This document shows, in pieces, positions 1 through 64,000 of a stretch of 64,000 nucleotides of DNA. The stretch's first letter is position 1. Each line of letters opens with the position of its first letter. The stretch spans positions 294,922 through 358,921 of the forward strand of contig NZ_CANMCP010000004.1 of assembly GCF_947496385.1 (NCBI RefSeq), read 5' to 3'. Under the pieces are notes generated by a model that was not told the origin of the DNA, did not search any database, and worked only from the letters and a program-made list of their open reading frames with translations. A program made the translations under genes and the position numbers. Source of the DNA: an uncultured Croceicoccus sp. (GTDB taxonomy: Bacteria > Pseudomonadota > Alphaproteobacteria > Sphingomonadales > Sphingomonadaceae).

Positions 1-257
1 ATGTCCAGCCCGCCAAAATCGTCCTTCGCGCGGGCGATGGCGATACCGATGTCGTCCTCCGACGCCGCATCGCCCGTCACGGCCACGGCCTGCCCGCCAT
101 CGCTGCGAATCGTATCGACGGTCGCGGCGACGTCCTCGGTCCGGTCGAAGGCGACGATCGATGCGCCCTCGCGCGCGAACAGGATCGCGCTGGCCCGGCC
201 GATGCCCGATGCCGCGCCGGTGACGATGGCGACCTTGCCGGAGAGACGCGCGCTCAT
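1..257 (-). CDS. SDR family oxidoreductase, N-terminal part (cut by window edge)
   Basis: The reverse strand reads MSARLSGKVAIVTGAASGIG, the start of a short-chain dehydrogenase with the TGxxxGIG dinucleotide-binding motif. The first 85 or so residues are present; the catalytic Tyr-Lys part lies beyond base 1. The ATG at 255-257 overlaps the stop of the upstream SDR as ATGA, so the two are translationally coupled. The plus-strand ORF over the same bases in the track is its shadow. Substrate unknown; the neighbours suggest oxidation of a hydroxyacyl or alcohol intermediate. Confidence 0.9.
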   Translation of the reverse strand, partial: MSARLSGKVAIVTGAASGIGRASAILFAREGASIVAFDRTEDVAATVDTIRSDGGQAVAVTGDAASEDDIGIAIARAKDDFGGLD

Positions 258-1018
258 ATCGTGATGCCGCCGTCGACGACCATCATCTGCCCCGTCATCC
301 ACGCGCCCGCCTGCGACGAAAGGTAGATCGCCGCGCCCGCAATATCGCGCGGATCGCCGAGCCGGCGCATGGGCGTGCGGGCGGCGGTTGCGTCGTGCAC
401 CTCTTCATCCTCCCACAGGGCGCGGGCGAAATCGGTCTTCACCACGCCGGGCGCGATCGCGTTGACCCGGACGTTATGCTTGCCGTTTTCCACCGCGTAA
501 TTGCGGACGAGCTGAAAATCCGCGGCCTTCGACACGTTATAGGCGCCGATGGTGTCCGACCCGCGCAGGCCCCCGATGCTCGACACGATGACGATGGCGC
601 CGTCCTTCTTCGCGCGCATGTCGGGGAGCGCCATCTGGCACAGCCAGTGGTTCGACAGCACGTTATTGTCGAGGATCTTGCGGAACTGGTCATCCTCGAT
701 CCCGTCCATCGACCCGTAATAGGGATTGCTCGCCGCGTTGCAGACCATGATGTCGACCGGGCCGAGATCGCTGCGCACCTTGTGCATCATGGCTTGCAAC
801 GCATCCTTGGACGAGATGCTCGCCGCGATGGGAATTGCGGTGCCCTTGCCGTGGCGTTCGTCGATTTCGCGGGCGACATCCTCGCACGCGTCCTGCTTGC
901 GGCTGCTGATGACGACTTTTGCGCCATGGGCGGCCATCTCCTCGGCGATGGCGCGACCGATCCCGCGCGAGGATCCGGTAACGACGGCGATTTTTCCGGT
1001 GAGATCGAATAGGGACAT
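254..1018 (-). CDS. SDR family oxidoreductase
   Basis: A 254-residue classical short-chain dehydrogenase. It shows the cofactor motif TGSSRGIG near residue 13, an NAA-type motif (CNAASNPYYG), the catalytic Ser (VSSIGG) and YNVSK, and ends in a VDGG stretch. The ORF extends upstream, but ATG 1018 has an AGGAG site at proper spacing and begins exactly at the SDR fold (MSLFDLTGKIAVVTG). It follows the phosphotransferase gene at 1054-2133 by 35 bases and overlaps the next SDR by four, so the three form one operon. Likely oxidises or reduces a hydroxy/keto intermediate of a catabolic route; the substrate cannot be read from sequence. Confidence 0.93.
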   Translation of the reverse strand: MSLFDLTGKIAVVTGSSRGIGRAIAEEMAAHGAKVVISSRKQDACEDVAREIDERHGKGTAIPIAASISSKDALQAMMHKVRSDLGPVDIMVCNAASNPYYGSMDGIEDDQFRKILDNNVLSNHWLCQMALPDMRAKKDGAIVIVSSIGGLRGSDTIGAYNVSKAADFQLVRNYAVENGKHNVRVNAIAPGVVKTDFARALWEDEEVHDATAARTPMRRLGDPRDIAGAAIYLSSQAGAWMTGQMMVVDGGITI

Positions 1019-1053
1019 GGGGTAAACTCCTGGCGAATAGGGAAAAAAGGGCG

Positions 1054-2133
1054 TCAGCCGCGGGCGCCGGCGGCCTGCGCGAAACGCCACGCCTGCTGCG
1101 CGAGCGGAACGAGCCGGGCCACGGTCCGCTCGGCCTCGGCGCTGGAGGCATTGCCGTCGATCATGCGCTTCTTGATACCCTGCACGATGCCGACGAGGCG
1201 GAACAGATTATACGCGAAATACCAGTTGAGATCGGGCACGTCGGTCATGCCCGTCCGCTCGCAATAGATCCGCGTTGCCGTATCGAGCGAGGGAATGCCC
1301 AGCGCGTCGAGATCGAGCCCGCCAAGCTGCGCCCCGCGGTCCCCGTGCGGCATCGCCCAGTTCATCGCGAGATAGGCAAAATCGGCCAGCGGATCGCCCA
1401 GCGTCGACAATTCCCAGTCGAGCATGGCGCGGACCGTGGCGCTGTCGGGTGCATAGATCAGGTTGTCGATGCGGTAATCGCCGTGGATGATCGCGGTGCG
1501 CCCCTGCGGCGGAAGCGTGGCCGGCAACCATTCGATCAGCTGCTCGACCTCCGCAATCTCGTCCGTCTGGGAGGCGCGATATTGCTTGGTCCAGCGGCGC
1601 ACCTGCCGTTCGAAATAATTGCCGGGCGCCCCGTAATCGCCCAGCCCCACCGCAACCGGATCGACATTGTGCAGCGTGGCGAGCGCCTCGATCATGCTGC
1701 GGTAGATCGGCCCTCGTTCCTGCGGCGTGCAATCGGGCAGGTCGCCGCGCCAGAACGTGCGCCCCTCCACCATGTCCATGACATAGAACGCCGAACCGAT
1801 GACATCGTCGTCCTCGCACAGCGCATAGGGTTTCGCGACCGGCACGTCGGTGGGATAAAGCGCGCCGATCAACCGGTATTCCCGCTCCACCGCATGGGCG
1901 GACGGCAGCAGCGGGCCGAACGGCTTGCGGCGCAGCACGTAGCGGCGTTCCGGCGTGTCGAGGCGATAGGTCGGGTTCGATTGCCCGCCGGCGAATTTCG
2001 TGATCGAGGAAAGCTGCGAAAAGCCGGCGACATGCGTCTTCAGCCAGGATTGCAGCCGCGCCTGGTCGAGTTCGGCACCGCGGCCCGCGTCCGCGCCCGT
2101 ATCGCCGCCGTTGTCTGGCCCGTCGTCCGTCAT
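1054..2133 (-). CDS. APH-family phosphotransferase (ACAD10/11 kinase-domain-like)
   Basis: A 359-residue aminoglycoside-phosphotransferase-fold kinase. The N-lobe has GGQSNPTYRL and YVLRRKPFG with the ATP-binding lysine region. The catalytic loop is HGDYRIDNLI and the metal-binding part is LDWELSTLGDPLADFAYL. This WELSTLGDP signature is that of the kinase domain of ACAD10/11 and of bacterial 4-hydroxyacyl-CoA kinases such as LvaA, rather than of antibiotic kinases. The ORF-track first residue is a TTG; ATG 2133 is preferred. Heads a three-gene minus-strand operon with two SDRs. I infer phosphorylation of a hydroxyacyl-CoA; no acyl-CoA dehydrogenase partner is visible in the window. Confidence 0.88.
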   Translation of the reverse strand: MTDDGPDNGGDTGADAGRGAELDQARLQSWLKTHVAGFSQLSSITKFAGGQSNPTYRLDTPERRYVLRRKPFGPLLPSAHAVEREYRLIGALYPTDVPVAKPYALCEDDDVIGSAFYVMDMVEGRTFWRGDLPDCTPQERGPIYRSMIEALATLHNVDPVAVGLGDYGAPGNYFERQVRRWTKQYRASQTDEIAEVEQLIEWLPATLPPQGRTAIIHGDYRIDNLIYAPDSATVRAMLDWELSTLGDPLADFAYLAMNWAMPHGDRGAQLGGLDLDALGIPSLDTATRIYCERTGMTDVPDLNWYFAYNLFRLVGIVQGIKKRMIDGNASSAEAERTVARLVPLAQQAWRFAQAAGARG

Positions 2134-2382
2134 GGTCAAAACCGTCCCATCCTCTGTCCCGTCTTAATCTGTTTGGGGATACTCTATGTTCAAATCGGGC
2201 ACGGACGCAACCCGGTACGCGCGATTATGGTCCGCCGCATCGGGCGCGAAGGGGCGATATGTTCTGCGTACACCGTCATCGGCCGTGGCTGACCTGCGGA
2301 TTGTACCGAATATTCGAAAAGGGGTTGTCGGGGTGGGCGATACTCCCTTATCCCTGTGCGCGGAATCACCGGGGGACGACTT

Positions 2383-2844
2383 ATGGCCATCGATGCGGAC
2401 ACGATCATCGCCGATCTGGTGGGGCAACGCTACCTGTCCGACTGGCTCACTGTGGATCAGCCGATGATCGACCGGTTCGCCGATGCTACCGGCGATCATC
2501 AATTCATCCATGTCGATCCGGAGCGCGCCGCGAAGACCCCGTTCGGCGGGACCATCGCGCACGGGTTCCTGCTCCTGTCCTTATTGCCCCGGTTGCAGGG
2601 GATGGCGGACCGGCCGGAGGTTCCGGGGCTTGTCATGGGGATCAATTACGGCACCGACCGCATCCGTTTCGTGCGCCCGGTGCTTGCGGGAAGCGACGTG
2701 CGCGCCGCGTTCCATGTTGCCGAGGTCACGCAAAAGGCACCCGACAGGTTTCAGCAGACCATCGATGTCGAACTGCACACCCGCGGGCAGGATGGGCCAG
2801 CCTTGATCGCGCGCTGGCTCGGGCAATTCGTGGTGAGGGGGTGA
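2383..2844 (+). CDS. MaoC family (R)-specific enoyl-CoA hydratase-like protein
   Basis: 153 residues with a hot-dog fold. The hydratase motif is DATGDHQFIHVDPERA followed by FGGTIAHGFLLLSLLP, matching the catalytic Asp/His (D-x-x-x-x-H) segment of MaoC hydratases. It probably adds water to a 2-enoyl-CoA. ATG 2383 starts a typical family N-terminus (MAIDADTI); the upstream in-frame ATG at 2356 adds nine unconserved residues. Its stop overlaps a GTG start of the phosphatase gene, so genes 2383-4642 form an operon divergent from the phosphotransferase operon. Confidence 0.9.
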   Translation: MAIDADTIIADLVGQRYLSDWLTVDQPMIDRFADATGDHQFIHVDPERAAKTPFGGTIAHGFLLLSLLPRLQGMADRPEVPGLVMGINYGTDRIRFVRPVLAGSDVRAAFHVAEVTQKAPDRFQQTIDVELHTRGQDGPALIARWLGQFVVRG

Positions 2845-3647
2845 GCGGCGGCGCGCACATGCTGCGCGACCGGCGCGTGCCATTGGAGGGCGCGCGCAAT
2901 TTCCGCGATTTCGGCGGTTATACCGGCGCGGGCGGGCGGCGTGTGCGGCGCGGCATGCTTTATCGCGCGAACCGTTTGTCGAAACTGACGCCCGGCGACA
3001 TCGCCATGCTCGACACGCTCGCCATCGGGACGGTCTTCGACCTGCGCGCCCGGCGGGAGCGGGAAGCGGACGTCACCGTGTGGACCCCGCCAGCATTGCA
3101 GACCCATCATTTTCGCCCCGGACACAAGCGCCGTTTGATCGACATGGCGATGGACTATCCCGCGACGCGCGAGGGTGCGGCGGCCCTGATGCACGATTTC
3201 TATGCCGAGATGCCCTTTACCATGGCGCATGTCTTCGGCGAGATTCTCGCCCGCATTGCCGATGGCGCGGTGCCGTGCGTGATCCATTGTTCGGCGGGCA
3301 AGGACAGGACCGGCATGGCGGCGGCGCTGATCCTCGCGGCGCTGGGCGTGTCGCGGGACGATATCGTGGCGGATTACACGCTCACCGCGCTCGCGCGGCA
3401 GGACGTTTCGGATCAGGCCCGCGCGGTTCAGGGCAGCGGATCGCGCAGCGCATTCTACGAACGATTCGGCGCCGAGGCGGTGGCGGTCCTGATGGACGCG
3501 CATCCCGATTACATCGGTGCGGCATTCGACGCGATCACGGAAAAACACGGTTCGGTCGAGGGGTATCTCGACCATCTCGACGTCAACGAAAACATGCGGG
3601 ACCGGCTGCGTGCCGCCCTGCTGATACAAGGAGAGGACACGCCATGA
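2841..3647 (+). CDS. Tyrosine-protein phosphatase (Y_phosphatase3 family)
   Basis: 268 residues from a GTG overlapping the MaoC stop (GTGA); ATG 2859 is an alternative start six codons in. The N-terminal ARNFRDFGGY motif and the P-loop HCSAGKDRTG (Cys-x5-Arg) identify the bacterial MptpB/LipA-like family of tyrosine or phosphoinositide phosphatases. Its position between a hydratase and a quinone oxidoreductase in one tightly overlapping operon is notable. The divergent operon encodes a kinase, so a role in removing a phosphate from a small-molecule intermediate rather than from protein is possible, but this is inference. Confidence 0.88.
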   Translation: MSGGAHMLRDRRVPLEGARNFRDFGGYTGAGGRRVRRGMLYRANRLSKLTPGDIAMLDTLAIGTVFDLRARREREADVTVWTPPALQTHHFRPGHKRRLIDMAMDYPATREGAAALMHDFYAEMPFTMAHVFGEILARIADGAVPCVIHCSAGKDRTGMAAALILAALGVSRDDIVADYTLTALARQDVSDQARAVQGSGSRSAFYERFGAEAVAVLMDAHPDYIGAAFDAITEKHGSVEGYLDHLDVNENMRDRLRAALLIQGEDTP

Positions 3648-4642
3648 AAGCATTACTGTCGACCGCGGTGGGCGGGCCCGAAACGCTGGAGCTGAAGGAT
3701 ATTGCTGCGCCCGAACCGGGCGAGGGGCAGCTTGCCGTCAGGGTCCTGGCCTGCGCGATCAATTACCCCGACGTGCTCATCATCGAGGACAAGTACCAGT
3801 TCAAGCCCGAACGCCCCTTCGCGCCGGGCAGCGAGATCTGCGGCGAGGTGACGGCCATCGGCGCGGGGGTAGAGGGGTGGAGTGTCGGCGACCGGCTGAT
3901 CTCGGTCACCGGGCATGGCGGGCTGGCGGAGCAGATGGTGCTCGACGCGGCAAAGGCGTTTCGCCTGCCCGGCGGGCGCGACCCGGCGGAAGGCGCGGCC
4001 TTGCTCATGACCTATGCGACCACGATCCACGCGCTGATCGACCGCGGAGAGTTGCAGGAGGGGGAAACGCTCCTCGTGCTCGGCGCGGCGGGCGGGGTCG
4101 GGCTGGCCGCCGTCGAAATCGGCAAGGCGCTGGGCGCACGGGTCGTGGCCGCCGTCTCGACCGAGGAGAAGGCACAGGCCGCGCGCGATGCGGGTGCCGA
4201 CGATGTCGTGCTCTACGGCCGCGCACCGTTCGACAAGGCGGAATCGAAGGCGCTCGCCGACAAATTCAAGGCCGCCGTGGGCAAGGGCGGCGCCGATGTG
4301 ATCTACGATCCGGCGGGCGGCGATTATTGCGAGCCGGCGCTGCGCTCCATCGCGTGGGAGGGGCGCTATCTCGTGGTCGGCTTCCCGGCGGGCATTCCGA
4401 AACTGCCGCTCAACCTGACCCTGCTCAAAAGCTGCGATGTGCGCGGCGTGTTCTGGGGCGCCTTTGCGCAGCGTGCGCCGGACCGGAACCGGGCCCACGT
4501 CGAACAGCTTTTCGCATGGTGGGAGGAGGGCAAGATATCGCCCCGGATCGACCGGACCTGGCCGTTGAAAGAGGGCGGCGATGCGATCCGTTGGCTCTCC
4601 GATCGCAAGGCGGTGGGCAAGGTGATCGTCACGCCGGGCTGA
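3644..4642 (+). CDS. Zinc-independent NADPH:quinone oxidoreductase (MDR superfamily)
   Basis: 332 residues. N-terminal GroES-like domain (NYPDVLIIEDKYQFKP, PGSEICGEV) and a Rossmann domain with LVLGAAGGVGLAAVEIGKALGA. It lacks the Cys/His/Glu zinc ligands of alcohol dehydrogenases, as in the quinone reductase/crotonyl-CoA reductase-like branch. ATG 3644 overlaps the phosphatase stop (ATGA) and is preceded by AAGGAGAGG. It ends the plus-strand operon and is followed by a hairpin terminator. Likely reduces an enone or enoyl-thioester; the substrate is unknown. Confidence 0.92.
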   Translation: MKALLSTAVGGPETLELKDIAAPEPGEGQLAVRVLACAINYPDVLIIEDKYQFKPERPFAPGSEICGEVTAIGAGVEGWSVGDRLISVTGHGGLAEQMVLDAAKAFRLPGGRDPAEGAALLMTYATTIHALIDRGELQEGETLLVLGAAGGVGLAAVEIGKALGARVVAAVSTEEKAQAARDAGADDVVLYGRAPFDKAESKALADKFKAAVGKGGADVIYDPAGGDYCEPALRSIAWEGRYLVVGFPAGIPKLPLNLTLLKSCDVRGVFWGAFAQRAPDRNRAHVEQLFAWWEEGKISPRIDRTWPLKEGGDAIRWLSDRKAVGKVIVTPG

Positions 4643-4667
4643 ACGCATTTCGGCATCCCGGCACAGG

Positions 4668-4701
4668 AAAATGGCGGCCCCTTTCGGGACCGCCATTTTT
4701 G
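4668..4701. terminator. Bidirectional Rho-independent terminator
   Basis: The arms AAAATGGCGG and CCGCCATTTT are perfectly complementary around a short loop and are flanked by A- and T-runs on the two sides. It sits between the convergent ends of the oxidoreductase (4642) and the amidohydrolase (4721), so it can stop transcription from both directions. Confidence 0.9.
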
Positions 4702-4720
4702 TTGTGCCTTCCGGACGGGT

Positions 4721-5893
4721 TCAGGCGACGGCCTGCAACGGCTGAGAGGAATAGTTCATCATCGCATAGTAATTGGTGCGATAGAACATGTCCTTTTCGG
4801 TTTCATTGAGATCGTCCATCGTCGCTTCGAACAGGCCGACGGGATCCTTCGTCCCTTCGGGATGCGGGAAATCGCTGGAGAACATGAAGAGTTCCGGCCC
4901 GGCCTCGCGGATCATGGCGCCGACGTCTTCCTTGGGGAAGGGCGTGAATTTCACCGCGCGGCGGATATAGTCCGACGGCTTCATGGCGAGCGCTTTCAGA
5001 TACTGATCCGTCTTGCCGAATGCGCGATAGGCGTAGTCGAGCCGGCGCAGGAAATCGGGCACCCATCCCGCCCCGCTTTCGATGACGCCGCCGCGAAGGT
5101 CGGGAAACCGGTCGAACACCCCGTCATAGACCATCGCGGTCAGGAATTCCTGCGGCGCAAAACACAGCGAGGTGAAATCGGCAAAGCGCAGGTTCTCGCC
5201 CCCGCCATGAATGTCGGGCGACCGTTCGCGACCATTGTTGTGATAGCCCTTGGGCTGCGTGATGGTGCCGGTGCCGATATGCACCATGAACGGGATGCTG
5301 CGATCCGACAGCATCTGCCAGAACGCATCGTGGTCGGGATGGCCGGGCGATTTGTCGCCGCACGGCATCGGCGCCACGCCCACTGCGCCGGCGCCGGCGT
5401 CGATCGCGCGCTTCGCCTCGGCAAAGGCCATGTCCGCATCGTCGAGCGGGACATAGGCCACGTTCACGAGCCGCTTGTCCCCGTCGCAGAATTTCTGCTG
5501 CGCCATGTTGGCCGCCTTCACGAGCGCATATTTGTCGCGCAGGTTTTCGGCCCGGCCCATCGCGGCGAGGCTGGCGGTGGTAAAGACGAGCTGGCTCACG
5601 AAACCATATTTGTCGAGTATGCGCGTGCGTTCGGACGTGTCGAACGCCCCGAACGCGAGCCAGCCCTTGTCCCCGCCGATGGGGTCGGCGGCGGCGGCGG
5701 CATCCGCCTCCGGATCGTGGGCGCGGCTCTTCGCCTTTTCAATAAGGCTGACCACGCGGCCCGAGGTGTCCGCCTTGTAGAGATCGCCGTATTTGTCGCG
5801 CAGATCCTCGTCGAGAAATTCGTAGATCCAGTCCGCGGTTTCCATCGTGTGGCTGTCGGCGTCGTTGATGACGCGCCCGTATTCGTAATTCAT
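4721..5893 (-). CDS. Amidohydrolase 2 family protein
   Basis: 390 residues of the ACMSD-like metal-dependent hydrolase family. It starts with MNYEYGRVINDADSHTMETA, where DADSH takes the place of the usual DxHxH metal site. It also has PFMVHIGTGTI, VIESGAGWVP and FMFSSDFPHPEGT, the C-terminal Asp-containing motif. ATG 5893 is 12 codons inside the ORF and is preceded by AAGGAGAG. Members cleave C-N or C-C bonds (decarboxylation, hydrolysis) in aromatic and terpenoid catabolism. It stands alone, divergent from a TetR regulator, with a palindrome in the shared intergenic region. Confidence 0.9.
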   Translation of the reverse strand: MNYEYGRVINDADSHTMETADWIYEFLDEDLRDKYGDLYKADTSGRVVSLIEKAKSRAHDPEADAAAAADPIGGDKGWLAFGAFDTSERTRILDKYGFVSQLVFTTASLAAMGRAENLRDKYALVKAANMAQQKFCDGDKRLVNVAYVPLDDADMAFAEAKRAIDAGAGAVGVAPMPCGDKSPGHPDHDAFWQMLSDRSIPFMVHIGTGTITQPKGYHNNGRERSPDIHGGGENLRFADFTSLCFAPQEFLTAMVYDGVFDRFPDLRGGVIESGAGWVPDFLRRLDYAYRAFGKTDQYLKALAMKPSDYIRRAVKFTPFPKEDVGAMIREAGPELFMFSSDFPHPEGTKDPVGLFEATMDDLNETEKDMFYRTNYYAMMNYSSQPLQAVA

Positions 5894-5978
5894 CGTATCG
5901 CTCTCCTTGCATCCTGCCTGCCGTTCCATCGCCGGTTTGCGTCATCCGCCGGGCCATGGAGCACGCCGCGATTATGAT

Positions 5979-5993
5979 GCACTATTAGAGTGC
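5979..5993. promoter_or_regulatory. Candidate TetR operator (inverted repeat)
   Basis: GCACTATTAGAGTGC is an inverted repeat with 5-base perfect arms (GCACT/AGTGC) and a 5-base centre. It lies in the AT-richer 124-base space between the amidohydrolase and the divergent TetR-type gene, the classic site for a self-regulating TetR repressor. A second weaker pair (GAGTG/CACTC) overlaps it at 5988-6009. Confidence 0.5.
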
Positions 5994-6196
5994 GAGTCAA
6001 GACACACTCGACGTGAATGGAGGATTTGCGTGTCCAGGGCGTATGTTTCCCAGGCTTTATGGAATTTGGATCAGGTCATTGCCCGGCCATGTCGGTGCCC
6101 GCGGAAGGTGCGGGAAACTGGCGCTTTTCCAGAGCTTGGGTAAAGGAGGGAAAGCCCCGCGCCCATCCGGCCGCGAAGGACAAAAGGACACGAGGA

Positions 6197-6805
6197 TTGG
6201 CCGAGCACGAGAGTTCCGCAAGCCAGGCCGACCGGCGCGCCCAGATCGTCGCCGCCGCCCGTGCGCAGATCGCGCAGAGCGGCACGCTGCAGCTCGGCAT
6301 CGCGCCACTGACCGAATCGCTGGGGATCAGCACGTCGCTGTTCTGGACCTATTTCGCGAATGGCGATGCGCTGGTGGCGGCAGTGTTCGGCGAGTTGATC
6401 GACGAATTGCACGCGGCCGGCCTTGCCCGTGCGGCGCGGGATGGCGATGCCGGCGATCGGTTGCTGCGTTGCGCGCGGATCTATCTGAAGTTCCTGTCCG
6501 GCGGCGGCTTGCCACTGACCTATTTCGTGCAAGGGGATGCGCTGGCCCATCTGGGCAGCCATGTGTCGGACCGGTTGCGCGCCGATCTGCGGCAATTGCT
6601 GCGCGCGCTGCGCCGGGATTTCAGCCTTTCGGTGCGCGAGGGGTTTGCATGGATCGAAATGCTCGCCGCCATTCCGGAGGAGCTGGGCCGGATGGTCGGC
6701 GCCGATGCCCTCACCCCCGACATGGCGGGCGAGATTTGCGACACGTTGATCGGCGCGGCGATCGACGCGGTTCGCCCTATTGCGCGGTCCCGTCCGCCCG
6801 CGTGA
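6197..6805 (+). CDS. TetR/AcrR family transcriptional regulator
   Basis: Helix-turn-helix region RRAQIVAAARAQIAQSG ... LTESLGISTSLFWTYFANGDALVAAVF, a TetR-type DNA-binding domain, followed by a helical ligand-binding domain of about 130 residues. The open frame reaches back to 6017, which would give a 262-residue protein with a 65-residue odd leader. A TTG at 6197 gives about 202 residues, the usual family size, so I chose it with little certainty; ATG 6089 is another option. Probably controls the divergent amidohydrolase. Its 3-prime end overlaps the convergent regulator gene by 29 bases. Confidence 0.75.
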   Translation: MAEHESSASQADRRAQIVAAARAQIAQSGTLQLGIAPLTESLGISTSLFWTYFANGDALVAAVFGELIDELHAAGLARAARDGDAGDRLLRCARIYLKFLSGGGLPLTYFVQGDALAHLGSHVSDRLRADLRQLLRALRRDFSLSVREGFAWIEMLAAIPEELGRMVGADALTPDMAGEICDTLIGAAIDAVRPIARSRPPA

Positions 6806-7640
6806 GAGCCGCGACCGCGCGGGTGCCCGCGATGACCGTCGCGAGGCAGAGCCGCGCCACGTCCCAGGAATCGTGCCGGTTCGCCGCGACCATGCCGCCC
6901 GCGCGCATGCACACCTGCGTCAGCGCCGCATTGGTCGCCTGCGCCCGCGCGTCGGGTGCCGTGCCGTCCGCGTGGATCGCGGCCAGGATCTGGCTGCGCG
7001 CGCGGGCGCTGGCGATGGCGCGTTCGTCGCGCAGCCCTTCGCGCACCTCCGGCAATTGCATCAAGGATTGCAGCAAAGGCCCGCGCAACGCCGCCTCGTG
7101 CAGATAGCCGGTAATCGACAGGACGAGCCGTTCGCGCGGATCATGGCCGCGCGGCTGGCGCGAGGGGCGCCCCGGCCCGCCCCGCCGCAATTCGCGATAG
7201 GCCAGCGCCATCAGCAATTCGCGCCGCCCGGCATAGCAATTATGGGCCTGCGCCTCGCTGATCCCCGCATCGCGGGCCACCTGGCGCAGCGAGATTTCGC
7301 GCGGGCCGCGCGTCCGCGCGATCTCCGCCGCGATGTCGAGCAGATGTTCGCGCCGGCGCGCAATGGGCATGCGCGTGCGTTTCGGCGCGGCATCCCCGCC
7401 GCCCGTTGCCACGCTGGGAAGCGGCGGCTTCTCGACCGTGTCGCGCCCCTTCGCGGACCAGAACGCGCGCGGCGGGCGCGGCACGTCCATCCGGTCGCAA
7501 AGCCGGGCGAAACCGGTGGGCGACATCCCGATCCGCGCCGCCGCCTGCGCAAGCGGCGCCTCCCACGCCAGCGCGTAAAGCTCCTCCCGCGAGGGGCGGG
7601 CGGCGGCGGATGTCACGTCGGTGTCACGGGCCTGGCTCAT
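6777..7640 (-). CDS. TetR-type regulator with an extra N-terminal HTH-like domain
   Basis: 287 residues. The N-terminal 55 residues (SREELYALAWEAPLAQAAAR, then GMSPTGFARLCDRMDVPRPP and RAFW) match a compact HTH-like module with the consensus LY..vW.epm..lA..yg.S...l.k.C....vP.PPrgyW. Then comes a normal TetR HTH (EISLRQVARDAGISEAQAHN) and a helical effector domain. ATG 7640 is used; the longer ORF start is a TTG without a ribosome site. The protein may therefore contact DNA with two different HTH units per monomer. Target genes are not evident; the aldose epimerase gene is divergent from it, 130 bases away. Confidence 0.85.
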   Translation of the reverse strand: MSQARDTDVTSAAARPSREELYALAWEAPLAQAAARIGMSPTGFARLCDRMDVPRPPRAFWSAKGRDTVEKPPLPSVATGGGDAAPKRTRMPIARRREHLLDIAAEIARTRGPREISLRQVARDAGISEAQAHNCYAGRRELLMALAYRELRRGGPGRPSRQPRGHDPRERLVLSITGYLHEAALRGPLLQSLMQLPEVREGLRDERAIASARARSQILAAIHADGTAPDARAQATNAALTQVCMRAGGMVAANRHDSWDVARLCLATVIAGTRAVAALTRADGTAQ

Positions 7641-7773
7641 GGTGGTGCCGATTATGGGCGCATTCGCCGTCTTTGCCAAATCGGATCATCCGTTTTGACG
7701 GGAGCTTTCGCGGCGCTGTCCCGTTATGGTTTCGTCTCGCCCGCCCGTCCCCGAACAAGTCCGAGAGAGCATC

Positions 7774-8661
7774 ATGACCGATCCGAGCCGCAGCGCGACC
7801 ATTTGGGGCGGGGGCATGTCCGCGCGGATCGATGCCGATGGCGCACAGCTCATGACGCTCGACGACGATGCGGCGGGGCCGCTGCTCTGGGATGGCGATC
7901 CGCAATTCTGGACCGGGCGCTCGCCGATCCTCTTTCCCGTCATTGGCTGTGTGGCCGGGAATGCCTACCGGCTCGACGGGCGCGAATATCCGATGACGAA
8001 GCATGGGTTCGCGCGCGACAATCGCTTCGCCCTCGACATGGTCGCGGCGGACCGTGCCCGTTTCACCCTCACCGAAAATGCGCGGCCCGGCGCCGACTAT
8101 CCGTTCGCGTTCGCGCTTTCCCTGACCTATGCGCTGGACGAGGGCGGGCTTTCGATGACGGCGCACATCGCCAATCGCGGCGATCGGCCCATGCCGGCGA
8201 GTTTCGGCTTCCATCCCGCCCTGCGATGGCCGCTTCCCTATGGCGGGGAGCGCGAGGACCATGCCGTGGTGTTCGCCGATGCAGAGCCTGAACCGATCCG
8301 CAGGCTGAATCCCGATGGCCTGCTTCGGGATGAACGCATTGCGACGCCGGTGGACGGCGACACGTTGATCCCCCGCGACGCGATGTTTGCAGAGGATGCG
8401 CTGATCTTCGATGCATTGCGGAGCCGGCGCGTGCTGTTCGGCGTGCCGGGGCGGACGCGGCTGGAGGTTGGCTTCGACGATTTTTCGGTGCTCGGCATCT
8501 GGACCAAACCGGGGGCGCCGTTCCTGTGCATCGAACCGTGGCAGGGCATCGCCGATCCGGTCGGCTTCGACGGCGACATTTTTGCAAAGCCCGGCATCAT
8601 GGCCATCGCGCCCGATGACACCCGCACGCTCACCATGACCATCAGGAAACGACCCGTATGA
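7774..8661 (+). CDS. Aldose 1-epimerase family protein
   Basis: 295 residues with the galactose-mutarotase-like beta-sandwich: SPILFPVIGCVAGNAYRLDG, YPMTKHGFARDNRF (the first conserved His), PASFGFHPALRWPL (second conserved His) and FLCIEPWQGIADP (catalytic Glu region). It likely interconverts the anomers of an aldose or a related sugar. ATG 7774 follows GAGAGA; the upstream ATG 7726 would add 16 residues outside the fold. The ATGA overlap with the following SDR suggests the pair acts on one sugar. Confidence 0.88.
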   Translation: MTDPSRSATIWGGGMSARIDADGAQLMTLDDDAAGPLLWDGDPQFWTGRSPILFPVIGCVAGNAYRLDGREYPMTKHGFARDNRFALDMVAADRARFTLTENARPGADYPFAFALSLTYALDEGGLSMTAHIANRGDRPMPASFGFHPALRWPLPYGGEREDHAVVFADAEPEPIRRLNPDGLLRDERIATPVDGDTLIPRDAMFAEDALIFDALRSRRVLFGVPGRTRLEVGFDDFSVLGIWTKPGAPFLCIEPWQGIADPVGFDGDIFAKPGIMAIAPDDTRTLTMTIRKRPV

Positions 8662-9410
8662 CCGATCTTTCGCAATCCATCGCCATCGTGACCGGCGGCG
8701 CATCGGGCATCGGGCGCGCCTGCGTAATGGCGCTCAACGAATCCGGTGCGCGCATCGTCTTCACCTATCATTCGGAGGAGGACACCGCGCAGGACATCGC
8801 GGCCAAAACCGGCGCCATCCCGGTGCAGACCGACGTCGGCGACGAGGATGCGGTCGCATCGCTCTTCGCCCGGTGCGAGGAGGAATTCGGCACGCCGACC
8901 CTGCTCGTCAATTCGGCGGGGCTGAACATGAGCGGGACCTGCCTCGTCGACATGGAGCTTGCGCATTTCGACAAGGTGGTGCGCACCGATCTTTATGGCC
9001 CGTTCCTCACCTGCCGCGCCTTTGCCCGCGCGGCGAAGGGGGGCGGGCGCATCGTCAATATCTCCTCCATTCACGAGGATGCACCGCGGGCGGGCGCGGT
9101 CGATTACGACGCGGCGAAGGGCGGGCTGGCGCAATTGACCGCGACGCTCGCGCTCGAACTCGCGCCGCGGCGCATCGCGGTGAACGGGGTCGCGCCCGGC
9201 ATGATCCTGACGCCGATGAACGCGGAGGCGATGGATGACGAAGAGGTCCGCCGCAAGGCCGAGGCGAACATCCCGTGGGGCCGCGCCGGCACGCCTGAGG
9301 AGGTGGCCGCCCTGGTCGTGTTCCTGCTATCCCCCGCGGCGGATTACATCACCGGCGCGACCGTCACCATCGACGGCGCGTTGTCACAGGTGGTCGCGCC
9401 CGGCGCCTGA
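8658..9410 (+). CDS. SDR family oxidoreductase (glucose 1-dehydrogenase-like)
   Basis: 250 residues. TGGASGIG cofactor motif, NSAGLNMSG, catalytic ISSIHED and YDAAK, and the C-terminal VTIDGALS. It overlaps the aldose 1-epimerase stop by four bases. Since an epimerase would supply the beta-anomer used by sugar dehydrogenases, a sugar or sugar-alcohol dehydrogenase is the most economical reading. SDR substrate calls from sequence are weak. Confidence 0.9.
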   Translation: MTDLSQSIAIVTGGASGIGRACVMALNESGARIVFTYHSEEDTAQDIAAKTGAIPVQTDVGDEDAVASLFARCEEEFGTPTLLVNSAGLNMSGTCLVDMELAHFDKVVRTDLYGPFLTCRAFARAAKGGGRIVNISSIHEDAPRAGAVDYDAAKGGLAQLTATLALELAPRRIAVNGVAPGMILTPMNAEAMDDEEVRRKAEANIPWGRAGTPEEVAALVVFLLSPAADYITGATVTIDGALSQVVAPGA

Positions 9411-9433
9411 ATGCGGGCGGTGAACGCGGGGGT

Positions 9434-10180
9434 TCAGCCGTTCGTTTCGGCGTCGGTGCGCTTCACCGTCTTGTGCTCATCCTCGATCAGCCCGCGTTTC
9501 CAGTAGCTGGAGAGATAGAGCCGGTCGGGGGCGAGGGCGCGTTCCTTGCGCAGATATTCGCGCAGACCCTTCATGCTCTCGAACTCGCACGCGGCCCAGG
9601 CATAGGACAGGTCGTCCGGAAACGGCGCGCCGCGCACCGCGTCGATCAGCATCGCGGGATTTTCGCCCAGATCGGGATCCACGAGCCAGTGGATCGCGAC
9701 CCCCTCGGGCGCCGCGATCTGCTGCCGGTCGGCTTCGTCCCGGATGGCGATGAATGCCGTCCCGGTCGCATCGCGGCGCGCCCGCTCCAGATTGACGGCA
9801 ATCGCGGGCAGGGCGGTCATGTCCCCCGCGATGAGGAACGGCCCGGCCGTATCGGGAAGCGGTTTCGCAGCGCCCGGCCCGCCGACTTGGATCGTGTCGC
9901 CCACCGCCGCCGTCATGGCCCAGCGCGTCGCCGGCCCGCTCTCCGCATCCTCGCCATGCAGAGCGAAATCGATGTCGAGCCTGTTGGCATGGTGGTGCCG
10001 GATGGTGTAGGTGCGCACGCGCCGCGCGTCCCCTTCCTCGATCATCAGCTTGACATAGCCGCCGTCCTGTTCGGCGGGAAACCCCTCCATCCCGGCGCCG
10101 CCGACGGTGACGCGATGCATGTTCGGGGTCAGGCGGCGGCTGTCCATCACGGTCAGCAGGCGGGGTTCGGGGCGGGCCAT
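9434..10180 (-). CDS. Siderophore-interacting protein (SIP family ferric reductase)
   Basis: 248 residues, FAD/NAD(P)H ferric-siderophore reductase family. RVRTYTIRHHH is the FAD-binding R-x-Y-T motif; GPFLIAGDMTALPAIAVNLE and the C-terminal YAWAACEFESMKGLREYL with LSSYWKRG are family hallmarks. It acts in the cytoplasm to release iron by reduction of ferric siderophore. ATG 10180 has AAGGAA upstream; the ORF extends 53 codons further without support. It is not next to the siderophore receptor at 15975 but lies in the same 10-kb neighbourhood. Confidence 0.92.
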   Translation of the reverse strand: MARPEPRLLTVMDSRRLTPNMHRVTVGGAGMEGFPAEQDGGYVKLMIEEGDARRVRTYTIRHHHANRLDIDFALHGEDAESGPATRWAMTAAVGDTIQVGGPGAAKPLPDTAGPFLIAGDMTALPAIAVNLERARRDATGTAFIAIRDEADRQQIAAPEGVAIHWLVDPDLGENPAMLIDAVRGAPFPDDLSYAWAACEFESMKGLREYLRKERALAPDRLYLSSYWKRGLIEDEHKTVKRTDAETNG

Positions 10181-10253
10181 GGGCGGTTCCTTGTCTTCGC
10201 TATGTGCGGCGTCATGCAGAAGGGGCCGCCGGGACGCAATGCCGCGCCGCGTA

Positions 10254-11624
10254 TCATTGCGTCGCAGCATCCTCCCGCCCGCCCGGCGTGCCCACCGCGG
10301 CCTGGAACGCGACATGCGCATTGGCGAGCGCGGCTTCACTGTCGATGAGCGACTGGCGGCTGGCGATGAGCTGGCGCTGCGCGTCGAGCACGTCGAACAG
10401 CGAGGTCAGCCCTTCGCGATAGAGCGCGTTCGACTGGCCGAGCGCGGTCTCGCTCTGCTCGATCGCCTCGCTCAGCGCGTCGATCCGCTGCCCATAGGCG
10501 TCGATGGCGACCAGCGCGTTTTCCACCTCGCGCAGCGCATCGAGGAAGGTCGCGCGATATTCGGCAAGCGTTGCATCCGCCTCTGCCTCCGCCGCCGCGA
10601 CTTCGGCCCGGCGGCGCCCCCCGTCGAAGATCGGCACGTCGAGCGCGGCGCCCAGGCCCAGAAGGAAATTCCCGAACAGCCCGCCCAGCGTCCCGTCACC
10701 GAGCACCAGATTGCCCGGAATGGTCAGCGAGGGGCGCAGGTCCGCACGCTCGATCCCGATATCCGCCGCCGCCCGCACGAGCCTTGCCTCCGCCGCGAGA
10801 ATGTCGGCGCGTCGGCGCAGCAGATCCGCCGGCACGCCCGCATCGGGTCCGCGCGTGAATACCGGGATCCCGGCGGACAGCGACGGCGGCGCAAAGGCAC
10901 CCGGCGCCTCGGCGAGCAGCACGGCCAGCGTGTTGGCGGCATCGGCCCGCGATATGGCGATGAGCCCGCGCCGCGCCTGCGTCTGGGCAAGGTCCGCCGC
11001 GGCGCGACGCACGTCGAGATTGGCGGCAAGCCCCGCCTCGTACCGCAGCGTCACGATGCGCAGCGTCTGCTCCTGCAGGCCGGTCGACTGGTCGAGCAGT
11101 TCGAGCTGCGCCCCGGTGCGGCGATATTCGATATACTGGCTGGCGATGGCGGCAGCGACGAGGCGGCGCCGGTCGGCGAGGACATAATCGGCCTCGGCGT
11201 AATCGGCGGCGGCGGCGCGGATTTCGGCGGCCAGCCTGCCGTTTATGTCGGGATTGAACGCCGCCAGCAGCCCGGCCGCGCCATCCACCGTGCTGTCGCC
11301 CGAAAGCGACACGCCCGCCTCCGCCGTGCCGTCGAGCCGGGGCAGGCGATCGGCCCGTTCCGCACGCAGCAGCGCGGCCGCGGCGGCCAGCCGGTCGCCC
11401 GCCGCGTCAATGTCGAGATTGGCGGCCAGCCCCCTCTCGATCAGCGCGGCCAGCACCGGATCGTCGAAGCCCTGCCACCATTCTTGCCCCAGGCCGGATG
11501 GCGGCAGGTCGCCCGCATATTCGGGCGGGGCGGAGACGACCGGGGGCGGCACGACGACCGGCGCGGTGGCACAGGCGCACAGGGCGAGCGCCGCGACGTA
11601 CGGCGGGATGTGGCGCAATATCAT
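10254..11624 (-). CDS. RND efflux outer-membrane lipoprotein (NodT/TolC family)
   Basis: 456 residues. A lipoprotein signal peptide (MILRHIPPYVAALALCACAT) precedes two outer-membrane-efflux repeats rich in Ala/Leu heptads, for example RLVRAAADIGIERADLRPSL and EVENALVAIDAYGQRIDALS. It would form the trimeric exit duct of the efflux system. The start overlaps the stop of the RND pump gene (ATGA). It is the last gene of the three-gene efflux operon read leftward. Confidence 0.93.
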   Translation of the reverse strand: MILRHIPPYVAALALCACATAPVVVPPPVVSAPPEYAGDLPPSGLGQEWWQGFDDPVLAALIERGLAANLDIDAAGDRLAAAAALLRAERADRLPRLDGTAEAGVSLSGDSTVDGAAGLLAAFNPDINGRLAAEIRAAAADYAEADYVLADRRRLVAAAIASQYIEYRRTGAQLELLDQSTGLQEQTLRIVTLRYEAGLAANLDVRRAAADLAQTQARRGLIAISRADAANTLAVLLAEAPGAFAPPSLSAGIPVFTRGPDAGVPADLLRRRADILAAEARLVRAAADIGIERADLRPSLTIPGNLVLGDGTLGGLFGNFLLGLGAALDVPIFDGGRRRAEVAAAEAEADATLAEYRATFLDALREVENALVAIDAYGQRIDALSEAIEQSETALGQSNALYREGLTSLFDVLDAQRQLIASRQSLIDSEAALANAHVAFQAAVGTPGGREDAATQ

Positions 11625-14600
11625 GCCGGCGCGCCTATCGCATCGGTATCGCTGGCCTCGATCTCCTCGCGCAGGCGGTTCGCCTCCACATTGCGCGGCG
11701 TCTCGAACCGGGCGAGGGCGAGATAGATCACCGGCGTCAGGAACAGCGTGAAGATCCCCGCCAGCCCCAGTCCGCCGAAAATCACCCAGCCGATCGATTG
11801 CCGCGCCTCCGCGCCCGCCCCGCTCGCGAGGATGAGCGGCACCGCGCCCAGCACGGTGGAGATCAGCGTCATGGCAATCGGGCGCAGGCGGATCGCGGCG
11901 GCTTCCTCCACCGCTTCGCGCACGTCGCGGCCCTCCTGCCGCAGCTGGTCGGCGAATTCCACGATCAGGATGCCGTTCTTCGCCATGAGCCCGATGAGCA
12001 TGACCAGCCCGATCTGCGAATAGATGTTGAGCGATATGCCCGACAGGAACAGTGCGAACACCGCCGCCGCCAGCGCGAACGGCACGGTCAGCACGACGAC
12101 CAGCGCGCTGGTCAGGCTTTCGAATTGCGCGATGAGCACGAGGAATACGATGACGAGCGCGAAGCCATAGGTCAGCAAAAGGTCGTTCGACGTTTCATCG
12201 AGGCTCTCCGCCTCCCCCTGCAGCAGCATGTCGATGCCGGGCGCCACCGTTTCGTCTGCGAGCCGCTCGATTTCATCCACCGCGTCGCGCAGCGGGGTGC
12301 CCGGCGCGATGTCGGCGCCGATCTCGATCGCGCGGCGCTGTTCCGTGCGGTCGAGTTCCGCCGCGATGCCCTGCTCGTCGAACCGCGTCACGCTGGAGAG
12401 CGGGATGAGCGCGTCGCCCGTGCCGCGCACGTAGATATTGGAAAGGTCGGACGGCCCGCTCACGCTGACCGCCGGGGTGGTGAGGAACACGGGCACGGCC
12501 TGGTCCCCGACGTTGAGATCGACGAGATCGTCGCCGCCCACCATCGCGCGCAGGGCCTGCGATATATCGTCGAGCGCCACGCCGAGATCGGCGGCGCGTT
12601 GCCGGTCGATGCGGATCGACAATTGCGGCTGCGTCGGTTGGTAAGAGACGTCGGCATTGGACAGGATCTCCGATTGCGTGTCGATCGCGGCGGCCAGCGC
12701 CTGCGCCGATTCGTAGATGTCGGGATATTCCGCACCGGTCAGCGCCACCTCGATCCCGTCGTCCCCGCCGCCGAAGCTCAGCGTGCCGCGACCCCGCGCA
12801 CTGGCCCGCGAACCGGGAATATCCTCCAGCGGTTCATTGAGCGCCTCGACGATCGCGGTCTGGCTGCGGTCCCGCGCGTCCCAGTCGGCAAGCTGTGCCG
12901 TGACGCGAATGCGGTTGGGGTCCCACTGGCCGACGACGGAAAACGTGCTCCTGATCTCGCCGCTTTCGAGATAGGGGGCGAGCACCTGCTCGATCTCGTC
13001 CATTTCGCGGTCCATGAAATCGATACCGACCCCGTCCGGCCCGCTGGCATCGACGGTGATGACGCCGCGATCCTCGTCCGGGACCAGCTCGTTTTCAAGC
13101 TGCGTATAGAGCAGCCCCGCCGCGACGGCGAGCACGACCGACACGATGCCGACGAGCCGGGGCCGGTCGAGGCACCGCTTCAACCCGCTCTCATACCGAT
13201 GCGTCACCGCGGTGCCCCAGCGCGACAGCCGGCCCGGCGCCTCGTCCCCGCTCGTCAGGTCGAACCGCGAGGCCAGCGCGGGCACGAGGCTCAACGCGAC
13301 GAAGCTCGATATGATGACCGCGACCGCCAGCACGAAGCCGAATTCGCGAAACAGCCGCCCGGCCTCCGACGGCAGGAAGCTGATCGGCACGAACACCGAT
13401 ACCAGCACGGCGGTGGTGGCGATCACGGCAAAGAACACCTGCCGCGTGCCGACGACGGCGGCCGCACGACGCCCCATGCCAGCATTCTGCAACCGCTGCG
13501 CATTTTCGAGGACCACGATCGCATCGTCCACGATGAGCCCCGTCGCCAGCACCAGCGCCAGCAGGGTCAGCAGATTGACCGAGAACCCCATCATCCAGAT
13601 GCCCGCGATCACGCCGACCAGCGCGACGGGAATGGTGGCACTCGGCACGATGGTGGGCCGCCAGGCGCGAAAGAACAGCAGCATCGTGCCGATCACCACC
13701 GCGATCGTGAAGGCGAGCGTGATCAATACCTCGCGCACCGAGATGCGGATGAATTCGGCATCGTCGGACACGACCTCGATCCGGATGTCGTCGAACCGTT
13801 CGTTGAGCGTGTCGACCCCGTCGCGGATCGAATCCGAAATCTGGATCGTGTTCGAACTCGCCTGCCGCACCACACCCAGCCCGATGATCGGCCGCCCGTC
13901 CATCCGCACGAAATTCGTCGCATTGGCAGGCGCGAACCCCGCATCGGCCACGTCGCCGACCCGGATATTGCCCGCGATCACGACATTCTCGATCCGTGCG
14001 GGCGAGGTGGCGCTGGCCTCCGCCCGCACGATCAGCTCCTGCGCATCGGAACGGAACGAGCCGACCGGCACGTCATAGGGCGCGGTGCGCAGCGCATCGG
14101 CGACATCGACGATGGTAAGGCCGAACCGGTTCAGCCGCGCCGGGTCCACCGACACGCGCATCTGCCGCGGGCGGGTGCCGAATTCCTCGATGCTGGCCAC
14201 GCCTTCTGCGGTGAGCAGTTCGGGCACGATGTCGTTCTCGACGATCTGCGTCAGCTGCGCCTGATCGTAGCGGGTGGATTGCACCGCCAGCGTCATGATC
14301 GGCTGCGCGTCCTGATCCGCCTTCACGATGCGGACCTGTTCGACGCGTTCGGGCAATTCGCGGGTGACGCGGGCGACCGCCTCGCGCACGTCGCTGGCTG
14401 CGGTGTCGAGATCGACGCCGGGGTTGAACTCGGCCCTGATGAACGAATTGTTCTCCTCGCTCGACGCGCTGATCTGCCGCACGCCGGACACGCGCGCGAC
14501 CGCATCCTCAAGCACGCTCGTCACCTCGGCATCCATGGTTTCGGGCGCGCCGCCGGGCAGGGTCGCGCTCACCGACACGATGGGCCGGTCGACGTCGGGA

Positions 14601-14722
14601 AGCTCGCGCACCTCCACGCCGAGCAGGGCCGCGATCCCCGCGATCACGATGAGGAGGTTGAGCACACCGATGAGCAGCGGCCGCCGGACCGCGAGCATGG
14701 GAAGGCCGGACTTATTCTCCAT
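11621..14722 (-). CDS. RND efflux transporter permease (HAE1-like)
   Basis: About 1033 residues with the RND layout: one N-terminal membrane helix after LAVRRPLLIGVLNLLIVIAG, a large periplasmic loop (AEVTSVLEDAVARVSGVRQI), a membrane block with LALVLATGLIVDDAIVVLEN (the proton-relay Asp pair region), a second loop, and a second membrane block with IGLVMLIGLMAKNGILIVEF. Starts at 14722, 14737 and 14752 are all possible because a 15-base tandem repeat supplies MTQAAM twice; 14722 is the shortest. It overlaps the end of the adaptor gene. Exports lipophilic compounds by proton antiport; the substrate is unknown. Confidence 0.95.
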   Translation of the reverse strand: MENKSGLPMLAVRRPLLIGVLNLLIVIAGIAALLGVEVRELPDVDRPIVSVSATLPGGAPETMDAEVTSVLEDAVARVSGVRQISASSEENNSFIRAEFNPGVDLDTAASDVREAVARVTRELPERVEQVRIVKADQDAQPIMTLAVQSTRYDQAQLTQIVENDIVPELLTAEGVASIEEFGTRPRQMRVSVDPARLNRFGLTIVDVADALRTAPYDVPVGSFRSDAQELIVRAEASATSPARIENVVIAGNIRVGDVADAGFAPANATNFVRMDGRPIIGLGVVRQASSNTIQISDSIRDGVDTLNERFDDIRIEVVSDDAEFIRISVREVLITLAFTIAVVIGTMLLFFRAWRPTIVPSATIPVALVGVIAGIWMMGFSVNLLTLLALVLATGLIVDDAIVVLENAQRLQNAGMGRRAAAVVGTRQVFFAVIATTAVLVSVFVPISFLPSEAGRLFREFGFVLAVAVIISSFVALSLVPALASRFDLTSGDEAPGRLSRWGTAVTHRYESGLKRCLDRPRLVGIVSVVLAVAAGLLYTQLENELVPDEDRGVITVDASGPDGVGIDFMDREMDEIEQVLAPYLESGEIRSTFSVVGQWDPNRIRVTAQLADWDARDRSQTAIVEALNEPLEDIPGSRASARGRGTLSFGGGDDGIEVALTGAEYPDIYESAQALAAAIDTQSEILSNADVSYQPTQPQLSIRIDRQRAADLGVALDDISQALRAMVGGDDLVDLNVGDQAVPVFLTTPAVSVSGPSDLSNIYVRGTGDALIPLSSVTRFDEQGIAAELDRTEQRRAIEIGADIAPGTPLRDAVDEIERLADETVAPGIDMLLQGEAESLDETSNDLLLTYGFALVIVFLVLIAQFESLTSALVVVLTVPFALAAAVFALFLSGISLNIYSQIGLVMLIGLMAKNGILIVEFADQLRQEGRDVREAVEEAAAIRLRPIAMTLISTVLGAVPLILASGAGAEARQSIGWVIFGGLGLAGIFTLFLTPVIYLALARFETPRNVEANRLREEIEASDTDAIGAPA

Positions 14723-15815
14723 CGCGGCCTGTGTCATCGCCGCCTGTGTCATCGCCGCGCGACAAGGTGACATCCTGCCGGGCGGGGCCGCGCGGCTGCA
14801 CGAGGCGGATGTCCTGACCATCGCGGATCTTCTGCACCCCTTCGACGATCACGCGATCATCGCGCGACAATGGCGCATCGACAAAGACCATGCCGTCGCG
14901 CCGCGCGGTGATGGTGACGGGCACGCGCACCGCCTTGCCCCCGCGCACGACGAAGAGATGCGATCCCTCTCCGCCCCAGACGATCGCCTGTTCGGGCACC
15001 GCCGGGCGCGCCTCGCCATTGCGGGTGAAATTGACACGGAAACTCATGCCCGGACGCAGGCGGTCGCCATCGTTGGGGATCGCGGCGCGGACGATGAAAT
15101 CGCGGCTGTCGGCGGAAATGCGGCTGTCGGTGGCGATGACGCGCGCATCGATGGTGCGGTCGGGGTCGGAAAAGGGCGTGACCTGGATCACCTGACCGGG
15201 TTGCAGCGCGCTGAAAATCGCCTCGGGCGCGGGGAAATCGACGTAGAGCGTGCCTCGGCGGTCGATGCGCGTGATCGGCGTGCTGTCGTTGACGCGGTCG
15301 CCGCGGTCCACTTCGGTAAGCCCGACATGGCCCGAAAACGGCGCCCGCACCGTCCGGTCATAGAGCGCGGTCTGCGCCTGTTCGAGTGCGACGCGGGCCG
15401 ATGCGAGGGCGGTTTCGCCGGTCTCGATCTGGCTTTCGGAAAGCGCGCCCGTATCCTCGATCCGGCGATAGCGGGCGAGCAGCTGGTCCGCCTCCCGCAC
15501 ATCGACGCGCGCGGCCTCCACCGCGAGCCGCTCGGCCCGCGAATCGAGGCGGAGGAGCGGCGCGCCCTCGCGCACGTAATCGCCGGCGGAAAACAGCACC
15601 TCGGTCACGCGGCCCTGCGTTTCGGGGAAGATTTCGGCGGATGTGGCCGCGCGGGCCGACCCGATCGCCTCGATCTCCAGCGTTTGGGGGAGGGTGCGTA
15701 TGGCCTGTGCGACGACGGCCACGGGCGCCCGCTCCTGCGCGGCTTCCTCCCCCGAACAGGCGGAGAGCATGACGAGCCATGCGATGCAGAGCAGCCGGAA
15801 GTGCGATGGGACCAT
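14712..15815 (-). CDS. RND efflux periplasmic adaptor (HlyD/membrane fusion lipoprotein)
   Basis: 367 residues; lipobox in the signal peptide LLCIAWLVMLSACSGEE. The order is barrel/lipoyl half-motif (IFPETQGRVTEVLFSAGDYV), coiled-coil hairpin (ALASARVALEQAQTALYDRT), second lipoyl half (VRAPFSGHVGLTEVDRGDRV) and beta-barrel. The acidic C-terminus GDDTGGDDTGRDGE is produced by a 15-base tandem repeat shared with the next gene. It links pump and outer-membrane duct. The 1290-codon ORF extending upstream is a shadow of the receptor gene on the other strand; ATG 15815 opens the signal peptide. Confidence 0.93.
   Translation of the reverse strand: MVPSHFRLLCIAWLVMLSACSGEEAAQERAPVAVVAQAIRTLPQTLEIEAIGSARAATSAEIFPETQGRVTEVLFSAGDYVREGAPLLRLDSRAERLAVEAARVDVREADQLLARYRRIEDTGALSESQIETGETALASARVALEQAQTALYDRTVRAPFSGHVGLTEVDRGDRVNDSTPITRIDRRGTLYVDFPAPEAIFSALQPGQVIQVTPFSDPDRTIDARVIATDSRISADSRDFIVRAAIPNDGDRLRPGMSFRVNFTRNGEARPAVPEQAIVWGGEGSHLFVVRGGKAVRVPVTITARRDGMVFVDAPLSRDDRVIVEGVQKIRDGQDIRLVQPRGPARQDVTLSRGDDTGGDDTGRDGE
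14727..14756. repeat. Two exact 15-base tandem repeats in the adaptor/pump overlap
   Basis: GCCTGTGTCATCGCC occurs twice in direct succession. On the minus strand it encodes GDDTG twice in the tail of the adaptor and, in the other frame, a TQAAM unit twice at the possible start of the pump. Copy-number change would keep both frames open and only alter the adaptor tail or the pump N-terminus. Confidence 0.85.
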
Positions 15816-15900
15816 GTGCGTAGCCCTAACGCCTTGTGGCGATAGGGCAAAGCGATTGTGTCGGGATTGCCGCCCGGTCCGCATGCAGAGTAAATCGTAA

Positions 15901-15915
15901 TGCAAATCACTTGCA
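15901..15915. promoter_or_regulatory. Candidate Fur (iron) operator
   Basis: TGCAAATCACTTGCA has perfect TGCAA/TTGCA arms. It lies 60 bases upstream of the siderophore receptor, where an iron-responsive repressor would bind. The feoA upstream region carries a related half-site (GAATTAGTTGCAA). Naming it a Fur site is inference from position and from this shared half. Confidence 0.55.
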
Positions 15916-15974
15916 ACAAGCACGGCAAATGGTAAGGACGCCGCCGCACGCCCAAGAACCGGAGACTTTCGCAA

Positions 15975-18104
15975 ATGACCGCCGTGACCCCGTTCCTCCT
16001 CGCCACCGCCGCGGCGTCTGCTGCCAGCGGCGCCGCCACCGGGGCCGCCGATGATTTTCAGCCGCGCGACGAGATCGTGGTGACCGGCGTGCGCTCCGAA
16101 GGGAGCGACGATTACGCGGTCAAGGAGCAGCGCACCGCGACCCGCCTCCCGCTGAGCCAGAAGGAAACGCCGCAGTCGGTGAGTGTCGTGACCCGCGCGC
16201 AGATCGAGGATTTTCAGCTCAACGACGTCAACCAGCTGCTGACCACCGTGCCCGGCGTCAGCGTGCTCGCCGCCGAGACGGACCGCGTCTACTACTCCGC
16301 GCGCGGTTTCGATATTCAAACGTTTCAGATCGACGGCGTGGGCCTGCCCTTTGCCTTCGGCATTCAGACAGGTTCGATCGACACGGCGATCTACGACCGG
16401 GTGGAGGTCGTGCGCGGCGCGACCGGGCTTTTGTCGCCGACGGGCAATCCCTCCGCGCTGATCAATTTCGTGCGCAAGCGGCCCTACCGCGATTTTCAGG
16501 CGGGGGTGAGCGGGCAATACGGCTCCTTCGATCACAAGCGCATCGACGCCGATGTCAGCGTTCCGCTCACCAATGATGGCAGCGTGCGGTTCCGCGGCGT
16601 GGGCGCGTGGCTCGATACCGGGAGCCATCTCGACCGGTACGAACTCGAACGCTGGACCGGATATGGCATCGTGGAGGCCGATCTCGGCCCCGATACGGTG
16701 GTGAGCGGCGGCTACGCGCATCAGGACCATCAAAGCCGGGGCGCGCAATGGGGCGCGATCCCGCTCACCTATACCGACGGCACGCGCATCGCGTTCGACC
16801 GGTCGGCGAATACCGGGCCGGAATGGTCGGGCTGGGGCGTGATCGACCGGCAGATCTTCGGCGACATCACCCATGATTTCAACGAGGACTGGTTCGTGCG
16901 CGGGACGATCATGCGCCGCGCGGCGAGCGAGGCGGACGAGATCTTCTACGTCTATGGCACGCCCGATCGCGACACCGGGCTCGGCATTTTCAGCTATCCG
17001 GGCAAATTCGGGGGGGAGACGCGCAACATAACCGTCGACGCGCATGTCGGCGGCAAGGTTTCGGTCGCCGGGCGCGAGCACGAGGTCATGTTCGGCGGTG
17101 TACGCGGCACGCAGGATTACGTGCAGTCGTCGGCCTATGACAATGCCGCCCGCAACATTTCGATTCCGGTCGATCAACTGTTCGACGGCACGTTCCCCCG
17201 GCCCGACTTTCCCGAGTTGGAGGAAAGCCTGAACGTGGAATCGAAGCGGGAGAGCCTTTACGGTCTCGTCCGGCTCAACCCCGCCGATGCGTTCAAGCTC
17301 ATGGTCGGCGGCAGCTACTCCCACGCGGAGAGCGAGGGCGTATCCTATGGCGCGCCGCAAAATTTCGACGAAAGCAAGCTGCTGCCCTTCGTCGGGGCGA
17401 CCTTCGACCTGACGCCGACGATCTCCGCCTATGCAAGCTATACGACGATCTTCAATCCGCAGATCGAGTATTTCGACATCGACAATCGCCGGCTCGACCC
17501 GATCACCGGCGACAATATCGAGGCCGGGCTGAAAGGCGAATGGATGGGCGGCCGCCTGTTCGCGAGCGCGGCGATCTACCGCGCGAATCAGAACAACGTC
17601 GCCGAGGCCGCCGGGTTCGACGAGGCGCTCGGCCGGCAGATCTACAAGGGCGTCGATGCGAAATCCGAAGGGATCGAGGCGGAAATCGCCGGCTCGCCCA
17701 TCGAAGGCCTGCAACTCACCGGCGGCATCAACGTGATGCGCGTGCGGGGCGAGGATGGCGAAGCTGTCCGCACCTTCGTTCCGCGCAACACGGTGCGGCT
17801 GAACGCGGTGTGGACGCCGCAGATGCTCGACGCGCTCAAACTCGGCGCATCGGTGCAGTATCAGAGCGATTTCTACTACGAACCGGGGCGGCAGTCTGTC
17901 ACCACGGGCGAGGAGGTGCGGATCACGCAGGGCGGCTATGCGCTGGTGAACCTGATGGGGTCCTATGCGCTGACCGACAATATCGGGCTCGCCGTGAACG
18001 TCCGGAACGTGACGAACGCGAAATATCTGTCCTCGCTGACGTTCGATCAAAGCTATTACGGGGCGCCGCGTTCCGTGCTCGGCACGATCAGCTTCGGGTT
18101 CTGA
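15975..18104 (+). CDS. TonB-dependent siderophore receptor
   Basis: 709 residues. Signal peptide, then DEIVVTGVRSEGS, a plug domain (TPQSVSVVTRAQIEDFQLND, VEVVRGATGLLSPTGNPSALINF) and a 22-strand barrel ending in Phe (VLGTISFGF). The plug sequence RVYYSARGFDIQTFQIDGV is typical of FpvA/FhuE-type ferric siderophore receptors. ATG 15975 has a GGAG site. It is followed within four bases by a membrane protein and then a PepSY protein, the usual arrangement of sphingomonad ferric-siderophore operons. Probably Fur-controlled by the site at 15901. Confidence 0.95.
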   Translation: MTAVTPFLLATAAASAASGAATGAADDFQPRDEIVVTGVRSEGSDDYAVKEQRTATRLPLSQKETPQSVSVVTRAQIEDFQLNDVNQLLTTVPGVSVLAAETDRVYYSARGFDIQTFQIDGVGLPFAFGIQTGSIDTAIYDRVEVVRGATGLLSPTGNPSALINFVRKRPYRDFQAGVSGQYGSFDHKRIDADVSVPLTNDGSVRFRGVGAWLDTGSHLDRYELERWTGYGIVEADLGPDTVVSGGYAHQDHQSRGAQWGAIPLTYTDGTRIAFDRSANTGPEWSGWGVIDRQIFGDITHDFNEDWFVRGTIMRRAASEADEIFYVYGTPDRDTGLGIFSYPGKFGGETRNITVDAHVGGKVSVAGREHEVMFGGVRGTQDYVQSSAYDNAARNISIPVDQLFDGTFPRPDFPELEESLNVESKRESLYGLVRLNPADAFKLMVGGSYSHAESEGVSYGAPQNFDESKLLPFVGATFDLTPTISAYASYTTIFNPQIEYFDIDNRRLDPITGDNIEAGLKGEWMGGRLFASAAIYRANQNNVAEAAGFDEALGRQIYKGVDAKSEGIEAEIAGSPIEGLQLTGGINVMRVRGEDGEAVRTFVPRNTVRLNAVWTPQMLDALKLGASVQYQSDFYYEPGRQSVTTGEEVRITQGGYALVNLMGSYALTDNIGLAVNVRNVTNAKYLSSLTFDQSYYGAPRSVLGTISFGF

Positions 18105-18107
18105 GCC

Positions 18108-18668
18108 GTGATCGCGGCGCCTCTTCTCCTGATCCTCGTGGCCGTGGCGCTGGTGCGCGCGGGATGGGGCCGGGATCGCCGGTTGTCGCATGGCGGCTGG
18201 GCGCTGGGCGTGGGGGCGCTGATATGGTGTGCGCTGCTCGACGGGGCGTGGGGCGTCGCGGTGGGCGCGACGCTCGGCGTGGCGGCGGCGATGGCCATCG
18301 TGCTGTTCGTCGCGGCGACCGCCCCGGCCCGCCGGAGCCCGCAACGCGCCGGGGCGCCGCGGTCGGACAGGATGGCCACGCTTTCCACCCGTCCCGCCGA
18401 CCTTGCACTGGGCCGGCGGCTCGCCGTTTTTGCCCTGACCGTGCCGGTGTCGTTCCTCGCCGCGCAATGGTTCGCATTTGCATGTAATGCCGCTATGAAG
18501 GGGGATGCCCCGCTCGAGGCGAATTCGGTCGCGACCATGTTCATGGTGCAGCCGCTCGTCTGGGCCGGATTGATGACGTGGCAATTGTGTCAGCGCGGCC
18601 CGGCGGAGATGATCCGCCCGCCGCTGCTGGTTGCGGCCATCGGCGCACTCATATGGATATTTGCATGA
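18108..18668 (+). CDS. Small integral membrane protein of the siderophore operon
   Basis: 186 residues starting at a GTG three bases after the receptor stop. About five hydrophobic helices are visible (LLLILVAVALV, WALGVGALIWCALL, MAIVLFVAATA, VFALTVPVSFLAAQWFAF, PPLLVAAIGALIWIF). It resembles the short DUF3325/DUF3649-type proteins found between siderophore receptors and PepSY proteins, though I cannot tell which family. Function unknown; its place suggests a part in inner-membrane handling of ferric siderophore. Its stop overlaps the start of the PepSY gene. Confidence 0.8.
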   Translation: MIAAPLLLILVAVALVRAGWGRDRRLSHGGWALGVGALIWCALLDGAWGVAVGATLGVAAAMAIVLFVAATAPARRSPQRAGAPRSDRMATLSTRPADLALGRRLAVFALTVPVSFLAAQWFAFACNAAMKGDAPLEANSVATMFMVQPLVWAGLMTWQLCQRGPAEMIRPPLLVAAIGALIWIFA

Positions 18669-20140
18669 CCACTGCCACCCGCGACAAAAGCCTCGTTCAA
18701 CGCGCCCTGTCGGGGCATGCCGCGATCGGCCTCATCGCAGGGGCGCTGATCTATCTCATCGCGGTGACCGGCACGCTGGTCGTCGTGCTCGAACAATGGC
18801 AGCGCTGGGAACAGCCCGATATTGCCGAGAGCGCGGGCCTCACCCCGCAGGCGGCGCAGGCGTCGATCCCGAATGTCCGTGCGCAGGAGGCGGATATGAC
18901 GCCGACCGCGCATCTCTATATCCGCATGCCGAACGCGGCGCTGCCCCGGCCCGTCGTCACCACCGACAACAAGGCGTGGTATATCGATGGCGAGGGGCGC
19001 ATCGCCGGGCGCGAGGGACACAGCTGGACCGAGATGGTCGCCGCGCTGCATTACAACCTCACCCTGCCGGTCATCTGGGGCATGATCCTGGTCGGCGCGC
19101 TGGGCGTGGCGCTGGCGGCGTTGCTCGTCACGGGGGTCGTCGCCCATCCCAAGATCTTCAAGGATGCGTTCCGCCTGCGTGCCCGCGCCGAACCGCAACT
19201 GGCGCGGACCGACTGGCACAACCGGCTGGGCGTGTGGACGCTGCCCTTCACGCTGATGGTGACGCTCACCGGTGCGTTCATCGGGCTGAGCTATACGAGC
19301 GTCGGCACGCTGGCGCAGAGCTATACCGGCGGGGCGATGGACCCTGTTTACGCGACGATATTCGGGGCAGAGCCAGAACATGATCCCGCGCCCGCGCCGA
19401 TGGCGAACATCGCCCGCGCGATGGAGACCGTCGCCGCCCGTTTCCCGGATGCAGAGCCGACCTATATCGTCGTGCACGATCCCATGACGCAGGGGCAGTT
19501 CGTGCAGGTCATCGCCGAACATCCGCGCCAGCTCATCTATGGCGAGGTGTACAGTTTCGACGGTGCGGGCAGCTATCTCGGCAAGGTCGGGCTGTCGGAC
19601 GGTGCGCTCGGCCGGCAGGCGGCGGCGTCGACCTATAACCTGCATTTCGGCAATTATGCCGGACTCCCGGTGCAGCTGGCCTATATCGCTTTCGGCATCG
19701 CGCTTTGTGTCATCACCGCGACGGGCACGACGATGTGGCTGCGCAAGCGGCGGCGCAAGGGGCACGACATCGCGCGCATGGCGGCGGCATGGGCCATGAC
19801 CGTGTGGGGCATTCCGCTGGTGCTGGTGCTGGTCGCGGCGCTGCGCTTTGCGGGCGGGCCTGACATGCCGGTGGTGGCGGCGTTCTGGGGCCTGCTCGGT
19901 GCCGGGCTGATCGCAGCAGCTGCGTGGCCGGCGCTGTTTTCGGATGCGGCGATGCGCCGCGTGCTCGGCATTGCGATGATCGCGGGCGCGCTGCTCCATC
20001 TCGTGTGGTTCGGCGGCGGCGCGCCCGGCGTGGTGGCGATGAACCTTGCGATCCTGGCGACTGGCGCCGTCATCTGGCGCCCGGGGCTGCGCACGGCCGG
20101 TGTGGCGGCGCCGCGAACGGGCCGGCCCGAAACCGCCTGA
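18665..20140 (+). CDS. PepSY-associated TM protein (iron-regulated membrane protein)
   Basis: 491 residues. N-terminal helix (AAIGLIAGALIYLIAVTGTLVV), PepSY-like periplasmic parts (NKAWYIDGEGRIAG; LIYGEVYSFDGAGSYLGKVG), conserved DWHNRLGVWTLPFTLMVTLTG, and four or more helices at the C-terminus. Proteins of this family are thought to reduce ferric siderophores at the cytoplasmic membrane. ATG 18665 overlaps the previous stop, so this is the third gene of the iron operon. Confidence 0.92.
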   Translation: MTTATRDKSLVQRALSGHAAIGLIAGALIYLIAVTGTLVVVLEQWQRWEQPDIAESAGLTPQAAQASIPNVRAQEADMTPTAHLYIRMPNAALPRPVVTTDNKAWYIDGEGRIAGREGHSWTEMVAALHYNLTLPVIWGMILVGALGVALAALLVTGVVAHPKIFKDAFRLRARAEPQLARTDWHNRLGVWTLPFTLMVTLTGAFIGLSYTSVGTLAQSYTGGAMDPVYATIFGAEPEHDPAPAPMANIARAMETVAARFPDAEPTYIVVHDPMTQGQFVQVIAEHPRQLIYGEVYSFDGAGSYLGKVGLSDGALGRQAAASTYNLHFGNYAGLPVQLAYIAFGIALCVITATGTTMWLRKRRRKGHDIARMAAAWAMTVWGIPLVLVLVAALRFAGGPDMPVVAAFWGLLGAGLIAAAAWPALFSDAAMRRVLGIAMIAGALLHLVWFGGGAPGVVAMNLAILATGAVIWRPGLRTAGVAAPRTGRPETA

Positions 20141-20161
20141 CCCCGATCGGCTGGACCGGGA

Positions 20162-20189
20162 TCAGGCGCGAGGGGTCAGGCGCGAGGGA
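20162..20189. repeat. 14-base tandem repeat, two copies
   Basis: TCAGGCGCGAGGGG is followed directly by TCAGGCGCGAGGGA, one mismatch at the end. It fills the space between the convergent ends of the PepSY gene and the sugar transporter gene and abuts the transporter stop codon. No function can be assigned. Confidence 0.7.
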
Positions 20190-21482
20190 TCACGCAGGGT
20201 TGCGGGCGAACACGCCGAAGCCGCCGATGATCGCGTAGCAAACCGCCGGCAGTATCAGCGCATAGGACAGCCCCCCGGTGATGTCGGCCAGCGCGCCGGT
20301 CGCGAGCGGGATGATCGCCCCGCCGCAGATCGCCACGTTGATGATGCCCGACCCGTCCGCCGCGCGCGGGCCCAGCTTCTCGCACGCGAGCGAGAAGATC
20401 GTCGGGAACATGATTGAATTCATGAGCCCGACGGCGAGCAGGCTGTAACCGGCAAGCGAACCCTGCGAGAACAGGGACAGCGCGATGAGCAGGATCGCCC
20501 CCGTGGCATTGACGGCAAGGATCTTGCCCGGGCTGAACATGCGCAGCGCCCACGAGCCGATGAAACGCCCGACCATCGCCCCGCCCCAGTAGATTCCGAT
20601 CATCCAGCCCACGGCGCTCTCGGGCTGTCCCAGCACGCGGTCGAGCGCGAGATAGTTGATGATGACCGACCCGATCGACACTTCCGCCCCGACATAGAGG
20701 AAGATGCACAAGGCGCCGAAGCCGAAACGCTTGCGCTTCAACAGGTCCAGCCCGGCGAGGCCGGAGGACGCCTCGTGTCGTTCCCCCTTCAACCGGTCGC
20801 GGAACAGCCACACGGCCAGCGCGACGATGCCGATCATCACCGCCAGCGCGAGATAGCCGTGCCAGATCGCCTCGCCCTCCGCCTGGCGATAGGCACGCAG
20901 CGCCTCGCCCGAAAGCGTGGCCGGATCGACCTCCGCCAGGCTGCCGAGGAGCACCGCCGCGCCCACGAGCGGGAAGACCGTCGTGCCGAGCGAATTGAAC
21001 GCCTGCGCAAAGGTCAGCCGGCTATGCGCGGTCTTCTGCGGGCCGAGCAGGCTGATCAGCGGATTGGCCACGACCTGCACGATCACCACCCCGCTCGCCA
21101 ATACGAACAGGGCGAGCAGGAACAGGCCGAAGGTTGCGCCCTGGCTCGCCGGGATGAACAGCAGGCAGCCCGCCATCATGGTGACAAGTCCAAAGGTCGC
21201 GCCGCGCATGTACCCAATGCGCTTGATCAGCTTCGAGCCCGGAATGCCGATGATCGCATAGGCGGCGAAGAAGCAGAACTGCACCAGCATCGCCTGCGTG
21301 TAATTGAGCGTGAACAGCTCCTTGAGCTTGGGAATGAGCACGTCGTTGAGCGACGTGATCCCGCCAAAGATCAGGAACAGCCCGAACATGAAATATTGCA
21401 GCCCCCCTGCATCCACCGGGCGGCCCGTGTCCTCGATCGGTTGCGGATCGGTGCTGCTCGATACGTCGGGGGCAAGTGCCAT
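20190..21482 (-). CDS. FucP-type sugar MFS transporter
   Basis: 430 residues, 12 predicted helices. LQYFMFGLFLIFGGITSLND near the start and QVVANPLISLLGPQKTAHSR in the middle are characteristic of the FucP/GluP (glucose/galactose/fucose:proton symporter) family. ATG 21482 is preceded by GAGGAA; the ORF has two earlier starts without a ribosome site. It lies 65 bases downstream of the GH3 gene on the same strand, so it probably imports the monosaccharide that the GH3 enzyme releases in the periplasm. Confidence 0.93.
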   Translation of the reverse strand: MALAPDVSSSTDPQPIEDTGRPVDAGGLQYFMFGLFLIFGGITSLNDVLIPKLKELFTLNYTQAMLVQFCFFAAYAIIGIPGSKLIKRIGYMRGATFGLVTMMAGCLLFIPASQGATFGLFLLALFVLASGVVIVQVVANPLISLLGPQKTAHSRLTFAQAFNSLGTTVFPLVGAAVLLGSLAEVDPATLSGEALRAYRQAEGEAIWHGYLALAVMIGIVALAVWLFRDRLKGERHEASSGLAGLDLLKRKRFGFGALCIFLYVGAEVSIGSVIINYLALDRVLGQPESAVGWMIGIYWGGAMVGRFIGSWALRMFSPGKILAVNATGAILLIALSLFSQGSLAGYSLLAVGLMNSIMFPTIFSLACEKLGPRAADGSGIINVAICGGAIIPLATGALADITGGLSYALILPAVCYAIIGGFGVFARNPA

Positions 21483-21547
21483 CAAAGCGTTCCTCGTCAT
21501 GATATTCGGCCGCGAAGGCCCAAGCATGGCCGGGCTGGATTACAACG

Positions 21548-23950
21548 TCAAAAAGTGCAAGCGGTATCGGCGGCGATTTCGGCTCTTTCCACACGCGAAA
21601 TGCGCATGGTGAATGCGCCTTGCGTGGCAAAGCCGATGCTTTTCGCCGCGGTGTCGAGACATTGCGCGGTCAGGATCATCTCGCGCCATCCCTTGCCCGC
21701 CGCGACGCGCAGGTGGTCGGTGATGTCGATCCGCTGCTCCCCGTTCAGGAGATGGACCGGTGCCGTCGGGGCATCCGTCACCTGATACGCGATGCGATAG
21801 GCGGCCGCCTCCGCCGGCTGTTCGAGGACGAGGCGCGATCCGGGGGCAAAGCGGATTTCGCGGGCGTCTTCCTGTGCGTCGCGGTCGTATCCGCGCGCGG
21901 TGATGCCGCCCTCGCTCCCGATGAGATTGGGCAGCGCGCCTTCGCCGGCGCGGGCCACGACCCCCTGGGCGAGCCGACCCGACCCGAATAGCTGCGCGGA
22001 CGGTCCCTCCGCCAGCGCAGCGCATTCTTCGGGGAGCGGGGCCAGCGGTGCCGTATCGGACAGATTGCGCCCGTAGCCGACCGGGAAGAGCGTGCCCTCG
22101 CCGCCGTTCACGGGCGTCCCGGCGCAGCGCGCGGGCCAGCTGAACGACAGGCGCCCGGTCGCCGGGACCGCGCCATACAGCACGTCGGCGATGCCCGCGC
22201 CCTCGCTCCCCGGAAGCCAGGACGCAACGAATGCATCGGATGCATTGAGCTCGCGATTGACCCAGAGCGGACGCCCCGACAGGAACACCCCCACCGTGGG
22301 CACTCCCGCTGCGCGAAACCGGCGCAGCGCGTTCAGCCCGGCTTCGTCGCGAAACGCCAGATTGGTCCGGTCGCCCGCGAATTCGGCATAGGGATCCTCG
22401 CCGAACACCACGATCGCCACGTCCGCGCCGTCCACGGCCCCATCGCCCTGCATCCCATCGCCCTGCATCAATGTCGCGGTGCCGCCGCCGCGCTGCGCAT
22501 GCAACGCGATCCCGTCGAAAATGGTCGTCGCATTGGGGAACCGCGCATTGGTCAGATCGCCGCCACCCTGCCAGGTGAGCGACCAGCCGCCCGATTGCTT
22601 GGCAATGTCGTTTGCGCCCGATCCGGCCACGACGACGCGCGCGCCCGGCCTGATCGGGAGGATGCCGTCATTCTTCAGGATCACCTGCGATTTCGCCACG
22701 GCCTCGCGCGCAAGGGCGCGATGTTCGGGCGAGGCGAGCCTGTCATAACGCCCGGCAAGGGGGCGCGCCGACGGACGCCGCGCATCCGGCCCGAGCAGCC
22801 CGGCACGATATTTCACGCGCAGCACGCGGGCGACCGCCTCGTCCAGCCGCGCGGTGGGGATCGTCCCGTCGTTCACCTGCGTGATGAGCGTGTCGAGCAA
22901 TCCCTTCCAGTCGTCGGGCACCATGTAGATGTCCAGCCCGGCGAGCAGCGCCTGCGGACAATCGGTGACGGTGCAACCGGCGATCTGTCCGTGCCCGTTC
23001 CAGTCACCGACGACCAGCCCGTCGAACCCCATCTGTCCGCGCAGCACATCGGTGAGCAGCGGCTTGTTCCCGTGCATCTTGCGCCCGTTCACCGAATTGA
23101 AGCTGGCCATGATGGCGGCCACGCCCGCATCGATCGCGGCGGGATAGGGGCGACCGTGCAGGGCGAGGAGCGCGTCGATATCGCCGTTCACATCGCCCTG
23201 GTCGACGCCATTGGTGGTGCCCCCATCGCCAAAGAAATGCTTCGCCGTGGCGATCACGTGGGGACCGTGCAGGTAATCTGCGCCCGCCGGATCACCCTGC
23301 AATCCGCGGACCAGCGCCGCGCCCATCGTGGCGACGATGTCGGGATTTTCCGAATAGCTCTCATACGTCCGGCCCCAGCGATCGTCGCGCGCGACCGCCA
23401 CGGTGGGCGAGAAGTTCCAGTCGATGCCCGTCACCGCGATTTCGGCGGCGGTGGCTGCGCCGATCCGCTGCACGAGGCCGGCGTCCCTTGTTGCGCCGAG
23501 GCCGATATTGTGCGGAAACAGCGTCGCGCCGACGATGTTCGAATGGCCATGCACGGCATCCGTGCCCCACATGGTCGGCACCGCCGGCTCGCCGCCTGGA
23601 AGCGGGCGCACCGATGCATCATACATCGTGTCGGCGAGCGCGAGCCATTCCGACGCCGGCGCGTATTCGTCGCCGCCCGGCCCGCCATTGCCGCCGTTGA
23701 GATAGCTGCCGAAACGATAGCGGGCCATGTCCTCGGGGGTGAAGGAGTTGATCTGCGGCTGGATGAGCTGCGCGACCTTGCGTTCCACGCTCATGCGCGA
23801 AAGCAGGTCGGCGACGACGGCATCCTCGCCATCGCGTTCGGTCGTGGCCGGTTCGGCGGCGGTCGCGGATGCGGGGCGCTCCATCGTCGCGCAGCCGGGC
23901 AAGGCCGCGGTGGCAAGCAGCAGGGCGGCGAATTGCGGAAACGGTTTCAT
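21548..23950 (-). CDS. Glycoside hydrolase family 3, ExoP-like exo-beta-glucosidase, lipoprotein
   Basis: 800 residues with a lipobox (LLLATAALPGCAT). The TIM barrel carries PTMWGTDAVHGHSN, KHFFGDGGTT, and the nucleophile motif GLVVGDWNGHG followed by AGLDIYMVPDDWK. Those features are typical of marine and sphingomonad ExoP/1,3-1,4-beta-glucan exohydrolases. The second domain has VILKNDGILPI and IVVFGEDPYAEFAGDR; a C-terminal beta-rich domain follows. ATG 23950 opens the signal peptide. It would cut beta-glucosides or glucans in the periplasm or at the outer membrane, with the FucP carrier downstream. Confidence 0.94.
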   Translation of the reverse strand: MKPFPQFAALLLATAALPGCATMERPASATAAEPATTERDGEDAVVADLLSRMSVERKVAQLIQPQINSFTPEDMARYRFGSYLNGGNGGPGGDEYAPASEWLALADTMYDASVRPLPGGEPAVPTMWGTDAVHGHSNIVGATLFPHNIGLGATRDAGLVQRIGAATAAEIAVTGIDWNFSPTVAVARDDRWGRTYESYSENPDIVATMGAALVRGLQGDPAGADYLHGPHVIATAKHFFGDGGTTNGVDQGDVNGDIDALLALHGRPYPAAIDAGVAAIMASFNSVNGRKMHGNKPLLTDVLRGQMGFDGLVVGDWNGHGQIAGCTVTDCPQALLAGLDIYMVPDDWKGLLDTLITQVNDGTIPTARLDEAVARVLRVKYRAGLLGPDARRPSARPLAGRYDRLASPEHRALAREAVAKSQVILKNDGILPIRPGARVVVAGSGANDIAKQSGGWSLTWQGGGDLTNARFPNATTIFDGIALHAQRGGGTATLMQGDGMQGDGAVDGADVAIVVFGEDPYAEFAGDRTNLAFRDEAGLNALRRFRAAGVPTVGVFLSGRPLWVNRELNASDAFVASWLPGSEGAGIADVLYGAVPATGRLSFSWPARCAGTPVNGGEGTLFPVGYGRNLSDTAPLAPLPEECAALAEGPSAQLFGSGRLAQGVVARAGEGALPNLIGSEGGITARGYDRDAQEDAREIRFAPGSRLVLEQPAEAAAYRIAYQVTDAPTAPVHLLNGEQRIDITDHLRVAAGKGWREMILTAQCLDTAAKSIGFATQGAFTMRISRVERAEIAADTACTF

Positions 23951-24467
23951 GGCTGAGAATCCCTTGGTTGCGGGCACTGGGGCCGCGGGTGCGGACACGC
24001 ACGAAGCATCGCGCCATGGCCGGCGAAGTGGACGCCGCCCCTTCGCGCCATGCGCGCAGTCGCTTCTGTATCACGGAAATTGCGGGGAGCACGCGCGACG
24101 GCAATGCCGGCAACCGCCGGAGCGAGGGCGATCACAGCCACGGCGAACCCGGTCGCGGTGGTGTTACGATCATTACGCGCATGGTTCTCCCTTCGCTCGT
24201 CGAATCGTTGCGTCCGACGTCACGCATGTCGACATAACCACAATTGTGAACGCTCACAATCCGAAAAACGGGGAGCGTTCACAGCGCCGCGATCCGCTGC
24301 TATCTACCGCATGGGAAGAGGAACTCGCGTGCGAAGGACAAGACGATCGGCGATGAACGATGCCGGCACGGCGGCCCATGGCGGGGACGAATGAACGCGT
24401 CCGGCATAAGGTTTCGCCGGGCATGCCGTGCGCTGCGCCGGCACGCCCCGTGCGCACCTCTTGTAAC
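23951..24467. other. Divergent intergenic region without a recognised gene
   Basis: About 515 bases between the GH3 gene and the divergent MFS gene. No convincing ORF is present on either strand. The only clear structure is the lac-type palindrome at 24243-24260 and a repeated half-site (GCGTTCACAG) at 24275-24284. It must hold the promoters of both transcription units. Confidence 0.75.
24243..24260. promoter_or_regulatory. Near-symmetric LacI-family operator
   Basis: ATTGTGAACGCTCACAAT is an 18-base palindrome with one mismatch in the centre. It differs from the ideal symmetric lac operator at a single base. It overlaps a second palindrome CACAATTGTG at 24239-24248. The spacing of TGTGA and TCACA (4 bases) is wrong for CRP, which needs 6. 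The flanking genes are sugar genes, which fits LacI/GalR control; no LacI gene is in the window. Confidence 0.7.
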
Positions 24468-25724
24468 ATGGCGATGACGGTTTCCGCCGCGCGGCTTTCG
24501 GCGGGGCCGGGTGTCTTTCGCTACGTGCTGGCCTTCATGGGCGGGCATGTCGCCTTCGTGCCCCTGCTCGTCCTGCTGCTCCCGCGCAGGGTCGAGGCGG
24601 GCGACGCTGCCGATCCGGTCGCAGCGCTCAGCATCCTTCTCGTCATCGGCGGGGTGGTCGCCAGCATCGCCAATATCGTCGCGGGCCGGTTGAGCGACCG
24701 CGCCTTTGCGCAGGTGGGCAGCCGGCGGGGCATGATCACGCTCGGCCTCGCACTTGTCTGTGCGAGCTATGCTCCCTTTGCGCTGTCGTCCGGGTTTGCG
24801 GCGCTGTGTGCCGCGATCATCGCGTTTCAGGTCGCGGTGAACGTGCTGCTTGCCCCACTCGGTGCATTGCTGGCCGATTATGTGGAGGATGCACGCAAGG
24901 GCCGCGTCGCCGGCCTGCTGAGCGCGGCCCTGCCCCTGTCCTATGGCGTTCTCGCGGTGCTGGGCTGGGCGTTTCCGCGCGACGCGGACCTTGCCTTTGC
25001 CGCGACCGCCGTGATCACCGCCGTGCTGGTGCTTCCGCTTCTGCTCGCCTGGCCGTTCGGGCGGGGGAGCGCCGGTGACCCGCCGGCGCTTGCCGCACCG
25101 ATCGGCGCGGGGGCGGGCAGGGACCGGCGCAGCGTGCCGCGGGACTTCGCAATGGCCTTTGTCGCGCGGCTCGCCATGCAATGCGGTGCGGTGCTGGTGC
25201 TGTCCTATGTTTTCTTCTATCTCGAGGGGCTGGCCGCGCGCATCGGGCCGCCGCCGGGCGGGACGACGACGGCGGCGCTGGCGCTGCTCTCGGTGCTGGC
25301 GCTGTGTGCATCGGCGCTTGCCTCGGTCGTCGCGGGGCTGGCATCGGACCGGCTCGGCCAACGGCGCGGGCCACTCATGGCGTGCTGCGCGCTGGCGGCG
25401 GCGGCGCTTGCGCTCATGGCGGGGGCGCCGGGGTGGTGGGCGATCTTCCTGTCCTATCCGCTCTTCAATGCGGGGTTGAGCGGTTTTGTCGCGCTCGACG
25501 CCGCGCTTGTCGGACAGCTTGTCGCGGGCGACACGCGGCGCGGCTTCTGGCTCGGAATCATGAACCTTACCAACACCGTGCCGGCGATCGCGGTGCCGCT
25601 GCTCACCCTGCTTTATGCCGCGGGCGATGCGATGGCCGTGTTCTTCCCCGCGTTTCTGGCAAGTGCTGCGTGCGCCGCGATCATTGCGATTGCCTGCGTG
25701 GCGGCGATCCGGTCCATCGACTGA
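24468..25724 (+). CDS. MFS transporter (sugar carrier-like)
   Basis: 418 residues, 12 hydrophobic helices. VAGRLSDRAFAQVGSRRGMI is the loop 2-3 MFS motif, repeated in the second half as VAGLASDRLGQRRGPLM. It resembles the GPH/SLC45-like sucrose and glycoside carriers (LLADYVEDARKGRVAGLLSA), but the assignment is tentative. The ORF reaches back to 24360; ATG 24468 is chosen because the first helix starts soon after, though no good ribosome site is seen. Divergent from the GH3 operon and downstream of the lac-type operator. Confidence 0.85.
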   Translation: MAMTVSAARLSAGPGVFRYVLAFMGGHVAFVPLLVLLLPRRVEAGDAADPVAALSILLVIGGVVASIANIVAGRLSDRAFAQVGSRRGMITLGLALVCASYAPFALSSGFAALCAAIIAFQVAVNVLLAPLGALLADYVEDARKGRVAGLLSAALPLSYGVLAVLGWAFPRDADLAFAATAVITAVLVLPLLLAWPFGRGSAGDPPALAAPIGAGAGRDRRSVPRDFAMAFVARLAMQCGAVLVLSYVFFYLEGLAARIGPPPGGTTTAALALLSVLALCASALASVVAGLASDRLGQRRGPLMACCALAAAALALMAGAPGWWAIFLSYPLFNAGLSGFVALDAALVGQLVAGDTRRGFWLGIMNLTNTVPAIAVPLLTLLYAAGDAMAVFFPAFLASAACAAIIAIACVAAIRSID

Positions 25725-25745
25725 TCGCCGCCGCGCGGTGCGCCC

Positions 25746-28064
25746 TTAAAAATCGTAGCGCAGCGACACCCCGTATTGCCGCGGCGGCGCATAGCCGGCG
25801 AGCCCGCCATAGCCCGGCGAGTCGAACACCGTCGCGATATAGCGGGAATCGAGCAGGTTCTGCGCCCACGCGCTCAACGACCAGGCGCGCGAATCCGGGC
25901 TGTAGGTGATCGACGCGTCGACGAGGTGGATCGGCTGAATCGTGGAGCGCGGCGTGTTGAGGATCGCGGTGTAATATTTCTCGCTCGTATAGGAATAGAG
26001 CGCATCGGTGACGACCTCGGCGCCGCCACCCACGGGAATGACGAAATTGACGCCCGCCGTCGCGCTCCATTTCGGTGCGTTCTGCAACCGGAATCCTTCG
26101 AGGTCGATGATGTCGCCCGAAATCGGGTCGCCATACAGAAAATCGGTGTAGCGCGCGTCGAGATAGGCGAGCGATCCGCGCAGGGTCATGCCATCGACCG
26201 GCGCGGCGGTGGTTTCGAATTCGAAGCCCTTGATCTCCGACGCGCCGGCATTGAGGATGCGGTTGCCCTGCGTATTGGTGGCGCCGTCGAAATAGATCTG
26301 CGCGACCTGCATGTCCCTGTAATCGGTGTAGAACGCGGCGAGATTGGTGCGCAGCCGCCGGTTCAGGAAATCGGCCTTGATCCCGGCCTCGAACGTATCG
26401 ACTTCTTCGGGATCGAACGGGGTATCGCCGTCCGACGGCACGCCGACGCGCCCTGTAAACCCGCCCGATTTGAACCCCCGCGTCCAGCTGGCATAAAGCA
26501 GCGTGCCATCGTCGAATTCGTAATCCGCGCCAAGTTTCCAGCCAAGGTTGTCCCAGCTTTCGCGCCCGCCGGTGGTGAAGCTGTCGATGATGACATTGCC
26601 TTCGCCGGTATAGTTCGATCCCGCCGGATCGCCGATGCTGGTGATGAGGCTCGGCATGGAGGTGGTGCGTTCGTGGGTATAGCGCAGCCCGCCCTGCAAT
26701 TGCAGGCGGTCGGTCACCTGCCAGTAGGCCTGCGCGAAGCCGGAAATCGAATAGTTGTCCTGATCCTGAAGATTGGTCTGCAACAGGCCGGGGGCGGCAA
26801 ATTGCAGGCGATAGGCCTGAATATGGTCGTAATGGGTTTTGAGGTAAAAACCGCCGACGATCATGCGGATGTCTTGCGTGAGGTCGACATTGGTGCGCAA
26901 TTCCTGGCTGAATTGCCAGCCTTCGGTTTCGCGGAACGTGTCGTTCTTGAATTCCGGGGTGCCGTCCTGATCGGTAAATTCGGTAAGGGTGAACTGCTTG
27001 TATCCGGTGATCGCGGTGATGTCGCCGATGCCCGTATCGAACAGGTTCATGGTCAGCGTGCCGGAATATGTGTCCATGTCCGAAATATCGGGCACGGAAT
27101 TGTTCGCGCTGAAATATTCATCGGGGGCGAAACATTGCCCGCCGCCGGCGCACGGGCTTCGGTACATGCCGTCCTCGCCAGTCGGCTCGTAAATCGCCTC
27201 CCCGACATAGGCGCCGTTGACGATGATCGGCGAACCGTTGCGCGCGGCGACATATTCGCCCTGCAACGTGGCGTCGAAACCGGCGGACGGTTCGAAGCGC
27301 AGATAGGCGCGCACCGCGTCGAGGTTCTTGCTCCCCATGTCGGAGCCATCGACGACATTTGTGACAAAGCCGTCGCGCTGCGAATGGATGCCGGCCACCT
27401 TGAAGGACAGCGTGTCGGCGAGCGGCAGTTCGATCGCGCCGGTCACGTCGAAACGGTCGTAATTGCCGTAGACGCCCTTGATATGGCCTCCGAATTCGCC
27501 CGTCGGCCCGGCGGTGGTCACGTTGATGACGCCGCCCGTCGTGTTCGCCCCGAACAGCGTACCCTGCGGCCCGCGAAGCACCTCGATCCGGTCGACGTCA
27601 TACAGTTCGAGCAGCGCGCCCATGGAAAAGAACTGCGGCACGCCATCGACCACGACCGACACCGTATTGCCGGCGTAGGGATCGGGTTCGATCACGCCGA
27701 TGCCGCGGATGGTGAAGACCGCGCTTTGCGGGGTGTTGGCGAAATTGTCGATCTGCACGTTGGGCACTTCGCCCTGCAATGCCTGCAGGCTGGTGCCTTG
27801 CGTCGCGGCGAAGGCATCGCCGCTGATCGCGGTGATGGCGATGGGCACGTCCTGCAGGTTCTGGCTCGTCTTCTGTGCCGTGACGACGATTTCCTGAATC
27901 GCGGGGGAGGTGGGCGGCGTGTTGGCGGGCACCGGTTGCGATGCCGGGATGGGCGCCGTGCTGTCCGAGGTGCCGGCATCCTGTGCCAGCGTCGGCGCGG
28001 ACAGGCATGAAAGACCAAGCGTGCATGCGATCGCGAGGCGCGACGCGCTCCCTGTGTTGCTCAT
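25746..28064 (-). CDS. TonB-dependent receptor
   Basis: 772 residues. Signal peptide (IACTLGLSCLSAPTLAQD), IQEIVVTAQKTSQNLQDVPI start of the plug, IEVLRGPQGTLFGANTTGGV, and a barrel ending LRYDF. The plug type and length are those of sphingomonad receptors for organic compounds rather than ferric siderophores. ATG 28064 follows GGGAGAG. It is convergent with the MFS gene (22 bases apart) and no Fur-like site is visible upstream, so a carbon or vitamin substrate is more likely than iron. Confidence 0.93.
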   Translation of the reverse strand: MSNTGSASRLAIACTLGLSCLSAPTLAQDAGTSDSTAPIPASQPVPANTPPTSPAIQEIVVTAQKTSQNLQDVPIAITAISGDAFAATQGTSLQALQGEVPNVQIDNFANTPQSAVFTIRGIGVIEPDPYAGNTVSVVVDGVPQFFSMGALLELYDVDRIEVLRGPQGTLFGANTTGGVINVTTAGPTGEFGGHIKGVYGNYDRFDVTGAIELPLADTLSFKVAGIHSQRDGFVTNVVDGSDMGSKNLDAVRAYLRFEPSAGFDATLQGEYVAARNGSPIIVNGAYVGEAIYEPTGEDGMYRSPCAGGGQCFAPDEYFSANNSVPDISDMDTYSGTLTMNLFDTGIGDITAITGYKQFTLTEFTDQDGTPEFKNDTFRETEGWQFSQELRTNVDLTQDIRMIVGGFYLKTHYDHIQAYRLQFAAPGLLQTNLQDQDNYSISGFAQAYWQVTDRLQLQGGLRYTHERTTSMPSLITSIGDPAGSNYTGEGNVIIDSFTTGGRESWDNLGWKLGADYEFDDGTLLYASWTRGFKSGGFTGRVGVPSDGDTPFDPEEVDTFEAGIKADFLNRRLRTNLAAFYTDYRDMQVAQIYFDGATNTQGNRILNAGASEIKGFEFETTAAPVDGMTLRGSLAYLDARYTDFLYGDPISGDIIDLEGFRLQNAPKWSATAGVNFVIPVGGGAEVVTDALYSYTSEKYYTAILNTPRSTIQPIHLVDASITYSPDSRAWSLSAWAQNLLDSRYIATVFDSPGYGGLAGYAPPRQYGVSLRYDF

Positions 28065-28341
28065 GATACTCTCCCTCGAACTGTTCCGTTTTTTCCGATG
28101 GCGTCCGGTTCTGGCCGGTTCTTGCGCGCAGGATGCCTGTTGCCGCTGCTGCCCGATCGGGCAGGGCGGTATTGGCGTCTCGGCCGGGTTCCACCCTGCC
28201 CGACGCTTGTCGCAAAGCGGGGGGAGGCGGGAAACTATCCCTTCGCACAGGAAATCCGGCAGGGGTGCCTGTTTTGTGATTCGGGTGCGGCCTTCCCCGC
28301 CATCGTGACACGGCCCGACAGTTGCGATAGACCTTGCGTCC

Positions 28342-29070
28342 ATGAATGCATCGCCGCCGATCTGGACGCCCTATTGCGGCGCTGCGCCCGACCCGGCGGG
28401 ATTGCTGCGCGCGTGGAACCTGGACCCGGTTCTACTGTGCGTGCTGTTCGCGGCGTTGATGCTGGGATGGCGCTACGCCCCGGCGGAGCGTCGCTTTCAT
28501 CTTGCCGCTGCGTGCACCATGGGCGTGCTTTTCATCAGCCCGCTTTGCGCGCTGGCCTCGGCCCTGTTCACCATGCGGGCGATCCACCATGTCGCGCTCG
28601 CGCTGGTGCTGGCGCCGCTGCTGGCGCGGTCGCTCGGCCTCGGGCGGTATGCGGGGCGGGTTTCGCTGTCGGTGATGACGGGGGTGCAGGCGCTCGTGTT
28701 CTGGTTCTGGCATGCGCCGCCCGTCTATGCCGCGGCGTTGTCGAACGATGCGGTGTTCTGGATCATGCAGATCACGCTGACCGGGACGGCGGCGTTCTGG
28801 TGGGCGGCGATGCGCCGGGCGCCGGCGCCCGGTGCCATTGCCGCGACGCTCGCCACCATGGTGCAGATGGGTGCGCTCGGCGCGTTGCTCACCTTTGCGG
28901 GTCGGGCATTCTACGCCCCGCATTATTTCACGACGCAAGGCTGGGGCTGGACCCCGCTGGAGGATCAGCAGATCGGCGGGCTCATCATGTGGGCGCCGGC
29001 ATCGGCGGCCTATCTGCTGATCGCGCTGGTCATGCTCTATCGCGCCCTGCCGCCGGCCTATGCACGATGA
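28342..29070 (+). CDS. ctaG: CtaG-type cytochrome c oxidase assembly factor (Caa3_CtaG)
   Basis: 242 residues, six or seven helices. Family signs are WNLDPVLLCVLFAALMLGW at the start, MRAIHHVALALVLAPLLA, ALVFWFWHAPPVYAAAL and the C-terminal GWTPLEDQQIGGLIMW. This is the caa3-oxidase CtaG family of Bacillus and actinobacteria, not the Cox11-type CtaG. It assists assembly of the oxidase encoded downstream. Its stop overlaps the b561 start (ATGA). Confidence 0.92.
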   Translation: MNASPPIWTPYCGAAPDPAGLLRAWNLDPVLLCVLFAALMLGWRYAPAERRFHLAAACTMGVLFISPLCALASALFTMRAIHHVALALVLAPLLARSLGLGRYAGRVSLSVMTGVQALVFWFWHAPPVYAAALSNDAVFWIMQITLTGTAAFWWAAMRRAPAPGAIAATLATMVQMGALGALLTFAGRAFYAPHYFTTQGWGWTPLEDQQIGGLIMWAPASAAYLLIALVMLYRALPPAYAR

Positions 29071-29747
29071 AACCATGGGTGCAGCAATGGCGCGAATGGT
29101 CGCTCTCCTATCGCGAGCGGGGCCGGTATACGCCGGTAGGGGTCGCGTTTCACTGGACCATGGCGGCGGTGGTCACATGGCAGCTCGCGACCGGCTGGTG
29201 GATGCAGCGCTATCTTGTCGGGGCGGCAAAGCTCGACGCCTATGAACGCCATTCCGCCATCGGGCTGACGCTGCTGGCGCTGGGTGCGCTGCGGCTGCTG
29301 TGGCGGCTGATCGTGCCGGGGCCGATCAACGATGCGGACCGGATGGGATGGAAGACGACCGTGGCGCATGCGATCCACGCGGTGTTCTACCTGTTTTTCG
29401 TGCTGTTGCCGGTGTCGGGATGGGCGATGTGGTCCGCGATTCAGCCGGCGCGCCCGCTCCGGCTGGCAGGGATCGTGCCGGTTCCACCCATGCCGTTTCA
29501 GGACATGTCGCCGGCGTGGCAATTCTTCATCCTCGATTTCGCGCAGGATGTTCATGTCGCCTGCGTCGTGGTGCTGTCCCTGCTGATCCCCGCGCATGCG
29601 CTTGCGGCGATCAAGCATCATTACTGGGACCGGGACGACGTGCTCAAGGGCATGATGCCGGAGGTGCCCGATACCCACTGGCACCCGGCAGGCCCGAACT
29701 ATAGCCGGCGAGATGCGCCATCTCCCGCTCCGTCAGAAGACGGCTGA
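29067..29747 (+). CDS. Cytochrome b561 family protein
   Basis: 226 residues, four membrane helices with paired histidines for two b hemes: VAFHWTMAAVVTWQL, YERHSAIGLTLLAL, HAIHAVFYLFFVLLPVSGWAMW and DVHVACVVVLSLLIPAHAL. It likely passes electrons between quinol and the cytochrome c pool. ATG 29067 overlaps the ctaG stop. The last 34 codons overlap the convergent diheme cytochrome c gene, beginning just after the conserved KHHYWDRDD end of the family. Confidence 0.92.
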   Translation: MKPWVQQWREWSLSYRERGRYTPVGVAFHWTMAAVVTWQLATGWWMQRYLVGAAKLDAYERHSAIGLTLLALGALRLLWRLIVPGPINDADRMGWKTTVAHAIHAVFYLFFVLLPVSGWAMWSAIQPARPLRLAGIVPVPPMPFQDMSPAWQFFILDFAQDVHVACVVVLSLLIPAHALAAIKHHYWDRDDVLKGMMPEVPDTHWHPAGPNYSRRDAPSPAPSEDG

Positions 29748-30333
29748 CCGCTGTCATCGCGTCGCTCGCGCCATAACGTTCGCCGTTCGCCCATTGGTGC
29801 AGCTGCGCCTCGACATAGGGGGCAGGCTGATGGGCGAGCGGGGGATTGCCGGCGCCCACGCCCGCACCATCCGCGCCGTGGCACGTCGCACAGGCCGGCA
29901 GTCCGCGCGCCGGATCGCCGCGTTGATACAGCGTCGCCGCGGCGCAATCGCCCGCCGCCAGATCCTCACCCGCCGCGTCGGGCACGGGGAGGGCGGCATA
30001 GTAATTCGCGACCTTTTCCCGCGCCGGCCAATCGAGCTGATCCGCGATCCACACCATCTGCGGGTGGCGCCGCTGCCCTTGCGCGAAATATTCGAGTTGC
30101 CGCAGCTGATAGCCGGGATCCAGCCCGGCGAGCCGCGGCACGAGATTCCCGTCGCCTTCGCCGTTCAGCCCATGACACGTCGCGCAGGCCCCGCGCGCAC
30201 CGGCGTCGCCCCCGCTCAACGCGATGATTTCCCCCGTGGTTTCAAACGCGCTCGTCGCCGGCATGTCCTTGCCGCACGCGACAAGGGATGCCACCATCGG
30301 CAGGACAGCGAGCAGGGCGGGCCATTTGTGCAT
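29644..30333 (-). CDS. Diheme cytochrome c lipoprotein (c4-like)
   Basis: 229 residues. Lipobox LPMVASLVACGKD, then two heme-binding sites: GACATCHGLNGEGDG and PACATCHGADGAGVG. Each is followed by a Met region and a LEYFAQGQRR / LHQWANGERY helix. The two-domain layout is that of cytochrome c4. It would donate electrons to the oxidase from the periplasmic face. It reads against the rest of the locus, and its final helix (LLTEREMAHLAGYSS) lies inside the overlap with the b561 gene. Confidence 0.9.
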   Translation of the reverse strand: MHKWPALLAVLPMVASLVACGKDMPATSAFETTGEIIALSGGDAGARGACATCHGLNGEGDGNLVPRLAGLDPGYQLRQLEYFAQGQRRHPQMVWIADQLDWPAREKVANYYAALPVPDAAGEDLAAGDCAAATLYQRGDPARGLPACATCHGADGAGVGAGNPPLAHQPAPYVEAQLHQWANGERYGASDAMTAVSRLLTEREMAHLAGYSSGLPGASGYRAPPASCP

Positions 30334-30390
30334 CGTCCATGGGAACCGCCGTGCAAACGCGACGGTTCCCGAAGCCTTGGGGGTAATATC

Positions 30391-30774
30391 GTGACACGCG
30401 CGTTTTCGTCCATGGCCCTGTCCGTCATGCTGTGTGCCTGTCTTGCCGGGTGCAAGCAGCCGCCCGGCCCGCGCTACGTCCCCGACGAGGCCGCCGCCGC
30501 GCGCGGGCGCGCCGCGATCGAACGGGTCGGCTGCGGCGCGTGTCATGCCATTCCCGGCATCGGCTGGCCCAGGGGGCGCACCGGTCCCTCGCTCGACGGA
30601 TTTCGCGACATCGGCCTCATTGCCGGTGCGCTTCCCAACACGCCGGCCAATCTCGCCGCCTTCGTGCGCAATGCGCCGCGGGTAAAGCCCGGCTCCACCA
30701 TGCCCGCCATGCCGTTGAGCGAAGAAGAGTCTCGCGATGTGGCGGCATATCTTTATGGTCTCGACGATGAATAG
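30391..30774 (+). CDS. Monoheme cytochrome c lipoprotein
   Basis: 127 residues. A lipoprotein signal with LCACLAGCKQ, heme site RVGCGACHAIPGIGWPRG, and axial Met at PGSTMPAMPLSEEE. The GTG start at 30391 has GGGGG seven bases upstream; ATG 30412 would still leave a short signal peptide. It is small like the subunit-fused cytochromes of caa3 oxidases. The end of the gene overlaps the start of the subunit II gene by eight bases, so it belongs to the oxidase operon. Confidence 0.9.
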   Translation: MTRAFSSMALSVMLCACLAGCKQPPGPRYVPDEAAAARGRAAIERVGCGACHAIPGIGWPRGRTGPSLDGFRDIGLIAGALPNTPANLAAFVRNAPRVKPGSTMPAMPLSEEESRDVAAYLYGLDDE

Positions 30775-31804
30775 CAGCACGACAGATGTCTTCGATGCCT
30801 GGTGGGGCTGGCCGCCGCCGGTTCTCGACCCCGCCGGGCCATATGCGGACAATGTGGTCGTGCTGGCGTGGGCGCTGTTCGCGATGGGGGTGATCGTCAC
30901 CGGCATCGTGGTCGTCGCGCTTTACGTCGCGATCCGCGGCCCCGCGCGGTGGAAGGCGAAGCTCGGCGGCGAAAGGCTGGTGTGGATCGGCGGGGTCGCA
31001 TTTCCCGGCGTGGTGCTGACCTGCCTGCTGGTGTGGGGGTTGTGGCTGACGTCCTCGCTCACGCAGCCGATGCCGGATGGGGCCATGCGGGTGCGGGTCA
31101 CCGGCTACATGTGGTGGTTCGACGTCGAATATCTCGGCCCCGATGGCGATGTGATCATGCGCGACGCGAACGAGCTGCATATCCCGGTCGGGCAGCCGGT
31201 CGTGGTGGAGCTTCAAAGCGAGGACGTGATCCACAGCTTCTGGGTGCCGAACCTGTCGGGCAAGGAGGACATGATTCCCGGCCGCACCAACGAATTGGTG
31301 ATCGAGGCGGATCGTCCGGGCCGTTTCGGCGGGGTCTGCGCCGAATATTGCGGCGGCCCGCATGCGTTGATGGGTTTTGTCGCGGTGGCGCATGAACAGG
31401 CGGACTGGGCCGCGTGGCTGGCGGGGCGGAGCATGACGCCGCCCGCCATCGCGGAGCAGGACGTGCCGGGCACGGTGCCCGCCCTCCGCCCCGCCGCGGC
31501 CGCCGATGCCGCAGATGACGCGGCGATCGCGGCGAACGGGCGCACGCTGTTCATGGAAAGCGGGTGCGCGGCGTGCCACCGGGTCGCGGGGACCGAGGCG
31601 AACGGCATCGCCGGCCCGGATCTCACCCATGTGGGGAGCAGGCTGACGCTGGGCGCGGGGATATTGCCGAACAATCGCGGCACCATGATCGGGTGGATCG
31701 GGGACAGCCAATCGATCAAGCCGGGCAATCGCATGCCGAGTTACGACATGCTCTCCGCCGATGAACTGACCGCCATCGCCATCTGGCTGGAACAGCAGCG
31801 ATGA
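30767..31804 (+). CDS. coxB: Cytochrome c oxidase subunit II with fused cytochrome c (caa3-type)
   Basis: 345 residues. Two membrane helices, then the CuA cupredoxin domain with IHSFWVPNLSGKEDMIPGR and the copper cluster CAEYCGGPHALM. A C-terminal cytochrome c domain follows, with SGCAACHRVAG and a Met ligand in KPGNRMPSYDML. The usual acidic residue before the GHQWYW motif (Glu62 in bovine numbering, the K-channel entry) is absent: the stretch reads LTSSLTQPMPDG, then VTGYMWWFDVEYL. ATG 30767; its stop overlaps the start of the subunit I gene. Confidence 0.94.
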   Translation: MNSSTTDVFDAWWGWPPPVLDPAGPYADNVVVLAWALFAMGVIVTGIVVVALYVAIRGPARWKAKLGGERLVWIGGVAFPGVVLTCLLVWGLWLTSSLTQPMPDGAMRVRVTGYMWWFDVEYLGPDGDVIMRDANELHIPVGQPVVVELQSEDVIHSFWVPNLSGKEDMIPGRTNELVIEADRPGRFGGVCAEYCGGPHALMGFVAVAHEQADWAAWLAGRSMTPPAIAEQDVPGTVPALRPAAAADAADDAAIAANGRTLFMESGCAACHRVAGTEANGIAGPDLTHVGSRLTLGAGILPNNRGTMIGWIGDSQSIKPGNRMPSYDMLSADELTAIAIWLEQQR

Positions 31805-34389
31805 GCGATGCACCGCGGCCGGGCACCCGCGACGTGATGGCCGGGCGCAGGTCCGAAACAGGCTTCGATCACGCGCTCTACGCCCGCTTCCCGACGCAGG
31901 AGCCGCGCCCCGATGGCGAGGTCGAAGAGCTGGAGAAGATCTGGGACAACCCCAGGGGCTGGGGCCTGCTGACCGTCGTCAACAACAATTACATCGGTTT
32001 CTTCTACGTCGCGACGGCGTTCCTGTTCTTCCTCCTGGCCGGCGTGCTCGCGCTGGGCATGCGGATACAGCTGGCCGCGCCGATGCAGGATTTACTGCCG
32101 CAGGACACCTATAACCAGTTCTTCACCATGCATGGCACGGTGATGATGTTCCTGTTCGCCGTGCCCATGGTGGAGGCGATCGGCGTGATGCTGCTGCCGC
32201 AGATGCTGGCCGCGCGCGACCTGCCGTTTCCGCGATTGTCGGCCTATGCGTTCTGGGCGTATTGCGTGGGCGGGCTGTGCTTCTTCGCGAGCATTTTCGT
32301 CGGCCTTGCGCCCGATGGCGGGTGGTTCATGTATCCGCCGCTCACCTCCATCGCCTACAGCCCGGAAATCAACACCGATTTCTGGTTGCTGGGCATCGGC
32401 TTCATCGAGATCAGCGCGATTGCCGGCGCGATCGAGATCATCGTTGGCGTGCTTCGCACCCGTGCGCCGGGGATGACGCTCGACCGGATGCCGATGTTCG
32501 CCTGGGCGATGCTGGTGTTCGCGGTGATGATCGTCGTCGCCTTTCCCAGCGTCATTCTCGGTACCTTGCTGCTCGAACTCGAACGGGCTTTCAACTGGCC
32601 TTTCTTCGATCCGACGCGCGGCGGCGATCCGCTCTTGTGGCAACACCTGTTCTGGTTCTTCGGCCATCCGGAGGTCTATATCATCTTCCTGCCCGCCGCC
32701 GGGTTGATGAGCATGATGGTTGCCACCGTCGCGCGCACGCCATTGGTGGGGTACCGGCTCAACGTGCTGGCGCTGGTGGCGACGGGGTTCATCAGCTTTG
32801 GCGTGTGGGCGCATCACATGTTCGCGACCGGCATGCCGCGCGTATCGACGGGATATTTCAGCGCGGCCAGCATGGCGGTCAGCCTGCCCGCCGGGATACA
32901 GGTGTTCTGCTGGATCGCGACGCTGGCGGCGGGGCGCATCCGGTGGTCGACGCCCGCGCTGTTCGTGGTGGGCAGCATCGTCGTGTTCGTGATGGGCGGG
33001 CTTACCGGCGTGATGGTCGGCATGGTCCCGTTCGACTGGCAGGCGCACGACAGCTATTTCATCGTCGCGCATCTGCATTACGTGCTGCTGGGCGGGATGG
33101 TTTTTCCCATGTTCGCCGCGTTCTATTACTGGAACGGGATGACGTCGAAGAACGCGTTGTCGGAACGGCGCGGGAAATGGGTGTTCTGGCTGATGTTCAC
33201 CGGGCTGCACATCACGTTTCTGCCGATGCATCTCACCGGGTTCATGGGGATGCCGCGCCGCGTCTATACCTATCTGCCGGGGCGGGGGCTGGAATGGCTC
33301 AACCTTGTATCCACCATCGGCGCGTTCGTCCTTGCGGCGGGGGTGTGCCTGTTCCTCTACGACCTGGTGCGCCGGTTCCGGTTCACCACGGACGAGGATG
33401 CGGGCAATGTCTATGGCGGCGGCACGCTGGAATGGTTGCCGACGGGGATGTATTCGACCCGCTCGATCCCGCTGGTGAAAAGCCGGGAGCCGATGTGGGA
33501 CGATCCGGAGCTTGGCGATGATGTCGCCGCGGGCCGCTATTTCCTGCCCAATAGCGCGACGGGCCTGCGCGAAACGCTCATTACTTCGCCCATCAATGCG
33601 GAGCCGCAATATATTCAGCTCATGCCCGGCCCGTCGGCATGGCCGGTGGCATCGGCGGTGTTTACCGCGGGCTTCTTCCTCGCGCTGACCGTGCAGGCCT
33701 ATGTGTTTTCGGCGGTGAGCGGCGTGCTCGCCGTTGCCTGCATCCTGCGCTGGCTGTGGGAAACGGACCGTCCGATCGAACAGGACCATGCCGATATCGG
33801 CGGCGGGATCACCGTGCCCATCGCGATCACCGGGCCATCCTCGCACGGGTGGTGGGCGCTCAACACGGTCATGGTGGTCATGGGCATGATCGTGTTCATG
33901 GCGCTGTTCAGCTATCTCTATCTCTTCGGCATCAATCCCGAATTCTGGATCGCGCCGCCGGATGTGTTGCAGACGGCGGGGATCGTGGTCCTGCTTGTCG
34001 CGGCGTTTGCGGCGGCGTGGCTGTCGCGGCGGATCCTCGCGGCAAAGGCGCGCGGCGAATTTCCGGGGCAGGGGCCGTGGCTCATGGCGGTCATCGCGGC
34101 GGCGCTGCTGTGCGTTGCGGGGTGGTGGGACTGGACCGGGTGGCGGGGCGCCGGGCTCGACCCTTCGGCCAGCGGTCAGGGGGCTACGGTCTTCGGCCTG
34201 CTCGCGTTTCAGGCCTGCAGCGCTGGCATCGCGGCGATCATGGCGCTCTATCTCGGCTATCGCAGCGGCAGGGGGCTCCTCGTCGCGCCGTCGAGCGTCA
34301 CGCTCGACATCGTGGTGCGCTTCATCGGCTATGCCGCGGTGCAGGGGCTTGTCATCGCGCTTGTCGTGCGACTGTTTCCGGGGGGCTGA
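31801..34389 (+). CDS. Cytochrome c oxidase fused subunit I/III (caa3-type, A family)
   Basis: 862 residues: subunit I (about 1-600) followed by five helices of subunit III (about 620-862). Heme and copper ligands are present: HGTVMMFLF, FFGHPEVYIIFLP (CuB His, the channel Glu and the cross-linked Tyr), WAHHMFATGM and IVAHLHYVLLGG. The D-channel Asp is present (ARDLPFPR). However, the helix VIII segment reads SLPAGIQVFCWIATL, where nearly all A-family enzymes have PTGxKVFSW. Thus the K-channel Lys is Gln and its Thr neighbour is Ala. Terminal oxidase of the cytoplasmic membrane; overlaps coxB by four bases. Confidence 0.95.
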   Translation: MSDAPRPGTRDVMAGRRSETGFDHALYARFPTQEPRPDGEVEELEKIWDNPRGWGLLTVVNNNYIGFFYVATAFLFFLLAGVLALGMRIQLAAPMQDLLPQDTYNQFFTMHGTVMMFLFAVPMVEAIGVMLLPQMLAARDLPFPRLSAYAFWAYCVGGLCFFASIFVGLAPDGGWFMYPPLTSIAYSPEINTDFWLLGIGFIEISAIAGAIEIIVGVLRTRAPGMTLDRMPMFAWAMLVFAVMIVVAFPSVILGTLLLELERAFNWPFFDPTRGGDPLLWQHLFWFFGHPEVYIIFLPAAGLMSMMVATVARTPLVGYRLNVLALVATGFISFGVWAHHMFATGMPRVSTGYFSAASMAVSLPAGIQVFCWIATLAAGRIRWSTPALFVVGSIVVFVMGGLTGVMVGMVPFDWQAHDSYFIVAHLHYVLLGGMVFPMFAAFYYWNGMTSKNALSERRGKWVFWLMFTGLHITFLPMHLTGFMGMPRRVYTYLPGRGLEWLNLVSTIGAFVLAAGVCLFLYDLVRRFRFTTDEDAGNVYGGGTLEWLPTGMYSTRSIPLVKSREPMWDDPELGDDVAAGRYFLPNSATGLRETLITSPINAEPQYIQLMPGPSAWPVASAVFTAGFFLALTVQAYVFSAVSGVLAVACILRWLWETDRPIEQDHADIGGGITVPIAITGPSSHGWWALNTVMVVMGMIVFMALFSYLYLFGINPEFWIAPPDVLQTAGIVVLLVAAFAAAWLSRRILAAKARGEFPGQGPWLMAVIAAALLCVAGWWDWTGWRGAGLDPSASGQGATVFGLLAFQACSAGIAAIMALYLGYRSGRGLLVAPSSVTLDIVVRFIGYAAVQGLVIALVVRLFPGG

Positions 34390-34392
34390 CGG

Positions 34393-34671
34393 GTGGCAGA
34401 TTATCGCAACGATATCGACTGGCTGACCCCGGCGCTGGCGCTTGGCGTGTGGGCGGCGCATTTCTCGCTGTCCTGGGCCGGCAGCAGCATTTTTCCAGGG
34501 CAGGTCGCCGCGCGGGTGGTCGGGATCGGCCTCGCGCTGCCCGCGCTTTTCGCGATGGCATGGCTCTGGCGGCGGGCCGGGGCGGGGCCGATGCGTTCCG
34601 TGCCCCGGCTGGGCATCGCGATTGCGGCGACGGGCGTGGTGTTCACCGTGCTCCCGGCCCTCTTCGGCTAG
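34393..34671 (+). CDS. Small membrane protein of the oxidase operon
   Basis: 92 residues from a GTG three bases after the subunit I/III stop. Three hydrophobic helices are visible: LTPALALGVWAAHFSLSW, VVGIGLALPALFAMAWLW and LGIAIAATGVVFTVLPALF. No family recognised. Its position suggests an assembly or stability factor of the caa3 oxidase, or a fourth subunit. The ends of this gene and the convergent exoD gene are three bases apart, leaving no room for a terminator. Confidence 0.75.
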   Translation: MADYRNDIDWLTPALALGVWAAHFSLSWAGSSIFPGQVAARVVGIGLALPALFAMAWLWRRAGAGPMRSVPRLGIAIAATGVVFTVLPALFG

Positions 34672-34674
34672 GCG

Positions 34675-35316
34675 CTATTGCGAATTGCCGCCGAGAAGGC
34701 CGCTATTGCCCGCAAGGCCAAGCCCCGCGCCGATCGACACCACGCCGACACCCAGCGCGATCAGCATGAGCAGCCCGTCGCGAACCAGCAGCGCAAGACC
34801 GAAGGCGATGATGGCGGCCATCGGCGCGGTGCTGGCAAACGGCACGAATTCGAGTGGCGGCACGGTCAGGCACAGGAGAATCACGATGGCGGCGGCAATG
34901 CGCGGCCAGATGCCGGTCACGAAACGCGGCAGGCGCCCGTGGAACCACCGGTCCAGCCAGTTCGCCAGCCCGCCCAGCTTGTCCGCCGCCTTGTGAAGCT
35001 TTCCGGCCGAAATCGCGCGTTTCTGAACGAGTTGCGGAAGCCAGAGATGCTCCTTGCCGATGAGCAATTGCGCGGCGACCAGCGCGACGATCGTGGCAAG
35101 CAAGGTCGGCACGCCGGGAATACCGCCGACCGGGCTGATCTCGATCATCGCGGGCAGCATCATTGCCGGGCCATAGGACCTGTCCCCGACGGTATCGAGT
35201 ACATCGCCGATGGAGACCTTGTCCTGCCGATCCGCGAGCGAACGCAGCATGTCGAGGATCTCGCCGACCGAGTGAATCTCGTCGCCGGTATGATCGCCTG
35301 TATTCGCGGTGCGCAT
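34675..35316 (-). CDS. Exopolysaccharide synthesis protein ExoD family
   Basis: 213 residues. Soluble N-terminus (SVGEILDMLRSLADRQDKVS, then IGDVLDTVGDRSYGPAMMLP) followed by hydrophobic segments (PGVPTLLATIVALVAAQLLI, RIAAAIVILLCLTV, PMAAIIAFGLALLVRDGLLM). The GPAMMLPAMIEISPVGGIPG segment is the family signature. The role in polysaccharide production is known only from rhizobia; the biochemical function is unclear. Stands alone. Confidence 0.88.
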   Translation of the reverse strand: MRTANTGDHTGDEIHSVGEILDMLRSLADRQDKVSIGDVLDTVGDRSYGPAMMLPAMIEISPVGGIPGVPTLLATIVALVAAQLLIGKEHLWLPQLVQKRAISAGKLHKAADKLGGLANWLDRWFHGRLPRFVTGIWPRIAAAIVILLCLTVPPLEFVPFASTAPMAAIIAFGLALLVRDGLLMLIALGVGVVSIGAGLGLAGNSGLLGGNSQ

Positions 35317-35523
35317 CGCGCCGTCCTCCTCAACCCGTTAAATGACATCAAGCGGCGACGTTCGCAGCAGCCGCGTATAACATCGGCATGCGAACGGGGG
35401 CGTGTCTCCGCGTGTCCTCGCAGGAGGTAATGAACACAGGCGCTTGCGGTTTCCAAACCGCCCGGCGCGCGTCGCCCCTGGCAGGCGCCGGACGGGGACG
35501 GGAAGGCGGATTTTTGCACGGCG

Positions 35524-36315
35524 TCAGTGCCCGCGAAAATCGGGCGGACGCTTTTGCGCGAAGGCTTCGCATCCTTCCCTGAAATCCGCGGTTCCCAGCG
35601 CGAGACACTGCACATGGTTTTCCAGTGCGATCGCGGCACGCAGGCTGGGCGCCTCCAGATTGCTTCGCATGACCTGTTTCGTGTGTTTGACCGCATAGGG
35701 GCTGTTGGCGGTGATCTGCCGGGCGAGGGTGAGCGCCTCGTCCTGCAACATGTCCGGTTCGCACAATGTGGTGACGAGGCCGGTGCGATGCGCCTCCTCG
35801 GCATCGACGGCGCGCCCGGTGAGCATCATTTCAAAGGCGCGCCCGGCCCCGACGATGCGCGGCAGGTGATAGCTGATCCCGCATTCCCCCGCGCTCAGCC
35901 CGATCTTTACCGCGCCGATCAGGAATCTGGCCGTCGTGGCGGCGATGCGGATATCGGCCGCCAGCGCCATCCCCATCCCTGCGCCCACCGCCGGCCCGTT
36001 GAGCGCGGCAATGACCGGAAAGCGCGATTCCGAAATCTCGCACATCAACGCGGCAAATCGTTCCTGAAGGTCGATATTGGCGAAATTATCGGGGGCCTCT
36101 TCGCCGTCGCCCACAATCTCCTTGAGATCCAGCCCGGCACAGAAAACCCCGCCGCGAGCCGTCAGGATCAGCAGGCGCACATCGGGATCGTCCTGCAATT
36201 CGGCGATTGTGCCGCGAAGCTGCGCAACGAGGGGGAGGGTCAGGGCATTGGCCGCATCGGCCCGGTCGAGCGTGATGCGGGCGATGCCGGAATCGAGCAT
36301 GTCGCACGCGATCAT
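35524..36315 (-). CDS. Enoyl-CoA hydratase/isomerase family protein
   Basis: 263 residues of the crotonase fold. FCAGLDLKEI and ALNGPAVGAGMGMALAADIR form the oxyanion-hole segments. GAGRAFEMMLTGRAVDAEEA holds the second catalytic Glu (Glu164 in rat hydratase numbering). The first catalytic Glu position (GAVKIGLSAGECG) is not Glu by my alignment, so the reaction may be isomerisation or another crotonase reaction. ATG 36315 overlaps the upstream lactonase stop, so the two form an operon; the track ORF extending to 37023 is not all real. Confidence 0.9.
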   Translation of the reverse strand: MIACDMLDSGIARITLDRADAANALTLPLVAQLRGTIAELQDDPDVRLLILTARGGVFCAGLDLKEIVGDGEEAPDNFANIDLQERFAALMCEISESRFPVIAALNGPAVGAGMGMALAADIRIAATTARFLIGAVKIGLSAGECGISYHLPRIVGAGRAFEMMLTGRAVDAEEAHRTGLVTTLCEPDMLQDEALTLARQITANSPYAVKHTKQVMRSNLEAPSLRAAIALENHVQCLALGTADFREGCEAFAQKRPPDFRGH

Positions 36316-37184
36316 GATGCAGTCTCCAGCATGCGGAGCGATGTCGGCGCGCTGCACAGCCCTGCGACATCGGAAGGAACCGTGATGATGCCGCCCTTTC
36401 CGGGATTGTCCGCATTGCCGCCGGTGGACACGTAGAGCCGGGTCGGATCGTGGGCGGCGAAGGCGACGCTGACGAGGTGGGGAAAGCCCGCGCGCACCGT
36501 GTCCATGGTCGTCCCGTCGGGCGAAACGCGCACCAGCGTCCCGCTTTCCCAGCAGGCCACCCAGAGGCACCCCTCGGTATCGAGTGCGAGCCCGTCGCTG
36601 TCCGCGAAGGGAGCCAGCAGCGTGCCTTCGCCCGGCAGGCCATCCTCGCCCATCGGGTAGCGCCAGATGCCCTTGCTTGTTTCCGAATGATAGAGCCAGC
36701 GCCCGCACGCGCTGAGCGCGATACCGTTGGAGGCGAACACGTCGCGGCGTAATATGGTGACCTCGCCGGCCGCGCTCATGTGAAAGAACTGCCCCGGTTC
36801 GGGCTCCTCTCCGCGGAGAAGAATCGCCTCGAAATCGATGGTCCCTGCAAAGAAACCGCCTCTGCCGTCGCCTTCCATGTCGTTGACAGCGACGATGTCC
36901 CTGCCCTCCAGCCGGTCGAGCACCTTCGTCACGGCGCCCGATACGGGGTCGAGAGCGACGATCCCGCCGCGCCCGCTGCACAAGAGCTTGCCCGACGAAT
37001 CGAACAGCATGCCGCCCACCCATAGGCGGTCGGCGAGCATGGTTTCCACCGGTTGCCCGGGCCGCTTGCGATAGATGCCGCCGCCGGTGAGATCGCTGAA
37101 CCAGACATCGCCTTCGGCAGAGACGCGCGGCGCCTCGACAAACTCGTAACCCTCGACAAGCGTTTCGTGCACATCCTTCTCCAT
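36312..37184 (-). CDS. SMP-30/gluconolactonase family protein
   Basis: 290 residues, six-bladed propeller: FVEAPRVSAEGDVWFSDLTG at the start (metal Glu), ASNGIALSACGRWLYHSET (Asn ligand) and APFADSDGLALDTEGCLWVA (Asp ligand). The family hydrolyses lactones. ATG 37184 follows ACGAGG; the 623-codon ORF extends far beyond the protein and is a shadow upstream. Cotranscribed with the crotonase and divergent from the TetR gene at 37272, so probably regulated by it together with the Rieske genes. Confidence 0.9.
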   Translation of the reverse strand: MEKDVHETLVEGYEFVEAPRVSAEGDVWFSDLTGGGIYRKRPGQPVETMLADRLWVGGMLFDSSGKLLCSGRGGIVALDPVSGAVTKVLDRLEGRDIVAVNDMEGDGRGGFFAGTIDFEAILLRGEEPEPGQFFHMSAAGEVTILRRDVFASNGIALSACGRWLYHSETSKGIWRYPMGEDGLPGEGTLLAPFADSDGLALDTEGCLWVACWESGTLVRVSPDGTTMDTVRAGFPHLVSVAFAAHDPTRLYVSTGGNADNPGKGGIITVPSDVAGLCSAPTSLRMLETAS

Positions 37185-37271
37185 CCTCGTGTTTCTTGTT
37201 TTCGTAACTGCTTTGGGCGCCAACGGTTCTGCGTGCTGGTAAAACACCGGCATCGCGGATAATCGGGCCGG

Positions 37272-37982
37272 GTGCCTATTCTCCGCGACCCGAACGCCCC
37301 TTTTGGCGCCATTCCGTTCGAGCCTGATCCCATCCGCTGGATGAAAGACAGCGCCGTTTTCGAACGGCCGCGTCAACAACGCAGCCGCGATGCGCTGGGC
37401 CGGATCATCGTTGCGGCGCTCCGCCTGTTTTCCGAAAGCGGGTTCGAGGCGACTCGCGTCGCCGACGTCGCGGCCGAGGCGGAGGTTCCGGTCGGCACGG
37501 TGTACAAGCATTTCGCCGACAAGGATGCGCTGCTCGCCGCGATCGTCGATGGGTATCGGCGTTGCCGGATGCAGGAGATCCGCGCGCTTTGCACCTCGGA
37601 TGCGGCCATGGCGGCGAGCCCGCGCGCGCTTGTATCGCTGCATCTCGATATCGTGTTCAGTGCGTTCACGCTCGATTCGGGCCTGCTGCGGCTGATCGAG
37701 CGGCGCCGGCTCGAGGATTCCGCCACCCATCAGGACCAGAGCGCCGCCAATGAGATCGTCGCGACGCTGATCGCGGACCGGCTGGTGGAAAAAATGCCGG
37801 AAAGGGATCCGGCACAGCTGCGCCGGGAGGTTCACTATGCCCATTCGATCATTCGCGGGGCGGTGGTCTGGTCCGAGCTTCCCGCAGGCGGCGAGCTGGG
37901 GAAGGGGCTGCGCGTGACGGACATCGAGTTCGCGCGCCAGGCGTTGCTGATGGCGCTGCGCTACCTCCGCATTCCCGAGTAA
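37272..37982 (+). CDS. TetR/AcrR family transcriptional regulator
   Basis: 236 residues. HTH: RQQRSRDALGRIIVAALRLF, then FEATRVADVAAEAEVPVGTVYKHFADKDALL, a standard TetR DNA-binding domain. The GTG at 37272 gives a 35-residue leader ahead of the HTH; ATG 37341 is an alternative. It lies between the divergent lactonase/crotonase operon and the Rieske operon, so it is the likely switch for both. A palindrome at 38141 in the next promoter region may be its operator. Confidence 0.85.
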   Translation: MPILRDPNAPFGAIPFEPDPIRWMKDSAVFERPRQQRSRDALGRIIVAALRLFSESGFEATRVADVAAEAEVPVGTVYKHFADKDALLAAIVDGYRRCRMQEIRALCTSDAAMAASPRALVSLHLDIVFSAFTLDSGLLRLIERRRLEDSATHQDQSAANEIVATLIADRLVEKMPERDPAQLRREVHYAHSIIRGAVVWSELPAGGELGKGLRVTDIEFARQALLMALRYLRIPE

Positions 37983-38140
37983 AGCACCCCCGTTACCACA
38001 GGACCGCCCGGGAACAGGCCGCGCGAAAGCGAACGGCCCGAAGCCTGTGGGACGGTTCCGACCGGCCCTGCCTGCGCTCGATTTACCATCTTGACCCATG
38101 GCGGACGTTGCATCATCCTCAAAGAAAATGAACATGAAAT

Positions 38141-38157
38141 CATATTCACGTAATATG
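38141..38157. promoter_or_regulatory. Candidate operator upstream of the Rieske operon
   Basis: CATATTCACGTAATATG has perfect 6-base arms around CACGT in an AT-rich stretch 26 bases before the first Rieske gene. The upstream TetR protein is the obvious candidate to bind it. There is also a TTGACC at 38091, too far away to be its -35 element. Confidence 0.45.
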
Positions 38158-38182
38158 TGACTCAGGTGAGAGGATATAGTCA

Positions 38183-39559
38183 ATGACCGATGTGCAGGCG
38201 CTCATGCGCGAAAACTATCCGGGCAACACCTGGGCCGATGTCGCGGAGCGTGATGGCCGCCTGCCGCCCGTCCTCGCGCAGCAGAGCAATCCTGCGCAGG
38301 ATCTCTCCGACATTCCGTTCGAACGCTATATCGGGCAGGATTTCTTCGAGGCCGAGTTCGAGCATGTCTGGAAACGCGTGTGGCAGTTCGCCTGCCGCGA
38401 CGAATATCTGGAAGAGCCGGGCGATTTCTTCGTTTACGACATCGGCCGCCTGTCCGCCGTCATCGTGAAGACCGACACCGGGTTGAAGGCGTTCTACAAT
38501 TCCTGCCTGCACCGGGGGACGAAGCTGAAGCCTTCGGGTTCGTGCGGTTGGTCGCCCGACATTACCTGCCCCTTTCACAACTGGAGCTGGAATCTCGACG
38601 GGTCGCTGAAGAACATCCCCTGCGATTTCGAATTTCCGCAGGTGGAGCGGGACAAGGCCGGCCTGACCAGCGTTCAGGTCGAAAGCTGGAACGGGATGGT
38701 GTTCGTGAACTTCGACGCGGACGCGCCGCCACTGGTCGCTTATCTCGAAGTCCTGCCCGACCATTTCCGCAACTGGGACCTGCGCGGATGGTATGTCGCC
38801 ACCCATGTGCGCAAACATCTGCCGGGGAACTGGAAGCTGTCGATGGAGGCTTTCATGGAAGCCTATCACACGCCCTTCGTCCATCCCGAGATGACGAACG
38901 TGGTGGGCGACCATAACATGCAGCACGACATATTCTCCCGCCATGTCAGCCGCGACCTGTGCGCCATGGCAACGGCCAGCCCCACCGCGCAGAAAAGCAT
39001 GAGCGAGCAGGAGTTGCTCGACATGATGCTCGTCGGTGACGGCAAGATGATCGGCGCACGCGCGAAGGTGCCGGAGGGAAAGACCGCCCGGTGGGTCATG
39101 GCGCAGCAGCTTCGCGAGCGGATGAAAAGCGAATTCGACCTCGATTACTCCGGCCATTCGGTGCCGGAGATGATCGATTCCATCAAATATCACGTCTTTC
39201 CCAATGTCATGATCTACCCTGCGCCCGGTCTGTGCCTAGTGCAGCAATTCCGGCCCGACGGGCATGACCGCGACCATTCGATCTTCGATCAGTACGTGCT
39301 CCATCCCAAGCCGCGCGACGGCAAGTACGAAGTCGCCGAAGTCGAGGAACTCGGCGAGGACGAGGCCTTTGCCAGCCTCGAAAGCATGGACCCTTTCCTC
39401 GCCAGCGTGCTCGACCAGGATACCGATATCATGCGGGCGCAGCGCGAGGGCATGTACACCAGCGGCAAGGGTGCGCAGACGCTTTCCTCCTATCAGGAAT
39501 CGCGGATCCGGCATTTCCACAAGACGCTGGGCGAATACATGCAGGACGCTTCGGCATGA
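38183..39559 (+). CDS. Rieske non-heme iron oxygenase, alpha subunit
   Basis: 458 residues. Rieske [2Fe-2S] site: SCLHRGTKLKPSG and DITCPFHNWSWNLDG (C-x-H ... C-x2-H). Catalytic iron site: MEAFMEAYHTPFVHPEM, where the bridging residue is Glu instead of the Asp205 of naphthalene dioxygenase. Glu there is known from single-component-type monooxygenases such as CntA. No beta subunit, ferredoxin or reductase gene lies in the cluster, so it must use a reductase encoded elsewhere. Start of a four-gene operon; ATG 38183 fits the family. Confidence 0.93.
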   Translation: MTDVQALMRENYPGNTWADVAERDGRLPPVLAQQSNPAQDLSDIPFERYIGQDFFEAEFEHVWKRVWQFACRDEYLEEPGDFFVYDIGRLSAVIVKTDTGLKAFYNSCLHRGTKLKPSGSCGWSPDITCPFHNWSWNLDGSLKNIPCDFEFPQVERDKAGLTSVQVESWNGMVFVNFDADAPPLVAYLEVLPDHFRNWDLRGWYVATHVRKHLPGNWKLSMEAFMEAYHTPFVHPEMTNVVGDHNMQHDIFSRHVSRDLCAMATASPTAQKSMSEQELLDMMLVGDGKMIGARAKVPEGKTARWVMAQQLRERMKSEFDLDYSGHSVPEMIDSIKYHVFPNVMIYPAPGLCLVQQFRPDGHDRDHSIFDQYVLHPKPRDGKYEVAEVEELGEDEAFASLESMDPFLASVLDQDTDIMRAQREGMYTSGKGAQTLSSYQESRIRHFHKTLGEYMQDASA

Positions 39560-40050
39560 GCGCCCCGATCAGGGGGGTCCACCACGTCGGCATGAGCGTG
39601 CCCGACCTCGATACCGCGCGGCGTTTCTTCATCGACCTGCTCGGCGCTGAGGAAATCAGCGCCGCCGAATGGGAGCCGGGCGATGCGATGATCGACGCGA
39701 TCGTCGGCTTGCGGGATTCGGCGGCGAAAACCTTCATCGCGCGGCTGAAGAACGTGCAGGTCGAATGTTTCGAATATAGCAGCCCGCGCGCACCGGACGC
39801 GGACCCGGACCGCCCCGTCAACCATTTCGGCTACACCCATGTCGGGTTCGAGGTCGACGATATTCAGGCCACCTACGAGCGCATGATCGACGCGGGCCTG
39901 ACCTTCCACACCCCGCCCGATCTCAGCACGATCACCACCGACGAGGATGGGCGCAAGACCGGTTTCGCGGCGACCTATGGGCGCGATTATTTCGGCAATG
40001 TGTTCGAGATCCTCGAAATCCATGAAAACGACATGATCAAGCCGAACTGA
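39556..40050 (+). CDS. VOC (glyoxalase/extradiol dioxygenase fold) family protein
   Basis: 164 residues with two beta-alpha-beta-beta-beta units: IRGVHHVGMSVPDLDTARRF, then HFGYTHVGFEVDDIQATYER, and the C-terminal metal Glu in FGNVFEILEIHEND. Metal ligands His, His and Glu can be seen in these motifs. It may be a lyase, isomerase or ring-opening dioxygenase acting on the Rieske product. ATGA overlap with the first Rieske gene shows they are made together. Confidence 0.88.
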   Translation: MSAPIRGVHHVGMSVPDLDTARRFFIDLLGAEEISAAEWEPGDAMIDAIVGLRDSAAKTFIARLKNVQVECFEYSSPRAPDADPDRPVNHFGYTHVGFEVDDIQATYERMIDAGLTFHTPPDLSTITTDEDGRKTGFAATYGRDYFGNVFEILEIHENDMIKPN

Positions 40051-40093
40051 CGCCGCGGGGCGCCACGCGAAAACACAAGGGGAGAGCAAGCCG

Positions 40094-40921
40094 ATGGATC
40101 TCGAACTCAACGGCAGGAAAGTGGTTATCAGCGCCGCGACGCGCGGCATCGGCCGGAGCATCGTGGAGAGCTTCCTCGACGAAGGGGCGATCGTATCCTT
40201 CTGCGGCCGGCGCGCGCAGGGCAAGCAAGGCAATCCGAGCGACGAGAGCGTTTTTGCCAATCCGTTGACCGGCGATGGCGTCGAAGAGGCGGTCGCCGCT
40301 CTCGAAAAACGCGGCACGGTTTTTGGTTCGGTCGTCGATTGCGGCTATCCCGAACAGGTGGAGCGATGGGTCGAAAAGGCCGCCGCGGACATGGGCGGTA
40401 TCGATATTGTCGTCTCCAATGCGAGCGCTCTTGGCGGAACGCCGCGCAGTCGCAAGGGGTGGGACATCAATTACAATGTCGATCTGATGTCGGCGGTCGC
40501 GATGTTCGATACAGCGCTTCCCTATCTCAAGGCATCGGACGCGGCGGCCTTTGTCCAGATGTCGACGATCACGGCAATCGAGAACCACGCGTTCGGCGAA
40601 TCGGGTTTGAGCTATGGCGCGATGAAGGCCGCGCTCATCAATTACACCCATCAGCTGGCCATGGATTACATGAAGGACGGCATTCGCTGCAACTGTGTCG
40701 GGCCTGGGCCGGTCTATATCGCCGACGGCAGCTGGGGCTATCTCGAAAAGGAGATGCCGGATTATTTCGCCGCCAACAGGGACAGGCATCCCGCCGGTCG
40801 TTTCGGCAGGCCGGAGGAGATCGCCGATGCGGTGCTCTATCTCGCGTCGGCGCGGGCGTCGTGGATCACCGGCGTGAACCTCACCGTCGACGGCGGTTTT
40901 ACCCGCAACGTCAAATACTGA
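40094..40921 (+). CDS. SDR family oxidoreductase
   Basis: 275 residues; cofactor motif ISAATRGIGRSI (an SAATRGIG variant of the usual TGxxxGIG), active-site MSTITAI and YGAMK, and C-terminal TGVNLTVDGGFT. The SAAT variation of the glycine motif occurs in some SDR subfamilies. It lies between the VOC and the second Rieske gene, 43 bases after the former. Probable cis-dihydrodiol or alcohol dehydrogenase for an oxygenase product; not provable from sequence. Confidence 0.9.
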   Translation: MDLELNGRKVVISAATRGIGRSIVESFLDEGAIVSFCGRRAQGKQGNPSDESVFANPLTGDGVEEAVAALEKRGTVFGSVVDCGYPEQVERWVEKAAADMGGIDIVVSNASALGGTPRSRKGWDINYNVDLMSAVAMFDTALPYLKASDAAAFVQMSTITAIENHAFGESGLSYGAMKAALINYTHQLAMDYMKDGIRCNCVGPGPVYIADGSWGYLEKEMPDYFAANRDRHPAGRFGRPEEIADAVLYLASARASWITGVNLTVDGGFTRNVKY

Positions 40922-40944
40922 TCGTTATCGGAAAGGCTATCGCG

Positions 40945-42357
40945 ATGGACAGGACCGCAACCGACGCCGAATGGGGCGAGGATCGCAGCGAGGGCATCAG
41001 CTGGTCCGAGCTGATGGAGAAGGATTCGCGCACCCCGCCGGCCGCGCTGACGGAGCCGAGCTATACCTATCGCGGGTCGGAGCCCATTCCCGCCGAACGC
41101 TACACGAGCGAGGCATTCGCGCAGGCCGAGCGGGAGAAAATGTGGCCGCATGTCTGGCAATTCGCCGCGCGCGAGGAAGACTTGCCCGAACCGGGCGATT
41201 TCATCGTCTATGAAAATGCGGGCCGCTCCTTTCTCGTTTCGCGGCAGGAGGACGGTTCGGTGCGGGCAATGCACAATGTCTGCCTCCATCGCGGACGCAA
41301 GCTGCGCACCGAGGACGGCAATACCGACCGATTTACCTGCCCTTTCCACGGTTTCACGTGGAACAAGAACGGGTCGTTCGATCACGCGCCGTGTCAGTGG
41401 GATTTTCGTCACCTGGCCCAAAAGGACATGGACCTGCCCGACGCCGAGGTCGGGCGATGGGGCGGCTATATCTTCGTGCGGGAGGAGAAGGGCGGCCCCA
41501 GCCTGGAGGAGTATCTCGCGCCGCTTCCCGAACATTTCAAACGCTGGCGGCACGAGGAATGCGTGACGGTCATGCGCGTCGCCAAGGAAGTCGCCGCAAA
41601 CTGGAAAGTGACGATGGAGGCGTTCATGGAGGCGTGGCACACGGTCGTCACCCATCCGCAACTCCTGCCCTTCACCGGCGATTGCAACGCGGCATACTGG
41701 ACCTGGGGCGACAATGTGAATGCGAACTTCACCCCCTTCGGCGTGACCAGCCCCCATGTTACCGAGGGTAAGGGGCAGCAGTGGATCGTCGACGAATTCG
41801 TGAAATTCAACGGGCGCAGTGCCGACAATTACGAACAGAATGCCGACCCCATGGCCATTGCCGTTCCCGACGGCATGACCGCCCGCGAAGCACTGGGCGC
41901 GCAGATGCGCAAGCTTTATACCGAGCAGACCGGCTATGATCACGAGGATGCGACCGATGCGGAATTGCTCGATGGGCTGGTGTATAACGTCTTTCCGAAT
42001 TTCGCGCCGTGGGCCGGCTTCATGCCGAACATCGTCTATCGCTGGTTGCCGGGACGGACGCCCGACACCTGCGTGATGGAGGTGCGGATCCTCTCGCGGG
42101 TAAAGCGGGGCGAGCCCATGCCGCATGGCGCGCCGCTCAAATTCCTCACCCTCGACCAGAAATGGACAGAAGCGCCCGAACTCGGCGTGCTGGCCGATGT
42201 TTTCGAACAGGACATGGAAAATCTTCCCTATGTGCAGGAAGGGCTGCATTGTTCGAAAAACGGGGAAGCGCAGCTGGGCAATTATCAGGAAATCCGTATC
42301 CGTCATTTTCAGGATACGCTGACGCAATATCTCGATCGCGAGAGCGACGACGGATAA
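40945..42357 (+). CDS. Second Rieske non-heme iron oxygenase, alpha subunit
   Basis: 470 residues. Rieske site: VCLHRGRKLRTEDG and RFTCPFHGFTWNKNG; catalytic site MEAFMEAWHTVVTHPQL, again with Glu before the His pair and with Trp in place of Tyr. It is clearly paralogous to the first oxygenase of the operon but far from identical. ATG 40945 has a weak AAAGG upstream; the ORF extends 200 codons back through the SDR gene in another frame and is not real there. No beta subunit is present, as with its paralogue. Confidence 0.93.
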   Translation: MDRTATDAEWGEDRSEGISWSELMEKDSRTPPAALTEPSYTYRGSEPIPAERYTSEAFAQAEREKMWPHVWQFAAREEDLPEPGDFIVYENAGRSFLVSRQEDGSVRAMHNVCLHRGRKLRTEDGNTDRFTCPFHGFTWNKNGSFDHAPCQWDFRHLAQKDMDLPDAEVGRWGGYIFVREEKGGPSLEEYLAPLPEHFKRWRHEECVTVMRVAKEVAANWKVTMEAFMEAWHTVVTHPQLLPFTGDCNAAYWTWGDNVNANFTPFGVTSPHVTEGKGQQWIVDEFVKFNGRSADNYEQNADPMAIAVPDGMTAREALGAQMRKLYTEQTGYDHEDATDAELLDGLVYNVFPNFAPWAGFMPNIVYRWLPGRTPDTCVMEVRILSRVKRGEPMPHGAPLKFLTLDQKWTEAPELGVLADVFEQDMENLPYVQEGLHCSKNGEAQLGNYQEIRIRHFQDTLTQYLDRESDDG

Positions 42358-42499
42358 GAGGCCCGGGACGCAAATCCGGCCTCGCGGCGCTATCGGCCAC
42401 AAATCGAAGGCTGAAAGCTTGCAGTCCCGACAGGGGGTGAAGGGACCGCGCACCTTTCAGCGGTTGGCTTTGATCGGAGCTGATGAACGCATGGATGCG

Positions 42500-42905
42500 C
42501 AATCGGCCCGAGAAGCTATGCCGGCCGGAAGAAGGGTCGGTCGAACCGGGGCAAATGGCCCGCGAGTTTTCGACGATATAGCGGCAGTGTTCGAAACGGC
42601 GTTCGCGACAGGCGGCAAAGGCGTCTTCGGGCGTGTTGGCCCGGGCCTGTTCCCCGGCCATCACGATGCTGTCCTCGATCGCCATGCCGGCCCCTGTCCA
42701 AGGTGAGGCGTGGTCGCATGCACCGCATCGCCGAGCAGGACACCGCGCCCGCTGGTCCACGGGCCGTCGAGCATCATCGTTTCGAGCGATAGACCACGCT
42801 CTCGTCATCGGTGATGCCCCTAGCCAGTTCGCGGATCTGCGGCGCGGTCCCGGTCAGCGTTTCGCGCATGGCTTTTGCGATACCGGTCTCGTCGTATCTT
42901 TTGCT
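42500..42905 (-). pseudogene. Remnant of an FAD-dependent monooxygenase (PHBH-fold)
   Basis: Reading leftward: IAKAMRETLTG, then IRELARGITDDESVVYR, then (after a shift) ETMMLDGPWTSGRGVLLGDA and VHATTPHLGQG, then (after a second shift) GMAIEDSIVMAGEQARAN and RRFEHCRYIVENS. These are the successive conserved C-terminal motifs of the flavoprotein monooxygenase family, including the GDA-H..P..GQG FAD motif. At least two frameshifts are needed to join them, and the N-terminal two thirds is missing. A dead gene beside the Rieske cluster. Confidence 0.75.
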
Positions 42906-42913
42906 AATCTATC

Positions 42914-42928
42914 ATCAATGGTATCGAT
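42914..42928. promoter_or_regulatory. Candidate LysR/NodD-type binding box
   Basis: ATCAATGGTATCGAT fits the ATC-N9-GAT pattern of NodD-type boxes and is part of a longer inverted repeat (TCATC/GATGA). It lies immediately before the start codon of the LysR gene, so binding would give autorepression. Confidence 0.5.
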
Positions 42929-42930
42929 GA

Positions 42931-43848
42931 ATGATGCGGCTCGACAATTTCGATCTCAACCTGCTCGTGGCGTTCGACGTGTTGATGCAGGAGCAGAACG
43001 TCACCCGCGCGGCCCATCGCCTCCACGTCACCCAATCCGCGATGAGCGCGTCTCTCAAGCGGCTGCGCGAAAGTTTTCAGGACGATATCCTGGCGCAGCA
43101 TGGCAAGCGGATGATACCGACGCCTTTCGCGCTGACCATGCAGGGTGAGATTGCGGACAAGATTTCGGAGCTTCGCGCGCTCATCACGCGGCAGGGCAGT
43201 TTCGATCCCCGCCGGTCGGAGCGGCGCTTCCGCATCGCCGCCTCCGATTACATCACGACGGTCCTTCTGGCCCCGCTGCTCGACACGCTGGAACAGGACG
43301 CGCCATTGGCCAGCTTCACCTTCGAACTGCCCGGCCCGGAATCGCAGGTAGCGCTGGGCAATGGCGATCTCGACCTCATGTTCACGCCCGAAATCTTCCT
43401 CCATCCCGATCATCCGCATGAACTCGTGTTCGCGGAACGGCACGTGACCGTCGCCTGCCCCGAAAATCCGCGCGTTGCCGGAGGGTTGAGCCGGGCGACC
43501 TTCCTCGATTCCGGCCATGTCGGGGTGAGCGTCGCGCGCAAGCAGACCTTTGCCGACGCATGGCTGATGCAGAACGCGGTCGAACGGCGGATCGAGGTGC
43601 GGGTGCCGTCCTTCATCCAGGCGCCGTTCCTCGTGCCGGGAACGCAGCGGCTGTGCGTGATGCATGAAAGGCTCGCGCATGATATGGCGAAGCGCCTTCC
43701 CCTGAAAATCCTGCCGGTGCCGTTCCCGATCCCGCCGATGCGCGAGATGATGCAGTTTCATGCGACGCGAAAGGGCGATCCGGGGTTGAGCTGGCTGAGA
43801 GGCAAGATCTACGAGATGGCATCCCGCCGCACCCCGCCTTCGGCCTGA
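42931..43848 (+). CDS. LysR family transcriptional regulator (NodD-like)
   Basis: 305 residues. N-terminal winged HTH: LDNFDLNLLVAFDVLMQEQN, then VTRAAHRLHVTQSAMSASLKRLRESFQDDIL. The effector domain follows (RRSERRFRIAASDYITTVLL and so on). The NodD subfamily is suggested by DLNLLVAFDVLMQE and by the gene being preceded by an ATC-N9-GAT box. It probably activated the now broken monooxygenase or controls the Rieske operon. No functional divergent gene remains. Confidence 0.9.
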   Translation: MMRLDNFDLNLLVAFDVLMQEQNVTRAAHRLHVTQSAMSASLKRLRESFQDDILAQHGKRMIPTPFALTMQGEIADKISELRALITRQGSFDPRRSERRFRIAASDYITTVLLAPLLDTLEQDAPLASFTFELPGPESQVALGNGDLDLMFTPEIFLHPDHPHELVFAERHVTVACPENPRVAGGLSRATFLDSGHVGVSVARKQTFADAWLMQNAVERRIEVRVPSFIQAPFLVPGTQRLCVMHERLAHDMAKRLPLKILPVPFPIPPMREMMQFHATRKGDPGLSWLRGKIYEMASRRTPPSA

Positions 43849-44665
43849 GGAATCCGAGGCGCGCGGCGCAACGGCGGTGAATTCGCCCTTCTGGGATCGA
43901 CGCGATCGCCAGCCGTTCATCGAGCGGACGGACGACGTGCTCCCCCATCGGCCCGAAAGGCGGTGCGATGCCGCCCGGCGCGTTCGGACATCAAGGCGAG
44001 CGTGTGGTTCGTCACCCTGACCCGAATGTTCGTGGTGCGAAGGGCGGACAGGGCCGCCAATGGGGCTGTCGTGCCGATCGCGAGGAGGGCGCCTGCATCG
44101 ACCATAGCCAACGCGTCGCACGACCTCGCCGCTCTGATCGGTCCGTACCGACAGGCGTGTCGCGTATGTGGGTACGGCGTCTCCTACGGCAGGCCGTCGG
44201 TGCTGCGCATAATGCAGGCCCCGGCCCTGTGAAACGCGACGAGATTGATTTCGACGGCATTGCGTCGGCCGAAGCGGATGCGTCGCTGGATCTTGGCCAC
44301 CGTATTGATGTGGTCGAGGCCGCGGGCCGGGCGCTGCGCACGCCGGCTCAGGCGGCGGGCTATCGCGCGTTGCGCGCGCAGGACGCGCTGGGCGGGATCG
44401 GCGATGTGGCCGGCCACGATCTTCGCACCTTCATGGGCAGGCTGCCCAATTTCCTGACGCTTCGCGCGCGTATCTCGCCGATCACTGCGGGACTCTCGCG
44501 CGACGCGATGCAACCGGAACTCGCACGGTTAAGCGCGAATGTTCTTTCCCCTTCTATGTCCGGATAGAAGCGAAAACCTGCCGCCTTTCCCGCGGTTCGC
44601 GCGGTCATGCCGGTATCGTTGATCACAGCCGGAAAACAGGATTGCATCAATAAATCTACATATAT
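43849..44665. other. Gene-poor stretch with no recognised gene
   Basis: About 800 bases between LysR and PadR. The only long frames are the plus-strand ORF 44229-44567 (112 codons from a GTG, no ribosome site) and broken minus-strand frames; none shows a family motif I recognise. Since the adjacent segment (42500-42905) is a pseudogene, decayed coding DNA is likely here too. Confidence 0.6.
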
Positions 44666-44669
44666 ATGT
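44658..44669. promoter_or_regulatory. Candidate PadR operator, perfect palindrome
   Basis: ACATATATATGT is a perfect 12-base palindrome in an AT-rich spot of a GC-rich genome and has the ATGT/ACAT halves seen at PadR sites. It covers the first possible ATG (44666) of the PadR gene, which argues for use of the second ATG at 44678. Confidence 0.5.
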
Positions 44670-44677
44670 CTAGCGCC

Positions 44678-44980
44678 ATGGTTCGCTCCCGACGCCCCTC
44701 TCCGCAAATGCTCGCCGTTCTCGCCGCGCTGTATGATCGGGCGCCCGAGCGGATCCACGGCTATGATCTCATGAAGCTGACCGGGTTGAAGTCAGGCTCG
44801 CTCTACCCGCTGTTGATGCGGATGAGCGACCGCGGCCTGCTCGCCTCCGAATGGTGCGAGCCGACCGCGCCCGGACGGCCCCCGCGCCATGCCTATCGCC
44901 TGACGGCGCGCGGCGTGGCGCTCGCACAAGCGGCCAGAAACGATCCCGATTCGTCCGGCCTCGTGGGTGCAAAGGCATGA
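44678..44980 (+). CDS. PadR family transcriptional regulator
   Basis: About 100 residues, a PadR winged helix: MLAVLAALYDRAPERIHGYD, LMKLTGLKSGSLYPLLMRMSDRGLL, and the wing PTAPGRPPRHAYRLTARG. ATG 44666 is four codons upstream, but its bases form the palindromic operator candidate. The stop overlaps the start of the membrane protein gene, so the pair is translated together, as is typical for PadR regulators with a membrane partner. Confidence 0.88.
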   Translation: MVRSRRPSPQMLAVLAALYDRAPERIHGYDLMKLTGLKSGSLYPLLMRMSDRGLLASEWCEPTAPGRPPRHAYRLTARGVALAQAARNDPDSSGLVGAKA

Positions 44981-45609
44981 GCGGCGGGATCGCCCGCGCG
45001 GTCATGACGCTCGCCCTGGCGGGGCTGGGCCCGCATCGCCGCGACTGGGCCGCGGCCATGCGTGCCGAATTCGCCATGGCGGCGGAGGCCGGCGAGGGCT
45101 TGGCGTTCGCGTTCGGCTGCCTCGCGACCGCGTGGCGGGAATTGCCGGCCCATCACGAGGGCCGTCTTGCCCTGTCACGCTACACGTTCGCGCTCGGGCT
45201 GATCCTGCCCGCGGCGGCGGTCCTGCTGGCCGGGTTGTGGTGGGGCTATCCTTGGGTCGAGCCTCCCTACGCGGACGGCATTGCCCGTTTCGCGAAGGTG
45301 CCGACCGTCCTGCCGGCGACCATTCACGCGGGCAACGCCTTCGCCGTTCCGTGGTTGGCGACCTTGCTGCTGCTGCGCGTGGGCGGTCTGATGCTGTCTG
45401 CCTGGTTCGTGGTCGAAGCCGACTGGAACAGGGCTGCCGCCATCCAGCGGGCAGGCGCCGCCGCCACGGTCACGCTGGCGCTTTTTGCCGCCATCGTGGT
45501 CGCGGATTTCACCTGCGTGGTACTGCCCCTGCTCGCCCTGTGCGCAGAGATGCTGTCGATCGCCTTGCTGCGCCGGTGGCATGATGGCGAGAATGCTGCC
45601 GTGGCCTAG
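44977..45609 (+). CDS. Integral membrane protein coupled to PadR
   Basis: 210 residues. A soluble start (LAGLGPHRRDWAAAMRAEFA and so on) is followed by about four helices (LILPAAAVLLAGLWWGY, WLATLLLLRVGGLMLSAWFV, VTLALFAAIVVADFTCVVLP). ATG 44977 overlaps the PadR stop. The PHRRDWAxAMRAEF segment also occurs in proteins next to PadR in other proteobacteria; I recall no function for it. Possibly a permease-like or sensor partner controlled by PadR. Confidence 0.75.
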   Translation: MSGGIARAVMTLALAGLGPHRRDWAAAMRAEFAMAAEAGEGLAFAFGCLATAWRELPAHHEGRLALSRYTFALGLILPAAAVLLAGLWWGYPWVEPPYADGIARFAKVPTVLPATIHAGNAFAVPWLATLLLLRVGGLMLSAWFVVEADWNRAAAIQRAGAAATVTLALFAAIVVADFTCVVLPLLALCAEMLSIALLRRWHDGENAAVA

Positions 45610-45679
45610 GCCGGTTCAGACCCATCTCTCCCGGCGGCCCCGTGGGCGCGGCACGAGGAGACAACGAGGAGAGGCCATC

Positions 45680-46957
45680 ATGATCGAAGACCGGATCGCG
45701 CCGCGCGTCGGACCCACCCCGCCCACGGGGCAGGAACGGCTGGCGAGCCTCGATTTCATGCGCGGCATTGCGGTGATGGGCATCCTTGCCGCCAATATCG
45801 TCGCCTTCGGACAGCCGCAGATCGCCTATCTCTGGCCGGGCGGTTTCCTGACCGAACACGGACCGCTTTCGGACTGGCTCTGGGTCGTGCAATTCACGGT
45901 GATCGACGGCAAGATGCGCGGCCTTTTCACGCTGCTGTTCGGCGCAGGGATGATCCTGTTCCTCGACCGGGCACGGGCACGCGGGAAGGGGCGCTGGCTG
46001 CAGGCACGCCGCCTCGGCTGGCTCTTCCTGTTCGGCTATGGGCATTTTCTCTTTCTGTCGAAGGGCGACATCCTGGCGATTTACGCGACCTGCGGGCTCA
46101 TCGCGCTGCTGTGCGCGCGATGGCGGCCCAGGACGCAGCTGTGGGTCGGCGTCGCGGTCTATCTGCTGGGCGCGTTGAAGGACACCGTGGTTCTGGGGCG
46201 GGTGTATGCGGCCGCATCCGGACGGATCGCCCCGGTTCGGGATGGAACGGGGGACCTCGCCGCCGCAATGCGCGACGCCGCGATCGCCGATTCCCGCATC
46301 GAAAGCGTGTTGATCCGGGCGGGCGATTACGGCGGTTGGGTCCTGCACAATGTCACCGAACACGGGGTCCAGCCGCTGCTGTCGTGGGTGCAGAACGGGC
46401 TCGAAGCGATCCCCATGATGTTGATCGGCATGGCGCTTTACCGCCTCGGCCTGTTCGACGGGCGGCTCGATCCGCGTCGGCAGTCGCTTTGGGGATGGGT
46501 CGGACTGCTCGTCGGCCTTGCCGGAACGCTCGCGATCGGGCTCTGGAATCATGCCGAGGGGCTCAGCTATATGGGCGCGATCTGGTCGCTCGACGGGACG
46601 TCGGCCCTGCCGCGCCTGCCGATGGTCCTGGGGCTGGCGGCGCTGCTGTCGCTATGGGGACCGCGCGCGACCGGCTGGCTTGGCTCGCGCATTTCCGCGG
46701 CGGGGCGGATGGCATTCTCGAACTATCTGGGCACCTCGATCCTGATGCTGTTCGTGTTCTACGGCTGGGCGCTGGGCCTGTTTGGCGAGCTGAACCGGCC
46801 GGCATTGTATGGCGTGGTGGTGGTGACCTGGGCGATCATGCTGGCTTGGTCGCCGGCCTGGCTGGCGCGCTATTGCTTCGGTCCGCTCGAATGGGTGTGG
46901 CGGTGTCTCACCTACGCGCGCATCTTCCCGATCCGGCGTGACGCATCGCCCGGCTAG
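45680..46957 (+). CDS. DUF418 domain membrane protein
   Basis: 425 residues, about nine helices. Start: RLASLDFMRGIAVMGILAAN (the DUF418/YeiB hallmark), then VQFTVIDGKMRGLFTLLFGA, and the C-terminal half AAGRMAFSNYLGTSILMLFV with WLARYCFGPLEWVWRCLTYA. Function of the family is unknown; transport or acyl-transfer roles have been suggested by fold. ATG 45680 has GAGGAGAGG eight bases upstream. It sits 70 bases after the PadR-coupled gene and may share its transcript. Confidence 0.9.
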   Translation: MIEDRIAPRVGPTPPTGQERLASLDFMRGIAVMGILAANIVAFGQPQIAYLWPGGFLTEHGPLSDWLWVVQFTVIDGKMRGLFTLLFGAGMILFLDRARARGKGRWLQARRLGWLFLFGYGHFLFLSKGDILAIYATCGLIALLCARWRPRTQLWVGVAVYLLGALKDTVVLGRVYAAASGRIAPVRDGTGDLAAAMRDAAIADSRIESVLIRAGDYGGWVLHNVTEHGVQPLLSWVQNGLEAIPMMLIGMALYRLGLFDGRLDPRRQSLWGWVGLLVGLAGTLAIGLWNHAEGLSYMGAIWSLDGTSALPRLPMVLGLAALLSLWGPRATGWLGSRISAAGRMAFSNYLGTSILMLFVFYGWALGLFGELNRPALYGVVVVTWAIMLAWSPAWLARYCFGPLEWVWRCLTYARIFPIRRDASPG

Positions 46958-47227
46958 CGGTTCGCCACCTGGCGAAAGTTACCCGTTCGCGCGAGCTTTA
47001 TCGCGGCGAGAGAGTGCCGAGGCAAAGTCAGGTGAAAATTTCAAAGGCTGGGCATTGTGCGGCTTGCGAGCCGGGATGGCCGGTTACTCCCCGACTTGTC
47101 GCATCCTTACAGGCGCCCGATGGTCAAGGCGCCGAACCGGACCAAGTGATTCCGGAGCCGGGACCCGCCGAATTGGGAAGCATCCCGCGCGATTGTGAGA
47201 GATGTTGGAAAGCCATGCAAAGGCCGG

Positions 47228-47319
47228 TGGCGGAGACGGAGGGATTCGAACCCTCGATACCCGATAAAGAGTATGGTTCCTTAGCAGGGAACTGGTTTCA
47301 GCCACTCACCCACGTCTCC
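47228..47319 (-). tRNA. tRNA-Ser (anticodon GCU)
   Basis: The reverse complement folds as a class II tRNA. The acceptor stem GGAGACG pairs with CGTCTCC, the anticodon loop is CTGCTAA (anticodon GCT), and there is a long variable arm, the T-loop GGTTCGAATCC, and an encoded CCA. The long variable arm and GCT anticodon give tRNA-Ser reading AGC/AGU. 92 bases including CCA. The ORF in the track that runs across it is not a gene. Confidence 0.95.
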
Positions 47320-47605
47320 GGAACCGCGCCCTATAACGAGGTCCGTCGACCGCTTCAAGGGGGCGCCGTTGCAAAATGCCGTATCGCCGGGCGAACCGCA
47401 TCGCCGCAGCAGTGCAGCCCCGGCGAACATGCCATGGCGCGACGCGCACCGATTGCCGCGCAGGGGCCGGATTAACCGTCGGTTCAGGGCGCCCGATGCC
47501 TTTTGCGCGGAGCTTGCGGACTTGCCATCGGGCGTGCAATCGCGCACTCGACACGGCAGGCGCGCGGCGGTCGATGGACTGCGCCGCAGCAGACGGGAAA
47601 CGACA

Positions 47606-48475
47606 ATGGGACGGTTTATGCAACGCTTTTCGGGTCAATCGTATCGGGTGTCGGGGCCATGGCTTCGCGCCGCAACGCTGCCTGTGGCGGCGATGGCGCT
47701 GTGTCTTGCCGGCGCGGCGCAGGCGCAGATCACCACCATCGATCCCAATCGCGCGATCGACGGCGATCTGGAGCAGCCGCAACCCGCACCCGCACCCGCT
47801 CCCGCGCCCGGCGCGCAGGGCGAATTGCCGCCCGTGGCGGGCGACCCCTATGCCGATCCGTATGCGGCGCCGCCGGCGTCGGACTATGTCTATCCCAGCG
47901 AAGAGCCCGCGACCGTGCCCGCCCCTGCGCCGGCCGCGCCCGGACCGCAGCCGGCTCCCGCGACGCCGCCCGCCGCGGCGTCGCAGGCTGCCACCACCTA
48001 TCAGCGTGACGACGTGCTCGGCGCGGCGGAGCGCGCCTTTGGCAGCGGTGCCGAAGGGCTGGCCAAGCTGGTCGAGGAAATCCTGAGCAAGCAGGGCGAG
48101 CCCAACGCCTATATCACCGGGCGCGAGGCGGGCGGCGCCTTTGCCGTCGGGCTGCGCTATGGCGAAGGCACGATGTATCACAAGGTCGAGGGCGAGAAGC
48201 CGGTCTACTGGACCGGGCCGTCGATCGGGTTCGACGCGGGCGCCAATGCCGGCTCCACCTTCATCCTCGTCTATAATTTGTGGGACAGCGAGGATCTCTA
48301 CGAACGCTATCCCGCCGGCGAGGGGCAGGCCTATGTCGTGGGCGGCTTCAACGCGAGCTATGTCCGCAAGGGCGATGTGGTGCTGATTCCCATTCGCATG
48401 GGCGTCGGGGTCAGGCTCGGGATCAATGCGGGCTATCTGCGCTTTTCCAAAAAGCATCGCTGGTTCCCGTTCTAA
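47606..48475 (+). CDS. DUF1134 periplasmic protein (EipA-type)
   Basis: 289 residues. Signal peptide (PVAAMALCLAGAAQAQ), a proline/alanine-rich spacer (PQPAPAPAPAPGAQG), then the DUF1134 domain: AERAFGSGAEGLAKLVEEIL, KQGEPNAYITGREAGGAFAV, and RKGDVVLIPIRMGVGVRLGI to the C-terminus. In Brucella the family member EipA supports cell-envelope integrity. ATG 47606 follows GGGAAA. Monocistronic, downstream of the tRNA. Confidence 0.9.
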   Translation: MGRFMQRFSGQSYRVSGPWLRAATLPVAAMALCLAGAAQAQITTIDPNRAIDGDLEQPQPAPAPAPAPGAQGELPPVAGDPYADPYAAPPASDYVYPSEEPATVPAPAPAAPGPQPAPATPPAAASQAATTYQRDDVLGAAERAFGSGAEGLAKLVEEILSKQGEPNAYITGREAGGAFAVGLRYGEGTMYHKVEGEKPVYWTGPSIGFDAGANAGSTFILVYNLWDSEDLYERYPAGEGQAYVVGGFNASYVRKGDVVLIPIRMGVGVRLGINAGYLRFSKKHRWFPF

Positions 48476-48590
48476 CACCGCCCCAATAAAAATTGATGGC
48501 GCTTGAGGCTTGCCCCGCGGTCCCGCGGTCGGCATGAGACGGCGACCCGGCGCCCGATGCGCGCTTCGTTCAGACCGCGAGATGTGACCC

Positions 48591-49769
48591 ATGCCGATGC
48601 TTGCCGATCTTCCCGAACAGTCGCCCGATGCGCTTCTGGCGCTGATCAAGATGTATGCCGCCGATCCGCGCGAGGAGAAGATCGACCTCGGCGTCGGCGT
48701 CTATCGCACCGACGATGGCGCGACGCCCGTGTTCGCGGCGGTGAAGGGCGCGGAAAGGGATCTGGTCGAGCGGCAGGATTCCAAGGCTTACCTCGGCCCC
48801 GAAGGCTGCATGGATTTCGTGCGCTGCCTGATGCCGATCATCCTGGGCGATGACATGGCGAAGAGCGAGCGCATCGACGGCATGCAGACGCCGGGCGGTA
48901 CCGGCGGCGTGCGGCTTGCCGTGGCGCTGGCGCAGGCGGCGGGGTCGAAGCGCGTGTGGATGGGCACGCCGAGCTGGCCGAACCATGCGCAGATCCTCAA
49001 GGACATCGGCATGGAGGCCGCGACCTTCAATCACGCCGCCGATGGCGCCACCGACATGGACGCGCTCAAGGATGCGATCGCGAAGGCGGATGCCGGCGAT
49101 GCGTTCCTGCTCCACGGGTGCTGTCACAATCCGACCGGTATCGATTACACCGTCGATCAATGGCACGAGATCGCCGCCATGATTGCCGAAAAAGGCATCC
49201 TGCCCATCCTCGACCTCGCGTATCAGGGGCTGGGCGAGGGTCTCGAAGAGGATGCGCAGGGCGTGCGCATCGTGATGAAGGCCGTGCCTGAAGCCCTGCT
49301 CGCCTATAGCTGCGACAAGAATTTCGGTCTTTATCGCGACCGTGTCGGCGCCGTCTACGTACAGGCGGCCGAGGCGGATCACCTGCCGCGGATCATGTCG
49401 AATGCCGCGTCCTTTGCCCGCGCCACATGGTCCATGCCGCCCGATCACGGCGGTTCGGTGGTGCGCGAGATCGTCGCCGACGATACGCTGCGCGGCGAAT
49501 GGCTGGACGAGCTTGCGGGCATGCGCCGCCGGATGCTGCAGGTGCGCGCGCGGCTGGCCGAGGCGGGGACCGCCGGTTCGGTCGACCTCACCCCGCTGGG
49601 GCAGCAGCATGGCTTGTTCGCGATGCTGCCGCTCGACAAGGATCAGATTCAGGCCCTGCGCAAGGATCACGCCGTTTACATGGCGGGTTCGGGGCGCATC
49701 AATATTGCCGGGCTGACGCTCGGCAATATCGACCGGTTCATCGCCGCGCTCGCAAAGGTGAGCGGCTAG
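48591..49769 (+). CDS. Class I aromatic/aspartate aminotransferase
   Basis: 392 residues, fold type I PLP enzyme. IDLGVGVYRTDDGATPVF at the start; GTPSWPNHAQILKDIG; HNPTG (CHNPTGID); PLP lysine in SCDKNFGLYRDR; C-terminal SGRINIAGL with the substrate Arg. The motif set is that of AspC/TyrB. Transfers amino groups between dicarboxylic or aromatic amino acids and 2-oxoglutarate. The gene is convergent with the riboflavin synthase gene, the two overlapping by four bases. Confidence 0.93.
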   Translation: MPMLADLPEQSPDALLALIKMYAADPREEKIDLGVGVYRTDDGATPVFAAVKGAERDLVERQDSKAYLGPEGCMDFVRCLMPIILGDDMAKSERIDGMQTPGGTGGVRLAVALAQAAGSKRVWMGTPSWPNHAQILKDIGMEAATFNHAADGATDMDALKDAIAKADAGDAFLLHGCCHNPTGIDYTVDQWHEIAAMIAEKGILPILDLAYQGLGEGLEEDAQGVRIVMKAVPEALLAYSCDKNFGLYRDRVGAVYVQAAEADHLPRIMSNAASFARATWSMPPDHGGSVVREIVADDTLRGEWLDELAGMRRRMLQVRARLAEAGTAGSVDLTPLGQQHGLFAMLPLDKDQIQALRKDHAVYMAGSGRINIAGLTLGNIDRFIAALAKVSG

Positions 49770-50389
49770 GCTTCGCGCAGCGACTGCATCCGGCGCAGGT
49801 AGCGGGCGAGGACGTCGATCTCCAGATTGACGCCGTCGCCCGGCTGCCGCGCGCCCAGCGTCGTGACCTCGGCCGTGTGCGGAATGATGTTGAGCGCGAA
49901 CCGCGCCACGCCATTCGGCAAATCCTCCACCGCATTCACGGTGAGCGAGACACCATCGACCGTGATCGAGCCTTTGCCTGCGATATAGGCGGCAATGTCG
50001 CGCGGGGCGTCGATCTCGAAATGGATGGAGCCGGCGCGTTCCTCGCGCACGGCGACGGTGCCGACCGCATCGACATGGCCGGTCACGATATGCCCGCCCA
50101 GCTCGTCCCCGAGTTTCAGCGCCTGCTCCAGATTGAGCCGCGCCCCTTCGCGCCATTGTCCGGGCGCGGTGCGCGAAATCGTCTCGTCCGACACGTCCAG
50201 CGCGAACCACGCATCGCCCGGCGCCCCGCCGCGATCCACCACGGTCAGGCAGACGCCGGAACAGGCGATGGACGCACCGATCGCTATGTCGGAGGGGTCG
50301 AAGGGGCACGCGACGGTAAGCCGCGTATCGCCGCCATCGCGCAAAACGCGCGCGACCGTGCCGATTGCTGTGGTTATGCCGGTAAACAT
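49766..50389 (-). CDS. ribE: Riboflavin synthase (alpha subunit)
   Basis: 207 residues with the duplicated lumazine-binding fold: MFTGITTAIGTVARV, then IACSGVCLTV, GHIVTGHVDAVGTV and ITVDGVSLTVNAV. The second GxxSLTV repeat and the C-terminal helix RYLRRMQSL are present. Makes riboflavin from two 6,7-dimethyl-8-ribityllumazine molecules. ATG 50389 overlaps the end of ribD by 16 bases, so it is translated with it. Confidence 0.93.
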   Translation of the reverse strand: MFTGITTAIGTVARVLRDGGDTRLTVACPFDPSDIAIGASIACSGVCLTVVDRGGAPGDAWFALDVSDETISRTAPGQWREGARLNLEQALKLGDELGGHIVTGHVDAVGTVAVREERAGSIHFEIDAPRDIAAYIAGKGSITVDGVSLTVNAVEDLPNGVARFALNIIPHTAEVTTLGARQPGDGVNLEIDVLARYLRRMQSLREA

Positions 50390-51348
50390 GGGATCCGTTC
50401 GTAGTGTTCCATCGTGTCCTTGCCAAGCATGCGCCGGTCGCGCAATCGCCATTGTTCGTGCGCATCGGCAAGCGTGGCGAGCCCGATGTCGCCGATCCCG
50501 GCCATGCCCCCGCCAATCACGATCGGCGCGCGATAGATCAGCAGCCTGTCGACATGCCCGGTGGCGAGAAAGGCGGCGGCGGTTTTGGCCCCGCCTTCGA
50601 CCATGAGATATTGCGCGGGGAGGAGCGGCGAAAGATCGTCCGCGGCGCGCAGGGCCGACCATCCGGGCGGCGCGTCGCCGCGGCTCAGCACCCATCGGGC
50701 CGGGCTGCGACGTTCAAGGCCGGGCAGCCGCACGTCGAGCCGGGGCGCATCCGCGCGCAAAGTGCCGCCGCCGACCAGAATGGCATCGTGGCACGCGCGC
50801 ACCAGATGGGTATGGGCGCGGGCGGCAGGGCCGGTGATCCACTGGCTGCTCCCGTCGGCCATGGCGATGCACCCGTCGAGCGACAGCGCCAGTTTCAGCG
50901 TGACGAGAGGCCGCCCCCGGCCTCCGCGCATCAGATAGCCGGCAAGCGAATCGCGCGAAGCCTCGCTCGTGCATGATGCGGCGCTTATGCCCGCGGCTCT
51001 CAACGCGGCGATCCCCTTGCCCGCGGTGCGCGGGTCGGGATCCTCGCATCCCACGACCACGCGCGCGACGCCTGCCGCGATCAGGAGCGCGGAGCAGGCC
51101 GGACCGCGCGTCGAAACATGGGCGCACGGCTCCAGCGTGACATAGGCGGTCGCCCCGCGCGCACGGTCGCCGGCCTGCCGCAGGGCCACGGCCTCGGCAT
51201 GGGGACGCCCGCCCGGCTGTGTCCAGCCGCGCCCGACCACGATGCCATGGCGCACGAGGATGCACCCGACGGCTGGGTTGGGCCGGCTCAGCGGGCGGGC
51301 GCGTGACGCCAGCCGCGCCGCGGCATCGAGCCAGCGGGAATCAGAAAT
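50374..51348 (-). CDS. ribD: Bifunctional riboflavin deaminase/reductase RibD, probable ATT start
   Basis: 324 residues. Deaminase domain: RWLDAAARLASRARPLSRPN, zinc ligands in PHAEAVAL and VTLEPCAHVSTRGPACSALL. Reductase domain: TLKLALSLDGCIAM, SQWITGPAARA, DAILVGGGTLRAD, MVEGGAKTAAAFL. The frame has no ATG, GTG or TTG close to the fold start. The ATT at 51346-51348 would begin ISDSRWLDAAARL, precisely where family members start. The nearest standard in-frame start upstream is the GTG at 51411, deep inside the preceding gene. Pathway step 2-3 of riboflavin synthesis. Confidence 0.85.
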   Translation of the reverse strand: MSDSRWLDAAARLASRARPLSRPNPAVGCILVRHGIVVGRGWTQPGGRPHAEAVALRQAGDRARGATAYVTLEPCAHVSTRGPACSALLIAAGVARVVVGCEDPDPRTAGKGIAALRAAGISAASCTSEASRDSLAGYLMRGGRGRPLVTLKLALSLDGCIAMADGSSQWITGPAARAHTHLVRACHDAILVGGGTLRADAPRLDVRLPGLERRSPARWVLSRGDAPPGWSALRAADDLSPLLPAQYLMVEGGAKTAAAFLATGHVDRLLIYRAPIVIGGGMAGIGDIGLATLADAHEQWRLRDRRMLGKDTMEHYERIPCLPA

Positions 51349-51808
51349 TCTTTTCGACCCGCTCGACCGCGCGGCGGCGGGCCTCCGCCTCGCGGGCTTC
51401 GCGCATGGCACGCTCGCGCTCGCCCTGCCGGCGGGCTTCCTCCACGTCGATGCCGGACACGCGGGCGACGGTTTCGTAACGCTCGCGAATCTCCTCCTCG
51501 CGCGCGGCACGTTCGGCGCGCAAGGCATCCTTGCGTTTCTGGTTCTCGATATTGGAGGCGATGATTTCCGCGTCGGAGCGGCCCGGCTCGAACGTGTTGA
51601 TGTAGGTGATGGTGGGTGCGCGCGGCTCGATCCGGTAGCTTTCGCCGAAAATCGTGCCGAAGATACAGACCGTCACCGCCGCCGCCAGCGCGAAAAAGCG
51701 CCAGCGATGCGGGTTCTCCTCCATCCACACGCCGCGAAAATCCCGCACCGCACCCATCGGGTTGATGAGGGAGAGAAATCGCGAAAGACCTGTTTTCTGA
51801 ACTGCCAT
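51341..51808 (-). CDS. Membrane-anchored coiled-coil protein, unknown function
   Basis: 155 residues. One membrane helix (WRFFALAAAVTVCIFGTIFG) followed by a strongly charged helix-rich C-terminus (AAREEEIRERYETVARVSGI, RQGERERAMREAREAEARRR) likely to form a coiled coil. ATG 51808 fits; the earlier ORF start is in the leader. Ahead of ribD and slightly overlapping its ATT start, so cotranscribed. Resembles small conserved sphingomonad proteins; no function known to me. Confidence 0.75.
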   Translation of the reverse strand: MAVQKTGLSRFLSLINPMGAVRDFRGVWMEENPHRWRFFALAAAVTVCIFGTIFGESYRIEPRAPTITYINTFEPGRSDAEIIASNIENQKRKDALRAERAAREEEIRERYETVARVSGIDVEEARRQGERERAMREAREAEARRRAVERVEKNF

Positions 51809-51875
51809 GTCCTGCCCAAGATAGGAGCTGTGGTGCGCCGTGGCCAGCCCGCCGCGTGATCCGCGATGCGCCGGC

Positions 51876-52637
51876 CTAGCCGAACGCGGCGTAGAGCGTG
51901 CGCCCATGCTCGCTCAGCCAGCGATTCGCATGCGCGAGATCGCCGTCGAAGATCCTGGCGTGGAGCGCATGAAACGCCGGTGAATGATCGAAATGCACGA
52001 GATGCGCGACCTCGTGCGCGGCGACGGACCGGCGCACCGCGTCCTCCGCCATCACCAGCCGCCAGTTGAGCCGGATCGTCCCGTCGCGCGCACAGCTGCC
52101 CCAGCGGCGCTGCGCCCGGCTGAGCCTGACCGCCGGGGCGGGGATCGCGGCCAGGGCGCAGAAATCCGCCACGTCGGCCGTCATGAGCCGCAGCGCCTCC
52201 TCTTCCAGCCAGCGGCGGATACGGCCCTCCATCCCCTCCACCGGCCCGCCGCACCACAGCACGGCACCGTCCACCTCGGGACGGCGCGGCCGGGCGGCAT
52301 CGCGCGTCACGCGAAGAACCCGCCCGCGAAAGGGCAACGTCCCGCCATCCACGATGACGAGCGGGCGTGGCAGTTTCGCCCGCTGCGCCGCGAGCCAGTC
52401 GGCACGCGTCGTCGCGAATCGAACCCCATCGTCGAGCGCGGCGAAGCGTGGAATGCTTACCCGCGCCTCCGCCCCGTCGGGCGAGAGGCGCAAGGTCATC
52501 CGGCGGGCGATCGGGTGACGGCGCACGACGAGCGGCAGGGGACCATCGGGCAAATCTACCGTGCCGCGCATCTGCGTCGCCGGTGGCGCGCGGCGCGAGA
52601 GAAAGGCATTGAGCCCGGCGCGGGCGCGGCTCTTCAT
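51876..52637 (-). CDS. M48-like (YgjP/DUF45) metallopeptidase
   Basis: 253 residues. Zinc site VAAHEVAHLVHFDHSPAFHALH (HExxH plus a downstream His). Upstream RLSRAQRRWGSCARDGTIRL, a motif of the YgjP family. Role in bacteria uncertain; probably zinc peptidase. Start overlaps the stop of the YcgN gene (ATGA), so they share a transcript. Confidence 0.87.
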   Translation of the reverse strand: MKSRARAGLNAFLSRRAPPATQMRGTVDLPDGPLPLVVRRHPIARRMTLRLSPDGAEARVSIPRFAALDDGVRFATTRADWLAAQRAKLPRPLVIVDGGTLPFRGRVLRVTRDAARPRRPEVDGAVLWCGGPVEGMEGRIRRWLEEEALRLMTADVADFCALAAIPAPAVRLSRAQRRWGSCARDGTIRLNWRLVMAEDAVRRSVAAHEVAHLVHFDHSPAFHALHARIFDGDLAHANRWLSEHGRTLYAAFG

Positions 52638-53128
52638 TCGCCGTCCTCGTCCGTATCGCCATCGGGGGCAAGCACGAGTTCGTAGCCGGGAATGACGACA
52701 TGTTCCTCGATCGGGCCGGCGTCATCCTCCGATATGACCTTCCCGGCGACGGAAATCCCGGCCCGGTGGACCGCGTCGCGATCCCCGCAGATCAGATAGT
52801 GCCATTCGCGCAAGGGTTCGCCATTCGCGCGCAGGCGATAGGCGCAGGTGTCGGGAAGCCAGTGCAGGTCATGCGCCTTTTCGCGGGTCAACTGCAGGCA
52901 ATCGGGCACCTTCGCCTTGCGATTGGGGTAATCGGTGCACCGCGCGCTTTGCGTGTCGAGCAGGCGGCAGGCGACATTGGTGGGGTAGATCTCGCCCGTG
53001 TCGGCATCCTCCAGCTTGTGCAGGCAGCAATTGCCGCATCCGTCGCACAGCGCCTCCCACTCCGCATCGTCGAGCGCGGCGAGCGGTTTTTCCCAGAACG
53101 GCAGGTCGCCAGTGACAGGGTCGTTCAT
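52634..53128 (-). CDS. YcgN-type cysteine cluster protein (UPF0260)
   Basis: 164 residues. LCDGCGNCCLHKLEDADTGE, ACRLLDTQSARCTDYPNRKA, VPDCLQL and WLPDTCAYRL carry the conserved cysteines that form a metal-binding cluster (zinc or iron-sulfur). ATG 53128 overlaps the SCO1 stop; ATG 53137 is an alternative. Function in the family unknown. Cotranscribed with an SCO1 copper chaperone, a hint of a role in metal or redox balance. Confidence 0.88.
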   Translation of the reverse strand: MNDPVTGDLPFWEKPLAALDDAEWEALCDGCGNCCLHKLEDADTGEIYPTNVACRLLDTQSARCTDYPNRKAKVPDCLQLTREKAHDLHWLPDTCAYRLRANGEPLREWHYLICGDRDAVHRAGISVAGKVISEDDAGPIEEHVVIPGYELVLAPDGDTDEDGE

Positions 53129-53799
53129 CGCACCCATTTAGCCAGCTCTTCGGCGACCGCGGCGGCGCCCTCGTTCGTGGGGAGCAGCGCGACCGGATTG
53201 CCGTCGGGATCGAACAGCATCGCCGCGTTGCTATGCTCCATCAAATAGCCGCCACCTGCCGATTCGGCGCCCTTTTCGTGATAGACCACGAAGGCGTCCG
53301 CGGCCTGCGCGACCTGCTCTTCCGTTCCGGTCAGGCCGACCATGCGCGGGTGGAAATTGGCGACGAATTCGCCGACGGCTTGCGCCGTGTCGCGCTCCGG
53401 GTCGATGGTGATGAAGATCGGCGTGACCTGTTCGGCGCGGTCCGGCGCCTCTTTTGCGAACAGGGTCAGCCCTTGCCCGATCGCCTGCGCATCGACGGGG
53501 CACACGTCGGGACAGAAGGTGTAGCCGAAATAGACAATGCGCCATTGCCCGGCAAAATCGGCCCAGCGCACCGTCTGCCCCTCGCTATTGATAAGCGTGA
53601 AATCGCCGCCGATGGCCGCACCGGCCAGCGGCGGCGGTTCCGCTGCATCCCCGCCCGCATCGCCCCAGCCGCACGACGCGAGCGCCAGTGCGAGCGAAAG
53701 CGCAACACCGGTCAGCATGGTGCGCGGGCGCGGACGGGCGCGCAGGGGGAGGGCGGGGCGGCGAGTGCGATCGTAATGGGGCATGGAAGGGCGGTTCAT
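53125..53799 (-). CDS. SCO1/SenC copper chaperone lipoprotein
   Basis: 224 residues. Lipobox in LSLALALASCGWG, thioredoxin-like fold with the copper motif YTFCPDVCPVD (CxxxC) and a third ligand His in GYLMEHSNAAMLFD. Delivers copper to CuA of cytochrome c oxidase. Start uncertain (53799, 53784 or 53718 all give the lipobox). It is not next to the caa3 locus at 28-34 kb, so it may serve another oxidase or both. Confidence 0.88.
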   Translation of the reverse strand: MNRPSMPHYDRTRRPALPLRARPRPRTMLTGVALSLALALASCGWGDAGGDAAEPPPLAGAAIGGDFTLINSEGQTVRWADFAGQWRIVYFGYTFCPDVCPVDAQAIGQGLTLFAKEAPDRAEQVTPIFITIDPERDTAQAVGEFVANFHPRMVGLTGTEEQVAQAADAFVVYHEKGAESAGGGYLMEHSNAAMLFDPDGNPVALLPTNEGAAAVAEELAKWVR

Positions 53800-53906
53800 G
53801 TCCTGCTAAAGCATGAGACGCAAGTGAAAGCGCCGCGCATCGCGCGCAGGGTAGAGCACGCCCGATACAACCGCCGGATCAGGATATGTCAGGGATACGA
53901 ACCGGA

Positions 53907-54509
53907 ATGAACACACGTCTTTTCACCGTTCTGGCCGCGGCGGCGGCGGCGTGCCTGTCGGCGAGCCCGGCCGCCGCGCAATTTTCCGAAGGCTATCGTT
54001 TCCTCGAGGCGGTGGAGAAGCGCGACGGCGAAACCGCGATCGCCGCATTGAACGAACCGGGCAGCACGCTGGTCAATACCCGCGACGTGGGCACGGGGCG
54101 GTCCGCGCTCCATATCGTGGTGGCGCGGCGGGACCGGACCTGGCTCGATTTCCTGCTCGACAAGGGGGCCAACCCAAACGTGCGCGATGCGAAGGGGATC
54201 AGCCCGCTCGAAATGGCGTCCTCGCTGCGCTTTCTCGAAGGGGTGGAAATGCTGGCCAAGGCAGGCGCCGACGTGAACGAGACGAATGCGACGGGGGAAA
54301 CCCCGCTGATCGTGGCGACCCATCTGCGCGATGCCGATCTTGCGAAGATCCTGCTCGACAACGGGGCGAACCCCGACCGCGCCGATTCGTCGGGCCGCAG
54401 CGCGCGCGATTACGCAACGCTCGCCGGGCGCAGCAACCCGGTGCTGGCTTTGATCGAGCGGCAGGACAGCGCCGCCCGCAACTCCCAGACCTACGGACCC
54501 AGCCTGTGA
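53907..54509 (+). CDS. Periplasmic ankyrin-repeat protein
   Basis: 200 residues. Signal peptide (LFTVLAAAAAACLSASPAAA), then about four ankyrin repeats: GRSALHIVVARRDRTWLDFL, KGISPLEMASSLRFLEGVEM and GETPLIVATHLRDADLAKIL. The repeats probably bind a protein partner. ATG 53907; its stop overlaps the GTG start of COQ9 (GTGA). Confidence 0.85.
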   Translation: MNTRLFTVLAAAAAACLSASPAAAQFSEGYRFLEAVEKRDGETAIAALNEPGSTLVNTRDVGTGRSALHIVVARRDRTWLDFLLDKGANPNVRDAKGISPLEMASSLRFLEGVEMLAKAGADVNETNATGETPLIVATHLRDADLAKILLDNGANPDRADSSGRSARDYATLAGRSNPVLALIERQDSAARNSQTYGPSL

Positions 54510-55165
54510 TCGACGCCGATACGCTGACCCTCGACGCGCTGGCCATCGCGCTGGCCCCCGCGATTGCCGACGCGGCGATTTTCGACGGGTGGAGCGATAC
54601 CGCGCTCGTCGCCGCGGCGGAGATGGAGGGCATGGACCCGGCGGTGGCGCGGCTCGCGTTTCCGGGCGGCGCGATGGACATGATCGCGGCATGGATCGGC
54701 GCCATCGACCGCCGCATGGCCGAGGAGCTGAACCCCGCCGAACTCGCCGCGATGAAGATTCGCGACCGTATTCATAAGCTGGTGATGTTCCGGCTCGACG
54801 CCGCATTGCCGCAACGCGAATCGCTGCGCCGGGCGATGACGATCATGGCCATGCCGCAAAACCTCGCCCGCTCGGCACGGCTGGGGTGGAGCAGCGCCGA
54901 CCTCATGTGGCGCATGGCAGGCGACACGGCGACCGATTACAACCATTACACGAAACGCGCGATCCTGGCCTCGATCTACGCCGCGACGCTCACCGTGTTC
55001 GCCGACGACGACAGCGACGGACAGGCCGACACGCGCGCCTTTCTCGACCGCCGGATCGACGGCGTGATGGAGTTCGAGAAAGCCAAGGCCAAATGGCAAA
55101 ATCCCGATCGCGAACGGTTCAGCCCGCTCCGCATGCTCGGACGGCTGCGGTATCCCTCGCGTTGA
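54506..55165 (+). CDS. COQ9 family ubiquinone biosynthesis protein
   Basis: 219 residues from a GTG overlapping the ankyrin gene stop. COQ9 C-terminal domain: ALIVAMEM-type start (DGWSDTALVAAAEMEGMDPA), a TetR-like fold with PQNLARSARLGWSSADLMWR, and the final LRMLGRL. It binds lipid and helps hydroxylation steps of ubiquinone. The track ORF that begins at 53951 is a shadow of the ankyrin gene in another frame. Confidence 0.9.
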   Translation: MIDADTLTLDALAIALAPAIADAAIFDGWSDTALVAAAEMEGMDPAVARLAFPGGAMDMIAAWIGAIDRRMAEELNPAELAAMKIRDRIHKLVMFRLDAALPQRESLRRAMTIMAMPQNLARSARLGWSSADLMWRMAGDTATDYNHYTKRAILASIYAATLTVFADDDSDGQADTRAFLDRRIDGVMEFEKAKAKWQNPDRERFSPLRMLGRLRYPSR

Positions 55166-55226
55166 CGGCCGCATGCTTTATTGAGAATTAGTTGCAAAGA
55201 GCGGCGCTTTGTGCGACCGGCGGACC

Positions 55227-55538
55227 ATGACCAACGGGTTCGAAACACGAAACGAGACGCTGGCCGAAAGGCCGCTGGGCAGCGTGTCGCGCATCGTCGC
55301 GGTGGACTGGGACACGCTCGCGCCCGAAGAGGCGCGACGCCTGCGTGCGCTGGGCATCGATGACGGCGCCACGGTAAAGCTCGCGCATCGGGGCATTTTT
55401 GCCGGGCGCGATCCGCTTGCGGTGGAAATCGGGCGCATGACCATCGCGGTGCGGCGCGTCCATGCCGAGGCGATTCGGGTCGAGGCGGTCGCGGATGCAG
55501 GCGCAAAGCTCGCCATTGGCGCGGACGCGGCGGCATGA
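55227..55538 (+). CDS. feoA: FeoA ferrous iron transport protein
   Basis: 103 residues of the SH3-like FeoA family: EARRLRALGIDDGATVKLAH, then RDPLAVEIGRMTIAVRRVHA. Accessory to FeoB. ATG 55227; the stop overlaps the feoB start. Upstream, TTGCAA at 55192-55197 within GAATTAGTTGCAA resembles the half-site at the siderophore receptor, so Fur control is likely. Confidence 0.92.
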   Translation: MTNGFETRNETLAERPLGSVSRIVAVDWDTLAPEEARRLRALGIDDGATVKLAHRGIFAGRDPLAVEIGRMTIAVRRVHAEAIRVEAVADAGAKLAIGADAAA

Positions 55539-57385
55539 GCCGGCCCATCCGCACCGTCGCGCTGGTCGGCAACCCGAACGCGGGCAAGAGCGCCTTGTTC
55601 AACGCGCTCACCGGTGCGCGGCAGAAGATCGCGAACTATCCCGGCGTCACGGTGGAGCGCAAGGCGGGCCGCATGGCGCTGTCCAATGGCGAACCGGTCG
55701 AGCTGGTCGACCTTCCCGGCAGCTATTCGCTCGACCCGTCGAGCCCGGACGAGGCCGTGACCCGCGATGTCATCCTCGGCGATCAGGAAGGGCAGCGCCG
55801 ACCCGACGCGCTCGTCATCGTGGTCGACGCCGCCAATCTGGAACAGCATCTCGTCTTCGCGCAGGAACTCATCGCGCTCGACCTGCCGGTGGTCGTCGCG
55901 CTCAACATGGTCGACCTTGCAAAGCGCGACGGGCTGGTGCTCGATGCGAAGGCGCTGGGCGAAGCGCTCGGCGTGCCGGTGGTGGAAACGGTGGCGGTGC
56001 GCCGCCGCGGACTGGACGCGCTGACCGATGCGTTGCAGCGCGCCGTCAACGAAAAGCACCAGGCGCCCTTTTTCGCCGCCGATCTCGACATGACCGAGCG
56101 CCGCGTCAGCGCCCACGCCATCGCACAGCGCGCGCTGGTATCCGAAACGCGCACGCGGCGCATGCATCGCGGGCTCGACAAGGTGCTGCTGCATCCCTGG
56201 ATCGGGCCGGTCATCCTGTTCGCCCTGTTGTTCGTGGTGTTTCAGGCCGTGTTCGCATGGGCGACGCCCTTTGCCGACGGGCTGGAGGCCGGTGTCGGTT
56301 TCGTGAGCGAGCGGGTCGCCGCGATCCTGCCCGACGGGCTGATCCGTGACGCGATTACCGAGGGCGTGCTGGCGGGCGTCGGCTCGGTCGTCGTGTTCCT
56401 GCCGCAGATCGTGATCCTCTTCTTCTTCATCCTGTTGATGGAGGCGACGGGATACATGGCCCGCGCCGCGTTCCTGATGGATCGGATGATGGCCGGCGTC
56501 GGCCTTTCGGGACGCAGCTTCATTCCGCTGCTCTCCAGCTTCGCCTGCGCCATTCCGGGGATCATGGCGACGCGCTCGATCTCCGATCCGAAGGACAGGC
56601 TGACCACGATCCTCATCGCGCCATTGATGACGTGTTCGGCGCGGCTGCCGGTCTATGCGGTGATCATCGCGGCGTTCATTCCGGCCCGCTCGGTCGGGCC
56701 GGGGATCGGGTTGCAGGGGCTGGTGCTGTTCGCGCTTTATGTCGCGGGGATCGTCGGGGCGATGGTCGTCGCGCTGATCCTGCGGCGCAGCGTGGCGAAG
56801 GGCGCGGCGAGCGGCTTCATCATGGAATTGCCGCGCTATCAATGGCCGCGCCTGTCGGACATCGCGCTCGGCCTGTGGCAACGCGCGTGGATCTTCCTGC
56901 GCCGGGCGGGCACGATCATCTTTGCCGCGACGGTGGTGCTGTGGCTGTTGCTCTCCTTTCCGCAGGCAGAACCGGGTGAAAGCCAGGTCGATGCCAGCAT
57001 CGCGGGCCATATCGCGGACGGGCTTTACGTCGTGGTCGAACCGATCGGCTTCAATCGCGACATCGCGCTCGCGCTCATCCCCGCGATGGCCGCGCGCGAG
57101 GTGGCGGTGTCCTCGCTCGCCACGACCTATGCCGTCGACAGCGGGGACGAGGAGGAAACCGCCATGGCGCTCACCGACCGGCTGTCGAGCCGGTGGAGCC
57201 TGCCGACCGCGCTCGCCTTTCTCGCCTGGTTCGTGTTCGCGCCGCAGTGTCTTTCCACCATCGCCGTGGCGAAGCGGGAAACGAATGGGTGGAAATGGCC
57301 GGTGTTCATGTTGGCATATCTGTTCGCGCTCGCCTACATCTTTGCGGGAATCACCTATTGGCTCGCCGTTGCGGCCGGGCTCTGA
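55535..57385 (+). CDS. feoB: FeoB ferrous iron transporter
   Basis: 616 residues. N-terminal GTPase: G1 GNPNAGKSALFN, G3 DLPGSYSL, G4 NMVDLAKRDG. Membrane region: two copies of the gate motif (SSFACAIPGIMATRSI and LIPAMAAREVAVSSLA) with the cysteines and helices. It is shorter than the E. coli protein (773) because the linker and C-terminus are compact, as in other alphaproteobacteria. Imports Fe(II) across the cytoplasmic membrane. ATG 55535 overlaps feoA. Confidence 0.95.
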   Translation: MSRPIRTVALVGNPNAGKSALFNALTGARQKIANYPGVTVERKAGRMALSNGEPVELVDLPGSYSLDPSSPDEAVTRDVILGDQEGQRRPDALVIVVDAANLEQHLVFAQELIALDLPVVVALNMVDLAKRDGLVLDAKALGEALGVPVVETVAVRRRGLDALTDALQRAVNEKHQAPFFAADLDMTERRVSAHAIAQRALVSETRTRRMHRGLDKVLLHPWIGPVILFALLFVVFQAVFAWATPFADGLEAGVGFVSERVAAILPDGLIRDAITEGVLAGVGSVVVFLPQIVILFFFILLMEATGYMARAAFLMDRMMAGVGLSGRSFIPLLSSFACAIPGIMATRSISDPKDRLTTILIAPLMTCSARLPVYAVIIAAFIPARSVGPGIGLQGLVLFALYVAGIVGAMVVALILRRSVAKGAASGFIMELPRYQWPRLSDIALGLWQRAWIFLRRAGTIIFAATVVLWLLLSFPQAEPGESQVDASIAGHIADGLYVVVEPIGFNRDIALALIPAMAAREVAVSSLATTYAVDSGDEEETAMALTDRLSSRWSLPTALAFLAWFVFAPQCLSTIAVAKRETNGWKWPVFMLAYLFALAYIFAGITYWLAVAAGL

Positions 57386-57409
57386 CGCAAGCATTCAAGG
57401 CAGGAATTT

Positions 57410-57958
57410 ATGGCAGGCAGTCTCAACAAGGTCATGCTGATCGGCAATCTGGGCGCCGACCCGGAGGTTCGCAGCTTTCAGAACGGCGGCAAGGTGTGCA
57501 ACCTGCGCCTCGCCACCACCGAAAACTGGAAGGACCGCGAAGGTCAGCGCCAGGAAAAGACCGAGTGGCACACCGTGTCGATCTTTTCCGAGGGGTTGAT
57601 CAGCGTCGCCGAACGCTTCCTGCGCAAGGGCAGCAAGATCTATGTCGAGGGGCAGCTGCAGACCCGCAAATGGCAGGATCAGCAGGGCAATGACCGCTAC
57701 TCCACCGAAATCGTCCTGCGCGGATTCAACGGCACGCTGACCATGCTCGACGGCAAGTCGGGCGGGGGCGGCGGCAGCGATTGGGGCGGCGGCCAGTCGG
57801 GCGGCGGATATGATGGCGGTTCCGGCGGCGGGCAATCCGGCGGCTGGAACAAGGGCGGATCGGGCGGCGGCTCCGCGGGCGGTTCGGGCGGCGGTTTCGG
57901 CGGCGGCCAGGGCGGCGGCGGTGGCTACGACGATCTGGACGACGATATCCCGTTCTGA
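57410..57958 (+). CDS. ssb: Single-stranded DNA-binding protein
   Basis: 182 residues. OB-fold with [40 protein letters not shown] and [21 protein letters not shown] 50-residue Gly-rich linker leads to the partner-binding tail DDDIPF. AAGG upstream of ATG 57410. Needed for replication and repair. It follows feoB by 24 bases but is unlikely to be functionally linked. Confidence 0.95.
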
Positions 57959-57992
57959 TCGCGGGCCGCTCCGCACGGCCACCCCGGTCATT

Positions 57993-58523
57993 TCAGTCTT
58001 TTGAAGACCCCTTCGATACCGCGCCCTTGAGCACGGCGAAGGGGTTTTCCCGTTCCGGCTCGTCCAGCCCGACCGCGTCGCGCACCCGGTCCGCCTCCGG
58101 CCCGGTGGCGAACGGATCGATGGCGAGCGCGACGCTTTGCGCGACGGCCTCGCCCAGGTCGAACTGGTCGCCGTCATAGGGGATCTCGTCGAGCTCGTCG
58201 GCTTCGAGTTCGATTTCGTCCGGCATTTGCGAGCTGGCGGGCACGAAGCGGAAATGCAGCGGTTCGGAAATCTTCGTGCGCAGATCCTCGCCCGACACGG
58301 CGCAGGCCTGCGTGGCGGCGGCGCTCAACTGCCCGCGCGCCTCCACGACGCCGCCATCGGTTTCGAGGCTGAGCCGCGCGACGAGCGAATCGAGAGACAC
58401 GATGCCGAAACGCTTTGCGAGCGCGCTCCGCTCCTCCGGCTTCGCGGTGATTTCGACGATGCGGCCATCGGCCTGCTGCACCGCGACCCAGCGCGGCATT
58501 TCGGACGGTATGCTCTCGCTCAT
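57993..58523 (-). CDS. YceD/DUF177 family protein
   Basis: 176 residues of the YceD family with AVSGEDLRTKISEPLHFRFV (the conserved Cys and L-x-x-x-I region) and LGEAVAQSVALAIDPFATGP. The family is linked to 23S rRNA accumulation. Its start overlaps the stop of the CBP3-like gene (ATGA), an arrangement found widely in alphaproteobacteria. Confidence 0.9.
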   Translation of the reverse strand: MSESIPSEMPRWVAVQQADGRIVEITAKPEERSALAKRFGIVSLDSLVARLSLETDGGVVEARGQLSAAATQACAVSGEDLRTKISEPLHFRFVPASSQMPDEIELEADELDEIPYDGDQFDLGEAVAQSVALAIDPFATGPEADRVRDAVGLDEPERENPFAVLKGAVSKGSSKD

Positions 58524-59026
58524 CGCGCGATATTTCCTTTCAGCAAATCTTCCATCTCCACCGCCCGGATGTCGGCCATCAATCGCCGCAGCCCCGCTGC
58601 CATCCGCGTGCCGTCGTCATCGGGGTCGATCATCGTCGTGTTGCGCCGGGCCGCCTGCGCCAGCGCGTCGTCGTCGGCATGAGACAACCCTTCGCGATAG
58701 GCGCCGATCCGCCCGCCAAGCGCGGCCATCAGCTTGCCCATGCGCTTGCCCACCACGAGATCGCCGACGCCGGCTTCGCGCAATTGTCCGTCCATGTCGT
58801 CGATGAACAACTCGGTGAGCCGCGCGGCGTGCTGCGCGGCGCCTTCGTCCTCGAACCGGATCATGACGAGCGCCATGACCGCGCTGATCATGTCGAATCG
58901 CCCCTCCACCGTATCGGCGACCCCGTCGGACGCGTACCAGTGCGGCTCGCGCGCGATGGCGACGATGCGGTGCCACAAATCGGTGAGGTCGATGGCGCGC
59001 TGACGCTTGAAAAGACGGGATAGCAT
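58520..59026 (-). CDS. Ubiquinol-cytochrome c chaperone (CBP3 family)
   Basis: 168 residues: LWHRIVAIAREPHWYASDGV, VEGRFDMISAVMALVMIRFE and FIDDMDGQLREAGVGDLVVG, with GKRMGKLMAALGGRIGAYRE, the signature of the family that assists cytochrome b maturation in complex III. ATG 59026 follows AAGGAA; the upstream part of the 233-codon ORF is outside the family. Divergent from bamE. Confidence 0.9.
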   Translation of the reverse strand: MLSRLFKRQRAIDLTDLWHRIVAIAREPHWYASDGVADTVEGRFDMISAVMALVMIRFEDEGAAQHAARLTELFIDDMDGQLREAGVGDLVVGKRMGKLMAALGGRIGAYREGLSHADDDALAQAARRNTTMIDPDDDGTRMAAGLRRLMADIRAVEMEDLLKGNIAR

Positions 59027-59280
59027 GGGTCGTTCCTTCGATGTGCCGCGGGCGCCGCCGCGGGGCCGTTCAGCGCCGATTAAACGCATGGACCCCAATT
59101 CCCGTCCCGATCGAGGGAACCGGCGGCGCGTGCGTATCGCACGGTCTTGTGCGCTTCGCCCGCGTTCCGTAAGGGTTCGGCGCCCGTCCGGCCGATATAG
59201 GTCGAAACGCGGGCATGACAACGTGGGCGCGCAGCCATTTGCGCTGACCCGGCAGTATGACGAAAAGGCGCGTTGAGCAC

Positions 59281-59802
59281 ATGAATTTCACTTCCGGCAC
59301 CGCATCGCGCCGTTCCATCGCCGGCAGGATGGCCAGCAGGGCGCTTGTCCTCGCGCTCGTCGCACCGGCCATGCTGGGCGGGTGCACCGCCATTCGCGAC
59401 CGGCGCGGCTATGTCGGCGATGTCGCGCTCACGCAGTCGATCCAGCCGGGCATCGACAATGCCCGCTCGGTCGAAGGCACGCTCGGCCGGCCCAGCTTTA
59501 CCAGCCAGTTCGGCGACAACACCTGGTATTACGTGACCAGCGCGCAGCAGCGCGAGATTTTCGGCGGCTCGCATATCGTGGAACACCGGGTCCTGCGCGT
59601 GCGGTTCGATCCGTCGGGCAATGTCCTGGGGGTCGACAATACCGGCATGGATCTGGTGCGCGACATCAATCCCGATAACAAGACCACGCCGACGCTCGGC
59701 CGCGATCGCGGATTTTTCGAGGATCTGTTCGGCAATATCGGCTCGGTCGGGGCCGGCGGGCTTCCCGGTGCGGGGCCGGGCGCGGGCGGCGGCCCTCCCT
59801 GA
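59281..59802 (+). CDS. bamE: BamE/SmpA-OmlA family outer-membrane lipoprotein
   Basis: 173 residues. Lipobox (LVLALVAPAMLGGCTA), then the BamE fold: QPGIDNARSVEGTLGRPSFT, TWYYVTSAQQREIFGG, and VRFDPSGNVLGVDNTG. A Gly-rich C-terminus follows. It is an accessory of the BAM complex for outer-membrane protein insertion. ATG 59281; the earlier ATG 59257 would lengthen the signal. Followed by a strong hairpin at 59812. Confidence 0.9.
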   Translation: MNFTSGTASRRSIAGRMASRALVLALVAPAMLGGCTAIRDRRGYVGDVALTQSIQPGIDNARSVEGTLGRPSFTSQFGDNTWYYVTSAQQREIFGGSHIVEHRVLRVRFDPSGNVLGVDNTGMDLVRDINPDNKTTPTLGRDRGFFEDLFGNIGSVGAGGLPGAGPGAGGGPP

Positions 59803-59811
59803 GGCTGCGGC

Positions 59812-59863
59812 GCGATATGCGGACCGCGCGCGGTTGAACCGCGCGCGGCTCCACCCATATCGC
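59812..59863. repeat. Large inverted repeat (cruciform-capable) between bamE and hslV
   Basis: An outer arm pair GCGATATG/CATATCGC encloses an inner hairpin CCGCGCGCGG-TTGAA-CCGCGCGCGG with perfect 10-base arms. There is no run of T after it, so it is not a classic intrinsic terminator. It ends five bases before the hslV start codon, so its RNA form could cover the ribosome site. Confidence 0.75.
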
Positions 59864-59867
59864 CGGC

Positions 59868-60446
59868 ATGAGATCACATGACGAAGCCCACGGCCTGGTG
59901 CCGTGGCACGGAACCACCATCATCGGCGTCAAGCGCGGCAACCGCACCATCGTGGCGGGCGACGGGCAGGTGTCGATGGGCAATACGGTGATGAAGCCCA
60001 ACGCTCGCAAGGTGCGCCGCATCGGCGAGGGCGGCCCGGACAAGGGCAAGGTCATCGCGGGCTTTGCCGGCGCGACGGCGGATGCGTTCACCCTGTTCGA
60101 ACGGCTCGAACGCAAGCTCGAACAATATCGCGGGCAATTGATGCGCGCCGCGGTCGAACTCGCCAAGGATTGGCGGACCGACAAATATCTCCGCAATCTG
60201 GAAGCGTTGATGATCGTCGCGGATAAAGACGTGCTGCTGGTGATCACCGGCAATGGCGACGTGCTCGAACCCGAAGGCGGGATCGCCGCGATCGGTTCGG
60301 GGGGCAATTACGCGCTCGCCGCGGCGAAAGCGCTGTCGGATTATGAGCAGGACCCGGAAAAGATCGCCCGCCGCGCGATGGAGGTCGCCGCGGACGTGTG
60401 CGTCTTTACCAATGGCAATGTGACGGTCGAGGCCGTCGGCGAATGA
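59868..60446 (+). CDS. hslV: HslV peptidase subunit of the HslUV protease
   Basis: 192 residues. After a 14-residue prosequence the mature protein starts with the catalytic Thr in [20 protein letters not shown]; the family motifs [16 protein letters not shown] and [17 protein letters not shown] are present. Forms a double hexamer with HslU for regulated proteolysis. Its stop overlaps the hslU start (ATGA), keeping the subunits in balance. Confidence 0.97.
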
Positions 60447-61765
60447 GAACCCCCGAAACCATGACGAACACGAATCTCACCCCGAAGGCCATCGTGGCCG
60501 CGCTCGACGAACATATCGTCGGGCAGACCGATGCGAAGCGCGCCGTGGCCGTGGCCCTGCGCAATCGCTGGCGGCGTCAACGCCTGCCGGAGGAATTGCG
60601 CAACGAGGTGACGCCCAAGAACATCCTCATGATCGGGCCCACCGGCTGCGGCAAGACCGAGATCAGCCGCCGTCTGGCGAAACTGGCCGATGCGCCTTTC
60701 GTCAAGGTCGAGGCGACCAAGTTCACCGAGGTCGGCTATGTCGGGCGCGATGTCGAACAGATCGCCCGAGACCTTGCCGAGGAAGCGATCCGCCTTGAAA
60801 AGGACCGCCGCCGCGACGCGGTGCGCGATGCGGCGTCGGCTGCGGCGATGAAGCGCCTGCTCGACGCGCTCGTCGGTGACAGCGCCAGCGAGGCGACCCG
60901 CGAAAGCTTCCGGCAGCGGATCGTCGACAACCATCTCAACGATACCGAGGTGGAGATCGAGGTGGAGGACCAGCCCGCGATGAACATGGAGCTGCCCGGC
61001 ATGGGCGGCAATGTGGGCATGATCAACCTGTCCGACATGATGGGCAAGGCGTTCGGCGGACAGAAGCTGAAACGCCGGAAACTGCGCGTCGCCGATGCCT
61101 GGGACAAGCTGGTCGACGAGGAATCGGAAAAGCGCATGGATCAGGACGACGTCGCCCGCGTCGCGCTGCAGAATGCCGAAACCAACGGCATCGTGTTCCT
61201 CGACGAGATCGACAAGATCGCCGTGCCCGACAATCGCGGCGGGCAGGTCAGCCGCGAAGGGGTGCAGCGCGATCTGCTTCCCCTCATCGAAGGGACGACC
61301 GTTTCGACCAAGTACGGTCCGATGAAGACCGACCATATCCTCTTCATCGCCAGCGGCGCGTTCCACGTGTCGAAGCCCAGCGACATGCTCCCGGAGTTAC
61401 AGGGGCGCCTGCCGATCCGGGTGGAGCTGAAGGCGCTGACCGAAGAGGATTTCGTGCGGATCCTGTGCGAGACGCGCGCCAATCTGGTGCAGCAGTACAA
61501 GGCGCTCATCGGGACCGAGGACGTGACTCTTGATTTCAGCGAGGAGGCAATCCGCGAGATCGCCACCATCGCCGCGCAGGTGAATGAAAGCGTGGAGAAT
61601 ATCGGTGCCCGCCGCCTGTCGACGGTGATGGAAAAGCTGCTCGAGGAAGTGAGCTTCGATGCGGAGGAGCGCGGCGGTTCCACCGTTTCGGTCGACCGCG
61701 ACTATGTGCGCGAACGGCTCGCCGAACTGGCGCAGGACAGCGATCTGTCGAAATATATCCTCTGA
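60443..61765 (+). CDS. hslU: HslU ATPase subunit of the HslUV protease
   Basis: 440 residues. Walker [11 protein letters not shown], Walker [14 protein letters not shown], sensor motif [12 protein letters not shown] and [20 protein letters not shown] near the end, with the C-terminal tail KYIL that docks on HslV. AAA+ unfoldase. The start overlaps hslV; ATG 60461 is an internal option. A strong terminator follows at 61791. Confidence 0.97.
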
Positions 61766-61790
61766 CGGCGTAGCATTCGCTGCAAGGAAG

Positions 61791-61826
61791 ACGGCGCCAT
61801 CTCCGAAGCGGGGATGGCGCCGTTTT
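61791..61826 (+). terminator. Rho-independent terminator after hslU
   Basis: Arms ACGGCGCCAT and ATGGCGCCGT are perfectly complementary, 10 bases each, with a 13-base loop and a short T-run. It lies between hslU and the convergent ABC transporter gene. Confidence 0.9.
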
Positions 61827-61865
61827 CGTGCCGAGTTTGCGCATGCGTCGGGTGCGCCTGTGCGC

Positions 61866-63677
61866 TCAGGCCGGCTCTTCCTGGCTATCGGCGGCCTGCC
61901 GCGCCCACATTTCGGCATAGAGCCCGTCATGGCGCAGCAATTGTGCATGGCTCCCGCTTTCGGCGAGGCGCCCGTGGTCGAGCACGAGAATACGGTCGGT
62001 ATCGACCACGGTGGACAGCCGGTGCGCGATGGTGAGCGTCGTGCGATGCCGCGCGATCCGCCGCATGGTGCGTAATATGTCCTGTTCCGTGCGCGAATCG
62101 AGTGCGCTGGTCGCCTCGTCGAACAGGATGATCGGCGGGTCCTTCAACAGCGTGCGGGCGATGGCGACGCGCTGCTTCTCCCCGCCCGACAGTTTCAGCC
62201 CGCGTTCGCCGACCTCCGTGTCGTACCCCGATGGCAGACGTTCGATAAATTCGGCAATGGCGGCGCCGTGTGCCGCGGCCTCGATCTCGTCCTGCGTCGC
62301 ACCTTCGCGGCCATAGGCGAGATTGTAGCCGATGCTTTCGTTGAACAGCACGCTGTCCTGCGGGACGATGCCGATCTGGCGGCGCAGGCTTTCCTGCGTC
62401 ACGTCGCGAATGTCCTGTCCGTCGATGAGGATGCGGCCGTCCTGCGGATCGTAGAAGCGGAACAGCAGCCGCGCGATCGTGGACTTGCCGGCGCCCGACG
62501 GTCCGACGATGGCGATCCGCTCGCCGGCGTCGACCTCGAAGCTCAGCCCGTGCAGGATTTCACGGTCGGGGTCGTAACCGAAATGCACATTGTCAAAGGC
62601 GATCGTCGCGCGGGCCACATGGATGGCAGGCGCGCCGGGCTTGTCCGCGACCTCGACCGGCGTGTCGATCAGCCGGAACATCTCCGCCATGTCGATGAGG
62701 CCCTGCCGGATCGTGCGATAGACCCAGCCCAGCATGTCGAGCGGGCGGAACAGCTGCGTCAGATAGGTATTCACGAAGACGAGATCGCCGGTGCTCAGCT
62801 CCCCGCGGCTCCACCCCCACACGGTATAGCCCATCGCCGCCGCCATCAGCAGGTTCATGATCGCAGCCTGCACGATATTGAGCAGACCCAGCGAGTTTTC
62901 GGATTTCAGCGCCGCCTGCGCATAGGCGCGCGCGGCCCCGGCATAGCGTTCCTGCTCGCGATGCTCGGCCCCGAAATATTTGACCGTCTCGTAATTCAGC
63001 AGCGAATCAACCGCGCGCGACAGGGCACGGCCGTCCATCTCGTTCATTTCGGCGCGCAGTTTCGTGCGCCATTCGGTGATCCACCGGGTGATGAGGATAT
63101 AGGCGACCACGGTCGTGCCCGTCGCCAGCACCAGACCCCACCCGAAATTGAGGTAGAAGATCACAGCCACCGCGATCAGCTCGATCACCGTCGGCGCGAT
63201 ATTGAACAGGAGGAAATAGAGCATGGAATCGATGCTCTTGGTTCCGCGTTCGATCGTCTTGGTCACCTGGCCGGTGCGGCGGGACAGGTGAAAGCGCAGC
63301 GAAAGGCGATGGAGCCGGGCAAAGACATCCTCCGCCAGGCTGCGGGTGGCGTCCTGCCCTACGCGTTCGAAGATGATGTTGCGGATATTGTCGAACGCCA
63401 CGCTGGCGAACCGGCCGAGCGCGTAGGCGAGCACGAACGCCATGGCGACCATCGCGGCCTCGTTCGCGGGCGTCGCCATCGAATCGACCGCGCGCTTGTA
63501 CGCAAAGGGGAGAGCGAGGGTCGTCGCCTTGGCCAGCAGGACGAACACCATGGCAAAGACGATCCGGCGTTTGAGCGCGGCATCATGGCTCGGCCAGAGA
63601 TAGGGCAGAAAGCGCCGCAGCGTTCCCCAGTCGGCTTTGTCCTTCAGGTCGCGGGCGGAAACATTGTCTGGTGGCAT
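61866..63677 (-). CDS. Atm1-type ABC exporter (fused membrane and ATPase domains)
   Basis: 603 residues. Six membrane helices, with RFHLSRRTGQVTKTIERGTK and NYETVKYFGAEHREQERYAG, the Atm1/HMT1 signature. ATPase: Walker A VGPSGAGKSTIARLL, signature KLSGGEKQRVAIART, Walker B IILFDEATSALD, His-loop TIAHRLSTV. Homologues in Novosphingobium export glutathione complexes and heavy metals. ATG 63677; the GTG at 63701 is less likely. Convergent with hslU. Confidence 0.93.
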   Translation of the reverse strand: MPPDNVSARDLKDKADWGTLRRFLPYLWPSHDAALKRRIVFAMVFVLLAKATTLALPFAYKRAVDSMATPANEAAMVAMAFVLAYALGRFASVAFDNIRNIIFERVGQDATRSLAEDVFARLHRLSLRFHLSRRTGQVTKTIERGTKSIDSMLYFLLFNIAPTVIELIAVAVIFYLNFGWGLVLATGTTVVAYILITRWITEWRTKLRAEMNEMDGRALSRAVDSLLNYETVKYFGAEHREQERYAGAARAYAQAALKSENSLGLLNIVQAAIMNLLMAAAMGYTVWGWSRGELSTGDLVFVNTYLTQLFRPLDMLGWVYRTIRQGLIDMAEMFRLIDTPVEVADKPGAPAIHVARATIAFDNVHFGYDPDREILHGLSFEVDAGERIAIVGPSGAGKSTIARLLFRFYDPQDGRILIDGQDIRDVTQESLRRQIGIVPQDSVLFNESIGYNLAYGREGATQDEIEAAAHGAAIAEFIERLPSGYDTEVGERGLKLSGGEKQRVAIARTLLKDPPIILFDEATSALDSRTEQDILRTMRRIARHRTTLTIAHRLSTVVDTDRILVLDHGRLAESGSHAQLLRHDGLYAEMWARQAADSQEEPA

Positions 63678-63935
63678 GGCAGGCAATGTAGGGAACGGCA
63701 CCGGAATGAACAGGCGGCGTCACTACCGGCACGCGATTCGAATGTGCGGAGGATTCGCGGGAATCGGAGTGAGCCGCGCTTTTCCGCCAGTTTACCGGCG
63801 ATGCCGGCCTCCGGTCGATGATCCGGAGCGCGCAGGAAAAGCCCGAACCGGTATCGAATGGAACTTTTTTCAGGCCCTAAGACATTGGAAATGTTGGGTT
63901 TTCAAAATCCGTGCAATATTTCCGTAATCCATGTG

Positions 63936-63964
63936 TTGACCGAATCGAGAGTGCCCCATATATG
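63936..63964 (+). promoter_or_regulatory. Strong sigma-70 promoter, probably of an rRNA operon
   Basis: TTGACC (63936-63941), a 17-base spacer and TATATG (63959-63964) form a near-consensus promoter in an otherwise GC-rich region, preceded by an AT-rich stretch. No ORF starts after it within the window, and the leader CTCACCGGACGGCGAGACGC is of the kind seen upstream of sphingomonad rrn operons. I infer an rrn operon just beyond base 64000. Confidence 0.65.
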
Positions 63965-64000
63965 CCCTCTCACCGGACGGCGAGACGCTCTCTAGCGGGG

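Follow-up and report, generated by a model that had tools for sequence, protein, structure and literature searches.

Within the window, that is, the whole 64,000-nucleotide stretch of Croceicoccus DNA analysed here, four plus-strand genes at positions 38183-42357 are accompanied by a TetR-family regulator gene and a divergent pair of lactonase and crotonase genes, all of them intact. The genes and the regulatory elements proposed between them are:

35524-36315, minus strand: crotonase/enoyl-CoA hydratase family gene (Pfam ECH_1, 3e-56)
36312-37184, minus strand: SGL, an SMP-30/gluconolactonase-like beta-propeller hydrolase (lactonase; Pfam SGL, 5e-36; start inferred from the ATG)
37272-37982, plus strand: TetR-family regulator, proposed dedicated repressor (Pfam TetR_N, 2e-16)
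38091-38119, plus strand: putative RO1 promoter, TTGACC, 17 nt, CATCCT (read from the sequence)
38129-38148, plus strand: palindrome TGAACATGAAATCATATTCA, proposed TetR operator (from its uniqueness in the genome and conserved position)
38183-39559, plus strand: RO1, Rieske oxygenase alpha subunit, 458 aa (Pfam Rieske and Ring_hydroxyl_A)
39556-40050, plus strand: VOC-fold protein, 164 aa (Pfam Glyoxalase_4/Glyoxalase)
40094-40921, plus strand: SDR dehydrogenase, 275 aa (Pfam adh_short_C2, 1e-43)
40945-42357, plus strand: RO2, second Rieske oxygenase alpha subunit, 470 aa from the ATG at 40945 (Pfam Rieske and Ring_hydroxyl_A)

The RO1 and VOC genes overlap by 4 bases, as do the crotonase and lactonase genes, and gaps of 43 bp and 23 bp separate VOC from SDR and SDR from RO2, respectively. 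The closest solved chain to the lactonase is 7plb (1.4e-17). The genome, that of a marine bacterium, measures 3.34 Mb; among named organisms, C. sediminis and Croceicoccus pelagius have the closest relatives of RO1. Accessory islands often have a lower GC content, and a scan of the window gave 0.62-0.63 at 36-44 kb versus 0.65-0.68 in most of the surroundings; as a sign of an island, however, this is weak, since GC is nearly as low (0.634) in the window's final 4 kb.

The initial annotation had described two divergent Rieske oxygenase (RO) alpha subunits, each with a full Rieske and mononuclear iron site, on either side of a VOC protein and an SDR. This description is borne out by the open frames, by Pfam scores above cut-off and by the alignment, in which RO1 and RO2 are 32% identical over 455 residues and all metal ligands are kept: both proteins carry the CxH...CxxH motif (ligands C108, H110, C129 and H132 in RO1, with the corresponding residues in RO2) as well as the 2-His-1-carboxylate site formed by H229, H234 and D413 (RO1 numbering). 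The bridging residue, which had been singled out as Glu rather than Asp, is indeed Glu in RO1 (E226) and RO2, but this is not a distinctive trait, as 123 of 127 aligned relatives and references share it, only four having Asp, and as Glu is the established bridge in CntA (E205) (PMC7948474). NdoB (F-V-G-D) and HcaE (F-A-S-D) have one extra residue before the Asp, which is missing from the Glu enzymes examined (F-M-E), and the longer Glu side chain seems to make up for this one-residue shortening. In the AlphaFold2 models, which are confident (mean pLDDT 89 for RO1 and 82 for RO2), the predicted fold of RO1 is closest to alpha-only enzymes, its first Foldseek matches being stachydrine demethylase (Stc2), 3n0q and CntA; for RO2 the order was mixed, with terephthalate dioxygenase and CntA.

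Among named genomes, those of Croceicoccus, Novosphingobium, Aquisediminimonas and Rhizorhabdus yielded orthologues of RO1 with 67-89% identity, as did the PP1Y megaplasmid. The usual order at the Croceicoccus and Novosphingobium loci is crotonase-lactonase divergent from TetR-RO1-VOC-SDR, and since this order is kept in other genera, the gene arrangement is not due to chance; more distant loci hold the same gene families in rearranged order. The TetR gene lies directly upstream of RO1 in the window and in twelve further loci (L070, L076-L085, L146), the lactonase gene is syntenic in most orthologous loci, and the crotonase gene adjoins it in five (L070, L077, L079, L080, L081) and is arranged differently in two (L089, L090). 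Across Sphingomonadales, the conserved unit, which has RO1 as its core, consists of TetR-RO1-VOC-SDR together with the divergent lactonase-crotonase pair. Its most conserved protein is the SDR, with a mean column identity of 89% over 14 orthologues and invariant residues S157, Y174 and K178; an SDR gene is also what most often follows an RO of this family (15 of 40). The VOC protein has a glyoxalase-type site, whose metal ligands H10, E70, H95 and E151 are invariant in 16 of 16 orthologues, and shows weak similarity to methylmalonyl-CoA epimerase and FosB. The module is patchily distributed: of 401 genomes sampled from the order, only 3 had a close SDR orthologue.

The LysR gene at 42931-43848 was rejected as a member of the unit, having no orthologue in any of 22 syntenic loci. 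Neither could a substrate be read from the orthologous flanks, where the neighbours beyond the core vary between loci, nor from SDR relatives without RO1, as the two at about 60% identity adjoin rimK-type and argG genes. Among the genes seen in the flanks are those for a TonB receptor, a nitronate monooxygenase-like protein, an acyltransferase, an amidohydrolase and, once, a flavin reductase.

Just upstream of RO1, in the 200 bp that separate it from TetR, lies the 20-bp palindrome TGAACATGAAATCATATTCA. The corresponding pattern TGAAYATGANNTCATRTTCA occurs once in the window, where shuffled sequences gave an expectation of 0, and this is its single occurrence in the 3.34-Mb genome even when three mismatches are allowed. 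Ten further loci (L070, L076-L084) have a closely similar palindrome in the matching position before RO1, and in each of them it is the only strong site, as scored with a matrix derived from these very sites; weaker, degenerate variants occupy this position in L085 and L146. The palindrome, lying between regulator and target and conserved together with the regulator, is very probably the operator to which TetR would bind. A promoter-like element, TTGACC-17-CATCCT, ends 9 bp before it, and a stretch containing TTGACC recurs upstream of RO1 in related loci; this element was not listed by a generic promoter scan, and generic promoter and terminator predictions were at chance level. No such palindrome is present at the lactonase-crotonase promoter. 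The pattern of sites fits a TetR protein that would repress only the RO1 operon, making it a candidate dedicated repressor. With synteny across several genera and a conserved operator, the proposal of a coherent catabolic island that includes the divergent lactonase, crotonase and TetR genes has gained in support.

As the initial annotation had stated, no beta subunit, ferredoxin or reductase is encoded near the operon. Searching the genome family by family, we found that Ring_hydroxyl_B (PF00866) is absent from this 100%-complete genome, the same search being positive in control genomes, so that the beta subunit of an alpha3beta3 aromatic dioxygenase is found neither nearby nor elsewhere. Away from the operon, the genome encodes two short soluble Rieske ferredoxins and two reductases with a Reductase_C domain (BphA4-type), and the lack of partners in the operon is therefore to be expected; it encodes no FAD_binding_6 reductase of the CntA type. 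For six gammaproteobacterial relatives of RO1, the next gene downstream encodes a Rieske ferredoxin, and the thiomarinol plasmid pTML1 also has a Rieske-type ferredoxin, for which reason a shared, unlinked Rieske ferredoxin is the likely electron donor here.

No known enzyme pair exceeding 60% identity was encountered: among the relatives found, the nearest one with experimental work behind it is the RO of pTML1, which is 33% identical to RO1 over its full length (458 residues, 254 bits) and matches RO1 as well as RO2 does. We take this protein to be TmlW, since the annotation of the plasmid lists no other full-length RO. Both TmlW and MupW act on an unactivated aliphatic position, which they oxidise en route to an epoxide (PMC8159325, PMC8827043). 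In our tree, RO1, RO2 and TmlW form one clade of 104 rows (97% SH-aLRT), with NdoB, HcaE and YeaW/CntA outside it; CntA sits on a long branch, and the tree program gave a long-branch warning. The grouping with TmlW favours aliphatic over aromatic oxidation only moderately, because of the length of the TmlW branch and because the fork is drawn open. TmlW and MupW resemble RO1 in full-length similarity, in their metal ligands, in a Glu bridge without an inserted residue before it, in a small partner gene directly downstream and in a Rieske-type ferredoxin on the same plasmid. They differ in their biosynthetic polyketide context (thiomarinol, mupirocin) and in their partner, the epoxide hydrolase TmlZ/MupZ, whereas RO1 is accompanied by VOC, SDR, lactonase and crotonase genes in a catabolic-looking, TetR-linked module.

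Our best explanation, which we hold with moderate confidence, is that the locus constitutes a peripheral catabolic operon controlled by TetR, with alpha-only oxygenases fed by a Rieske ferredoxin and a non-aromatic or alicyclic substrate. Electrons would be supplied by NAD(P)H and travel via a reductase of the BphA4 type and a soluble Rieske ferredoxin, whose genes both lie elsewhere, to the Rieske cluster of RO1, from where Glu226 would hand them across the subunit interface to the Fe(II) on His229, His234 and Asp413. RO1 would then oxygenate an unactivated C-H bond of an alicyclic, terpenoid- or polyketide-like compound, the SDR would oxidise the new alcohol, the metal-dependent VOC protein would rearrange the product, the lactonase would open a lactone, and the crotonase would later act on a CoA thioester. 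TetR bound at 38129-38148 would repress RO1-VOC-SDR(-RO2) until an intermediate binds to it. The order of these steps is a guess, since the module includes neither a CoA ligase nor a transporter nor a ring-cleavage enzyme. Other points against this explanation are that the lactonase-crotonase promoter lacks the palindrome, that TmlW sits on a long branch, that an identity of 33% to it does not fix the reaction, and that TmlW is a biosynthetic rather than a catabolic enzyme. A steroid or bile-acid lead, the KshA homologues of Chol11, was discarded, as these are other Rieske monooxygenases and no link was found.

A competing explanation is that RO1 and RO2 are a dedicated pair that oxygenates two successive positions of one substrate, as had been suggested at the outset. 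RO2 closely follows the SDR gene, and C. pelagius, C. sediminis and C. ponticola retain it with 85-90% identity; moreover, same-strand RO pairs within 3 kb are present in at least 9 of 201 genomes of the family, a lower bound compiled by hand, which also means that adjacency of ROs is common as such. However, among the loci compared, RO2 lies behind the SDR gene only in the window genome and in these three species, and the module lacks it in one Croceicoccus MAG (L083) and in every Novosphingobium locus of the same gene order. In Novosphingobium and relatives, direct orthologues of RO2, about 70-80% identical, are instead placed between three divergent SDR genes and ThuA, unlike in the window, where RO2 comes after RO1-VOC-SDR. 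Thus, RO1 does not need RO2, nor vice versa, and the idea of the twin pair as a functional unit is weakened to the point that we regard it as unlikely.

RO2 is instead an accessory gene. In the tree, RO1 and RO2 belong to different subclades that lie well apart, and hence they did not arise by a recent tandem duplication; the RO2 sequences of the four Croceicoccus genomes form one group (SH-aLRT 100) within a family of 22 rows. At the other loci of this family that were examined, ThuA is adjacent in sixteen (L042-L053, L056, L071, L072, L074), most of them also with a divergent SDR gene. Nested as it is in a family that elsewhere adjoins ThuA, RO2 was recruited later into the Croceicoccus operon, where it probably extends the substrate range or adds a second oxygenation. 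C. sediminis has a second RO2-family gene (77%); no second copy of RO2 was found in the window genome, nor did ThuA give a match there, in a search lacking a positive control from that genome.

In a more far-reaching reading, RO1, RO2 and about 100 relatives, mostly from Sphingomonadales, would make up a class of Glu-bridged, beta-less, Rieske-ferredoxin-fed oxygenases of aliphatic C-H bonds, each with a small isomerase or epoxide-opening partner, as a catabolic counterpart to MupW/MupZ; we consider this generalisation quite unlikely. The small partner gene encodes a VOC protein in the window and a SnoaL/NTF2-like protein in the pNL2 and C. marinus clusters.

Dihydroxylation of the aromatic ring of a PAH, biphenyl or aromatic acid is suggested by the Pfam name Ring_hydroxyl_A and by the SDR, which could be a cis-diol dehydrogenase, and Sphingomonadales are rich in aromatic degradation. 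Naphthalene dioxygenase and HcaE, as alpha3beta3 enzymes, indeed share with RO1 and RO2 the architecture of Rieske and catalytic domains and the metal ligands. They need beta subunits, however, which the genome lacks, their operons include ferredoxin and reductase genes, and NdoB and HcaE are distant in the tree, with an Asp bridge preceded by the extra residue; furthermore, the module contains no extradiol or other ring-cleavage gene, its small VOC gene being of the glyoxalase type. Aromatic dihydroxylation is therefore improbable in our view. It is more improbable still that RO1 and RO2 belong to group V and have quaternary ammonium compounds as substrates, like CntA, GbcA and Stc2: the Glu bridge and the aromatic residue two positions before it are as in CntA/OxyBAC (PMC7948474), CntA/YeaW and other group V ROs also lack a beta subunit, Stc2 and CntA lead the RO1 fold matches and GbcA is the top NCBIfam model, but that model scores 105 bits against a cut-off of 670, CntA is only about 17% identical in the structural alignment and lies outside the RO1/RO2/TmlW clade, its type of electron partner is missing from the genome, and the module contains no betaine, carnitine or other quaternary amine genes. 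The aromatic residue, at the position equivalent to CntA 203, does not discriminate for group V, since NdoB, HcaE and TmlW have it too.

A search of the literature yielded no paper on these genes, and the locus is an ordinary catabolic operon without an earlier description in the literature searched, rather than a new kind of system. Sphingomonads possess very many RO genes without an assigned use, one of which can now be placed in a defined unit, a core set of genes with a probable dedicated repressor and one exact putative operator; as ligands can be screened against the repressor, its substrate should be findable. The locus also carries two warnings, namely that neighbouring oxygenases should not be assumed to be a natural pair, and that a CntA-style Glu/aromatic signature is no proof of a quaternary amine substrate. 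Some sphingomonad genomes encode 8 or more relatives of RO1 and RO2.

Around the bridging residue, the alignment of 127 Rieske oxygenases places a Phe of NdoB, HcaE and TmlW opposite the aromatic residue at position 203 of the carnitine monooxygenase CntA, the position whose aromatic residue has been described as a mark of group Va. In the same alignment, one residue preceding the Asp bridge is absent from the Glu-bridged enzymes.

SnoaL/NTF2-like and VOC genes are interspersed among Rieske oxygenase genes on two plasmids, pNL2 (L071:6335-12269) and a C. marinus plasmid (L074:9585-12455), an arrangement similar to that of the thiomarinol oxygenase TmlW with its small partner TmlZ. A ThuA-domain gene adjoins the RO2 orthologue as a repeated unit in many Sphingomonadales, usually accompanied by divergent SDR genes (L042-L053, L056, L071, L072, L074). 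At five loci (L117, L123, L125, L127, L141) a gene for an amidohydrolase-family protein of about 415 aa lies upstream of an oxygenase from a separate subfamily, which shares about 42% identity with RO1. One further oxygenase cluster is nearly identical in a Sphingomonadales MAG and a contig labelled Candidatus Kuenenia (L092, L093), the latter probably mis-binned.

Two window genes flank the module:

31801-34389, 862-aa frame immediately upstream of the island, resembling, by eye in translation, a fused cytochrome oxidase subunit I-III
42931-43848, LysR-family regulator gene, located after RO2

Conservation of the regulator with the module was not found across 22 syntenic loci.

The same genome carries a further catabolic island on another contig (G000:C7, about 113-132 kb):

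L158:721-19770, P450, Rieske ferredoxin, flavodoxin-type reductase, TauD and GMC oxidoreductase
L158:721-19770, continued, acyl-CoA ligase, thiolase, SDRs and one more Rieske oxygenase
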